Assembly (NCBI GenBank): GCA_001692895.1
Contig: KV748176.1
Coordinates: 1,612,001-1,676,000, forward strand
DNA: 64,000 bases
Source of the DNA: Cenococcum geophilum 1.58
Taxonomy: Eukaryota; Ascomycota; Dothideomycetes; Gloniales; Gloniaceae
Direction of reading: 5' to 3'
This document shows positions 1-64,000 of this stretch, one piece after another. How positions within the stretch are numbered: position 1 is the stretch's first letter; every line of letters begins with the position of its first letter. The position numbers and the translations under genes are program-made. The notes under the pieces are model-generated. The model had not been told where the DNA came from. It worked only from the letters and a program-made list of their open reading frames with translations, and searched no databases.

Positions 1-714
1 AAATTTCTAATAATTAAGATTTTAGACTATAGCAGATCAACTACTTACTAAAATATAAAATCTAAAATTAAGTCGATCCTTCTATAAGGCTCTAGATAAG
101 CTTTAAGCTCCTAATTTAAACTAACGCTAAGACCTTAGTTTAGATTCTATATACGGTATAGCTTACGAATTTAACGCGCTTGCTAATCTGGAGGAGCTTT
201 TAAATTAAAAAGTCACCAGATTAACCAAACGATCACGTTAGAATTAGATTTAAGCTTTAAATTAGATATATTTTAGGGCCTTTAAATTCAATCTAAAGTC
301 GCTACTAAATATTCCCTAAGATTTAATATAGGGATCTCTCCCTAAGGATCTAGTTTGATCGTAAGGTTTAAAAAGGGGTTATAATTTAGTTAAATTTGTA
401 AGATTACATTCTAAAGTCCTTATAGCGTAGTGGTATAGTACGTTCTACCTCTTGCTTTAATTTAGAGCTAGCCCAACGTGATTAAAACTTGGCGTAGAAG
501 AGCCGATATACTTAGTATATAGTGCTAAGATTTCGTTAAATGTATGACTTTAGGCGTTGCGAGACACGTATAAAAATACAAGCTTAATTTAGAGCTTTAC
601 TAACGCCTAATTTAGTAAGAAATGACCTTCTTTTTTAATATTTTTAATACGCGATAAATGGGAATTAAAGCCGCCACGCCTAGGAGTCGGACTTGCGACG
701 TCTAATTACCCAAT
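1..714. other. AT-rich RIP-like sequence without gene
   Basis: No open frame or recognisable domain was found. CpA and TpG are rare and TpA is common, as in the RIPed elements further right, so this is probably the decayed edge of an element whose other end lies outside the window. A short tRNA-like stretch near 418-470 contains a good box A match (TAGCGTAGTGG) but no convincing box B or cloverleaf. Confidence 0.6.
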
Positions 715-1075
715 CTAGCTAGGAGGCTCGGCGGCGATGCAATAGGGCTTAATAATATAATAAGGCTTGGCGGCAATGCAATGAGACTCGGCAATATAAT
801 AAGACTTAACAATATAATAAGGCTCGGTAATATAATAAGGCTTAACAGCAATGCAATAAGACTTGGTAGCGTAATAAGACTTAACAATATAATGAGGCTC
901 AGCGAAATAATAAGGCTTAACGGCAATGTAATAAGACTTAGTAACGTAATAAGACTCAACAATGCAATAAGGCTTAGCGACGTAATAAGGCTCGGCGGCA
1001 ATGTAATAATACTTAGTAATATAATAAAACTTAATAATATAAGAATCTTAGTAACGTAATAAGGCTTAGGGTCGG
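715..1075. repeat. 18/21-bp minisatellite
   Basis: About twenty head-to-tail units of the type AATAAGGCTTAACAATAT, mostly 18 bp with some 21-bp variants (extra GGC/AGC). Because the unit is a multiple of three, both strands stay open and give repetitive Leu/Ile/Ser peptides, which are artefacts of the repeat. Variation between units is largely G/A and C/T, consistent with RIP. Confidence 0.9.
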
Positions 1076-1229
1076 GCAATAAGGGGAAGACTTAAGGTTA
1101 CTTAGTTACTCTAATGCCTAATAGCAAAATCTAACGGTATAATACTACTATTAAGGTGTTCTAATGCGGGTAGGCTATATAAAGGTTTCGTCCGTAATAT
1201 ATCTAATATATTCTAAAAGTCTACCTATT

Positions 1230-1441
1230 TGTACTAACTTAATAGCACGAGTGAGTCGTATCCACGGGCACGAAATACTTGTAGTATTGTATGCTTGTTT
1301 AGATAGCGACTGTCAATTCTATTAAGGTAGACTACGTGGTCTATATACTGACGCGCCTTCCCCCTAATTAGTTAGTATGTAGGTAGTTAGTGCACCGAAC
1401 GCGTAAGTACGCGTTCGTATACTAGGTGCTATAATTATACA
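1230..1441 (-). repeat. 3' LTR of copia copy 1
   Basis: 212 bp, same length and near-identical sequence to 7063-7274. In element orientation it is the downstream LTR. It contains the conserved block ACGCGTAAGTACGCGT present in both LTRs. Confidence 0.92.
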
Positions 1442-1699
1442 TTGGCGGTACTTGGAAAATAAGACCACTTATATACAGCCTCCGTAATTGCTTTAATAGA
1501 ACCATAAAACACAAAGGAAAATATATAGGAGATCCTTCCTAAGGTGCCCTCTGGGCTGCCTCCCAAACGGTGCTTTAAGTCGGCCGTAAGTCCTGCTTAC
1601 GGTCCGTAAAATGAACCGTATGGCCTTCCAACGGGCCGTAAATGAACTGTGCGGCCTTCCGACGGGCCGTAAATGAACCATAAGTGCTCCGTTAGTCTC

Positions 1700-4600
1700 G
1701 TTCCACCCATTCTATAACCTTTAGATTAAGCTTATTCGTGTTAATTAGGGTTTTTAGAGCTTAACACGGCTTTGCCTTAGTTATAGCGTCTGCTGGGTTA
1801 TCTTCGCTGCTGATCCATTTGACCTCCGTAATCTCACGTCGTTCGTAGGCCTAACGTAAGCACATTAGGTCGACCATGAGCCTCTTCTCNTATATCGTAC
1901 CTAGTTTGACTAGGCAGTCGTAGAGGGACTTCGAATTGGTGCATAAAACCAGGGGTAACTGTTCCAATTATAGGATCTTCTAGATTATTAATTTAATTAC
2001 GGCTGCTATATTAAAGCTATGGGCTAGTGTATATAGTTTAGAAGCTAGTATACTGCGGGTTACTTGCTTGCATTTAATTGAAGACTAATATAGTATATTT
2101 GCGTCTTAATTACGGTCTATAAGTACAATTATAAAGCCGATTTGCGATAACAGGTCCCTATTATTGGCGAAGGAGGCATCTGTAAATACTATTACGCTAA
2201 TAGAATTTAGGTCTAGCGGTATAAAAGTAAGTCCTCTTGTCGCATTATTAATCTGCCATTAAATGCGCTTATTAAGCTACTTAATATTTTCTTTTTACAG
2301 ATCTACTACCTGGGCCGCAAAGGACAAGTCATAGGCAGATTTAGGTTGGCAGACTGTAGTAATATAGGCGCCTCTTGCACGCTATACAGCGTATTAGTCC
2401 TTTATATTTACGGTCTTATGGGTCTCTTTATAGGAACTAGTAAGGTCCGTAGGCTTTGCTATAACAAGCTTTAGGTTTTAAGCTTAGCGTTCCTAGGTTA
2501 GCTAGATTAAGTTACCCTTTTATATAATTAAGTCTCCGTTAAACTTAATTAAAGTCTACTTAATTAACTGCTCTTGCGGCTTTGCCAGAAACTTAGCTTC
2601 TTGCAGTTTAGTCTCTTTAGCGTCCGCAAATGTCCAGTCTGCTAAGAAGAGGGTATTATCTATTTAGAGTCCAACAATACCAAGGCCGTTTAATAGGGTG
2701 TATAGGAGGCAAGGGTTATAGGTTAACTGCTCTATCTTAAGTTTACAGACGTAGTGCTAGTAGTATATCTTAAACTAATGGTTTCTAGCTTCTGGCACTC
2801 CGTAGAGTGGTTTTACAACCCGTAAAATTATTTCTGGTTGTAAATTAAGCTCCAGCGGTGGTCGTATAAAGATATCCCTACTTAGGTAGGTATTAGATTA
2901 TACGTAGGCTTGTGAGATATCCTGTAGGTAAAGAGCTATAGGTTTACTTTACTATAGGCCGGGCGTAAGTGTAAGTATAATCTATTAGCTAACTCGTTGG
3001 ATTATAGGCGATTGCGTAAGGACTAAGTCCTTTCCCTAGTCGTTATAAGCTTATATAACGAGCCTTAACTTTTTAAAGGCTTTATTAGTACTAGGGTGCT
3101 TAATTTCGTTAATAAAGCGCGAGTTAAATATACGGACGCCTTGCGGAATGTCTCTCTTCGTTATAATTGTAAAGACGCCCTTTTTAAGTAGTCCGTTAAT
3201 CTCTTTGCGTTATAAGTCTATAAAAGAGGTTTTCTGTACTAGAACTGATATATCTATAGGCGGAGATTGCCTTGCGGATATACCTGCGGAGGTTAGGTAA
3301 TTCTCCATTACGAGGTTCTTACCGGGGCGTCCTCGGCCACGCTTTACGGCAGGTTTAGTAGGTTTAGTAGGTTTCTGGGGGACCTCTAGGGTAGGCAAGG
3401 GTGCTTCTAGTTTATTTAATTTGGCGGGTGTTTTTAGTTTACCTGATTCGGCGGGTGCTTTTAGTTCGTCTAGCTTGACGTTATAGGTGTTTTTGGACCG
3501 AAAATAGGGTTTTACGGACGTGCTTCTAAAGCTTGTTGGTCCGCTAGGGAGCTATATACAGTAGGTCTCGTCTTTTACGGCCAGTAGATGGTAAGATCTA
3601 GTCTAATTACCGCTTTTACGCCATATAAGGACTTTAGAATTAAGCGGGAGGTTATGTACTAAGGTTGTATTAGGTCCGTTGCGGTAGTATAGGGCGTTAT
3701 TAATAGTTTGTTTGGCCCGTAATTTAACTATTTCGGCCATTGCCTTCCGTATTATAGCTGCTTGATCCGTAATAGATGGGGTAAGAGGGTCCAGTTTGCT
3801 TATTCTTGGGTAGGCTCCATAAACTAAGAGGGTAGGTACTAGTCCGTTAGGGCTAGCGGTGTCGTTAATAGCTTTTACAGCTATCTGTAAAGCTAGTTCT
3901 TTTTAAATATTCTTATACTCGTTTATAATAATCTAGTAAGCTCTCTATAGAGCTAGGTAAGCTCGCTTAATAAGCCTAACGGACTAATACGCCTTAACTA
4001 GAACGGCTTTTATTGAAATAGCTATGGCCGTAGCGTACTGTTGGAATTCCTTACTAATAAAGTTCCTGCCGGCGTTATGGGTAATATACTTAGGAGGTCT
4101 AAGGTATATATTAATCTAGTAGGTCCGTAAAATATCCTAAGTATATTTTGCGGATATATTTTATAACTAACGGGTGGCTTAATAGCGGGTTGCCTTGTTA
4201 ATTATATATAATACTAGACTGCCGTTAATGTACATAATGTCTACGTATACTAAGTGGTTAAAGTTAAGGTCCTTATAAAGGGTAAACTTAAATCGGCCTA
4301 GGGAACGTCCGTATTTCTAGCAAAAAGAGCAGTATTTAGTTAGGTGGTTAATTGCCTTCCTATTAACGTCGTCGTGTCTAAAGCGTTTAAAGATTCTATA
4401 TAGCTTTTCGGCTGACGGGTGGCCGAAGCGGCGGTACAGGCGGTAGATCTTAGTACTGGTAAGGTAGCACGGGTTATAGTTAAAAGATTCCTAAATATAG
4501 GTCCGTAAAGTCTTTCCCCATATAAGGAACGGGTGTCCAAATCGTTGTATAATTAGTAGGGTAATATACTTGCTTCCTAGGGCAGTTGCGGGGCTAATTA

Positions 4601-6900
4601 AGGTGTCCGTAACGTTGTTATAGTAAACCTATAACCTATCTATATCCGTAAGGCAGAGTAGGAAAGGGGTATCCGCTTTTACTATATGGAAGTTAACTGG
4701 GCTAATTAGAGTCTTGACTTTAACTAATCTAATTAATGCGGTTAAGCCAATGCCGAATTAGACGTTTACGGCCCCAGTTTATATAGTATTAATGTCCGTA
4801 TTATTATTTACGGTAGTCTTATATATAAGGTATTGTCCGTAACCTATAGTAGACTTCTTAGAGGTACCTATATCAATTATAACGCTATAGAATTCTTTAG
4901 GGGTATAGCGTTCTGTAGTGATATATGCAAATGGGTCCTGTTCGCGGTCTATAACGTCTATAACAGGTCTAATAGGTATACTTACGGGCTGGTTTTTGGG
5001 TGCAATTAAGTGTATAAAGGAGCGGTCGGCTAATACGGTCGTAATATTAAAGGCTTAGCCGTCCATAAATGGTCCGAAAGTAGTTAGAAACGTCTCTAAG
5101 GTCTCCTATTCCTATATATCTAAGTTAAAGTCAATTATAAGGGCTTCTATTAACTCGTTAAGAGACTTCTCCGCTTCCTTTCCTTTATAGTTTAAGATAA
5201 ACTAGTTAATCTGATTGTTAAATCTCTTCTTAAACTTATTATATTCTTCCTAGGTATGCCTTATGGACTAATATCCTTCCTTACCGTATATAAAGCACTT
5301 CTGACTAGTTTGTCTATGGGGGTATACTTTTGTACGGGAGTTGTTACGGGGGTTGTGAGTAGGACTTAGTTGGTACAGGTACTGCTAGTGGTAGCGGCGG
5401 TCCGTAAAGTAGACATCTAAGTCAGTTTACGGGTCTTATAGGTCCGTAATAAAGGCTTAAGTACTGCCTAGCGGGTTTAAGACTTTGTACGTTGCAATAG
5501 AGGACCGTAAATTGTTAATAAGGCTAGCTACGGTGTCTGCAGGCTTATAATAGGCGTATTTGTAGGGTTCTACTTCTTAGTAAGCTGTAATAAGCTTATT
5601 ATATAGGAAGTCGTCCGTTCGAAGCTTAATGTTAAGGCCGTACTGTAGGTGCCGGAGGTCTTTAATAAGAATTTGCAGGCACTCTATGGTTAACTTTTTG
5701 GTATTCTTATTAATTACGGTCCGTAACTTAATTGCATTCTATTAGGTAAGGATATTACGCCTATATTCCGGCCCTTTAAAGCAGTTACGTCTAGCTTTGT
5801 ATAGCTTATTAAAGGAGACACTAAGGGGGTTACTCTTAAGGTTAGTGTAGTAGTGGTTAAGGGCTAGGCCACGCAGCATAGTAGAGTAGGCTTGGCTGAA
5901 CTCTTGTTTAAGAATGTTAGCCTTTTAGCAAAGGTCCGTAAAGATGGTTAGTTTGAAGTTAAAATTATTATTTTTACCGCTGTACTTAGATTCGTCGGTA
6001 TAGAGCTTAGCTAGGTTAGCTAGTTCCTTGCCGTAGGTCTTCACTTAGGTACGTTACAGATCTGTAACTTGCGGATCTGTGGCTTGCGGATATATGGCTT
6101 ACGGATATATAGTTTACGGATATATAGCTTACGGATTTATGACTTAGGTAGGTTGCGGATCTGTAGCTTTATTAACGGAAGGGTTTTAGTCTATATTTTG
6201 GTTTATGGGGGTATTACGGTCCGTAACTTGGGTACTAGGTGTGCTTTAGCCCGTAAGATTAATTCCAAAATCGCTTAGGTTTATAGAACGAATTTAGTTA
6301 AGTAGGTTAGGTATAAGGCTAGCGATGCTATTAAGTTTAGGAGAAGTAGAGAGATTATTTATGGCTTTAACCTGGTCTAGGATTTTCTCTTTAGTCTATT
6401 TTATTTGGTCCTCCTTCTATATTATGATATATAAGGACCGTGCAACAGTAACTCGTTTATCTTTTTTAACCTATATACCTTGGTGATGTAAAAGGGTTCG
6501 TAGGTTACGGATAGTAGTAGGGTTATAAGTCTTAAGAATAGCTTCCGTAAAGTCCGCAAAGTCTTCCTTATATTGCTTCTATAGGTTGTTGTTTAGGAGC
6601 TTATAGTGTCCGTATTTAAGGATTTTGAAATTGATATAGTTGTTAACGCCGTCTGTAGATGTAAGGTCGACTCCCTAATTCTACTTCTTTTGATCTTTAC
6701 TAATTTACTTAGTTATATCTGCTATATTGTATAGCGTAGTATGTTTATATAAGCTATAGTGGGTGGTAGTAGCTTATAGCGGGTGGAGGAGGTCTTATAA
6801 CGGTCCGTAAAATCGATTAATGGGTCTATAGTGGTTTGCAGGAGGGTAGGGGGTTCCGTAAAGGTCTATATTCGCGTTTATAACTTCTAGTAAACCGTAC
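1700..6900 (-). pseudogene. copia gag-pol polyprotein, inactivated
   Basis: Minus-strand conceptual translation gives, from 5' to 3': a gag-like region with a short repeat at 6057-6160; a CCHC-type zinc knuckle near 5260-5310 (CFIYGKEGY with the second Cys and a later Cys lost); the GAG-pre-integrase HHCC domain near 4300-4440 (YRRFGHPSAEKLYRIFKR, then NHLTKYCSFC); an integrase core with a THNAGRNFISKEF stretch near 4030-4090; a basic linker KRGRGRPGK at 3310-3340; and the reverse transcriptase active site as a mutated IDN (family: xxDD) near 2650-2670. RNase H lies between about 1750 and 2450. Stops are almost all at expected Gln/Trp codons, the RIP signature. No functional protein can be made. 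Confidence 0.85.
6057..6160 (-). repeat. 15-bp tandem repeat inside copia gag region
   Basis: Six or so units of the type CTTGCGGATCTGTGG (plus strand). On the coding minus strand they read as an Ala-Thr-Asp-Pro-Gln pentapeptide repeat, so this was probably a low-complexity spacer in the polyprotein. The plus-strand open frame over it is a shadow. Confidence 0.7.
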
Positions 6901-7062
6901 TAAGACTTAAATAAGTATATAGAGTTAGTGATAGTCCGTAATCCCTGACTTCCGACCTTCTAGCAAGTCGTACTAGGAGTCTAAACAGGTGGTCGCTGTT
7001 AAGTATTGCTTAGGGGAGGTATCGAGTGATTGCTGATCTGTGCGCGCTTACTGATTAGTGTT

Positions 7063-7274
7063 TGCACTAACTTAATAGCACGAGTGAGTTGTATCCACGG
7101 GCACGAAATATATGTAGTATCGTATGCTTATTTGGATAGTGACTGTCGATTCTATTAAGGTAGACTACGTGGTCTATATACTGACGCGCCTCCCCCCTAA
7201 TTAGTTAGTACGTAGGTAGTTGGTGTACCGAACGCGTAAGTACGCGTTCGTACACTAGGTGCTGTAATTATACA
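7063..7274 (-). repeat. 5' LTR of copia copy 1
   Basis: 212-bp partner of 1230-1441. In element orientation it starts TGTATAATTACAGCACC and ends TTAGTGCA. The promoter and polyadenylation site of the element would lie here, but no specific signal was recognised. Confidence 0.92.
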
Positions 7275-7882
7275 CTACCTTTTGCTTATCTAAGGCTAAG
7301 TTTCTGGCCTATAATGAATTAATTGTTGTAGTTAGTAAGAGCATAATAAATAACAGCATATTTTACCCTATTGTTTTTAAAACCGTTAAATACGAAGTAG
7401 TAGGTAGCCTATTAACCTATATCTATTAGTGCCGGCTAATAAAGTGCGTTTAAAACGTACTAATATTAATAATAGCCCTTTTGTTTTACAGCATAATAGG
7501 CTTAATAGTAATAGGGTTTTAGTCCTTATTATTAAGTATATTTGTCTAACAGAGCCAAGTTTGCTAATTATTCCAGTCAGCATTATATTATAGGTTAATT
7601 CGATATCTTATACCTATAAAAAAAGGTAGGAGGTAGATTAAATAAAATAATTAGGGTACGCTTTTCTTCGCTATTAGGGATTTTATATAGATATTATATA
7701 GCATGCGGGTAGGAGCTAGTAGTTATTAGTAGTAAAAAGTTTTTATACGGGATAGTAAGATCTTAAAAACCACTACTAATAGAAGGATCCTCTTACGTAT
7801 TAATTAGGCTTTTGGAATAATAAAGATAGTAAATATATATAATCTATTAGTAGAGAGGATATACCTTAATAGGAATTGTTTA
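7275..7882. other. AT-rich spacer between two copia elements
   Basis: 608 bp of RIP-like DNA with no recognised domain. A 65-codon minus-strand frame (7386-7583) has no family resemblance that I can see and is probably chance. The last five bases, GTTTA, are the left target duplication of the next element. Confidence 0.6.
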
Positions 7883-8076
7883 TGTTGGAAACACAGGGCA
7901 AATCACTAATACTACTCGAGTAGATATAGTGATGGAAAAGGTTGTTGTTCTAGATAGGGGAGGGTAAGGAATTTAAGGTTCCTCACCACGCTAGTGCCGC
8001 GACGGCATGTAACGGCAAGTTGCCTTATGTGACGGCAATATGCTATACGTAAGGGCAAATTGCCTTATTCCCGACA
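7883..8076 (-). repeat. 3' LTR of copia copy 2
   Basis: 194 bp, partner of 13685-13878. Contains internal near-repeats of GGCAAATTGCCTTAT / GGCAAGTTGCCTTAT, each an imperfect palindrome around AATTGCC. Confidence 0.93.
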
Positions 8077-8299
8077 CTAGCAACTCTTCTTTTTATAGTT
8101 GCTATTTATATATAAATAGATAGTATATAATAATATAACCGTAGGCAGACTATAGTAGAATTTAGTAGGTAATACGCCTTATTTTGCTAACCCGGACTTC
8201 TACTAACCAATTATAATTTTCTATCCCCGGGATAGAAAATTGCTATTAGCTCGCTTACTACTAGCGCCTTAGCGGCCCTTGCCGTATTTTCTACTTCCT

Positions 8300-11200
8300 C
8301 TTAACCTAACCTTTAACTTATATATATAGAGTATTTATATTAACAAACGTCTTTAGTGCCTTATTTAGGTTTACCTTTGTTATCACATCTACCGGGTTAT
8401 CTTGGCCATTAATCTATTAAATTTTAAAAAGTTCTTAACGCTTATAAGATTGCCGTAGTGCTATAATATTAATTATAAGGCGCTTCTTCTTTATAGTACT
8501 AAGCTTAACTAAACACTTATAGAGGGAATATAAGTCAGTATATACAATTATAGGGATAACGGGGAGTTTAAGTTAATCTATAATTATCTTTAAGGTATTC
8601 TAATTGCAATTACTATATTAACTCCGCCAACCATTCTATATATCTCTAACGCTAAAACGCTTTAAGTGATATATTTACTCTTAGTTAAGCTCTAATAGAT
8701 AAGATTACCGTAGATCGTAAAGTCACTCTCTCTAGTAGATTTGTTCGCGATAATAATCTTATATCCTAGCTAGGAGCTAAAATCTTTATTATTTATAAAT
8801 AATCTATTAATAAATACGAAAAGCTTAGCAGTAGGAAGGTTAATAGGCACGTAGAGCAGTCCTTAATTAAAATGGCTCCTTTACTAAAAAAGACGCTTAT
8901 TTAGGACAAGGATGTCCTCCTTAGTTAGTTCTTAGTATTAAGCGGTAATAGAGAGATTAAAGAAAGCTTTAGGTTAATAGATAAAAGCCATATAAGCTCT
9001 ATAAGCGCGTTGCTCTATATATCCTTGCTTTAAAGAATTAATATTAATAACGTTAATCTTCTTACCTTAACCTTTCTAGCGTAGGGCAATAGAATCCTTA
9101 TTTAGGGAAATAATATATCTATTAAAGAGTAATAGTATTATTAAATTAAGTCTTTCCTTTGGCTTTGCTATAAGATTTACCTTTACTAGCTTATCTTCTT
9201 TAAGAGCTAAAAATTAGTCGTTACCTAAGATAATTATATTATCCGTTTATATGCCAATAATTCTAAATAAAGTTTCCGTAGCTATAATAAGGAAGCAGGG
9301 ATTAAATATAGAAGTAGTTATTAAAAGCTTCTCTTTATGGTACTTACTGTAAGTAGCCTACTAATAAGTTCCTACCTCTGCAATTTTATATAGTGGCTTA
9401 AGCATAACTATAATCGTATCTTTGGGATATTAGTGGCGAATTTACTTTAGAAGGTATACTAGTATTAAGTGCTAAAGGCGTATCTCTAATTGGGTATAGG
9501 CCTAGGTAATATCTTATAAATAAACCGCTATTCTATTTTTTATTAAAGAGGGAGCTAGTGCAACAATAACTTACTAACTAGCTCGTTAAATTATAAGGGA
9601 TTATATAAGAATTACTTTCTTACTATCGTCGTTATAACCTTAAATAACTAGCCTTAACTTCTTAAATAGGGTATTAGTAGCTTTGCCTTTAATTTTATTA
9701 ACTATTCTTAACCTAAATATACGAACTCTATTAAACTTGGTAGGGTTATACTTCTTAAACTTAAAGACTTCTCTTATAATAAGACCGTTAATCTCCTACT
9801 TATTAAATGCTTAAAAAGGAGCTCCTAGAGTTATAATACAGCCTTTTTTTAGAGCTGTTTTGCGAGCTTAAAGTTAGCCTTCTCTTTAGCTGTTATAAAG
9901 GCCATTAACAGCTCAACTCTATTCTTAATAGCGGTAATAAGTTACTCTTTAAAATTAATAAGGTGTTGGCGGTTTTATAATCCTTTTAGGCAACCTCTAC
10001 TATGTTATAGTTGCGGCGTATCTACTATAGTTATATTAGGGTTATAGTCGCCTTTTAGAGCACGTTAATTGTAGTTCTCCTCTAGGGCATCTCCTAGGGT
10101 ATTTTTTAGGGTATCCTATAAAGGCTTGGAACTATTATCTTTATAATAAGGCTTAATAATAGTTAAACGGAATTAAGTAAGTCTATAGGGCATCTAAAGA
10201 GTATAAGTCTAACTATTAATTATAATAAGTTTATATAGGCCTAACTATTCTCCCTTTTTACGCCATACGCGTACTTTAGATTAGAGTGGCAGATTAAGCG
10301 TAGTTAAGGTATTTAGGCTATTTCTTATTCCTAGTGCGTTGTTAACCTAGCGCGTAGCGTAGAGACGTCGCACCTTCTTTATTGCCTTGTGAATTGCCTT
10401 AACTCGTTACATAATAGAGGGAGATAGTAGAGAATTATTAGTTATTTAAGGGTAGGCGCCAAAGACTAGTAACGTAGGTACGAGCCTATCTAGGCTAGCG
10501 GTATTATTAACAGCCTTAATAGCTATTTGTAGGATAAGCTCTTCACTAGCACCCTCTAGTTCTAAAGAAATGATCTTATATGCGCGGTGTAATGGCATAT
10601 AGTATTATTCTACCTTTTTAATACTATTATATGCCTTAATGGGGACTTCCTTAACCTTAATTATTATTGCCTTTGCCTATTGTTGAAACTCTATAGATAA
10701 GAAGTTCTTTTCTATATTATAAACAATTTAATTAGGGGGTCCTAGGTAGACATTAATCTAGCATAATTAAAGAGTATCCTATGCATTCCTAGCTAATATA
10801 TCTTTTAAAAAGCGTGCGGCTTAGAAGGAGGTTAAGAAGTTAATAACTTAGAGTACTAGCTTGCCGCTAAGATATATAATATCTATAATAATATAGAAGT
10901 TAAAGTCGTAGTTGTTTTTAAGGGTAAACTTAAATCGGCTAGGGGACTTCTAGTTTATTTAGTAGTAATAGTAGTACTTTATAAGATGTTTAATCGCCTT
11001 AACCTTAACTTTATGACCTGCTCGTTAAAGAACCCTAAGCAGTTGGTAAACGGATAGGTGGCTAAAACGACGATGTAGTTAATGTAGCTCTAACTTAGTT
11101 AAGTAACTCTAAGTAACGCTTCTTTCTGGCTGTTAAAGAAGTAACTAAGGGTAACCCTACTTGCGTATAACGGGTACCTAATTATCTCCCTAAATAAGTA

Positions 11201-12900
11201 TATTCTTAAGGTTGTTAAGCTTAATACCTAATTTATTTATATCTTGGATGCAGAATAGGAATGGGGTATTCGCGGGAATAATATAGAAAGTAATATATCC
11301 TAACGGGGTTTAGACCTTAATTGTGCTAAAAGAGATTATAGTACCCTTACTAAAGCGAATTATATATTAGCCTGCCGTTAATTAGTTAATCTAAATAGAA
11401 CTATTAAGCTGCTAAAGAGCTCGGACTTAAGGTTCTCCTACTATGGATACTCCTGCGGCTTTAGTATCTAGCATAATACTGTAAAAGACGTTTGCTAAGT
11501 ATCTGTTATTAAAGGAGAACGTAGAACTTTTCTTTAGCTTATTAAAGATATCTAACCTTATAATAGAATGGAGCGTAGATTAGTTATTAAGGATAGTAAC
11601 GGTTTGTATGCTATTTACCTTACTATACTTGGTAAAGTATTAGTTAGGAGAGTAGTCCTTAATTTCTATATCTATAAGGAGCTGTTTAGCCTCGTTAATC
11701 TTACCCTTAAGATCTTTTTCGCCTTTATATTAAACTAGAAAGCTTTAGAAGTAGGCTATAGTAACTTCTGAGTTTCTAACGTTTTGTGCGCTCTGGCGAA
11801 ACTTATTATATGCCTTCTTTTGTCTATTAAGGGGGTGTCTAGTTAACTAGTAATTTGGCTTCTTATAAATGTAGTATTTCTTCTACTAATTGTTATAAAA
11901 TGAACCTCTATAAGAACCTTTATAATTGCTTTATAGTTGACGTTAATTGTACCCTCTACTATATCCCCTGCCACGACTACTATATGTTTAATTAGTCTAG
12001 TTATAATTATATTAGTTAGCCGGGTTGATTAAAGTAGGTTAGAGTTAGGCGTTAAATTGCTATACTTTTTAAGAGTATAGGGCGGTGTTAATAGAGGATC
12101 TTAATTAAGTATATACTCCTTTATAAGTACTTATAGGATTAAAAAGAGTAAGGTTATATTCTTTAATACCTTAGTATGCGCTAATAACTTAATTACGTAG
12201 GCTGAAGTCCTCTTAATATAATTTAGATAAACCATGCTAAATTATCTAGAGTTAATTAAAGAGCTTTTAAAGATAATTAAGTTGAGAGGCACCTGGGTTT
12301 GTAGTAATAATTCTTAGGAAGGTAGTCTCTCTCCACTCCAATATATACTGCTGCTTATTCTCTTTTATTTTAAAGTAGCATCTTATTTTATATATTATTT
12401 GGTTAAAATTATATCCTTTTCCTACTAAACGATTATAATAGAAGGTACTAGCTTGGCCCTTAAGCATAACTAAATAAGTAATATGGTATTAATTAGGTTC
12501 TAGTCTAACCTTTTAGTAATAGTCGTAGAAGATGCGTAACTTTAAATTAAGGATATTATATAGTTCTCTGCTAAACTTCTTCTCCTGTTCTAAATAGAGC
12601 TTTATAAGCTCTGTAAGCATTTTTAAGGTGCCTCTAATTGGTGTTTAGCTGTATTATATTATAGGCTATAATAGTGACATAGATCTAGTCGGCGGAGTTT
12701 AAAGGTTATTAGACCGCGAAGTAAGGGGATCTTGCGCTTATTAGGGGTTGTTAATTAAGGCTATAGGTTAAGCTAGTTAATATAGGGGAGTTAAAGACAG
12801 ATATAGAGGTGATGGATATAGAATGTTAGAACTTATACCTGGAGTAATAGAGTTAGAACGCGTCTCTAGTGGTGTATTACTTAGGTTCTATTATAATTTG
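8300..12900 (-). pseudogene. copia gag-pol polyprotein (copy 2), inactivated
   Basis: Minus strand. Gag is recognisable around 12240-12900, with an open stretch at 12267-12467 containing FYYNRLVGKGYNFNQII and YILEWRETTFLRII, typical of fungal copia gag. A CCHC knuckle lies near 11830-11880 (KKYYIYKKPNY*LTRH, cysteines mutated to Tyr). The GAG-pre-integrase domain is near 10940-11090 (HRRFSHLSVYQLLRVL, then KSPSRFKFTLKN). Reverse transcriptase is around 9000-9700, with the active site as QTDN-like residues near 9230 (the Gln codon is now a stop), and RNase H follows to about 8350. Cys to Tyr, Gln to stop and Asp to Asn are all expected from RIP. Not functional. Confidence 0.87.
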
Positions 12901-13684
12901 AGCTTCTTTATAGTGCGTAGTTGGTGCTTAATCTCTTATAGAGTCTATTTATGCTTTTCCTTTGCATTAATAACGTATTCCTAAATATTGTCCCTAATAT
13001 TACCCCTATCTATAGGGACAAATACTTTATACTCCCAAAGGAAGTTACGGAAGTCCTATACAATATCTTTATTTATAGGAACTTATGTTTCCTTTATCTA
13101 TCTAATAAAGTCCTCCTTTATATAATACTATAGCGCGGTATTATTATATTTGTTATCTTTATAGTGTTTTATATAGTGTACTAAGAATCTATTTAGGTCC
13201 TATTGCTTAGCGGTTATAAAGTTGGTTATAGCTCTGTCCTATATCTCCAGGTTAATATCTTTCTCGTATTTCTTCGGATAGGTTAACGCTATAGTAGGTA
13301 GAATCGACGAGGTGTTATACGTCGAAGGTAGGCAGGGTTTTCGGTTTTATAGGATCTTGTAGGTTTGCTGTCCAAAGGTAGGTAATTTAAGATGTTATTT
13401 GACGCGTTTTAGACGTCGACTTAGGACCTTAGGTTTAGTAATACTTCTGACCTAAAGTACTTGACCAAATCTTTGTAAACGTAATTGTTCTGCGTAATAG
13501 ACGCAACTTAGTATCTCCTAGTACTTAGTAATACTTCTATTACTAGTTTTCCGCAAGTTTAAGGTAGTATAGTGTCGCTAGGATCTATTCTATATGAGCG
13601 TATATAGCACCCCTATATAAGACTGTCTCTTCTGTTAATAACCTAGCTGCTTTATAGTTGACTATATATTCAACCACTAATTAG

Positions 13685-13878
13685 TGTTAGAAATATAGGG
13701 CAAATTACTAATACTACTTAAGTAGATATAGTGATGGAAAAGGTTATTGTTCTAGATAGGGGAGGGTAAGGAATTTAAGGTTCCTCAATACGCTAGTGCC
13801 GCGACGGCACGTGATGGCAAGTTGCCTTATGTGACGGCAATATGCCGTACATAAGGGCAAATTGCCTTATTCCTAACA
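13685..13878 (-). repeat. 5' LTR of copia copy 2
   Basis: 194-bp partner of 7883-8076; differences are mostly C/T and G/A. Followed directly by the right copy of the GTTTA target duplication. Confidence 0.93.
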
Positions 13879-13987
13879 GTTTATATATATAGGAATAAGA
13901 GTTAGTAGGCTGGATTACTTAATAGGTGTTGAAGTAGTTAATAACCGGAGTAATATTAATCTAGACTAAATTTAAACTTTCTAAAAT

Positions 13988-14752
13988 GGGCTACCTCGTG
14001 TATAGTCCTACCTTATATTACCCACTAAAATACTTATACTTAAGAACTACTATAGTTATTTATATAAAATTTTAAATATGGCTTATTAAATAGTAATTTA
14101 AGCTTTTTATAAAATAAAAATTCTTTATTTTAAAATATAGTTTTAAAATACTTATAGTGTTACGGCGCTGGTGGAAACTACTAGATATTAGTAGATTATA
14201 GCGGACAATTATAGACAGTTTTAGATAGTTTTAGATAATTGCTGTTACGTAACTAGAGGATTGTATATAACGTTAAGTGGCGCCACCCTCTCCTTTTCTT
14301 TCTCTAGCTTTGGATCCTTATTTATAAACTACCAATTATATAGGCTTACGCGTCCCTCTTTCTATGCTTATGCCTTAATTAACTAAGTCGCTAATATATA
14401 GCTTAATAATTATAATAGCTATTTATATAAAAACCAATATAGCTTACTAATTAATAAGTTAAACTCTTTATAAAATATTTTATAGTATTTTATTTTAATT
14501 ATATTAAAAGTTTAATATATTAATTAGTAAGCCATATTAAAATTTTTATATAAATAGCTATTATAGTTATTAAGCTATAAGTATTTTAAAACTATATATA
14601 AAATAGCTTTAAATTTTTTTAAATTTATTTTATAAAAAGCTTAAATTACTATTTAATAAGCCATATTTAAAATTTTATATAAATAACTATAGTAGTTCTT
14701 AAGTTATAAGTATTTTAGTAGGGTAATATTAGTACCGTGTATAAGGTGGCCT
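13988..14752. mobile_element. Large palindromic (foldback/MITE-like) element, interrupted
   Basis: The left half (from GGGCTACC at 13988) and the right half (ending GGTGGCC at 14752) are inverted copies almost to the centre near 14490. After removing the solo LTR at 14158-14396 plus one TATAG copy, the element is about 520 bp and nearly a full-length hairpin. No coding capacity. The ends match as GGCYACC. No certain target duplication. The AT-rich arms differ mainly by transitions. It could be a non-autonomous DNA transposon or a foldback element; superfamily not assignable. Confidence 0.8.
14158..14396. mobile_element. Solo LTR, RIPed, inside palindromic element
   Basis: 239 bp starting TGTTACGGCGCT, flanked on both sides by TATAG (14153-14157 and 14397-14401). 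The opposite arm of the host palindrome shows the uninterrupted sequence AATACTTATAGCTTAATAA, so the empty site is known. Its 3' half aligns with the undamaged solo LTR at 32406-32588 (shared CTACCAATTRTAYAGGCTTRC and GACTGAGTCGCT in the intact copy versus AACTAAGTCGCT here), so both belong to one LTR family. Confidence 0.88.
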
Positions 14753-14849
14753 ATACTTCTATATAGTGGTTAATACTAAGATAATATATTACAAAATATT
14801 AAATAGTTATATATTGTCTATATATATATATATTATGCTAAGACACACT
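14753..14849. other. AT-rich spacer with (TA)n
   Basis: Short AT-rich stretch including a (TA)n run near 14819-14833. Nothing else seen. Confidence 0.5.
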
Positions 14850-17650
14850 CTTATTACAGGGGATCGCTGCTCTAACTGCACTAGCTACGCTATTTCTATT
14901 ACATTATTATCAGCCTACTAAGTAGGTTGGGTTTTAAACACCTTATAAAACTTATTAATTGTTATCCTTTTAGTTATTATACGCCTTACTAACATAACTA
15001 TATTAATTGGGTTCCACCTATCTGTACTATACATTATTAATATAGTAACTACCGGCGCTAACTGTCTAGATCTAGCAGCCTAGCTAAACACTTACACCTT
15101 TACATCTACCGTTATCGCTAGTTTAAGTAAATAGACTTTATATGTAGAGACTAAATTTAAACCCTCTCCTCTAACCCTTTGGTTAATAATAAGAAACTAG
15201 ACTACGTTATTCTAGTAAGGACCGCCTATTAGAATATAAAACGCTTTATAGATATCCTCTTAGTCTTTTAGGGATGTCCTAAACTCTATCTAGCAAACAG
15301 TTAAATATTTAAACTAGCTAAGCCTTTTATAGAAATACTATATTATATTATTAGTAACAGTTTACTACCAGTCTAATAGCTAACTTATAAGACGTAATAG
15401 CGTATATACTGCTAGTTCGTAACTACTAAACAGTAGTCTCTTATTAGGATTTCTTTTAAGTACTTTATTAACGTATTTTATAATTAGCTTTAGTTTTCTA
15501 AAGTTAGTAATTATACTCCAATTCCTCTAAAGCGGATTCTCGTCTAAAGGTTTATCCCATTTTTTGCTGCGAAACTTATTAACTATCCACCTTGGCTTTA
15601 TTCTAACTTTTGCCTTATCCTTCTACCATATATCCTACCACTTATCTCCTACCTTAGCCAGGCCTAGAAAGATAGCAAAAATTTTTAATAAGCAACCGGC
15701 TCCCTCCAGAAATTAATTTATATTAAAGACGGGTTCTTTCTCTTTTCTTCCTTTAGCTTTCTAGTATTTAAAAGCTTTATTTAGCTGTTTAAAAGCATTT
15801 AGGGATACTCTATATTAGAGCTTATTAATATACGGTTTAAATATTAAATCGTTCATTATATAGCAGTCTTAATAAACAACCAGTAGTAGCTTATTAATTA
15901 CCCTCCCATTAAACTATCGGTCTTCCCCCATCCTGCGTATAATTAAGATCTTTACAATTAAAGAGAAGCATTCTTTAAAGCCCATAATAACCTTATTTAG
16001 AAGAGAAGAGTAATTAGCTACTCCTAGCTTTTTATATTTAATTAATGCTTTAATATTACGATTATTAATTAATTTTATATTTATGGAATCTGCCTAATTA
16101 GGGGCCCTAAAAATTTTTAAGGCGGGAATTAGACTTATAAAACCTTTACTAGTTAGCGTACCAAAAGTAAACACTACTAAAGGTTAAGAGGTGTAGTAGG
16201 CTATTTTACTATTATCGTCCTTATAAGACAGGCCCAGGCGTTAAAAGCGAGGAAATACTGCTTAATCATTATATACTTATTTGGCTATTTTTATTAGATA
16301 ACCTATCTCTAACCTATCTATATAAAACTTGTTAGTAAAAATCCCATTAATAATATAATAAGGACCACCGTCTCTATAGAGATTAAAAATAGTCTTATAC
16401 TGTTCCTAAGCGGTCTAGGTTATTGCCTAAGTTTATAATATTATAATTATAAGATATAAAGCCGATCTTAGGTCCATTTTCCACCAGACCTTCTCGCCTT
16501 CTCTTTTATATTTTATAGGTTTAAGAATATCTTTATCTTTATCTGTAAAATTGTATTTCTTTATACTAGACCTAATAAAAGCCGAATGGCGTACGCAAAC
16601 TTGTAGTTTACCTCTAGGAATATAATTATTTAGTTCTAAGGTTTTAAACCATAATTTAACGTCTTTAACCGCTTAGGGCAGTAGATTCTATCTAGTAATG
16701 TATATAGTTAGTCCTACTAGCTAGTAAAGAAAATTTCTGGTAATACTTCCCTTAACATAATAGCACTATAGTATGCTATCTATTTAACTTAGGTATCGGG
16801 CGTTAGGCGGCTGTAGGTGTTTATCTATACTAGGGGTAAGGTAGAGACTTTTATCTCTACCTTTTTAATTTTTCTAATTAAGCTAGTTAAGGTTAATCTT
16901 AGTTATTAATACGCTAGTATACCAGATTAAGAGTATTTAAAGTGTCTTGCCTAAACCTATTATATCCGCGAGAAAGGTTCTACCTAGGGCTATATAATTG
17001 CGAAGAGTATAGGTAATACTAAGCAGCTAATATATCTATATAGCTTTACCCTTTTTTATACTATATAAGTGGAAGGTTACGTCTTAAAGAGTGTTATAAA
17101 TAGTTAACGGAAACAAGAGGAACCGTAGCGCCTTTACCTATAATATTAGGTTGATATATACTTCTCGCACGTCCTTTAGGTAATTAACTTCCTAATTAAC
17201 CTCCTTAATTTTATCCTTATACTTATCTTCTAGTTCCTTATTAGTTGAAATAGGGTTAATTAAGGCGTTAAAGTGGCGGCGCTCCTATATGCGGTTAAGA
17301 TTAATTTCCCCAATATAAATTAGGTTAGAGTTATTATTTATATCCTTAAACAATATATTAATAAACATTTCGCGATTAGACTTTAGCTATTTATCACACT
17401 ATCCTTTTATCTTATCCTATAACATTATTTTAAATATTTATACTTTATCCAGATCTACGCCTTTTAAGAGCTCCAATTTATCTAGTAGGGGCTAGTCTTT
17501 ACCACTACGGGTCCAGCTATAAGCAGTTTTAATTATAGCTGGCCATACAGCTAATAATGCACTAGTAGGTATAGGTAGCGTAGACTTTAAGGTTAACGTA
17601 GGCTTTAGATTTAACTGCTTAGGTATAGGTAGCGTAGACTCTAGAATTAA
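14850..17650 (-). pseudogene. SNF2-family helicase-like gene, RIPed
   Basis: Minus-strand translation shows a Walker A/motif I of SNF2 type, FLADIIGLGKTLQILLIWY (family: LADEMGLGKT), near 16900-16990. The C-terminal helicase half includes KRLLFSSYELAVYTALL-like sequence near 15430, RGEGLNLVSTYKVYLL near 15130-15180, and FSQAARSRQLAPV near 15050 where the family has the QAxGRxxRxGQ motif VI. Length and order fit one SNF2 ATPase of about 900 residues. Stops fall at expected Gln/Trp positions, so it was a real gene copy that was RIPed; RIP implies it was multicopy. No transposon ends were found around it. Host chromatin remodeller paralogue, repeat-borne gene, or transposon cargo are all possible. 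Confidence 0.72.
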
Positions 17651-19107
17651 CTACTTATAACTACTTCGACCTAGAGTAAGTATACCTATTCTTCTTCTAG
17701 TCAGCACCGGTCGTGTAATATTAGGGTTAGAGTCAGACTCGGAAGTACTCTTATTAAATCTTATGCCTATAAATATACGTTAGACAATTCTATATAATAT
17801 TATACAATCTTATATAAGTTATAAAGTCTCTTATACTTTATAATCCGATTAGGATTTTTAACTCTAATTATAATTATATTAAGTCTAGCCTTCTTTATAT
17901 AAAGTACCGTAAATACTAGGTTTATATAGTTAAGAATTAGTATACCGGTAGTTAGATCTACTATAGCCTAGCCATCCCTATATTTATCTGCCGAGAAGTT
18001 TACACTTATTACGGCCTACAGCTTATTATATCCATAGTAATATACATTAACTTTCTCTAGAGAATCGGACAATAGATACTTATGCTTAGTTTTTAATGCA
18101 AATCCGTATAGAATGGGGGCCCTATTTAATGGCGTTTTATTTAGGTAACTGTATATAGCAAAGCTTATTTTATAGAATAGTGTAGGTGTAGTATTTAGCT
18201 GTTATAGGACTTTAATAGACAGACCACTAAGTACCTAGGCAGCCTTAGAGGCTGCCCTTAATCTAGATAAGTTAACAGACTACTCTCTGGAAGATAAGCC
18301 GCTATACTTTAAAACAATATCAGCCATCGTAACCTCTACGCCTCTATATCTGTTAGTTATTACGTATTACTATATAGATTTTTTAGCGGTAACAGCGAAA
18401 GCTTTAAACTCTAATAGTAGATCGGATCTCTTAAACACGTACCCATACTTAGTGTTAAGAAGGTTAAAGACTATACGCTTAACTCTATTTTATATAGGCC
18501 CGGACACTAATAACCTACTACTAGACGCTTTGTTGATTTCGCTAGCATGGTATTAAAGGATTTCTTTATATATATTTTTATTAATCGTAAGTCCTTACTA
18601 CAGCTTTAGACCACTTATTTGCAATAAGTTCTTATTAGTCGCAATAGTTAAGTACTAACTAGAGTTTAGGTGTGGCGCCGCCATTATAGTTAAGGACTCT
18701 ATATATTTATAAGCGGGTAAAAGTTTTATATAAAATAGTATAGAGTGACTTATAAAGACAGTAAAGCGGATAATGTATTAGATAATTAGTAATAATCTAA
18801 TAAGATAATCCTAATAGTTATAATAAGAAGGTATACTAATAGTGTTAACTTAAGACAATAGTAGATTCTAATAAGAGTAATATAAGAGTAATGCGAGAAA
18901 CAGAATAGAATATAAGTCTTAATATAAGAAGTAGGATGAGATATAAGCTTTAATATAAGCAGTAAAATAAAATATAAGACTTAGAGTAAAAAACGGAATA
19001 AAAGGTGCGTAGTAAGATAAGATATAAGATTTACGCTACTAACTAAGTAAATAAAATTACAAGATGTGAATAGTAAGGCATATAAAAATAAGTATAATCC
19101 GTAGTAG
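17651..19107. other. RIPed sequence upstream of SNF2 pseudogene
   Basis: 17650-18690 could be the N-terminal part of the SNF2 gene on the minus strand, but I recognise no domain. 18880-19040 holds imperfect AT-rich repeats built on GATATAAGNYTTAATATAAG. The last bases, (A)GTAG at 19103-19107, are the left target duplication of the next element. Confidence 0.5.
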
Positions 19108-19374
19108 TGTAGTGGGGTACGCGGTCCCTCTTAGATAGTAAGTCACAGTGCTATTAGGTCTGTCGGTCGGTCGTAGTTAGTTAGTGGAAATCAGTAGGAA
19201 AGCAGTCAGTAAGAAGAGAAGAAAAGAGTGTATTTTGTGTCCCTTATGCCTGTCTAAGTTGTTAAAGACTCTAAAGGCTCTAGACCGATCTATATAACTT
19301 ATGGAAGGCCTAGGCTCTCCTAAAGCTATACCTAATCTAGATATTAAATCTAGGGGCCAAATTATACTACTATA
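19108..19374 (-). repeat. 3' LTR of gypsy element
   Basis: 267 bp, equal in length to 30091-30357. In element orientation it follows the stop of the extra ORF within a few bases, so the polypurine tract lies in the coding end or LTR edge. Confidence 0.93.
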
Positions 19375-22300
19375 TACCTCCCCTACCTAAGTCGTTGTCC
19401 CCTAACGACTTCCGAAACTCTAAAACTCCTTATCTTCGAAATAAAGGCGCGGTAGGTAATCGTATGCGTTCCTTGCCCTTACTATAAACCCAAGATAGTA
19501 AACAAGGAGACTTTGTTCTAGTTAAATAAGACCGTTCTTGTCTATTTAGCTAAGCAGTATAAGAGACTTTAGACTGGTGGCTCTTAGATAATATAGCTCT
19601 TTCGCGCCCTTCTATTTACTTAGTTCTGTCCTATAATTCTTTAGGCAACTCTGTATAACTCTATCCTTCTATAATAACCAGAGGCACTCTACTTAGGTTT
19701 ATTGCAATAGTTAAAGAATCGATTCCATTATTAACGCAGTAGAAGTATAAGCGGCTATTAAAGCGCTCTATTTCGGTTGTATATATAAGCTGAAACGCAT
19801 CCTTATAGTTTTTAACAGCCCTAAAATAGTAGGAATACATTTATTTCCTAACTTCGTTCCTATTACCATTAAGAAGAAGGTTATAATCTTAAATTACCAC
19901 TAAAGAATCCTATCGCCGTGCACGTTAAATCTAAGGTGTATAGGCGAATTGGTGTTTATACCCTATACAAGACAACTTCGTGAAAANTTTCCTATGGGNG
20001 TGGGTTTANGTAACGAGGTTCGCCCTTATAAAATACCATTAGTAGGTTATTTTTGGGGAGAGTACCTATTAATTACTAATTCCCTACCCATTTCTTTAGC
20101 AAGGAGAAGAGATAGGGTACAGGATAAAAAGTCGCTTTAGGGGTAATTGGTAGCTGCTTCCAAGCTAGCAAGCTATTGTAACGCCTCTTATTCTTAAGTG
20201 CAAAACTATTTAATAAAAATCTTTCTTTTAGAGCGCTTTTTCTACTCTAGGAACGGCAGAATACGGCAGAAATAGATAAAAGAGCCAGGATTTCCTTTTC
20301 TTGGTGTAAACTGGACCATAGTAAGCAAAATACCAGAACGAAAAAACACCAGTCGCTAGAGCTCCCCTAGCATTTTAAAAACGGGCCAGAGTGTCCACTT
20401 AGCTACTAGTACATGTTAAGCTGCCTAGGAAGGATTCATGTATATAGAACTATAGCGCCATAGCCTAGAGGCTGCATGCGCAGTATTGTACGTAGTATAA
20501 TACAACGGATATAAAAAAAAAAAAAAAATCCTATCGCCGTCTACCTAAAAGAGCGTTAGATAAGGCGCTGGCAGCTATAAGTTTAACTATAGTAGGGAAG
20601 CGGTATAGGATTGCGCTATAAAGATTAGTATGTCTAGATAGTGTATAGGGCGGCGCTTTTAAGTCTTAGTATGCATCTGCCAGCTCTACCTAGGTTCCTC
20701 TTTCCGTGACCTTAAGGTTATTATAATTGTCCTAAATACTAATAAACTATAGTAGTATTATTTGCTGGGTCCCAGTTAAAGGTCCTTTTGCTCTATAAGG
20801 AAGGTAAGGCATAGTTATATATATATCTCCTTTCTTATAAGGCTGAGCTACCTAGTTAGTTGTATATTTCTTTACATCCTTAGTAGTCCAGTTATAGTCC
20901 GAGATTTTATACACGAATCTATCGCCCTTAGTTAATCCTCGCGCTTTAAGATCTGCCTACTATAATTTTAAGTAATAATATATACTGGGTAGGATAATTA
21001 TACAGTTGTCCTTAGTTTTATTATCTAGAGAAATGCTTCCTTAGATTATATTAGCACCGCGTTTACTTTTAAGGAGCGAGGGAATATTAACGTTAATGTG
21101 GCGGAACGCTGTAGAGTCTCCTTTAACCGCGAATTTCGTATAATAAGGGTAGGAAATAAGCCGCCAATAACTATTAGGTCTAAGAGTATAATAGAGATGA
21201 TAATACTAAGGATCTTATCTTATTAGCTGCTAGTAGAGACTATAAACCATCGTTCTTAACTAGCTATAATTTAGCCGCCCATTAATTAGACGCTAATAAT
21301 GGCGGTATATACGCATTTCCTCGTTAATTATTATTAAGATGCTAGAATCCCACTACTATCCAAACACGTTCAAAATTACGGATTTTTCTTACTGCCATAC
21401 TTCTTAGTCTTTTAGTGATATTATTTAATTAAGCAAAGCCTTTCTATTATAGAAAAACCTTGGCGCTAAGTTATAAATAAACTTATACGGTCCTAAGGAA
21501 TTAGACGGAACTAGAGGTCTATAAGCCTTTCTAAACTAGAAGTATATAATAGGATCGGTCTTTATGGTGCTAAGGTAGTTATAGGCGTGATATATTAAAC
21601 AGAGTCTGTAATATAGTGCGGTATAGTTTAGACCTTTTATCGCTAAACCTATATATCCTCCTATTGCTTAAGTATATATCTAGCAGACCTTATATATCTC
21701 TAGATTAAAACTAGCTGCCCTATACTAGCTGCGTAGGAGCTTTATAACCTCTATTAGTTTAATTTTAGTAGTTTAATTTAGGGACACCTTAAAATGCGCT
21801 AGCATATTATTCTTATAGTTATATCCTTATTTTATACAGAGTACCGCTATAGTATCTACAGCCTCCTTAATATACTCTACATTATCTCCCGGCTTAATAA
21901 TATTCTTATTAAATATTAATTTTACTCCTAGCCCTCCTACTTCCGGGTGAGTAATCATTAGCCCCCTTTTTAGATTCCTTCTTAATAAAGATACTAGCAG
22001 CTATGGGGGCGAGCTAATAGGCGTTCCAGCTGCGAGAATGCTCTTATTTATAGATAATAAAGGCAAGTTGACTAATATAGGCGATCCTTATTAGGACGGA
22101 CTTGGTATAATGCTAACGCCTCCTCCTTAAACAGGTGTTGATAGCTAAAAGGCTAAGGGATTTATTACGTTAGAAGTATGCCGTAAATATATTTATAGTA
22201 TAAGAGCTAAGCTCTCTCCTGCTTGTCTAATTCCTACATTAGTAACCTCTAGTCCCACGGTAGTTAGTCTCCTACTTCTTAGCGGCAGGTCCTTATTTGG

Positions 22301-23130
22301 AATAAGGAAGCTAGTTAAATATCTTCCTAAACTATACTTATTTACTACCTAGTCTAATATTGCCCTTTCTGATATCTTAAATACGAGCGCAAAATTGGTT
22401 AGCTGTAGTTAAGTAGTGTTTTAGATGCCATGTCCTAGATATTTAAGCCTATTAATTAGAGCTTTATTAACTCTTACTATGACTTTAAGAAGTGGGTATA
22501 TTGCGAGCTTTTAGACGGCGGAGAGGAAGTTATAGGAGACTGCGTATTTTAGCGGTCCGTTAAGAATATCTTATCCCTAGGCCTTTTAGATAGTTTCTCT
22601 AGCTTTATTATATTAGTTTTTCTAATCTTTAGCCATTTTGCTAACGTTAGAGATGTTCTTAAAGATTAATATAAATATGTCCTTTCCTAGAGATATTTGC
22701 AGTCCGTTATCTTAGTTAATAAAATTAACTACTACACTAGCCGCATCTGCGTAGTTTTCTTATAAGAGCAAAATCTCGTTATAGATTTGGATGAGTACTA
22801 CTTAACGCTAATTAACCGTAAAGCCTTTGACTTCCGTTAGAACGTTACTAATTTATTACTTAGCTCCTTTATAGAGGACCAGTGGTCTGCTAGATAAAGA
22901 TATAATAAGTATACTATTATTTTTAATTCTGCTTAGTTTCTACTTTAGTTAATTATAACTGTCTTTAAGGTTTATTAAGGGTAAAAAGGTAAAGTTCTAA
23001 ATAGGGTTTTCTAATTTAAATAGTCTACTAAATCTAGGTAGCAGTGTAGAGTTCTACTAGCTCTAATTGTTAAATAGACCAATTATAATTTTCTATGCCC
23101 AGTATAGAAAATCGCTATTAGCTCGGTGAA
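19375..23130 (-). pseudogene. Third ORF of gypsy element, dioxygenase-like C-terminal half
   Basis: A single minus-strand frame can be followed from about 23130 to the edge of the 3' LTR (19375), skipping only the insertion at 19920-20527; its stops are at TAG/TAA/TGA expected from RIP of Gln/Trp. That is about 1000 codons after pol. The region 21100-20960 reads FRHINVNIPSLL...SISLDNKTKDNCIIILPSIYYY, matching the pattern HxD ... D/E-x-G-C-x-x-x-x-PGSH of phytanoyl-CoA-type 2OG-Fe(II) oxygenases if RIP is allowed for (Asp to Asn, His to Tyr). Further C-terminal text includes RGLTKGDRFVYKISDYNWTT near 20880-20940. The N-terminal half is unrecognised. This gene is not part of the standard gypsy set; fold assignment is inference. 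Confidence 0.6.
19920..20527 (+). mobile_element. Poly(A)-tailed insertion (SINE-like or truncated LINE)
   Basis: 608 bp ending in a run of about 16 A (20513-20528) and flanked by a 13-14 bp duplication, AATCCTATCGCCGT, at 19906-19919 and 20527-20540. This is the outcome of target-primed reverse transcription. CpA/TpG are normal here, so it is not RIPed, unlike the host gypsy. Near the 5' end are a box A-like stretch (TAGGCGAATTGG, 19941) and a box B-like stretch (CGAGGTTCGC, 20014) spaced like tRNA promoter boxes, which would make it a tRNA-derived SINE; three N bases lie between them. The 63-codon frame at 19949-20140 has no recognised product. Confidence 0.85.
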
Positions 23131-23289
23131 GGTGGTGAGTAAAATTGATATCTTTGTAGTAAATAATACTATATAGTTATTCGTAAACATTCTTCTACCC
23201 TTACCTTACTATTAATATATATTAGATTCCTAACTAAAAAAGTAAATAAGAATGCGTAATAGAAAGAGCTTTAGGAAATACGGTAAATA

Positions 23290-26200
23290 AAAGGATTGCA
23301 CGGCTGTTATCTATACCCCCTCCCCTGCCGTAGAACTTAACTGTCCCCTAGTTAAATGTTTCGTATTTAGTTTTATTAAACGATCTTTCTAGAATACGCA
23401 CTTCTTAAACTACGTGGTGTTGCGATACTGGTGGATTTTATATATCTTTCTTAGGCTCTGGCTCTGCTATTATTTCTTATAGTATAGTTCCGCCTAATTA
23501 GTTAAGCTAGTCTTCCTAGTGGACCTTAGATATCTGTCGTTAATAGAACCTCTTTAATCTATTTCCTAGAGTTTAATCACGAAATGGTATACTATTAAGA
23601 TCCTTAATTAAGTATTATCCTTTATAAGGGTAACTTTTATATATACGGAATAGGCCTAGCCACTTTAGATCTAACTTGCGACTGCTAGAATAGTCTTGCT
23701 TAAATTACGCGTTATAAAGTATAACTATGTCCCTAACCTTAAATATGTCCTAGCGAACACGGCGGATATTATTAAAATATTCTTTATTTGCCTCCCTTAG
23801 TTGTCTTATACGCGCAATAGCCTCTTATATATTTATGTCTCTTTAGTTAAACTACTTTATATAAAGTATTAGTAGCTTTATAGTAGTCCGGACTATTTAC
23901 TAGGGCAGTATTTACTAAGTAGGTATGTAGAGTTTAATAGGAAGGACATGCTTATATCCGCATATAACTCTCGCTAGTGTTATTCCTATAGGTTGCTTAA
24001 CGGTTGTTCTATCTACCTATAAAACAGTATAGAGATTATTTAGCTATAAGCTATCTATCTTTGCTAAAGCGTTTACTATAGGCTTATATCCTCGCTCTAT
24101 TAAGCCTTGTCCCTACGGGTGATATACGGAAGCTATAACCCTTTTAATATTATAGAGCTCCGTAAACGCAGCGGTTATATCAGCATTTTCTCTACTACTA
24201 TTTATAGAAAGCTGTCCGAATACTCCCCATTTATAGATAATATCTTTATAGAGAAACTTCGCTACGCTTTTTATATCCTTTTTCTAAAGGGCTTAAGCTT
24301 CTACTTATCTAGATATGTATTCTCGAGTAGTAGCTAGGTATTAGAAACTGAGATAAGTTATTAGTATAAATATAATATCTACGGTCACTTAGTGCTATAA
24401 AATGGACTCCTATATAGGGTATATTGCTTCTTCTTTTTATCCTAGCTATTGTTTCTAGCATTATAGGTATAACTTAATATGCTATAATATCTAATCCCAT
24501 AGTCCTGGCCACTAATATTAATTTAAGACTCTTTAATATATTCCTTCTTGTCTATAATATTTACTCTAATTATAAAGGTTCTTAATAATCTCTTACTGAG
24601 TATTTTCGTTATTAATTACCCTTCGCATTAGCATATTTTTTAACTATTGGCGGAAGAGCTATCAATTACGCACTAGGAATTTTAGTGTATGTCGTTTAAA
24701 CTTTTTAAATTCTTTAGTATTTATTTCTTTTAGACGTCGTAAGGTTACTAGCCATTTTGCAATCTTCTAAGACTCCCCTAAATACGAGTCTTCCAGTAGT
24801 AGATCTATCTCTATTTTAACTAGGCTAGCTATATATTCTAAAGCACTTAGTTCGCAGTTAATGAACTCTTTAATATCCTTAGTCGGCTTATTAGGTCGTT
24901 TGCTATCTGGTGGTTATTATAATAGTCTATTAGCTAGGCTATTCTTTTTCCCTAGAATATGCCTAACATTAAAGTCCCATAACTAAATCTATGCTAGCCA
25001 TTATGTTATTAAGGCTCCTAGTAAATCGGTAGCAGTATAATTTAGTTACGCGACTAAGGTATTCGCATTTGCCTTAACTATAAAGCGGACGCTATATAGG
25101 TATACTTGACACTTCTTTAATATATATAGTAATACTTAATATTTAAGCTTTCCTAAATTATACTTCTGCTCCGCTCGAGACTAGATGCCGCTTTTATATT
25201 AATATAGGTGGCGATGACCTTACACGTCTAGTTATATAAGACCGCATCTCTACCTATTCTTATATCCGTTAATAGCAAGAACAATTAGCCTAGCCCCCTT
25301 ATTATAATCTAGTTAAACTAACGTAGGTGCTATAGCGATTGCATACTTTAGAGTCTTTATAGCGGCTATTTACTCTATACCCTATACGAACGGAATGTTT
25401 ACTTATAGCAGTTAGAAGATTAACTCTGCCTTTATTACAAAGTCTTCTACCTATATTTAGTAATATATGATAACTCCTATAAATGCTTAGGCAGATATAA
25501 TATCTTTATAGTCTCTCTAGTAAATAATCTTTGTAACTTTCGACTCTTTTAGATATCGCCCCTTTCTATTATAGCGGTAACTAACTACTATAATCTCGTC
25601 CTTATAGAAATAAGACTTTACGCCTAAGATTATACACCTAGCTTGTTCTAAATCTGTAAGTACTCTATCTAGCTATATAATGTGTTCTAGAATATATCTA
25701 CGCATGCCTAAAAAGCTCTCTTCTCCATTATATACTATCTATGGCCCTTTTACTATAATATTATCTAGAAACGGCAAGGTATAGTATAGGATATGTCGCT
25801 CTAGAATTTTAGTAATTGTCTTTATAAACTAGGCTACCGAATTCGTTCCTTTTATAGGTACTATTATTTATTATAGAAGTCCTAGAGGTGTTATAAAGGC
25901 CGTTAGGTTCCTGCTTTCTATATCTAGCTCCAATTGGTTATATTTAGAGAAGAAGTCAACTAGAGATATAACCTTACACCCCGCAAACTTCTTAGAAAAC
26001 TTATTAGCATATAGCGGCAGATTTACGTCCCTAATAGTTACTCGGTTGATATTTATTACTATATTAATTAGCCTGTACTTCTTATATTCCTTTTTACTTA
26101 TAAGAAACTATAGATTCCTATATAGGCTTTTGCAATATTCTAGAGTCCCTTAAGCTAGTCGTTCTTATAATATATTTATTACTTCCCCTTATAGGGCCCT

Positions 26201-29200
26201 TAGTATAGGGAAGTTTGGCACTTACTATGCTTTATACGGTATAGTCTTAATCTTTAATAGTGGAGTTACGTCTCTACTAATATAACCTATCTTAGAGAAC
26301 TCCTATGCTAGAGCTTCTTCTTAGTTAAATAATATGGCCTTAAAGATTTCTCGTTCTCTTGGCTAGAGGTCCCCTATAATTACGCGCTCTAGTTATTCTA
26401 GCTTTAGCCGTATACTATAGGCTAGCTTAGTATACCGCGGCTTAAGGAAATAATTATATGGATTAAAGGGCAACCCTTAAATAGACGCCTTTTGCTAACG
26501 CAAGGCCACTTCTTACCACTCCATTATTCCTTCTATAACCGTTCTGTCTAGTGCTAACGAATTAACTAGGCAGACTTTCTCTGCCTTTCGTTTATACGTA
26601 GTTGCTACACTTATAGCGTTCTATTAGGCCTTGCTTTTATAGCCTTCTATTTATATTATAAATAAATCCGTTATCTTTAACATTTAATATATAAGGAATC
26701 CAGCCTTTGCTTTAAATACTAGCTTCTACCTTCCTCCTAAGTGCTTCTTTAGGACTTCCTTTAACGTTTTGCTGTCGAGCTCTCTCTATTTAGCGTTATG
26801 CTCTTCTTCCCGTTAATTGCCCTGTTTAGCGGATATTTAAAATGGTAGACGCCCTTGTTAAAGTTATACCTTATTTCCCTCCTCTTTGTCCTTAGCGTCC
26901 TCCTTGTCCTAATACGCCGGGTTATAAGTAACCCCGGATATAATTTTAGCGGTTATACCGGTTATACGTTTCCTAAACTACTACTTATACTAATTCCTTT
27001 ATCTAGTCTAAGGAATATTACGTCCTTATAGGATATTAAGAACCTTATTTTAACTCCGCCATCTTTTAATTAAATAATGTAAGATACCTAGCCTATTACG
27101 GTTTGCTGCGTTATTAGTCTAGCCCTTACTAACTACGGCTTACTAAGTATTACCTTATATGACATTTCTCCTACAGTAATAAAAGTCGTGGATATTAAGA
27201 CGTTACCTATAACTATAGGGGCTATATACACTAATTTAATGAACTTAGACTAAGTCCTATTTATAGATGTTAAACGTACGCCCTATAACTATAGAGGCAG
27301 ACTTAATATTAGTAAGCTATGTTATAGAGCCATACTTTCCTTAATAAGGTTAAGCTCCGCTCTAAAGTTAATTAAGTACTTAACCCTTTTATCTCCTATC
27401 TATGCTTCTACCTTTAGACATTATTATTAAAACTAGGTAAATCCTACTTCCCGTTTAATCTAGTCTACCTCCGTAGTTATTAGGCCAGCTTAATTAGCAT
27501 AAAACGTTAGGTACGCCGATAATATAAATGCCTTAACACCCTCTTGCTTTTGTTAGTAGGGCTCTATAAGAGGTAGTAGGAGCGGCTTAAAGAATAACCT
27601 TATAAATTTAGGCATATATATAAGGCAGTTACTAATAATAACTTTAATAGTTTTTAACAAGATCTTGTCCGCTATTACGGTTAGGCTTAGGACGTTCCCT
27701 TTTAGTATATCTATTATCCTGACTGGCTTTAGTCGCGGTGCTTTAGCGGTCGCGGTCGCTTCCGTTCCTTATTCTACTTCTCTTCTTAGCTATTTAGTAT
27801 AGTCCATTTTATTAGTCTTCTTATTACTTACTAGTGATTGGGGAGCCTGCCGCTATAGTCGTAGTGCGATTTAGATATGTCCTTCTGGTTATATATTTTA
27901 AACTATTGCTAGTTACGAACCAGTTGGTTTTGGAGGTGGTTTCGTTACCCTTACGTCTCCTCTTAGCTTCCTAAGATTGTATAACCGTGTTATAGGCTAT
28001 AACTAGGTTGCTGCTCCTATTAGATTAATATATACCAACTCTACTTAATACACATCTTCCTAAGACTTGCCGAGCTCTTCTTTGCTTTTAGCGCCGTTAC
28101 TTTCTATAAGCTCTACTAAGGACGCGTTTGGTTGGATGCCTGTCGCCGTTATATTGGGATTGATATTCGCATTCTGCCTTAGCCAATCTTTAATAAACTA
28201 AATTTAATAGTTGCTTGGTAAATATGGGAGTGGATTTCCTAGGCGCTAACGTGTTCTAGTATAGATTTGGTTGTTTTTGTTTATATATAGGAACCCCCGG
28301 CTAACTAGTTCTTAAAGCTCTAAGTATTAGTTAATAAAACGATAAGGGCCTCTATATCTATATACGTCTTATTTTATGCCTAGTATATACTAAAGTTTCC
28401 TAGTCCTCTATACCTTCCTAGGCCTGGCTTATATCGCTTTTATAGCGCCCCCTTATAGGACAGTAGTAGTCTGTTGTTATTTATTACCGGTTATAGACCT
28501 GCTTATTCTTAACGCACTAACGCCTTATTTAGAAGCTGTATATACTATATTAGGTCTTAGCGAATCCTATTAAGGAACGTTATTGAAGATATAACTCTTA
28601 CTAATTTAACCGTCTTAAGATTAAGCTTCTGGAGTTGACTAGTAAGGTTCTCCAGCTTAGGGTCCGTCTCTTAGGTTATTTAACGGGCACTTACCGACTT
28701 ATTTAGCTAAGAGACTATAGGCGGCTAAAGAGTAGCATCTCTCTGGTTTAATATGGCCGGCTGCTACTTATGGAATTGTTTAACCAGCTAACGGAGACCT
28801 TGCTCCTTAGGGTTTATTATTAATAAGCGGTCTACGCCCTTATGCGAATTAAGCCTGTCTTTTACAGCCCTCCTTAGTAGGTGGAAGTTAAAAGACTCTT
28901 GTTTATTCGGGTCAGCTCCTGTCTTAGTTATAGTATATTTTTAATATTTAAATAGGAGTCCTTTTACAAACTAGTATCCTTATTTACGGTTTTCTAAATT
29001 ACTAGCTTTAGTAACCTTCTAGGAAATTAGTGTGAATTATTTACAGTACTTGCGTATACTACTAGGTAGGTTGTTCCTGTACTATAGTATATACGCTTCT
29101 AAAAATTCTATCGTCTTAACTTATTAAAAGTAGTTACTTCCTTAGTAGTCTGTCTAAAGCTTTTCTATAAGTTCTATTTATCTTTTAATAATAAACTTAG

Positions 29201-29800
29201 GCAGACTTCGGATCTAGGTCCCTATTTAATAGTCGCAATATTCCAGAAGTCCTTAATACTTTTTATTATTTATAACACAGTGCTAAATATATAGTTGCTC
29301 GTACTATTTAATAAATTGCGATATGTTTTGTTCCGTAAAGTAAGGAGTCCCTAGAGTCCCTAGAGCTAGTATAGGCTGGGCTATAATATATACCTTATCT
29401 TATTCTATTAGTGGTTTATTATAAGGCAACGGACTAGCAGTTTCTTCTAGGATAGGTAAGTTAACCTCCTAGTTCTTATTCTCTCTTTACTAAAGGTTAT
29501 TAGTTCTGGATGTTATAGGAGTTAGGTCTAGTACCGCATCCTCTAGGTTAGGAAAACTTTATAGGTTAATAGGCTGCCTGCTTCCTTCTCCGCCGTTATT
29601 ATAGAATGGGCCTAGCATCCCTAGTATTCCCTTTATTAGTCCTATTACTATTACTCTTATAAATTTAAGGGAGGCTTATATAAATGCCAGAAGAATTATA
29701 TAGACCGTTGCAAATATAGTAAATAAAAAATTAAAGACTTCTTTCTACTGGTTCTGATGCATTATAACCCTCTTTTTTATCCTCCGTCCTGCCGTACCCT
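23290..29800 (-). pseudogene. gypsy gag-pol polyprotein, inactivated
   Basis: Minus strand. A gag-type opening YFTEQNISQFIK*YEQL is near 29250-29340. Reverse transcriptase is at about 25600-26200: VISLVDFFSKYNQLELDIES, LTAFITPLGLL and FLDNIIVKGP (family FLDD; last Asp now Asn). RNase H follows to about 24650. Integrase runs to about 23300 with YHPQGQGLIERG-like sequence at 24090-24130 and a C-terminal IVRTTIKLLILYIK/DIVILYNA region. All major frame breaks are RIP-type stops. I saw no chromodomain, in contrast to the element at 34.7-42.7 kb. Protease lies between gag and RT (about 26.9-27.7 kb) but its catalytic motif was not read with confidence. Confidence 0.87.
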
Positions 29801-30090
29801 ATACTCGCATTCCTACTCCTAGTCATCTATTCCGTTCACTATAAGTCTTAGATAATAATCTCCGAAAGTGTTATTAACTTATCCTAATAATGGTAATATC
29901 TGCGTGTACGTCGCTAGTAGTTCCGTGCTTAATTTCCGCACCTATTAGTGACTTAACGGCTTCCGGTAATGGTGACTTAATAGTTTTTAGTCCTTCTATG
30001 GCTGCAGCATGTTCCTATACGTCTCCTGTGTATATAGCGCTGGACTTCTAATTCAAAGAGCTTGCCGTCATCCCTATATAGAATGCCATA

Positions 30091-30357
30091 TATAGTAATA
30101 TACGCGGTCCCTCTTAGATAGTAAGTTACAGTGCTATCAGGTCTGTTAGTCGGTCGTGGTTAGTTAGTAGAAATTAGTAGGAAAGCAGTTAGTAAGAAGA
30201 GAAGAAAAGAGTGTATTTTGTGTCCCTTGTGCCTATCTGAGTTGTTAAAGACTCTAAAGGCTCTAGACCAATCTATATAACTTATAGAAGGCCTAGGCTC
30301 TCCCAAAGCTATGCCTAATCTAGATATTAAATTTAGGGGCTAAATTATACTACTATA
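30091..30357 (-). repeat. 5' LTR of gypsy element
   Basis: 267-bp partner of 19108-19374, differing mostly by transitions. Followed by the right target duplication GTAG. Confidence 0.93.
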
Positions 30358-30553
30358 GTAGAAGCCTTAGAACGTTAGTTGTTATATATATTATATAGGA
30401 AGCTAAAGAGTTATAGATAGGATAATAGATGTCCTAATAGGTATACTTAAGTAACTAGACTAGATATATAATAATAAGAGAGCTAATAATTCTATTCTTT
30501 GTGTTATAACTAGTTAGTAAAGTAGCTCTAAAGAGGTAGGGAAATAAGTTTAG

Positions 30554-30872
30554 GACAATCTAAGATATTAAAAAATGTCTAAGATTGTATAAAAAAGTGA
30601 AATATAATATAGCATTTTATTCTATAAGCGTAAGGTAAGGTGAAATATATAGCAGAGAGAGGTGGGGGGATAATTTAAGATATTATAAAAGGTCTAAGAT
30701 TATATAAAAAAAAGTGAAATATAATATGGTATTTTATTCTATAAGTATAAGATAAGGTAAAGTATATAGTAGAGAGAGGTAGGGATAATCTAAGATATTA
30801 TAAAAAGTTTAAGATTATATAAAATAAAGTAAAATATAATATAGTATTTTATCCTATAAGCGTAAAATAAGG
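30554..30872. repeat. 115-bp tandem repeat, three copies
   Basis: Three head-to-tail units beginning GA(C/T)AAT(C/T)TAAGATATT at about 30554, 30669 and 30784. Units carry AGTGAAATATAATATGGTATTTTATTCTATAAG-type sequence and differ by transitions and small A-run changes. No coding role seen. Confidence 0.85.
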
Positions 30873-32149
30873 CTTTAGAATACCCTTTCACCTAAAGTAT
30901 AACCTATTTTTAAGCTATATCACTAATAAAGCAACTTTTTTTTAGATAAGCTGTTATATTTACTATACAGGCAACCCAAAACTAGTATCCTAGATCCTAC
31001 TTATAGCTACTACGCTTTATATTAAAGATATTTACTGGACTTATTTATATATAAGTCCCGTAGTCTAAATTATATATTAAGCCATCTATAACACAGCTAT
31101 TATTACTCTAGCCCTATAATACCGTACTCTCATTTACGCGCCTTTTTCTTCTATTTCCTGCCATTATTTGCTTAATCTTTTAAACTTCTATAGCCGCCTA
31201 AACCGATACTATAGCCTCTTTATCTTTAAAAATATAGCTACGTTAAGCTTACCTTAGCCTTAATTTCTCTAAACGCATACTACCTAAAAATGTATCCCGC
31301 CTTATATAAATACTATAAGCTCTACCTATAATATGGCGTCTAGTGCCCTAGCGTAAAGCGGGCTCTCTTAAAAGCCGTATTATAATGCCTTCTAGAGACT
31401 AGATACCTAAAGCCTCTTTAGCCGCTATAAATAAAGGAGATGCTAATACGTAGATTAACGGTGGTATATTAGGTAGAGATGGCCCTAATCTTTATAAGCT
31501 AGGGTAAAATATTAAGGTTAAGCTAGCCAATCTATAGGCTGACCTAAATAACCCGTTCTTTTCTGGTAAATTATTTAAAGAGCTTTAACTGTATTTTAGC
31601 TCTCCGTACCCTAGTAGTATATAGGCTTATACTAATATATCTATTTAACAGGAAACCGGAGATATTAAAAGGAATTCTAGAAATAAACTTTCAAAAGCCA
31701 TTAAAGATAAGTAGTTAGCCTATAAGATACGGGCTTTCTATTTAGTTACTTCGCGGGCTTTAAATTATCTATATTATTACTAATACCCGTTATCCGGCCT
31801 AGCCCTTTAACGTTACCCTAATAATGAATATAAGACTTCCAGGCGGCAGCTTAAGTTAGATATTAGTTAGAACTTTATATACCTAAGACCGGATATTATA
31901 GTTCTAAGTACTAACTTATTTAGTTATCTTAACTTAACTAGTACTACCCTTAATCTTCCCTTTCTTTCTTACTATAGCTTATATAGAAATAATGGAATTT
32001 ATAGGTCCGGATAGCTAATATTGTCGGGCTCTGTAACATTAGTGGTAAATAATATCTTCGCCGTAGCTGTAGTCCTGTAGCTATTGCCTAAAAATACTAT
32101 ATATTGTTATTTAGACGGATAAAGGTTTTTTAGGTACTATCGAGTCTTT
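30873..32149. other. RIPed sequence, unrecognised
   Basis: AT-rich, RIP-like. Plus-strand frames broken only by Gln/Trp-type stops can be followed for several hundred bases (for example 31430-31960), suggesting a decayed coding region, but no family is recognised. It may be the 5' part of the KDZ/Plavaka transposon that resumes at 33.4 kb, or an unrelated repeat. Confidence 0.45.
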
Positions 32150-32730
32150 AGTTTACAGTGTCCAGTTCTACTACTTTAGACTCTTTAAGTCCTTAAACTT
32201 AGTATTAAGCTTAGTGTTAAGCTAGTTATACTTACGCTTTAGCGTATAGTTCGGCTGCCTTAGACTCTTTTAAGTCCTTAAACTTAGTATTAAGCTAGTT
32301 ATACTTACGCTTTAGCGTCTATTCCGGCTGCCTTAGACTCTTTTAAGTCCTTAAACTCAGTGTTAAGCTAGTTATACTTATACTTTAGCATCCAGTTTGG
32401 CTGCCTGTTACGGCACCGTAACAAATCTAGTCAGGGGGCTCTCGCTTAAGCCTTGGCATATGTATATAGACGTGTCCTTTTCCACCTTCTGCTCCTCATC
32501 TTGATATCCGGGTCAATAGACTACCAATTGTACAGGCTTGCATACGTTCTACGGCGCTCGTGCCTCGATTGACTGAGTCGCTGTGACACTGCCTTAGACT
32601 CTTTTAAGTCCTTAAACTTAGTATTAAGCTAGTTATACTTACGCTTTAGCGTCCATTTCGGCTGCCTTAGACTCTTTTAAGTCCTTAAACTTGGTATTAG
32701 GCTAGTTATACTTATACTTTAGCGTAACTA
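32150..32730. repeat. 73-bp tandem repeat array interrupted by a solo LTR
   Basis: Units of CTGCCTTAGACTCTTTTAAG... start at 32255, 32328, 32401/32589 and 32662, exactly 73 bp apart once the LTR and one CTGCC are removed; a more divergent unit precedes them. Each unit contains the GTTATACTTACGCTTTAGCG block. 73 is not a multiple of three, so the array is not coding. Confidence 0.92.
32406..32588. mobile_element. Solo LTR, undamaged, with CTGCC target duplication
   Basis: 183 bp beginning TGTTACGGCACCGTAACA and ending CGCTGTGACA, flanked by CTGCC on both sides (32401-32405; 32589-32593). It is rich in CpA/TpG and so un-RIPed, in contrast to the surrounding array. Related to the RIPed solo LTR at 14158-14396. 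No internal region is present: the element was removed by LTR-LTR recombination. The first 18 bases form a TGTTACGG/CCGTAACA hairpin. Confidence 0.93.
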
Positions 32731-33449
32731 GTTCTAGCGAGAAAATAAAAGGTATACTTTTAGCAGCTATAAAGCCAAGCCACTTACATAGATTAAATAC
32801 CGGTAATTAACCGTTAGTACTATAACACGTACTCTTTACGCCTAGAAATAATACTATATTATTTAATATATAATTAGCAACAATGCAGCGGAGCTATCTA
32901 TAGTATTCTTATACCCCTAAAAGTTACGGCGGCCTTTACCGACACCTATAGTGCTATAAAAGGCGGCTGCCTAGCCACTAATACGTCTACAAAAAAGCAC
33001 GTAAAGAGAGATACAATACTTGCATATTTATTACGGCCCAACTACTTACAATTTGCAATTAATTCCACTACTCTTACTAGTTAGATAACGCGTAATTATA
33101 ACCGGACGGTATAAATACGAATACCGATAAGTATGCTCTAGTGGTGGTAGAATATAAGTAGAATGCCTATCTAGTGCCTCTATGCGGTATACCATATTAG
33201 AAAAGCGTTATATCGTTATTATTATTACTTAAAGTAGAGACATTTAAAGTAACTAAGAATATAAAGGCGGGTAAACCAATTTTATACGAGACCGATAATA
33301 ATATATAGTAAGTTAGCTAGATAATTTTAGATATTACCATATTATAATATAATAATAGCCAAAGTATACTATATAATCCTTTTTATTTAGAGTTTAATTA
33401 CGCCTTTTTAATATAGCTGTACCGTATTCGCTATATAAAGGGAGACGTT

Positions 33450-34743
33450 AACGCACTGCTTAAAGATACCCGCCTTAGCCCACTTTATAGCCTACTTAGC
33501 TTCTAATCTACAAATTAATAGGAAGAACTAATTACTACTATTTTATTTAGTATATAAGATAAACAATGGCTGTAATTAAAGTGTAAGGTGGAATTAAATG
33601 TTAAAGGCTCTAAGTAGAGGGAATACTATATTCTTTACTAGGATGTTATAAATATAATTGCCTTTCTAATTAGCTATTAACCCTTTAAAGATGCACTGGT
33701 ATATACACTAAAGAGACTCTATAATACCGAAAACTACCGAGTTTATAATAAGCTATACAGCGGTAACTAGTAGTGGGAGATATAAGGTAAGCTTCCTAGC
33801 GGTACTATAGTAGTTCCTATACTTATAGCAGTCGATAAAACCCAGCTAATAATGCACTATAGCGACAAATTGACCTAGCCGGTATATCTTACTATCGGTA
33901 ATCTTAACCAATAAGTTTAGCGCTAATAAACATCCCCCGCAAATATCCTTATCGGCTTTATACCAGTTATTAAAGAAAAAGATAACAATATAAAAAGTAA
34001 AGCATATTATAAGGTAATAAGAACTATACTTAAACGTAAGTCCTGCTTTAGTATTCTAACGCTATATTCCATTAACTAAAATATAATAGCAATTAAGTAT
34101 CTTATAGAAAGCGGCGTAGACCTTTAATATACGGATAATTTTATGCGACGATGTTATCTAATTATATATAGAATAATGGCAGACTATAAAGAATAAGTAC
34201 TACTTACAGGTATTAAAAGCCGACAGCACTATACTATGTGCTAGGTCCTCCCTCTAAAGCGTAAGAACTTAACCGAGAAATAATACCCGCTATATACCTA
34301 TAAGGAGATAAGAAGACAGATTAAACGCCAAAAACTAGAGAATATTCTTCCATCCTTAGACAACTGGGTATACCCAGTAGAATATTTTATATAGCACTAT
34401 CGCCTATTTAACATCTATAAGGGTATAATAGTAGATGTTCTATATTAGCTTCTAAAGGGTATCGTTATATAACTTATTAAATGGGTATAGAAACTAGTAG
34501 GCAATGTCATCTAGCTAAAAAAAAAAAAGAGAAAAGGGATAAAGACAACCATAACAAATATATCTGCGGAGGCTTAGCTTAATTAGCGTTTTAGATAAGT
34601 CCTGGCTTTTACAGAGCTAAAATAGTTTAATAACCTATTATTTAGTAAAGTTACTTAATGGACAGGTAATAAACAAAAAGCTATAGTTTGTCAACTTATT
34701 GCTATACTAGCCCTACTACTGTCGTTTAGGGAACTATATGCTA
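33450..34743 (+). pseudogene. KDZ/Plavaka-type transposase, 5' portion
   Basis: Plus-strand translation gives GTIVVPILIAVDKTQL, then QPVYLTIGNLNQ near 33800-33910, followed by ILIGFIPVIKEK, the signature block of Plavaka transposases of the Kyakuja-Dileera-Zisupton group (family: VVP-x-I-x-x-DKT-x-LT, YLTIGN). Upstream frame (33600-33790) includes DALVYTLKRLYNTENYRVYN. Frame breaks are RIP-type. The gene is interrupted at 34743 by the chromovirus; the target bases TGCTA repeat at 42657-42661 where the transposase resumes. Confidence 0.78.
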
Positions 34744-35167
34744 TATTACGGACGCTTTAAGTACGATATTACAACTACTTAGAGAAGAGTTAAAAGAAGC
34801 TAGTTAGTTAATTTAGGCACGGTCCAGAATAGAGCCGGTAGAGCTATGTGACGAGAAATAGTAGCTAAGGTCATATAATATACTATATATTAAACAAGAG
34901 GAATGGGAGGAACTTACGTACCTTATATATAAGACGTACATCACGTATAAGAAGGATTTCATAGGAGTATAATTGTATATTTAAGGACCCTAGTCCCTAC
35001 CTAGATAGTTCCTTCCTTATAGTAATTCTTAGAATATAATTAGAGTTAATCTATTAGGTAACTACTCTACTAGTTATTATTACGTTGTTAACTTTTATAC
35101 TTATATTTCCTATATACCTAGCCCAATAATAAGCCTATTATAGTTCTTACTATAAGGTTCCGTTACA
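34744..35167 (+). repeat. 5' LTR of chromovirus
   Basis: 424 bp, partner of 42232-42656. Starts TATTACGGACGC (TG mutated to TA by RIP), ends CCGTTACA. Confidence 0.94.
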
Positions 35168-35329
35168 CAATTACTACCTAGTTATAGTATTAATATAGAA
35201 AGTCAAATAATATGCTACTAAAGACAGCCACTATAACGCCATTAACGGCGGTAACTACTTTAAGGTTAGGTACTACCAGTATAGCAGATACTAACTCACA
35301 GCAACCTATAACGGTTAGATAACTATAAA

Positions 35330-38300
35330 AAATAATTAACTAGTTAATAGCTAATAATATAGCGTTAGAGGAAAGGGTTAATAGGATTAGAGCGGTAAAG
35401 GTTAAGTTACTATCTATTAAAAGATTCTTAGGAGAAAGGTTAAAGCTTAAAGGATTTCTTACGTAAATGTACTTTAAAGTTTTATAGGAAGGGGTAAAGC
35501 TACTAATACCTATAGATTAAATAGCTTACGCAGGACTATTCTTGTTAGGAAGAGCACTTAAGTAGTTTAAGCCTTACCTTATAGAAATATAGGCAAACGG
35601 AATAACAACCACTAATTAGGAGGTGCGATTTATATTCTTAAGCTAGGAAGGGTTTATAGAGCAACTTACACAAATATTTAGAGACCTAGAGGCAGTTACT
35701 ACAGTAGAAAAAAAACTCCAAGACATTACGCAATAAACCTTAGCAATTAAGTATATAATATAGTTCTAGACGCTAGCAATATAAATAAAGTAGAATAATA
35801 GGGCGCTTATAGCATAGTATAAATAGGGACTTAAGGCTAAAGTTTAAGACGTAATTATTTTAATGGAAGATATAGATACCCTAAAAGAGTTAATAGATTA
35901 AGCGATTAAGATTAATAATTGGATCTACCAAAGGAAATAGACTAAAAGAGGTTAAGATAGAGTTCTATAGTTATATAAGGCGTAAAGCACGCAATAACTA
36001 AAGCTAAATTAGAAAATATAGTATAGCGTAGAGCTAATAGACCTAAGTAGTACCAAAGAAGCCTATAAAAGATAGAGTAAAAAACTATAGAAACCTAGAG
36101 GTTAAGGATCTAGTAATTATAGGACTAAGGAGTAAAGGCTAAACCAGGGATCTTAGCAGCAGAAAATATTTAGGCGGACTCTATAGCAAAGTTAATAGTT
36201 TAAAGACGGAGCTTATATAAATTACGGGAAATAAGGTTATTTTACAAGGGATTATAAAGATAGTTAGAGTTACTATACAATAAAGGGAACTAGACTAATA
36301 GTAGAAGATATATATATATAGAGGGACGATAGTATACTATAAGGAATAAAAGAGTGTTTAATTAAAAGTTTCGCGTTTTATTATAATAACGTATACTAAA
36401 TTTATAAAGACGCTAAGTATGGCGCAAGCTATTAGCTATAAAAGCCAAAATCTATAGAGTATAGAGGAACCAATAAACCAGTTCGCAAATTGGACATTAA
36501 GGATAATAAATTTAATATAGGTAAAATATTCTATAATAATAAGGCAACGAAGGCGGCTTACTAGAAGCATGTAGACCTTAAAGATATTATATAAGAGGCA
36601 GAGGATAATTCCACTACAGAATAGGGAATATTAGTAGGGATTAAGACCCCACTAGATACAATATCTATCGCTTTATAAGACGCAAGAGAAGTAGAATAGC
36701 AAACTACTTCGGCACTTAATAAAGGCAAGAAGCTAAAGGCTTAAGATTCTTAAGATAAGATAAGGTAGACCTAAGGACCTATAATAAACAGTAATCAATA
36801 GAGCAGGGCAGTAGCTTAGTTTAAGGATATACAAATAAGCTTAGGATAGAATTTCCCACAGGCATAAGATTCTTAAGACGAGATAAGTAAGATTTAAGAC
36901 TCTTAAAACAAGATAAGAATACTAAATAAGCCTAGTTAAACTAAGGCTAAAGCAAAGCTTAAGTTAGAAGTAAGCTCGGGATTAAAGAATCTAAGGGACT
37001 AAGAATTCGGAGAATAAATAAGAACACCTATAAGAAAGAAGCAAGGAGCCTTCTTATAGATTAGAGAATCTGCAATATAAACAGTAACTAGACTAAGAGA
37101 CAAGTATATAGACCTAGAAGACTTACTAGGGGAACACAGTATTTAGCCTAAAGATTAAAAAGTTAATACTAAGATTAAGAAGCAAGATAACTTTAAGGAT
37201 CCACTTATAAGACGCGAAAAGAAAGAAACTATAAAGGAGTTTAGAGTAAGAATTACCTTATAGTAAGAACAGAAACTAGATAAGAGATCTAGTATATTAG
37301 GACGTATAAGGGATAAAGCGCTAGTACGAAGAATTACTAATAGGCCTAGAGTAGGCATACTAAGGGCTAAGTAGCTTACTAAACTGGAACAAGAAGAGGA
37401 TCTAAGGATTTTAACTAGGTTTAAAGAACGACATATAAAGGGCTATCACGATGCAGTAATAAGAAGATACTTCCTTATAAATAAACCGTATACACTCTAG
37501 CAGCTGTACTAAAAGTAGTATAGGTAAAGGCACAATGATAAATTGGAAGATTTCTATATATAGTTAGATGAAAAAGTTATTTAAGACCACCCAATTATAG
37601 AAAAGGCTATAAATTATATTAAAGGAGCCTTAATTATAATATTAAAGGATCTAGAGGAATAATTAGAGGACTAGAGAAGCGAGAGATATATCTTAGTACC
37701 CGCGAATAAAGTCGTAACGTTTAGATTAATATAATAAAGGTTTAAACTTAAGGACGAAGATAAGCTAAGAGTTAACCTAAGATACTAAGCGTATTATACG
37801 TTATTATAGATTATATATATAGACGATATATACAAGATATACAAAAACCCAAAGAAAAAGAATTAGAAATACCCCATAAGAATATATTAGTTAGTAAAAG
37901 AATAGAAGTATTAAAACGCTAAGTATATATATAGTTAGTATCTAATAGAAGTTTAGGAGTTAGGGGACTTAATACTTTAGCCAGGAAGATTCCTTACGGA
38001 AGAATGCCTAGATGGACGATAGTAGTAGGAATGCCTAAAGAATACGTATCTATGGCATATTAAAGATAAAAAGCGAACTAAGTATTGGCTAAAGTTAGAC
38101 TAAGTATAAATAGGATTAAATAGCCAATAGTTGGGAAAAGTAGAGGCCTATAGAACCAAAGGGAGCCAGTAGTAGAGCCTTAGACCCTTAAAGGAATTTA
38201 AGGATAATACCTAAATTTATAAGTTAAGTGGTAAGATTAATAGTTTAAGGCACTAATAGATAGTGGAGTAATAAGGAACTATATCTTACTAATAGTAGTT

Positions 38301-41300
38301 AAAAGAATGGGATTACCTTATAGGTAAAAGAAGGGACCTTACCTATTAGTGATAATTTTAGGAAATCCGATAGCCTATAGAGGAGGCATTATTAATCTTA
38401 AAACAGGACCTATTTAGTTAACTATTAAAGGGAGATAAATTAAGATGTCTTTTAATATATTACTATTAGGAAATAATAAGATAGTATTAGGAATACCTTA
38501 GTTATAGGAATACAATCTAAGGATTAATTAGGTTATAGGTTAGGTCGATATTAAGGATACTTAACGCTATAAGATATAATAATAAGCTAAGTTAATATAG
38601 TACTAAGTGGGAGCAACCTATAAAGAAATAGAAAAAGGACTAAGTTATATACTAAAGAGATACTATAAGTATAGTAAGAAACTATAGTTACTAGAAAGCG
38701 AAAAGCTGTTAAAGTATATAGCATAGGACTATAAGATAGAATTAGAACTAGGAATAAGTCTAAGGTTCTTTCCAATCTATAAGCTTACTAAAGAGGAAGG
38801 TAGAGTATTAAAAGAGTTTATCTAAGAAAACTTATAAAAGGGATATATTAGACTATCGCAGTTATTAGCGGGATATCCAGTACTATTTATACTAAAGAAG
38901 AATGGTAAACTAAGGCTATATATCGACTATAGACAGTTAAACAGCATTACTAGGAAGGATAGGTATCCTTTACCCTTAATTAGCGAAATCTAAGACAGAA
39001 TAGGTAACGTGTAAATCTTTATAAAGATAGATCTAAGATAGGCGTACTATTAGATTAGAATTAAGGAAGGCAACAAATAGAAGGCAGCCTTTAGGTTAAA
39101 GGAAGGACTATATAAACTATTAGTTATGCAATTTAGGCTTATAAATACACTAGTAATATTCTAGAAGCGTATTAACAATATATTAGGAGAATACTTAAAT
39201 AAATTTATTATAGTATACCTTAACAATATTATTATCTACTTAATAACTAAGGGAGAATACAGAGAATATATTAAATAGGTCTTAAAGAGACTATAGAAAG
39301 AACAGATGCTAATAGCGATTAAGAAATACAAGTTCTTTACTAGGAAGACCGATTTTATTAAATTTATTATTAAACTAGGCCAACTTAGTATAGATCTAAA
39401 GAAGATTAAGGCTATAGTAAATTAGTAGGAACCAGAGAACGTTATATAGTTAAGATTATTTCTAGGGTTTTATAATTACTGCAGGAGGTTTATAGCGCAA
39501 TAGTTAAAGAACATTAAGCTATTTACGCAACTAATTAAAAAAAACTATAGGCATAGGGAGAGGAATAAAGGGAGCTCTTTAGGAAAGTTAAAGAGTTATT
39601 TACCTAGAAGCTAGTTCTTAAGATCTATTAACTAGAACTAAAGATGGTTATAAAAATAAATGTATTAGATTATATACTAGGGGCATACTTTATATAAAGA
39701 TATTAAGATAAATGGTACCTAGTGGCATATTATAGTCGGAAGATAATACTACTAGAGTTAAACTATAACATCTATAATAAGGAGTTATTAGGTATAGTTA
39801 TAGCACTAAAGGAATAGAGAGCATTCTTGCAAGGTATAGAGAAACTATTTATAGTTAAAACAGATTATAAGAACCTAATAGAATTCCTAATAATAAAGGA
39901 ACTTAACTAAAGATAGGTTAGATGGGCAGAGATACTTATAGAATACTATTTTAAGATTTAGTATACTAAGGGTATAGACAATACATAAGCAGACGCTCTA
40001 AGTTAAAAAGCTAAACTATAAAATAATAAGAAGCCATTAGGGGCTTTACTGCAAAAAGACACAGACGGATTGATTAGGTATAATCATCTAAAAATTATAG
40101 CAACTTAAGAAGAACTAGATAGAGTTTATAAGTCACTAAAGAGCTTTTAGGTATAAAGGATTCTAAAAGCACAACTAGAAGATCTATAGATGGATATATA
40201 TAAGAATTGTGAAGCGACGTATATCCTAAAAAGCATAGCAGAGCAATTTATAAAAGAGTTCTATAGGGGAATAACTTAAGGACACAATAGAGCTATAGGC
40301 TTAGTATTAAGACTCTAGGAGGAGTATATTATTAATGAAATTTAGGGCTTAGTAAGAAAAGTTATAAAAGAATATCTAGATTGCTAAAGAAATAAACTAA
40401 TAAGGTATAAGCCATATAGAGGGCTACAACCTATTAAGACGCTAGAAAGACTATAGGAGGTTATATTATAGGACTTTATTATTAAGTTACCAAAATTAAG
40501 AGATTCTATTACTGGACAAGATTATAACGCGATTTTAGTAATAGTAGATAAGCTTATGAAGTGGGGATACTTTATAGCATATATAGAAGAGATATCAGCA
40601 GAAGATATCACTAGAATCTATATTAAAAAAGTATTCGTAAGATATAGAGCACTAAGTAAGATTATATTAGATAGAGATTTAAGATTTATAGTAGCATTCT
40701 AGGAGGTATTCTTAGCGGAGTAAGGAGTTAGAGTAGTAACTTCCACCGTATATTATCCGCAGATAGACGGTTAAATAGAAAGATTAAATTAGATACTAGA
40801 ATAGTATCTAAGACACTATATTAACTACGCATAGAATAATTAGATATTATTATTACTAGTTATATAGTTTATATATAATACAACACCGTAAAAAGGAATG
40901 GGTATATTACCATTTAAGGCGAATTACGGATACAAGCTAAGAATATCGTTATTACTATAGCAAGTAAAGAAAATAAGTAGCACAGCTAAAGAAAGAATAA
41001 AGATGTTAATAAATCTTTATATAGACCTTATAGAAATAGTAAAGACAGTATAATAGAGAATAAAAAAGTACTATAATACTAAGAGATCTAAGGGACCAGA
41101 TCTTAAGGAGGGAGATAAAGTATAGTTACTATATAAAAATTTCAAAAGTCGACGACTAAGTAAGAGGTTAGACTATATTAGACTAGGACCTTTTAAAATT
41201 AAGTAAAGAATTTTACTAGTTACATTTAAGTTAAACTTACTAGCTAAAATAAAGATCTACCCTATATAGCATATTATAATGCTAGAGTTAGCACACGGGA

Positions 41301-41520
41301 ATATTAAGCCACTAATTTATAAAGTAGATATATATAGAGGACAAGAAGAAGACAAATAGCAAGTTTTAAAGATTGTTAGCTATAAGAACATTAACAATAA
41401 AATATAGTATAAAGTAAAGTGGATAGGCTATATAAAGACTACCTAGAAACCACTAGAGAATTTAAAAAATGCTATAGAAAAGGTATAGGAGTATTAAAAG
41501 AGAGTAGGTTAGGTAGTATT
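35330..41520 (+). pseudogene. chromovirus gag-pol polyprotein, inactivated
   Basis: Plus strand. Gag 35390-36000 (SIKRFLGERLKLKGFL, TLKELIDQAIKINN); zinc knuckle 36203-36260 (NYGK*GYFTRDYKD, Cys to Tyr); protease 38240-38500 with ALIDSGVIRNYI, the aspartic active site DSG; RT 38760-39500 with [20 protein letters not shown] and VYLNNIIIYL (family YLDD); RNase H to about 40010; integrase 40250-41080 with HNRA...LDCQRNK, ALSKIILDRDLRF and STVYYPQIDGQIERLNQ; a GPF-type C-terminal region near 41170-41300; chromodomain 41350-41460 with YKVKWIGY. Asp/Asn and Cys/Tyr changes and stops at Gln/Trp are RIP products. The open stretch 41419-41682 is the chromodomain end plus read-through, not an independent gene. 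Confidence 0.92.
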
Positions 41521-42231
41521 AATAAAGAAGGATTACTAAAGAATAAGTTACCTAAGAGGGACTTAGAAAGAGTAGTTGCCAAGCTACTTAAATCTATTTC
41601 CTTCTCTATTAGAAGAGAATCTATTTTTTTATCACTAAGTTCTAGCAAACCCTATTCTACTAGTTTCCACTCCTTAGAATAAACCTTCTTATATACCTTT
41701 TTAAGATAAAGTAAACGGGTAAACGCCATAATACAAGTATCTAGAGCCTTCTATTCCGCATTATAAGAACGTTTCAACTTTATAAGGGCTTAAGACAGTT
41801 TACTATCTAGCTGTATAGCAGTAGATTAAATATAAAACCCTAAGACAAATTAATTAGGGAACTAGACGACTATTAAGAGTAATAGGTCGCGTATACTTAG
41901 CATTAAAAGTAAAGCAAACATTATAAGATAAACAAATATTTACTTTAGTGCACTCTAAATAAGAGAACGGTTATCGTAAAGATAGGTTTACTAACACAAT
42001 ATAAACCAACCCCTCTTTCGAACAGCGGGAATATAAAAACGGTATAATCTCACTAAGAGATAATATTACAGCAACAGTACGAGCACGACGTTGGGCGTAT
42101 AAAGAAGAAATTGCTTTTAGTATAATAAGTAATAATATTAACCAAATTAATTAAACGGATATTACACCTCTAATAAACAACTTAGAGATATTTTAAATCT
42201 TTAAGGATAAAAATAAAGAGGAGGGAGATAG

Positions 42232-42656
42232 TATTACGGACGCTTTAAGTACAATATTATAACTACTTAGAGAAGAGTTAAAAGAAGCTAGTTAGTTAAT
42301 TTAGGCACGGTCCAGAATAGAGCTAGTAGAGCTATATAACGAGGAATAGTAGCTAAGGTTATATAATATACTACGTATTAAATAAGAGGAATGGGAGGAA
42401 CTTACGTACCTTATATATAAGACGTATATTATATATAAGAAGGATTTTATAGGAGTACGGTTGTGTATTTAAGGACCCTTAGTCCCTACCTAGATAGTTC
42501 CTTCCTTATAGTAATTCTTAGAATACAATTAGAGTTAATCTATTAGGTAACCACTCCACCAGTTATTATTACATTATTAACTTTTGTACTTGCATTTCCT
42601 ACACACCTAGCCTAATAACGAGCCCATTGTAGTTCTTGCTACAAGGTTCCGTTACA
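42232..42656 (+). repeat. 3' LTR of chromovirus
   Basis: 425 bp; preceded by the purine-rich AAAATAAAGAGGAGGGAGATAG that would serve as polypurine tract. Followed by target duplication TGCTA. Confidence 0.94.
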
Positions 42657-43638
42657 TGCTATACATTTTATAAGAGCCGTATACAACTTCGTTATTATAG
42701 CTTAGTATTGCACCCACAATAAGGAGACACTACGATATATACACCACGCCCTATATTAAATTAATATGCTTAAAGGCGTGTTTTAAAGTTTCTATCTAAA
42801 GGTAAAGGATTTTAATACGGGCCATTTTAATATACTAAAATTCCATGCCCTTATATATTTTAAGGAAAATATCCGCCTATACGGATATACAGATAGGTAC
42901 TACACTAGCGTAAATAGCGAAGCTAGACACCGTTATATTATTAAGCCGTTTTATAACTTAACAAATAAACGGGATTCGCTATCTTAAATATGCTCTTATA
43001 ATTTAAGACAGGTAGTAGTACTAGCAATAGAAGACGAAATAGCTTTTATAAATAGTAATTCTATACTATAGTCTTCCTAATATCTAGAGGTGCAGGTTAC
43101 TTAACTAATATAGTATTTAGCAGTTATAAAGCTTTAGTGGCCTTTAGAAGACATAAATAGGGCAACAGATCTTATCTAAAGGCGTCTTAGGTTAAAGACG
43201 TAGCTTTATATATCTTATATAGCAAACTGCTGCGAAATCCTAGGGTTTCTAAACGGCATTATAGTATTTATCTAAGAGTATAGGCGAAAACTATAAGGCG
43301 AATATACCTAGAACTCCAATATAGACCGGAAAGAGAAGGACCCCTTATAGGTTAAGCGCCTGCTTATTAAAATATATCTATTTATTCGCTATTAGAAACA
43401 AGATGGAAAAAATACAACCGACCTTAAGGGCCAAATTAGTAAGGTAGTACGTTATATACCAAATTAGCAATGTTTTAACTAGTAGAGGCGTGATTATATA
43501 TAGGTCTAGGAGTATATAGATAACGGCAACCGTATTAGAAAGGGCCGCACGCCGTTAAGTAGAAGACTTATAGGCCAGCTTTAGCTAATTGTTACTATTC
43601 TAGATATTAAAAGGTTAGATAAGTACGGTATATACATA
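42657..43638 (+). pseudogene. KDZ/Plavaka-type transposase, 3' portion
   Basis: Continues the reading frame cut at 34743. Around 42790-43000 it reads DFNTGHFNILKFHALIYFKE, then IRLYGYTDRYYTSVNSEARH, matching the C-terminal block of KDZ-type transposases (FHxPKFHxxxHY, IRLFGxTDxxNTExxERLH). Later sequence is decayed. The 175-bp MITE at 43639 lies just downstream or within the element. Terminal inverted repeats of the transposon were not located. Confidence 0.75.
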
Positions 43639-43813
43639 TCCCTTAACCCGTTAATTCGCGTCCAACGGTTATCGATAAGAGCTAGCCAATCAATCGAGCT
43701 GAATTTAACGCCCGTACTGAGAAATACGAAGCTATTGATTAGGTGCACGCGTTGTTTTAAAACCGGTATTCGCGCATGGACCACTTCTCGTTAGACGCTA
43801 ACGGGTTAAGGGA
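43639..43813. mobile_element. 175-bp MITE with TA target duplication
   Basis: Terminal inverted repeats TCCCTTAACCCGTTA / TAACGGGTTAAGGGA, flanked by TA on both sides (43637-43638; 43814-43815), as for Tc1/mariner-type non-autonomous elements. Un-RIPed composition in a RIPed neighbourhood. The 67-codon minus frame across it (43581-43784) is chance. Confidence 0.88.
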
Positions 43814-44160
43814 TAGTATACTAGAGCTATAGTAGAGCTACTTTAGCTATTAAATTATAGACTGCCGTATCTAACACACGGTATAGTTAAGGTGAAAAGG
43901 TAGCCGCGCTTAAGCGTAAATACTAGGTAAGTACTTAGAGGTAGTCGCTTTTATTTAATACTATCTATTCTATAAAGCGCGCATATTATTCTAGCCGCTA
44001 CTTCTTATCCAGGTTTATACTACGTTAATAATTATATTAATTAGGACCAATATAATACTCTATACTCGGACAACTTTCTTAAAAAAGGAACTCGTATTGC
44101 GTTATTATATAGAAGCTAGGATAAATAGTAAAAGCAGCTAAGCTAGTATAAAACCTATAA
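43814..44160. other. RIPed sequence after MITE
   Basis: About 350 bp of decayed AT-rich DNA, probably the remaining end of the KDZ/Plavaka transposon. No domain recognised. Confidence 0.45.
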
Positions 44161-44179
44161 TATATAATATAATAATAAA

Positions 44180-44292
44180 CCTATATAAGATTGTATAAAA
44201 TTATATAAGATTATATAAGATTATATAAGATTATATAAAATTATATAAGATTATATAAAATTATATAAGATTATATAAGATTATATATAATA
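44180..44292. repeat. 11-bp tandem repeat
   Basis: About ten units of ATTATATAAGA with A/G variation at one position. Confidence 0.9.
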
Positions 44293-44397
44293 TATATTAT
44301 AAGCTAGCATACTATAGGCTAAGAAAATAGTAAAAATTCATTTGCGCAATTAGTATACAACTTTAAAATAATATATTACATTACCTTAATTGCATGT

Positions 44398-44655
44398 TAA
44401 GGAATGTGCAGTTAGCTTTTAAAGTTATTAAGTAGGTCAACTGCGTATTATTTAACTTTTAAATATGTTAAGTTGGTTAATTGCGTATTAAGTTAGTTAA
44501 GTTAAATATTAAGTTGGTTAATTGCGTGTTAAGTTAGTTAAGTTAAATGATAAGTTAGTTAATTACGTGTTAAGTTGGTTAAGTTGCATATTAAGTTAGT
44601 TAATTGCGTATTAAGTTAGTTAAGTTGTATATTAAGTTGGTCAATTATATATCAA
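44398..44655. repeat. Minisatellite of TTAAGTTGGTTAATTGCG type
   Basis: Alternating half-units TTAAGTTRGTTAATTGCGT and TTAAGTTRGTTAAGTTAAAT/GCAT repeat about seven times. Non-coding. Confidence 0.88.
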
Positions 44656-45299
44656 TTACGCGAAACGCGCTAAACAAAGTCTACTTAAATCTCATCTTGC
44701 GAATATTTTCCCGATAAATGCTAAGAGATCTAAGGGACTAGATCTTAAGGAGGGAGATAAAGTATAGCTACTATATAAAAAATTTAAGGGTTAATAACTA
44801 AGTAAGAAGTTAAACTATATTAGACTAGGACCTTTTAAAATTATATAAAGGATTTTACTAGTTATATTTAAGTTAGACCTACTAGCTAGAATAAAGATCT
44901 ACCCTATATAGTATATTATAATACTAGAACTAGTATATAGAAATGCTAAGCTACTAGTCTATAAAGTAGATATATATAATAATAATAATAATAATTTATT
45001 ACTTAACGTCCGATTCGGATCCCTATTAGGCCCACGCGGACTACTCCTTATATATATAGGGAGAAAACTCTATTTAAGAAAACCCCGTAATCTATCTCCC
45101 CGCCTTTTAGGACTTGCCTATAAGGCGCCTATGAGGCGCCTACGAGTTACCTATAGTGCTTTTACTACCTTACTTTTTAACCTTCTTAGGAACCACTGCT
45201 GCCGTAACAAGCCTACGGACGCGCTAGTATTGTAAACTTTACTCTACTACTATAGAGTTATTAGGGGGCGCCCATTGCTTACCCCCCCACCCTTTATTA

Positions 45300-48200
45300 C
45301 CATTTCCCTTATAACCCGGAACTGGTTTAGTATATTTTAGCTAATAAGCTACTAGGTAACCGCCTTAAGGCCTTTTTATATTAAGAGCAGTGTATTATAG
45401 TTCTCTATGCCAGCTACTAAAAGTATCACTTCTTAGTTGGTGCGTAAGGGGCATAACAGTATTATATATTTTGGTGTCTGTCTTAACCAGCTATATTCGC
45501 ATCTTAGGCTACCTACTAGGATACCCACCTAGTAGAGCTAGTCTTTTAGTCCTATTATTCCTATTCTTAAAAGTATTGCCATTATATTTTCTGCCTTTAT
45601 TAGGCCTTTTTAGAGCCCTAAAGTATTTACCCCCTATAGCGTTAACCATACTATAGCTTAGGTTCCTCTTATCTTAGTTAGCCTCTGTACCTTTAACTCC
45701 TATACGCCTTTCCAGCGTTAGTCTAACCAGTATTATATTACAGTAGATGGTTTCCTAGCATTCTTTTATACTCTACTTTAGCTCCTTTCTCTTTCTTACT
45801 ATTATCTTTACTGGCCTCTTACGCGTCTCCCTTCCTCCTCTATATAGGCCTAGGCCCTAAAGAAGCACCATTCTTCTTCTACTTTCTTTACCTGTTTCTC
45901 TATTATATCTTCCCTACTTTAGGGTTGTTAGTTTATTCTCCTACAGGGCGCCCTAGGGTCCCTCTATAGTTTGTTTAGGCGTGTCTTAATATACTTTATA
46001 ATATTAGAGTTACATTTATTTTAGGCCCTTTATATTGCAGCGGCTTTAATATATAGTTATAGGGGGGGAATATTGGCTTCCTTCTTAAGCAGTGCTGTGG
46101 CTGTTCGCTTATATCCGCCTATTATACTCTAAAGGTAGGCTATTTAGACCTTTTGGAGTAGTTTAAGGAGCGACTTAGGGGGGCCTTTTTTAGATTCTCT
46201 AATGGCCTAAATACTGGACCTATATGTTATAGTTAGCCAGACAACTACTATATATAGTAGGCGTGACCTTTAAAAGCATGGGCCCTATATAGAATTGACG
46301 ATCCTAAATAATGCGATGTACTATACTTAGCCCTTACGGGCCGCTTACGCCGCATATACGCTCTACTAGAGCTTACTATCTACCCATACTCCTAATACCC
46401 TTAGGCCCTACACTGGTTAACCCCTAAAGCCTTAGATGCGGATTATATGCTAGAGATCTATAAATTAGTTACGTTTTCTTATAAAATAGATTAGCTGGTA
46501 TTTCTCTAGTAAGAATTAAACTCTATATTGTCTTGCCTATTCTATATAGGTATTATAAGCTTTCTCTAGCATTCTGCAATTCTCTGCGGCTAATAGCCCG
46601 TATATAATTAGGTTTATATCGTTAACGAAGCCTATCCCCTAGGTTGCCCCTTTCTTAAAGGAGTTAAGCAGGTTGCTTATAAAGAAAAGGAAGAGTATAG
46701 GCAAGAGGGGTAATNCTTANNGTATTNCTNTTNNNACTNNAATAGNGGGGCTNTNGTATCCGCTAAAGACTANTAATNTTTCTTTNTNNCCTATAAACCC
46801 TTAGATAAATTATATAATCTATTCTAAGAAGCCTTTTACCCTAAGGATGTATAGGAGACGCTTGTAGGGTACGTTATTATAGGCGCCACTAATATCTAGG
46901 CTAAGTATTAATACTATAAAGTCCCTTTACATCGCCCATGTAGATTTAATAGTAGCAGCAAGTAGCGTAAGTGCTAATAGTATTAAGCAGTTCTTTCTTG
47001 CCCCCATTTAGCTCTGTAGTAGTAGGGCATATTCCTTAGCCGTATCTACTATGCGGTCCGCTATTACCTTTTCTAAAATCTTACTAAGGGTATTTTCTAA
47101 GGCAATAGGGCGGTAGCTTCCTAGGATTAAGTAATCTGCTTTACCTTCTTTTTGTAAAATAACCGTCGTCATAGATCTTCCGAGTCGTAGGTAGTATCCT
47201 ATAGTAAAGTATACTCTAGCTATATCTATAAGCTAGGGTGCTATAAATAGTCTATAGGTCTTTAAGGCCTTATTTAGAATTCTATCTAGACCTAGTACTA
47301 TATTATTTAAAAGGCGGCTAATAGTTCTGGCTATTTCCTCTATTATTATATCGCTGTCGATCCGCAGGCGAGTTACCAGTGCTTCACCTATAATATTACT
47401 AAGGTCTACTAGAGCTGGTTAGGGGGAAAACCTTTCTATAAGGATCTTTGCCTTCTTATTATTATTGTTAGTGGCCTATAATTCCCCTACTCTTCGTAGG
47501 GGTAGTAGGTATAAGTTTTCTACTAGTCACCCTACCTTTTTCTTTACTTATTTTGCTATGGCCTACAGGCCCTTATTATAGGGGAGGCTCGGGTTAAAAG
47601 TATACTTGTTTATAAATCGTCTCTAGTTATTCCTTACTTCTTTTTTTAGGGTATTCTTTAACTAGTTTCTTATATCTTTATATTATCTCTTATCTTTAGG
47701 ATTATAGCTGCTTAAGTATTTCCTTCTTACTTGTCGTTAGCTAGCTATAAGAACTGCGTATTATACAGACCAAGCGTATCACGTATAGGGGCCCAGTCTT
47801 AAGACCGGGCAGTGCTCTTCTAGCCTATTTTTAATCGCTACCTAGATCCTTTTTAGTCTTTGGTCGATTTCCTTAGGGGTAGCTAATAAGCCTCGCTCGT
47901 TTAGTATCGGGTGGATTTCTTCTAGGTCTTAGAGTTGTTGTTTAACTATATTAAGGAAGCTGTCTGCCTTAAGCATCCTTATTACGTATCTTTTGCTATT
48001 TAGTTACGCCTTAATGTCCAAATCTAGCTATATCTGGATAGGGATATAGTCTAAGGTAAGTGCCCATTCTTCTTTAGGGTTATACCTTTTAAGTCTCTAG
48101 TATAGGCCTTCGTCTATAAATATAAGGTCAATTATACTTTTAGCGGATCCTTATTGCTATATAATTGCTCTAGGGGGAGTAGCCAGCTTAAGGCCCTAGG

Positions 48201-49000
48201 TGTCTATAGCTTTTAGTAGGCACTCTACCTATTGTTTAGCAGTAATATAGATACCCCCCTACCGCGGGTAGTGGAGGTTTATATCTCCTAGTAGGATAAA
48301 CTCTATGCCTTCGGTTTTAAGTAAGCTTATTACTAATATAATATTCTCTATTTATAGGACCCCTTTAACCCTAGGGTTATATACATTAATAATTTATACC
48401 AGTCCTCTATATGTCTAGATTGTTATAACTACAATATCTAGATTAACTACCTGCTATAACCATAAGGATAGGCTAATAGTTTTGCTAACCATAAAGCATA
48501 CGCATGTGGCTGCTTTTGGTTTATATAGAAGCTAAAATCCTTAGGGGCAGTATATTAATTATATATAGGTATTATAGTACGGCTCTTATATAGTAAGGAT
48601 ATAGTATTTCTCTAGGTTTAGACTATCTAGTAAGGGCCTTATAAAATAGTGGTTTGTGTTGCCATAGTTATACTATATAATAGATAGGTGGTGGACCCCT
48701 AGCAAGGGTCCTTCGCCTCTCTATTATTCCTTACTTCTTCTATTTCCACTTTCTCTAGGATATTTAGAACTTTTATCTCTTATATCTATACCCTAGTTAC
48801 TACTTATTTTATATAAAGCTTTCCATTCCCATATTTTATATTCCTACTAGCGCTTCTATATCTAAATCTATTATTATCTCTAGTTCTTCCCCTATTCTTA
48901 CTAGTTAGCTATATACCCTTTAAGAGTCGGCTGCAAATATTATATTTACCGCGTTAAGTCTAATTCTTAATTGTCCCAGTCTTAAGCTTACTATAGCTAT
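45300..49000 (-). pseudogene. LINE ORF2: endonuclease and reverse transcriptase, inactivated
   Basis: Minus strand. Apurinic-type endonuclease at 47990-48520: EFILLGDINLHYPR, SAKSIIDLIFIDEGL, EEWALTLDYIPIQI. RT at 46400-47200: SYRPIALENTLSKILEKVIA, ARKNCLILLALTLLAA, LSLDISGAYNNVPYKRLLYI and GFVNDINLI (family FADD/FVDD) near 46590-46620. Non-LTR type. RIP-type stops throughout; a cluster of N bases at 46716-46790 falls in the RT region. A downstream RNase H or zinc knuckle region (45.3-46.3 kb) was not resolved. Confidence 0.88.
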
Positions 49001-49540
49001 CTATAAGGGTCTTCCTATAGGGCGTCCTCTCCCTTATATCCCCTATAACCCTTATATCCCTATACGGTCTAGTAATATTACACAGCGTTACTTCTAGCCC
49101 GTTAAGACTTGGGATGGCTAGCCTATCCCCCTAGTATTAAAGGTAGGAAACGCTAGAAAGGCACCTACGCTCCCCTAGCTTATCGCCTATTATTTCCATT
49201 TATATAACCTAGCGTGCAGTTATTCCTACAGCTGTTAAGCCCTAACCTTTTATCTCCTATATTTAATACAGTCTTCTCTCTCCTATACCTTATATATACT
49301 TCAATAACAGTTTACGCATTTTATTTAGTCTTAATTTAAGCAGTGTCTTATATTATAGGGGCCTACACAGTAGCTATAGCATACCTATGCTGCGTATGTG
49401 GATTAGGTGTGCCCCCATTATATACAGCAATAGCATCGTTTTAGGCGGAGTCTATAGTTATAGAGCCTTACGTTATATATAAGGCCATTTATAATAACGT
49501 CAGGAAAACGGGGAGTGGCGCAGGAAATTTGGTTTCGCTA

Positions 49541-49745
49541 AAAGTACTTTTGGGGCCCAGGGCTAGCTTTCCGCCATATTAGCCAAACCCTGGGGCTATA
49601 CGCTAGCTTTTCGCCATATTAGCCAAACCCTAGGGCTATACGCTGGCTTTTTGCCATATTAGCCAAACCCTAGGGCTATACGCTGGCTTTTTGCCATATT
49701 AGCCAAACCCTAGGGCTATACGCTAGCTTTTCGCCAGCTTCTGGC
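49541..49745. repeat. 40-bp tandem repeat in TIR element
   Basis: Units of GGGCTATACGCTGGCTTTTT + GCCATATTAGCCAAACCCTA with AGCCAAACCC at 49581, 49621, 49661 and 49701, exact 40-bp spacing. Confidence 0.95.
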
Positions 49746-50040
49746 TATAAAATAAATATTATTACTATTATTGCATTTATTGCTATTAGGGTATTAAAAT
49801 TCTAAAGGCCTCCTATAGGCTCCTAGNAGGCTTTTTAGCAGGCTCTTAGCAGGACTTTAATTTTCCTAATTATTTAAATCGTCCTACATAACAGTACCAT
49901 CGGGTCCCCATTCTATTCCCGACAGCCTCTACATATGCCTTTGCATACCCCTTATACACCTAAATGCCACCTTATTTTTTAACCTTTCTTCACCCTCCCT
50001 ACCTAGGGAGGCACCAGAACGGCAGCCAGCAGAGGACTGT

Positions 50041-50183
50041 GACCAGAACTAGACGACGGTCGTCAGAACCAGACGACGGTCGTCAGAACTAGACGACGGT
50101 CGTCAGAACTAGACGACGGTCGTCAGAACCAGACGACGGTCGTCAGAACCAGACGACGGTCGTCAGAACCAGACGACGGTAGA
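50041..50183. repeat. 20-bp tandem repeat with internal palindrome
   Basis: About seven contiguous copies of CAGAACYAGACGACGGTCGT. Each contains ACGACGGTCGT, an 11-nt inverted repeat, so the array has regularly spaced hairpin potential. No spacers, so not a CRISPR. Confidence 0.95.
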
Positions 50184-50199
50184 ACCAGACGACGACCAT

Positions 50200-50434
50200 T
50201 CGAACGACCAGCCAGCGAACACCACGATCAATTCAATCGATCGATCGAATCGAACTAGAGCCTCGATATCAACCCGTCACCAAATCGAATCGAATCAAGG
50301 CCTCCTAAGGAGGCACCCTAGATAACCACCGTTCGAATGTACAGCCGGCGAACGCCTGTAGAGAACGATTCGAATTAATTAGAGCCTTCAATCGGGCCGA
50401 TCCCTTCCCTAAATTAAATCAGGTACTGACATGG

Positions 50435-50466
<32 letters not shown>

Positions 50467-50820
50467 TAGGTAGGTAGGTAGGTAGGTAGGTAGGTAGGTA
50501 AGCAGACAGGTAGGTAGGCAGGTAGGACCGTCGCCAGAACCATGACCGTCGCCGGAGCCAGACGATAATCGTTTNAACGACCAGCCAGTGAACACCACGA
50601 TTAATTCAATCGGTCGATCGAATTGAACCAGAGCCTCGATATCACCCTATTACNAAATCGAATNGAATCGAATNGAGGCCTCTTAGGGAGGCACCCCAGA
50701 CGACCACCGTTCAAACGTACAGCNAGCGAACGCCNATAGAGAACGATTNGAATTAATANAATTAATCGCAATCGAATNAAGCAGAGCCTTNGATCGGGCC
50801 GACCTCTATCCCGAATTACA
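50200..50820. repeat. Duplicated ~230-bp module around GGCA/GGTA microsatellite
   Basis: 50205-50410 and 50575-50815 are diverged copies (shared GACCAGCCAGYGAACACCAC, GAGCCTCGATATCA, GGCACCCYAGA, AGAGAACGATT). Between them lies (GGCA)n/(GGTA)n at 50430-50520. The second copy contains about ten isolated N bases. Confidence 0.88.
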
Positions 50821-50823
50821 GAT

Positions 50824-50968
50824 ACAGACAGGTAGGTATAGACAAGTAGGCACGACAGGCAGGCACAGACAGGTAGGCACGAACAAGTAGGACAGTCAGA
50901 CAGGCAGGACAGGCAGGGCAGGCAGGGCAGGCAGGGCAGGCACGCAGGCACGCAGGCACTAGGCCTAG
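50824..50968. repeat. GGCAGGCA/GACAGGTAGGCAC low-complexity array
   Basis: Imperfect ACAGGTAGGCAC and GGCAGGGCA units, continuing the style of 50430-50520. Non-coding. Confidence 0.85.
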
Positions 50969-51479
50969 TTAGGAAATCAGTACATAGCCGGCGGATCATC
51001 GGGAACGCCGCCAATTGACGATTTNGAGTCTGCGAGAGATATCCCTTATAGCTACCATTAATTTTAAATTTTAAATTTTATTATTTATTTTATAATTATA
51101 AATATTACAGCTATAGGAAATATTATATAAAATGTATAAAATGTATAAAATGTATAAAATATACAAAATGTATAAAATGTACGAAACGCATAAAACGTAC
51201 AAAACATGCTAATGTTGCTAATGTTGCTAATATGGCCCCGGGCTAGCCCTGGGCTAGCGTAAATAAGTGTACATGAGCAGATCAGCGGATCNAGCTGAAA
51301 TGACCCCGGGCCAGCCCCGGGCTAGCCCCTGGCTAGCCCCTGGCTAGCCCCTACTACCCTTCCGTTTTCCTGACGTAATACCTTTTTAAATAAGGAGTTT
51401 TTGCATTCCTAATGTATGTGTACTAATAATAAGGGAGCCATATATTTGACTGGTGTTTCCCTAGCAAGTCTCTAGCGAC

Positions 51480-52060
51480 CCTTATATTCTTTTATTGTTC
51501 TTATTATATACTTAGTTTATATTTTCCTATTAAAGCCATTAAATTTAGGTAATCTTAAGTCCTAGTATAAGGCGTTCCGTTTATTTTACTATCTTATATA
51601 TAGTTGCTATATTATCCGCCTAGCGTCCCTTTTCTACCCTAAGGCTTAGGGGAACCACTAGGACTTTAACTAGGTAATCTTTACGAAGCACTTTTATACT
51701 AATACGTTCTCCTAGCCTATCCCCTACCCTAACGGCTCGTTCCTTTGCCTATTAGTCCCCTAGGGTAACTTTAATATCTCCGCTCCTAAGGTATTGGACT
51801 ATAACAGCGTTATAGACCTCTTTATAAATCTCTATAAGGACTTCTGTTTCTAATTATCCCCTAAGCCCCTCTGCTTTTTCTATATTTAGTTATATTATAA
51901 TTATATACCCGGATATTGTCTTTAGGGGGGTAGGTTCCCTATACTATAGACGCGCAGCTACAGTAGCCCAGGTGCGGTTCGCCGGTAAAAAGGGGTTTTA
52001 TTTATTTTTAATTTTACTTAGCCATTGGAGGATTTAATTAAGGGTTTACTAAAGGGGCGC
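51480..52060 (-). pseudogene. LINE ORF1, decayed
   Basis: Minus strand. Reads NRTWATVAARLQ near 51960-51995, then VYNAVIVQYLRSGDIKVTLG and VRVGDRLGERISIKVLRKDY, the usual opening of Tad1-clade ORF1 (nucleic-acid-binding gag-like protein). The C-terminal zinc knuckles may be the decayed CxxC-like text on the other side of the TIR element near 49380-49440. RIP-type stops. Confidence 0.65.
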
Positions 52061-53378
52061 CTGAGGTTCGCTAGACTGGCGGAGCCATTCTACTAGCTAT
52101 ATTAGTTCATTATAGCTAATGGTTACTCCCCCGTAACTATAGATACTAGACGCGTCCAATAGGCTTTATATTTTGTTAGATGCCTTCTTAATAAAGGTCT
52201 TTCCGCTTTATAGTGTGGTATTCGCCCGTTCTTATTATAGAGGGCCATTGCTGGGCGTGGTTCTAATGGACGCGCGCGAGTACAAACCACCGTCGTTTGA
52301 CGTGTGCCTCCCCTGCGATGCATGCATCTTAGGGGGATTCTCTAGGTGTTTTTCAGGGTTCTTTTGGTTGGTTTTAGTCTTTTTAGGCCGGGTGCAGCAA
52401 GAGCTCCTACTCCCTTTATATAAAGGATTTCTAATTAATTGATATTTGGTCGAGGTTAGATTTTGGCCAAGTAGATATATATAGAGGATAAGAGGAAGAT
52501 AAATAGTAAATTTTAAAAATTATTAGTTATAAAGACATTAACAATAAAATATAGTATAAGGTTAAGTAAATAGGCTATAATAAGACTACCTAGGAGCTAT
52601 TAGAGAATCTAAAGAACGCTATAAGAAAGGTATAGGAGTATTAGAAGAAATTAGGTTAGGTAATATTAATAAAGAAGGATCGCTAAAAAATAAGTCACCT
52701 AAGGGGAACTTAGGAGGAGTAGCTACCAAGCTACTTAGATCTATTTCCTTTTTAATTAGAAGAGAATCTGTTCTTTTATTACTAAGTTTCTATAAACCTT
52801 ATTCTATAAGTTTCTATTCCTTAAAATACCCCTTTTTATAACCCTTTTTAAAACGGAGTAACTAAGCGGACGCCGTAATATAAGCCTTTAAGGCCTTCTA
52901 CTCCATATTATAAGAATATTCTAACTTAGTAAGGGCTTAAAATAGTTTACTATCTAGCTATATAGTAGTAGATTAAATATAAGACCCTAAAATAAATTAG
53001 TTAAGGAACTAGACGACTATTAAAAGTAATAGAATATATATATTTAGCATTAGAGATAGAGCGAACGTTATAGGATAAACAAATATTCGCTTTGGTACAC
53101 TTTAAGTAAAAGGACGGCTATTGCGAAGATAGACTCGCTAGCGTAATATAAACTAACCCCTTTTTCGCATAACAAGAATACGGAGACGGTATAATCTCAC
53201 TAAGAGATAATATCGTAGCAATAGTACGAGCGCAACGTTGCGCCTATAAAGAAGAAGGAACTTTAGGTATAATAAGCAATAATATTAAATTAATTAATTA
53301 GACGGATATTATACCTCTAGTAAACAACTTAGAGATATTTAGAATCTTTAAAGATAAAGATAAAGAGAAGGGAGATAG

Positions 53379-53797
53379 TGTTATAAACGCTTTAAGTATA
53401 ATATTGTAACTACTTAAAGAAGAGTTAGAAGAAGCTAGTTAGTTAATTTAGGTACGGTTTAGGATAAAGCCAATAGAGCTATATAACGAGGAATAGTAAC
53501 TAAGGTTATATAATGTTATACGTAGTATACGTAGTATATAAAGGGAATGTACGTATAATATATATAATATATATCTTATATATAAAGGGGATTTCTTAAA
53601 AGTATAGTTATATATTTAAAGGACTACAGTCCCTACCTAAATAGTTCTCTCCTTTGTAGTAAATCTTAGAATATAATTAGAGTTAATCTATTAGGTAACT
53701 ACTCTACCAGTTATATTTACGTTGTTAACTATTCTATACTTATATACCCAGCCTATTAGCAAGTCCACTGTAGTTCCTACTACAAGGCTTCGTTATA
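53379..53797 (+). repeat. 3' LTR of truncated chromovirus
   Basis: 419 bp homologous to 42232-42656; starts TGTTATAAACGC and ends TTCGTTATA (CA mutated to TA). Confidence 0.9.
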
Positions 53798-54582
53798 GTG
53801 TAAGAGGTAATAGCTTATAAACCAAAAGAAAATTAAAATAAAGATATTATTATTAGAACCTATTTTAGGTAAATAGGGATAGTAGCTAGTAGACGTATTA
53901 TATAGGATAACCTTTAGATTAACTTATAACAAACTCTTATAATAAGAAAGGTAAATCCTATCTAATTATTATTATTATTATTATTATTATAGTCCTATTA
54001 TAAAGGCATTATAAAGAGCTATAGTAGAAAAAGAGTGGAGGAATTAAAGATAAAGTAAGGTTCTACGCTAGTAAAGAACTGGCTATAAGCCGTATTATAG
54101 AGTACCTTTCTACTAAGAATTTTCCCTAGTGGTTTTAGCTGGAACTCTATAAAAGCTTAGTAGAGGCGACGTCTTAGAGGACTAAGACCCTTAAAGGGGA
54201 GGTAATTATAATAGAATCCCCTAGAAGGTTTTATCTATATTCTATCTACGTCCTAAAAGACATAGTTAGATAGATAAGGGGTAAAGAGTTTTACTAGCGT
54301 TTTAGGAGGATTATATAAGGAGCTAGTTCTCCTCTAAAGAAGAACTAGCAATTAGTCTCTAAATAAAAGAGGTTAGAAAGTATTTGTCCTTTATTATATA
54401 AAGCTCGTTTTACCTTAACTTATCTTCTACTTATCTATAACTAGATAATTATACGTTCTGGTTAAACTAGCCTCCTATAATTAGCTATTTAGTATAAAGT
54501 AGACCCTTTTTAAAACGGTCCTATAGGTATAAAAAGACTTTAGCTATATAGAATTTGCTACTTAACTTAAAAACTAAGTTCT
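53798..54582. other. RIPed sequence, unrecognised
   Basis: About 785 bp. Contains (TTA)n at 53958-53990. A plus-strand frame around 54060-54300 shows only Gln/Trp-type stops (KNFP*WF*LEL, IIIESPRRFYLYSIYVLKDI) and may be a decayed gene, but no family is recognised. Ends in GTTCT (54578-54582), the left target duplication of the TRIM. Confidence 0.45.
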
Positions 54583-55040
54583 TGTAACGTGTCCCGCCCG
54601 CACGTCGCCATACGGCCAAAAAGACAGAGAGTGCTTGCGAACTTGTCGTAAGCGTGGCGGGATCCAATATATGTACTCTTACAATTGCCCTCCCCTCTGC
54701 GCGTTCGTCCTCGAACGCCAAGCCGCAGGGGGTCCACACACTAAGAGTCGCACCATATATTGGGAGTCCCCAGTAACGAAGGCCGCTTGAAACTCAAGCC
54801 GTATCGGACACAGCCGACGCCTCTTCGCACGGATGCGCGTTAGACTGTACCAGAGCGAAGCATACGACCGTCGGGAGTCGAAGCTACGACCCACCCAGCG
54901 ACGGACCATACCTGGCTCCAGTAAGTTCGCAAGCACAATTGTAACGTGGCCCGCCTCCACGTCGCCATACGGCCAAAAAGACAGAGAGTGCTTGCGAACT
55001 TGTCGTAAGCGTGGCGGGATCCAATATATGTACTCTTACA
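54583..55040. mobile_element. TRIM: miniature LTR element, 458 bp
   Basis: Two 101-bp direct repeats, 54583-54683 and 54940-55040, both TGTAACGTG...CTCTTACA, enclose a 256-bp non-coding interior; target duplication GTTCT at 54578-54582 and 55041-55045. The repeats differ at very few positions and retain CpA/TpG, so insertion is recent relative to the RIPed flank. No gag or pol; mobilisation would need an autonomous partner. Several short open frames across it have no biological support. Confidence 0.93.
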
Positions 55041-55390
55041 GTTCTTTACTTACAATTAATAGTAATGATTATATTATTAGCTATTTAAGATTAAAGTATA
55101 ATATTAATATAGGTTCTAAAAGCTATAAGAGCAATATATAATTACTAATTCCGTTAAGCCCGTTTAAAGTAGCCGCTTAAGTTTTATCTTTAGAAAAAAG
55201 AGGGTCGATACCTATTAGCTCTAAACGCGTATCGCAATAGTTAATTTTAGGACAACGGTAGCGGAGCACCCCCTAATTGATATGCGGACACCCCCTACCG
55301 ATTGAGTTTAGTTCCTTCCTGATCAAGTTAGAATACCACGTGAATTTATGTTGTTTGCATCTACATCAGTCCGCGACGCGCCCATATCTA
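55041..55390. other. Decayed spacer with stray TIR copy
   Basis: 55046-55260 is AT-rich with no feature. 55265-55380 resembles one terminal inverted repeat of the adjacent element (CACCCCCTAATTGATATG, AATACCACGTG, TTTGCATCTACATC), so it is a relic of a second copy. Confidence 0.6.
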
Positions 55391-56026
55391 AAGGTGACCA
55401 CTATTCATACACCCCAATTGATATGCTACCTTATTTGGTTTGGACGCTTCCCTATTTAAGTTTGAACATCACGTGCGTTTGACTTGTTTGCGCCTGCATC
55501 GCGAAAATCAAAGTGTGCGCCCATCCAAATTACCACTTCAACTTCGTATCCAAGAGCCTGCAATTATAGAGCGTCGCCGCGGTTGGTCAATTGGCTCTAT
55601 AACTAGCTCTATAATTGCCAATCGCGTCGACAAATTTACTTGTAGAGAGCCCTCAGTATTTAAGCGAAATACTGGCCAGACTCCTACCGGGCGCAGGCGC
55701 GGGCGCGGGCTTAGGCGCGGGTGTGGGCGCGGAGGCACCTAAATTAGTTCACGCGACGTCTTATAAAGCACTACGTAATCTAATTAATCGCTCCTTTGGC
55801 GTTCCAAATCCAATTTAGACTCTACTACTTGTACTATAACTAAAATTCAGACTTAATCGTGGTGTCGCGGTTGTGGAACTTACATGGCGCGCACTTTGAT
55901 TTTCGCGATGCAGGTGCAAACAAGCCAAACGCACGTGGTGTTCTAACTGAATGAGGAAGCATCCAAACCAAATGAGGCAGGGGGTGTACGTGTGGCATTT
56001 AGGGGTGTATGAATAGTAGTCACCTT
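55391..56026. mobile_element. 636-bp non-autonomous TIR element
   Basis: Inverted arms of about 135 bp: left AAGGTGACCACTATTCATAC (55391) and right GTATGAATAGTAGTCACCTT (to 56026), continuing through ACCACGTGCGTTTG and TGCATCGCGAAAATCAAAGT. Centre is unique, with a GGCGCGGGC tract at 55688-55735. No coding capacity; the overlapping frames on both strands follow from the arms. Target duplication not clear. Un-RIPed. Confidence 0.85.
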
Positions 56027-56060
56027 ATTTTAAAGCCTATATATAGCCCTAGGCCTTACA

Positions 56061-56290
56061 TAAATAGCTTTAATAATTTAGATTTAGACTTTTGTATATA
56101 CTCTATAGCTTCTATTAAAGTTTTATAGTAAAGAGTTTAGTAGTTTTTAAGATATTAAAATTTAGGGGCTAAAACAAAGCTAAATTACTATATCTTAAAA
56201 ACTACTAAACTATTTAATATAAAACTTTCAATAGAAGCTATAGAGTGTATATAAAAGTTTAAATCGAAATTATTAAAATTTATTATAAAG
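56061..56290. repeat. AT-rich inverted repeat, RIPed
   Basis: Arms of about 100 bp (56061-56163 and about 56190-56290) share CTCTATAGCTTCTATTRAAA and TTTAGTAGTTTTTAAGATAT. A third fragment of the arm lies at 56290-56310. Probably an old MITE. Confidence 0.8.
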
Positions 56291-56530
56291 TAGTTTTTAA
56301 GATATTAAGGTATAAATTTTCTAATTTATGGTGAGTTTTGAGGTGGGCCATATGCCCGCAATGGCCACTTGCCCGCAGACTACGTTATGGTCTGAGCTTG
56401 CTGAGGTAATGAGCAAGCATGCGGGGACAAATTGTGAGTCATTTCTGTGCCGCATCAAAATCTCAAGCTCCAAGTAGCCGTCCAAATTCCTACCACGGAT
56501 TTTCCCTGCCTTCAATCCGTCATTGCAATT

Positions 56531-58931
<2,401 letters not shown>

Positions 58932-59249
58932 GAATAGAATCATTGCGCCGAGCCGGCAATGGCCTCCGCGCAGGGCTCCCAATACGTCAAGCCAGGCTGA
59001 GGTTTAGTCAAACTTGACTTGATTCGGTTAGTCAAACCAAACCAAGCCAAACACCAAGCCGGCCCGGTCTGGCTTGGTCTGGCTTGGTCCGCAGTGGTTT
59101 GCCCGAATTTTGTCTGAATTCTAACAATTCTGCATACAACGGCTACAATTCTGCATCTCTATCCATGCCATAACCCTCAAGAGCTTGAGATGTCACCTCT
59201 AGCTCCTTCTATTCGATCTCCTTCTGCTCCTATCATCATCCTGCAGCTT
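58932..59249. other. 3' flank of synthetase gene and hAT end region
   Basis: 58990-59095 is built from short repeats of TGGTTTGGC/GGCTTGGTC type in both orientations (CAAACCAAACCAAGCC ... GGTCTGGCTTGGTC), as in hAT subterminal regions. No gene. Confidence 0.6.
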
Positions 59250-61226
59250 CTACAAATACCATGCCCGTAGCGTCTCTAGCGCTTCGAAAAGATTTGACTT
59301 CATACATGCCCGAAGCGGATTTAATGTAAACTTGGCACTACTGAATGACCGCTCGCAATTAGATATCGAAATTGGGAGTATGGTCCACCGCAAATTGAAC
59401 AACAAGATATGGCTGTTTTCTTTCCATTGCCTTCCAATCCGACAGCTTAAAGTCTTCAATAGCATCCTCGGCGCAGTATTGCGTAAATGCATTAGCTTGA
59501 GAGTGAGGCTTTACTGATGCGTACGAGATACGCTTATGGCCATCTTCGTCTAAAGTATCGTTGTGCTGACGCCGCGGAGGTACCTGCTGGGGTATAGGCA
59601 GTTTTTCTAGCGTCTTTTGCCACCGCTTCCAGTAGTTACTGACCATAGATTTGACTTTAGGAATCCAGTTGCACTTCGGAGGCTCATCCCATTTCTGTTC
59701 GAACCACTCGTACTTTAAGCTAGGGTCCATAACCATTGCCGCGTAGTAAACAGGGAACTTATCAGCTAGCTAATAGTAGTTAGTAAGTTTCTCCTACGCC
59801 TTCTCGCAGCAAATATAGAGCCACTCGTATACCGGACCTTTATTAGCCCTCGACTTAGACCGCTGACTAGCCTCATAGAAGTGTGTTATTAGTGCGTCGG
59901 CAATTAGCACCCAATCCTAGAGACCAGTATCCCGCCGCTCAGCCAGTTTTGTATAATGCAAGAGAGGCTTTAACACCTTAATAACCTTACTCACGCCTTC
60001 CCATTCCTCCGGCGATAAGATATCCTCCCGTAGATCGTAGCTATTATCGTTATCCTAGTTTTCTGTCCCCTCCTCCGGGCGCCGGTTACTACAGCAGGCT
60101 TATAGGCGTGTTTAACACTATTTACCGCGTTCAAGCATCATAAGGGTCGAGTTCCAGCGGGTCTTATTACTCGCAATAAGCTAGAGAAACCGTTAGCGGG
60201 TAATATAAAGACGCGCTAACCTCTTACCTCAAGCTATCGTTCGTCCTCAATATCCTCTGCACCTAGTCATTTAATATTACCGCATCCGTCAACCTTAATT
60301 CTCTCAAATACCATACGTTGTTTTGGACTTCGTCAGATAGAGCCAATAATATTTATAAGTTTGCCGATAAAGCTGCGGGTTCGCCAAATTTTCTATAGCT
60401 CCTCTAAGTCGTTACGAAGTTCTGCTCCGTAAACATTTACCTTAAATAACTTCGGATTTTCGCCAATTATAAACGCTTAGGCGACGAGGTTTAGCGTATA
60501 GGGAAAACAGTATATCTAGCGCTTAGGTCGGTCGGCCTTTTTGTAGGTCGGCTTAATTTCGCCTAGGATATAGTCGATTAATGTGCCGTTCGGCAGTTCG
60601 TTATCCGTTATACAGCCTGTTGCACGACCAGCTTCACCCCCCCCGTTTGGCGAGCGCTGTGATATTTCAAATTCGCTACGCGCATCCAATTTCGCCTGGT
60701 TGCCACCAGCTGTACGTAGTAATTGTAGCGAAGCCATATGCTTGGCTGCAAGAACTTTATTTCTGGAGGCCTTCCTCCACAGTGCCGTGATTTTTGTCAT
60801 ATGTCGTAAGGTTTTTACCCGTACGACACTGCCAAATTTCATCGACCTCTCTGCAGAAACAGCGTTGTATTCGCGTTTTGGCGGCCACAACGGGAGGCGT
60901 AGTTAAGGGGGAGAAGAGGAAGCGTACGTCTTTAATTTGATTTTCCTGGCCAACCAAGGCGATTCTCCATGGCAACCAAAAAGGTCCTTGCGTGTAGCCA
61001 CAGCCGTTCGCTACAATTACTTGCGAGATTGGATGCGCGTACCGAATTTGAAATTTTGGAGCACTCGCTAAAAGGGGGGGTGAAGCTGGTCGTGCAACAG
61101 GCTGTAAAGTAGCCAGTCCAATTTTCGATTCCCTAGTCGCGTAGGATTGGTACGATATAAGAGGTGAGGCTCGCTCCACTATAGCCGCCGTATAGGCGGC
61201 TCATACTAAGCTAAAGGTGTCGCCTA
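59250..61226 (-). pseudogene. hAT transposase, inactivated, with MITE inserted
   Basis: Minus strand. The C-terminal hAT dimerisation block reads NCERSFSSAKFTLNPLRA, then LFEALETLRAW (59255-59400). Upstream: EWFEQKWDEPPKCNWIPKVK (59640-59720), EEWEGVSKVIKVLKPLLHYT (59930-60010), NKTRWNSTLMMLERG (60110-60160) and, around the MITE at 60613-61104, PILRD*GIENWTGYFITDNE, which is continuous once the MITE and one TA are removed. Defects: a frameshift near 59400 between DHTPNFDI and SNCERS, and several stops of RIP type between 59750 and 60500. No functional product. The 5' end of the gene lies at or beyond the second MITE. Confidence 0.87.
60613..61104. mobile_element. 492-bp MITE, copy A (Tc1/mariner-like)
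   Basis: Inverted ends CAGCCTGTTGCACGACCAGC / GCTGGTCGTGCAACAGGCTG, with TA on each side (60611-60612; 61105-61106). The arms extend over 100 bp (CTTCACCCCCCC, ACGCGCATCCAAT). Inserted in the hAT transposase frame. Open frames on both strands come from the arms and encode nothing recognisable. Un-RIPed. Confidence 0.93.
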
Positions 61227-61228
61227 TA

Positions 61229-61720
61229 CAGTGATGTGCACGACCAGCTTCACCCCCCCCCTCTTAGCGAGTTGCAGATTCGGTACGCGCATCCAATTTC
61301 GCCTGGTTGCCACCAGCTGTACATAGTAATTGTAGCGAACGGCTGTGGCTGCACGCAAGGTCCTTTTTGGTTGCCCTGGAGAATCGCCCTGGTTGGCCAG
61401 GAGAATCAAATTAAAGACGACGCTTCCTTTTCTCCCCTTAACTATGCCTCCATTATGCCCGCCAAAACGCGAATACAACGCTGTCTCTGCAGAGAGGTTA
61501 ACGAAATTTGGCAATATTATACGGGTGGAAGCCTCACGATATTTGACAAAGATCACGACACTACGGAGGAAGGCCGCCAGAAGTAATGTTCTTGTAGCCA
61601 ACCATACGGCTTCGTTACAATTACTATGTACAGCTGGTGGCAATCAGGCGAAATTGGATGCGCGTACCGAATTTGCAACTCGCTAAGAGGGGGGGGTGAA
61701 GCTGGTCGTGCACATCACTG
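61229..61720. mobile_element. 492-bp MITE, copy B, opposite orientation
   Basis: Same family and exactly the same length as copy A but inverted. Ends CAGTGATGTGCACGACCAGC / GCTGGTCGTGCACATCACTG, with TA at 61227-61228 and 61721-61722. The internal block TTTTTGGTTGCC...GGCGGGCAT matches copy A in reverse. The two copies lie only 124 bp apart. Confidence 0.93.
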
Positions 61721-61722
61721 TA

Positions 61723-62433
61723 ACGGACTAAATGAACCAAACCCAAACCTTGCCTAATCGAAATATCGTGATCAAGCTCCATCTGAGCCACGATTTAAAG
61801 CTTTGATTTAAAGGTCTAATTTAAAGCCCGGATTTAATTTAGAGGGAGTATCTTTAGAAGCTTTCAATTTAGAAGCTGTTGGCTTAGAGGCTTTTAGCTT
61901 AGAGGCTTTTTAATATAGCTTTTATAGTTAGTAATTAAGATTATTTTAGCAATAGAAGTACTACGTCTTAGTAGTATTATCCTTCTCCTATATATCCTCC
62001 CCCTACTTCTAAATTGGCGATAATCGCGGCTTAGTATTCTTTAGTCCCTTTATTAAGTCCTTACAGCGAATATACTGCTTGTCCAATGGCTTAAACTCTT
62101 TAAACTCCACCTGGCCTTCTGCCTTCTCGTTAAGTCACTCCGGTGTAAAGATAACGTCGTTAGATATAATAGAGGTACGGAGTTGAGGATAAAACCGCTC
62201 TATAGCGGTAGCAAGTAGGTAAGAGAAAATAAGGTCGGACGGTAGAAGTAGTAGCAACGACGCGACAATAATAAGTTGTCCCCAATTCCATACTAATAAT
62301 ACACGCTTTTTTTAGGCAGACGCTTACCGCTAGAGTTAACGATTAGCTCTACTAGTCCTTAATATCCGCATTAATACATTTTGGTCCTTCCTTCCTTAAC
62401 CTCCTTCCGATTCGGGTATAGAATTAGAGCTCC
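61723..62433. other. RIPed spacer, possible hAT 5' region
   Basis: 61790-61920 has a degenerate TTTAGAAGCTTTCAATTTAGAAGC-type repeat. 62050-62200 read on the minus strand gives NVIFTPE*LNEKAEGQVEFK with RIP-type stops, so a decayed coding piece is likely; its family is not recognised. Composition shifts to GC-rich at about 62430. Confidence 0.5.
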
Positions 62434-62817
62434 AACATTACCCCAGTCCAATACAATCGCTGCGCGGGCGTCCCCACTGCGCCCTCCGGCGGCGTCGGCG
62501 AGCCCGGCTACAGCTCCTACCACGGCCCACACGGCTTCCGCACCTAGCTCGACGCGCTTCTCGCATTCCGCTACCCGCCCTTCGACGCAAAACACGTACC
62601 GAAAGTCGCGGTCAAAAACATGCTGGGGCTCAAGCGTGGAGAACGGCTGCAGGACCAAAAGATCAAGGGGAGGAGGGTCGGGAAGGCAGGTCTGCTTCTG
62701 CGCGTGTTGATTGTGGGTGCGGCGCCGGCGGTGCTGGATAAGCAGGCGGGAGGGAGGCCGGGAGTGTTGGATGTGGTGGGGAAGTGTGTGGCGCCGGTGT
62801 TGGCGAAGTTGGCGTGA
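62434..62817 (+). pseudogene. 3' end of an unrecognised gene, 5' truncated
   Basis: A GC-rich plus-strand frame starts abruptly at the RIPed boundary, reads GVPTAPSGGVGEPGYSSYHG, is stopped once at 62545-62547 (TAG where Gln is likely), then runs open to TGA at 62815-62817 through FDAKHVPKVAVKNMLGLKRG and KAGLLLRVLIVGAAPAVLDK. Codon use fits a host gene, not a transposon. It faces the CSC1-type gene tail to tail, 181 bp apart. I cannot name the family. It is probably a gene whose 5' part was lost to transposon insertion; an intron at the 5' end is an alternative. Confidence 0.5.
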
Positions 62818-62998
62818 GTGTTCAGTATAAAGAGTTTGTAGGGGAGGGTGTGCTTAGTGGTAGGGCGCCATGTCACGAGTTGAAGAAGATTTGTCTCTTT
62901 CAGTGCGTCATATATTTGATATCCAGTTTCAATCTAGTCAGTCTTCACTCACTCTCGTCTCTACTTCTCCACTTCTCCACTCCAACAACCTCTTCATT

Positions 62999-64000
62999 CT
63001 AGTACTTCACCGGCACCTTGAAAACCGGCACATTCCTAAACCCCTCCTCATCCCACCTGACCCTGTTCTTCTCATCCAACCACGCCCCCTCATCTGTCGC
63101 CGGAATCCCCACTGCCTCATTCTCCCGAACCTCCTGCTTACTAACCCCTATCTCATCCCTCGCAAGCCACACCTTTGGCGTCTTGGACGTGAACACCGGG
63201 TTAAGATACGCTGTTCTAAGCTCCTCATCCGAGTACTGCGGTGGATCCTCCTCGTCATCGTGCGAGGAAGCAAGCCAAGCCTTCATCGCCTTGTGCGAAG
63301 CGAAAATGTGGGGTTCAAAGAAGCTTGCGAGAGGTTCGATGACCTGTTTCGGGACCCTAATTTCCTGGCCAATACGTTGGACGCGCGATTCAGTTGCTGC
63401 GCCCTCTTCAGCGGCTGCTAGTAGCGGTGTATCTTCATCGTCATCCTCGTTCTGCAGATCGGCTGGGAGAAATGTTTCCAACGGGCCGAGGTGACGGTTC
63501 ATCGTATAGTTATAGACGACGGTACCTAGGAATAGGATGGCGATGAGAATAGACGGGCCGGTGGCTTTGCGGGCGCCGAAGAGACCGATTAGACATAGTT
63601 CGGCAATGTAGACGCCTGTGAGGAGTTGTTGCAGCGCGCGTGTGTAGAACTGGCCTTTGCTATCGATTTTGGTTTGGATAACAAAGAGGAGGTTGTATCG
63701 GTAGCTGAGGTAGTATAAGAAGAGGCCAATGGCAGCGAAGCCGAGGACGAGCGGCGCAATGCAGGAGTAAGCGATAGCTGGATGGCAGTTAGTGAGGTGT
63801 CTCCTATTTGAAGACCTCATAATGAATATATGCGCTTCATACCTATGATAGCCATGTTCGTGAACTTTGGATATACTTTGCCCCATCCGATTCCCTTCAT
63901 GCTCGTGTATCGGCTATATTTCTCACGCGGCGTCTTGTCCAAGAACAAGTCGTAGAAGAGGTATTCGAAGAGGTCGGAGTAGTTCAGGACATTTTGGGCT
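62999..64000 (-). CDS. CSC1/OSCA/TMEM63-type channel, C-terminal part
   Basis: Stop at 62999-63001; exon 62999-63777, intron 63778-63842 (GTATGAAG...CCATCCAG, 65 nt), exon from 63843 running off the right edge. The visible protein begins NYSDLFEYLFYDLFLDKTPR, SMKGIGWGKVYPKFTNMAII and then hydrophobic segments SCIAPLVLGFAAIGLFLYYL, LLTGVYIAELCLIGLF and SILIAILFLGTVVYNY, as in the RSN1/DUF221 seven-TM domain of fungal calcium-permeable stress-gated cation channels. A soluble acidic tail of about 150 residues follows (NEDDDEDTPLL, HDDEEDPPQYSDEELRTAY), ending VFKVPVKY. The frame is intact and un-RIPed. The N-terminal TM segments and the start are outside the window. Confidence 0.88.

What the first reader, a model, noticed from the sequence alone, without database searches (positions are those of the whole stretch)
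19375..23130. Ty3/gypsy element carrying a ~1000-codon third ORF with a dioxygenase-like signature
Downstream of integrase and upstream of the 3' LTR, on the same strand, one frame can be followed for about 3 kb (after removing the poly(A) insertion), damaged only by RIP-type stops. That means it was a real, long gene carried inside the retrotransposon. At 21100-20960 the pattern FRHIN...SLDNKTKDNCIIILPS(I)Y fits the HxD...PGSH core of phytanoyl-CoA/2OG-Fe(II) oxygenases once Asp-to-Asn and His-to-Tyr RIP changes are considered. Oxygenases of this superfamily include the TET/JBP DNA-modifying enzymes that spread with fungal transposons, so a role in modifying nucleic acid or silencing is conceivable, but the fold and role are inference.
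Basis: partly seen in the sequence, partly recalled or inferred. Interest (0 to 1): 0.85.

Follow-up and report, generated by a model that had tools for sequence, protein, structure and literature searches.

The report
Fungal retrotransposon carrying a dioxygenase gene
A jumping DNA element of a fungus carries, beside its usual genes, a long extra gene for what looks like an iron-dependent oxygenase enzyme, now broken by mutation; it could be a tool the element once used against its host.

The parts
30101..30357 (-). 5' LTR of the element
   Evidence: direct repeat with 19118-19374, 93%; differences all transitions
19118..19374 (-). 3' LTR of the element
23441..26740 (-). pol: reverse transcriptase, RNase H, integrase (damaged)
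   Evidence: tblastn of P0118, 65% over 1100 aa without gaps; Pfam of P0118; direct Pfam hits of the read-through only for RT and RNase H and below cutoff, none for integrase
26959..28257 (-). probable gag/protease region, assigned from position only
   Evidence: no Pfam match
20543..22903 (-). third ORF, first part (P0002 residues 1-787)
19433..19918 (-). third ORF, last part (P0002 residues 789-950)
20543..21445 (-). dioxygenase domain (from P0002 residue 487)
   Evidence: model and fold matches; coordinates converted from the alignment
21092..21100 (-). HxD motif of the Fe site (P0002 H602, D604; the Asp position reads Asn here)
20795..20797 (-). distal Fe-binding His position (P0002 H703; reads Tyr here)
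20765..20767 (-). position of the conserved Arg R713 (R714 is the next codon), probable 2OG binding
   Evidence: role recalled from the superfamily
21815..21823 (-). CxC pair (P0002 C361, C363) of a possible zinc site
21674..21685 (-). CxxH pair (P0002 C407, H410) of a possible zinc site
19920..20526 (+). poly(A)-ended insertion, by its looks a non-LTR retrotransposon, inside the third ORF; 14-bp repeats at 19906-19919 and 20527-20540
19375..19390 (-). purine-rich tract directly upstream of the 3' LTR (PPT-like)
   Evidence: by eye

Best explanation
This is an inactivated copy of a Ty3/gypsy-type LTR retrotransposon whose lineage in this genome carries, between integrase and 3' LTR, its own third gene. 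The gene codes for a ~950-aa protein: an N-terminal helical part, a low-confidence (probably disordered) linker, a small CxC...CxxH (probably zinc-binding) helical domain and a C-terminal PhyH/DUF1479-fold Fe(II)/2-oxoglutarate dioxygenase whose active site is complete in nearly all natural relatives. Shown here: gene, frame, place in the element, conservation of the active site, predicted fold. Inferred: that the intact protein is an active dioxygenase (very likely) and serves the element (likely). Most likely way of working, a guess: the zinc-like and N-terminal parts bring the enzyme to element RNA or DNA or to host chromatin, where it oxidises a methyl or other mark and so lowers silencing or RIP. 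How it is translated (about 538 nt after integrase) is unknown.
Against: No activity data. The window's own read-through hits no Pfam family at E <= 1. Pfam PhyH hits P0002 below its curated cutoff (17.1 against 22 bits), 2 of 10 other relatives at E <= 0.1, one of them above the cutoff, and 13 of 48 at E <= 0.01. The loci were chosen as best matches to the ORF. In the 42 genome copies read, D604 is Asn in 42 and H703 is Tyr in 42. 7 of 40 RT matches had no listed ORF3 (the caps may explain it). Nothing tested points to a particular substrate.
Confidence: 0.8

Rival explanations
1. Passenger: a host metabolic PhyH-type gene was transduced into one element lineage and multiplied with it without serving it.
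For: Characterised PhyH-fold enzymes are mostly small-molecule hydroxylases (recalled); fold rows include EctD, SnoN, GriE. Some relatives are listed from long contigs of named fungal genomes, where they may be host genes.
Against: Frame kept over 930 residues or more at 46 of 48 scored places and beside LTR variants 74-94% alike; relatives keep catalytic and Cys/His residues almost without exception; the N-terminal and Cys/His parts are not those of the 240-450-residue PhyH chains listed.
Confidence: 0.12
2. Pseudo-enzyme or structural accessory protein (as RESC14, a PhyH pseudoenzyme of trypanosome RNA editing, or an env-like protein), not a catalyst.
Against: All four active-site positions are each kept in 108 of 111 relatives, which a pseudo-enzyme would not need.
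Confidence: 0.05
3. A TET/JBP-type DNA-methylcytosine oxidase, as in fungal DNA transposons.
For: Same broad superfamily; TET/JBP genes are carried by fungal DNA transposons (PMC12730594).
Against: No TET/JBP profile match (P0002 and P0003 at E <= 10; 48 members at E <= 0.01); the fold rows listed are PhyH/DUF1479-like; [quoted passage not shown] An analogous substrate is not excluded.
Confidence: 0.02
4. The frame is a chance open stretch in AT-rich RIP DNA.
For: The window copy alone has 52 stops in frame.
Against: Ungapped 792-residue match to a natural protein; 109 further database proteins found with P0002.
Confidence: 0.005

Closest known systems
Gypsy_Pa elements of Phalaenopsis orchids with an AlkB (2-ODD) ORF (PMC9289625; abstract, introduction and two results sections read)
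   Same: Ty3/gypsy element with an additional ORF whose C-terminal part is a 2OG-Fe(II) dioxygenase; multicopy lineage
   Different: AlkB-type m6A RNA demethylase in 25-kb Ogre-related plant elements; here a PhyH/DUF1479 fold with a CxC/CxxH domain in an 11-kb element
Fungal DNA transposons encoding TET/JBP dioxygenases (PMC12730594; abstract and section 4.2 read)
   Same: Fungal mobile elements carrying a 2OG-Fe(II) dioxygenase, proposed to counter silencing
   Different: DNA transposons, TET/JBP family; the paper states that no retrotransposon was found with TET/JBP
DUF1479/PhyH proteins YbiU, YPO2976, Candida Gig2 (PDB 4rgk, 7twe, 6akz)
   Same: Closest solved folds of the catalytic domain
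   Different: 11-12% sequence identity; chains of 409-451 residues without the N-terminal and CxC/CxxH parts
PHYHD1-type dioxygenases (PMC12709175; abstract and discussion read)
   Same: PhyH family; act on 2'-O-methyl nucleosides
   Different: No RNA demethylation was detected there; not element-encoded
Additional ORFs of plant LTR retrotransposons (PMC7264820; abstract read)
   Same: Sense ORF between pol and 3' LTR
   Different: The abstract names env-like and antisense ORFs, no dioxygenase

Membership tests
Ty3/gypsy LTR retrotransposon | Pair of LTRs | tested here: met
Ty3/gypsy LTR retrotransposon | Pol order RT - RNase H - integrase | tested here: met
   (read on the ungapped relative P0118; rve below its cutoff, H2C2 above)
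Ty3/gypsy LTR retrotransposon | Purine tract before the 3' LTR | tested here: met
   by eye only
Ty3/gypsy LTR retrotransposon | gag | tested here: inconclusive
   two damaged upstream read-throughs: no Pfam match, and one DUF4870 match far below its cutoff
Ty3/gypsy LTR retrotransposon | Placement within Ty3/gypsy in an RT tree | not tested
   no RT tree was built
PhyH (PF05721) 2OG-Fe(II) dioxygenase | HxD...H iron triad and 2OG-binding Arg | tested here: met
   108 of 111 relatives at each of H602, D604, H703, R713; the window copy itself has lost Asp and distal His
PhyH (PF05721) 2OG-Fe(II) dioxygenase | Double-stranded beta-helix of PhyH/DUF1479 type | tested here: met
PhyH (PF05721) 2OG-Fe(II) dioxygenase | Pfam PhyH score above the curated cutoff | tested here: inconclusive
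   none for the window's read-through; P0002 17.1 and P0086 23.4 bits against 22; 13 of 48 members at E <= 0.01
PhyH (PF05721) 2OG-Fe(II) dioxygenase | Fe/2OG-dependent oxidation | not testable with these tools
   needs an enzyme assay
TET/JBP | Match to a TET/JBP sequence profile | tested here: not met
   none in Pfam for P0002 and P0003 at E <= 10 or for 48 members at E <= 0.01; remote kinship by fold not excluded
AlkB (orchid gypsy type) | Match to an AlkB sequence profile | tested here: not met
   none

The most novel reading that the evidence does not exclude
A widespread lineage of ascomycete gypsy retrotransposons carries a PhyH-fold dioxygenase with its own zinc-type domain that removes or alters a mark on element nucleic acid or chromatin, as a counter-defence against RIP-type methylation or RNA silencing: after AlkB in orchid gypsy elements and TET/JBP in fungal DNA transposons, a third, independent uptake of a 2OG dioxygenase by mobile elements.
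Probability: 0.3. Interest if true: 0.88.

Novelty: new variant of a known kind. Interest (0 to 1): 0.72.

Why it matters
The fixation of extra protein domains in LTR retrotransposons is described as rare (PMC9289625 abstract), and the orchid AlkB case is the only modifying oxygenase in one that I found in print. A conserved dioxygenase gene in fungal gypsy elements, in a genome whose copies are heavily mutated, gives a direct handle on whether elements fight RIP or silencing by enzymatic removal of marks. It also gives a likely identity to over 100 mostly nameless or 'hypothetical' proteins.

Full report
What is there. The window lies at 1,612,001-1,676,000 of contig 1 of a 177-Mb, 162-contig genome. 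On the minus strand, 30357-19118, is an LTR element: LTRs of 257 nt, 93% identical, their 17 differences all transitions, as expected if RIP rather than age made them. Pol (26740-23441) matches the database protein P0118 at 65% without a gap over 1100 residues. P0118 has RVT_1, RNase H, Integrase_H2C2 and a sub-threshold rve in the Ty3/gypsy order. Gag was not identified.

The third ORF is real. A read-through with X at stops found P0002, a 950-aa JGI metagenome protein, and the more distant P0003. P0002 is 64% identical to it over 792 residues without a gap. The C-terminal remainder matches at 19918-19433 beyond an insertion. Of 346 residue differences, 52 of them stops, 323 can be made by C>T/G>A alone and 4 by the reverse alone; apart from such changes the two differ at 23 of 949 positions. 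So P0002 is close to an undamaged form of the same gene, and intact copies exist in nature.

The insertion.

It belongs to the element. P0002 scored 48 places in the genome (of 334 candidates; the window's own split copy is not among them), 59-70% identical; 46 of the 48 cover 930 residues or more, and each reads in one frame with 33-62 stops. Merging three capped lists within 1.5 kb gives 74 distinct places. In 30 of 30 loci fetched by the N-terminal part, the window's own included, the integrase end lies upstream on the same strand, at 535-553 nt in 29 and 726 nt in one. In 28 of 30 loci fetched by the C-terminal part an LTR follows (not found in L014 and L025; partial in L028 and L035), mostly at one distance; LTR identity to the window's ranges from 74 to 94%, its own locus aside. 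Both sets were chosen as the best matches to the ORF, and they overlap in place. From the other side, 33 of 40 RT matches have a listed ORF3 match within 15 kb downstream on the same strand, 28 at 2.7-4.5 kb and 5 at 4.8-11.2 kb; for 7 none was listed, which the caps may explain.

What it codes for. With residues 330-950 of P0002, 110 database proteins at E <= 0.001 were found among 7,993 scored candidates, P0002 itself included. Most name no organism; of 17 that do, 16 are fungi (ascomycetes, as I recall their taxonomy) and one stands under a moss name. Apart from P0086, which JGI names PhyH, the given names are hypothetical, uncharacterised or unnamed. In an alignment of these 110 and P0003, H602, D604, H703 and R713 are each kept in 108 of 111, R714 in 102; C361 in 108 of 108 letters, C363 in 109 of 109, C407 in 111 and H410 in 110 of 111. 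The spacing (HxD, about 100 residues, His, Arg 10-11 further) is that of PhyH-type 2OG oxygenases (recalled).

An extra domain. Residues 356-488 fold confidently alone (mean pLDDT 88.9) as a small helical unit bearing the CxC and CxxH pairs, with no convincing PDB match. Zinc binding is inferred from the residues only.

State in this genome. In the 42 copies read at these positions D604 is Asn in 42 and H703 is Tyr in 42; H602 is His in 15 and Tyr in 27. None of those 42 keeps the full active site.

How it may work. Shown: place, frame, conservation, predicted fold. Inferred with good confidence: an active Fe(II)/2OG dioxygenase in intact relatives. Guess: counter-defence on nucleic acid or chromatin. 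Supporting analogies: orchid gypsy elements carry an AlkB m6A demethylase shown active in vitro (PMC9289625); fungal DNA transposons carry TET/JBP genes, while none was found in retrotransposons (PMC12730594); PHYHD1 demethylates 2'-O-methyl nucleosides, though no RNA demethylation was detected (PMC12709175); RESC14, a PhyH pseudoenzyme, works in an RNA complex (PMC12936278, passages). None of these fixes the substrate, and the PHYHD1 result speaks against assuming an RNA substrate.

Limits. The neighbours of the relatives in other fungi could not be read; a survey of divergent ORF3 families in this genome failed because the machine did not answer (and eleven repeats, the last); no de-RIP consensus was made.

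Noticed in passing
window 19920-20526: Apparently late, un-RIPed poly(A)-ended insertion with 14-bp flanking repeats inside the third ORF; a 514-bp stretch is 99.2% identical to a copy in L030/L061.
   Followed up: partly
window 34744-35167 and 42232-42656: Second LTR-like direct repeat pair about 7.5 kb apart, 89-92% identical; none of the 18 pol proteins matched there.
   Followed up: no
window 30539-30872: Three copies of a ~102-nt repeat at 115-117 nt spacing just outside the 5' LTR.
   Followed up: no
window 56878-58398 (+) and 62999-63910 (-): Host genes at the GC-richer right end: class II (D/K/N) tRNA synthetase piece with a nearby sub-cutoff OB-fold match, and an RSN1_7TM/PHM7_ext channel-type protein.
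   Followed up: partly
P0002 residues 356-488: Small helical CxC...CxxH domain, almost invariant in its Cys/His, without a PDB fold match.
   Followed up: partly
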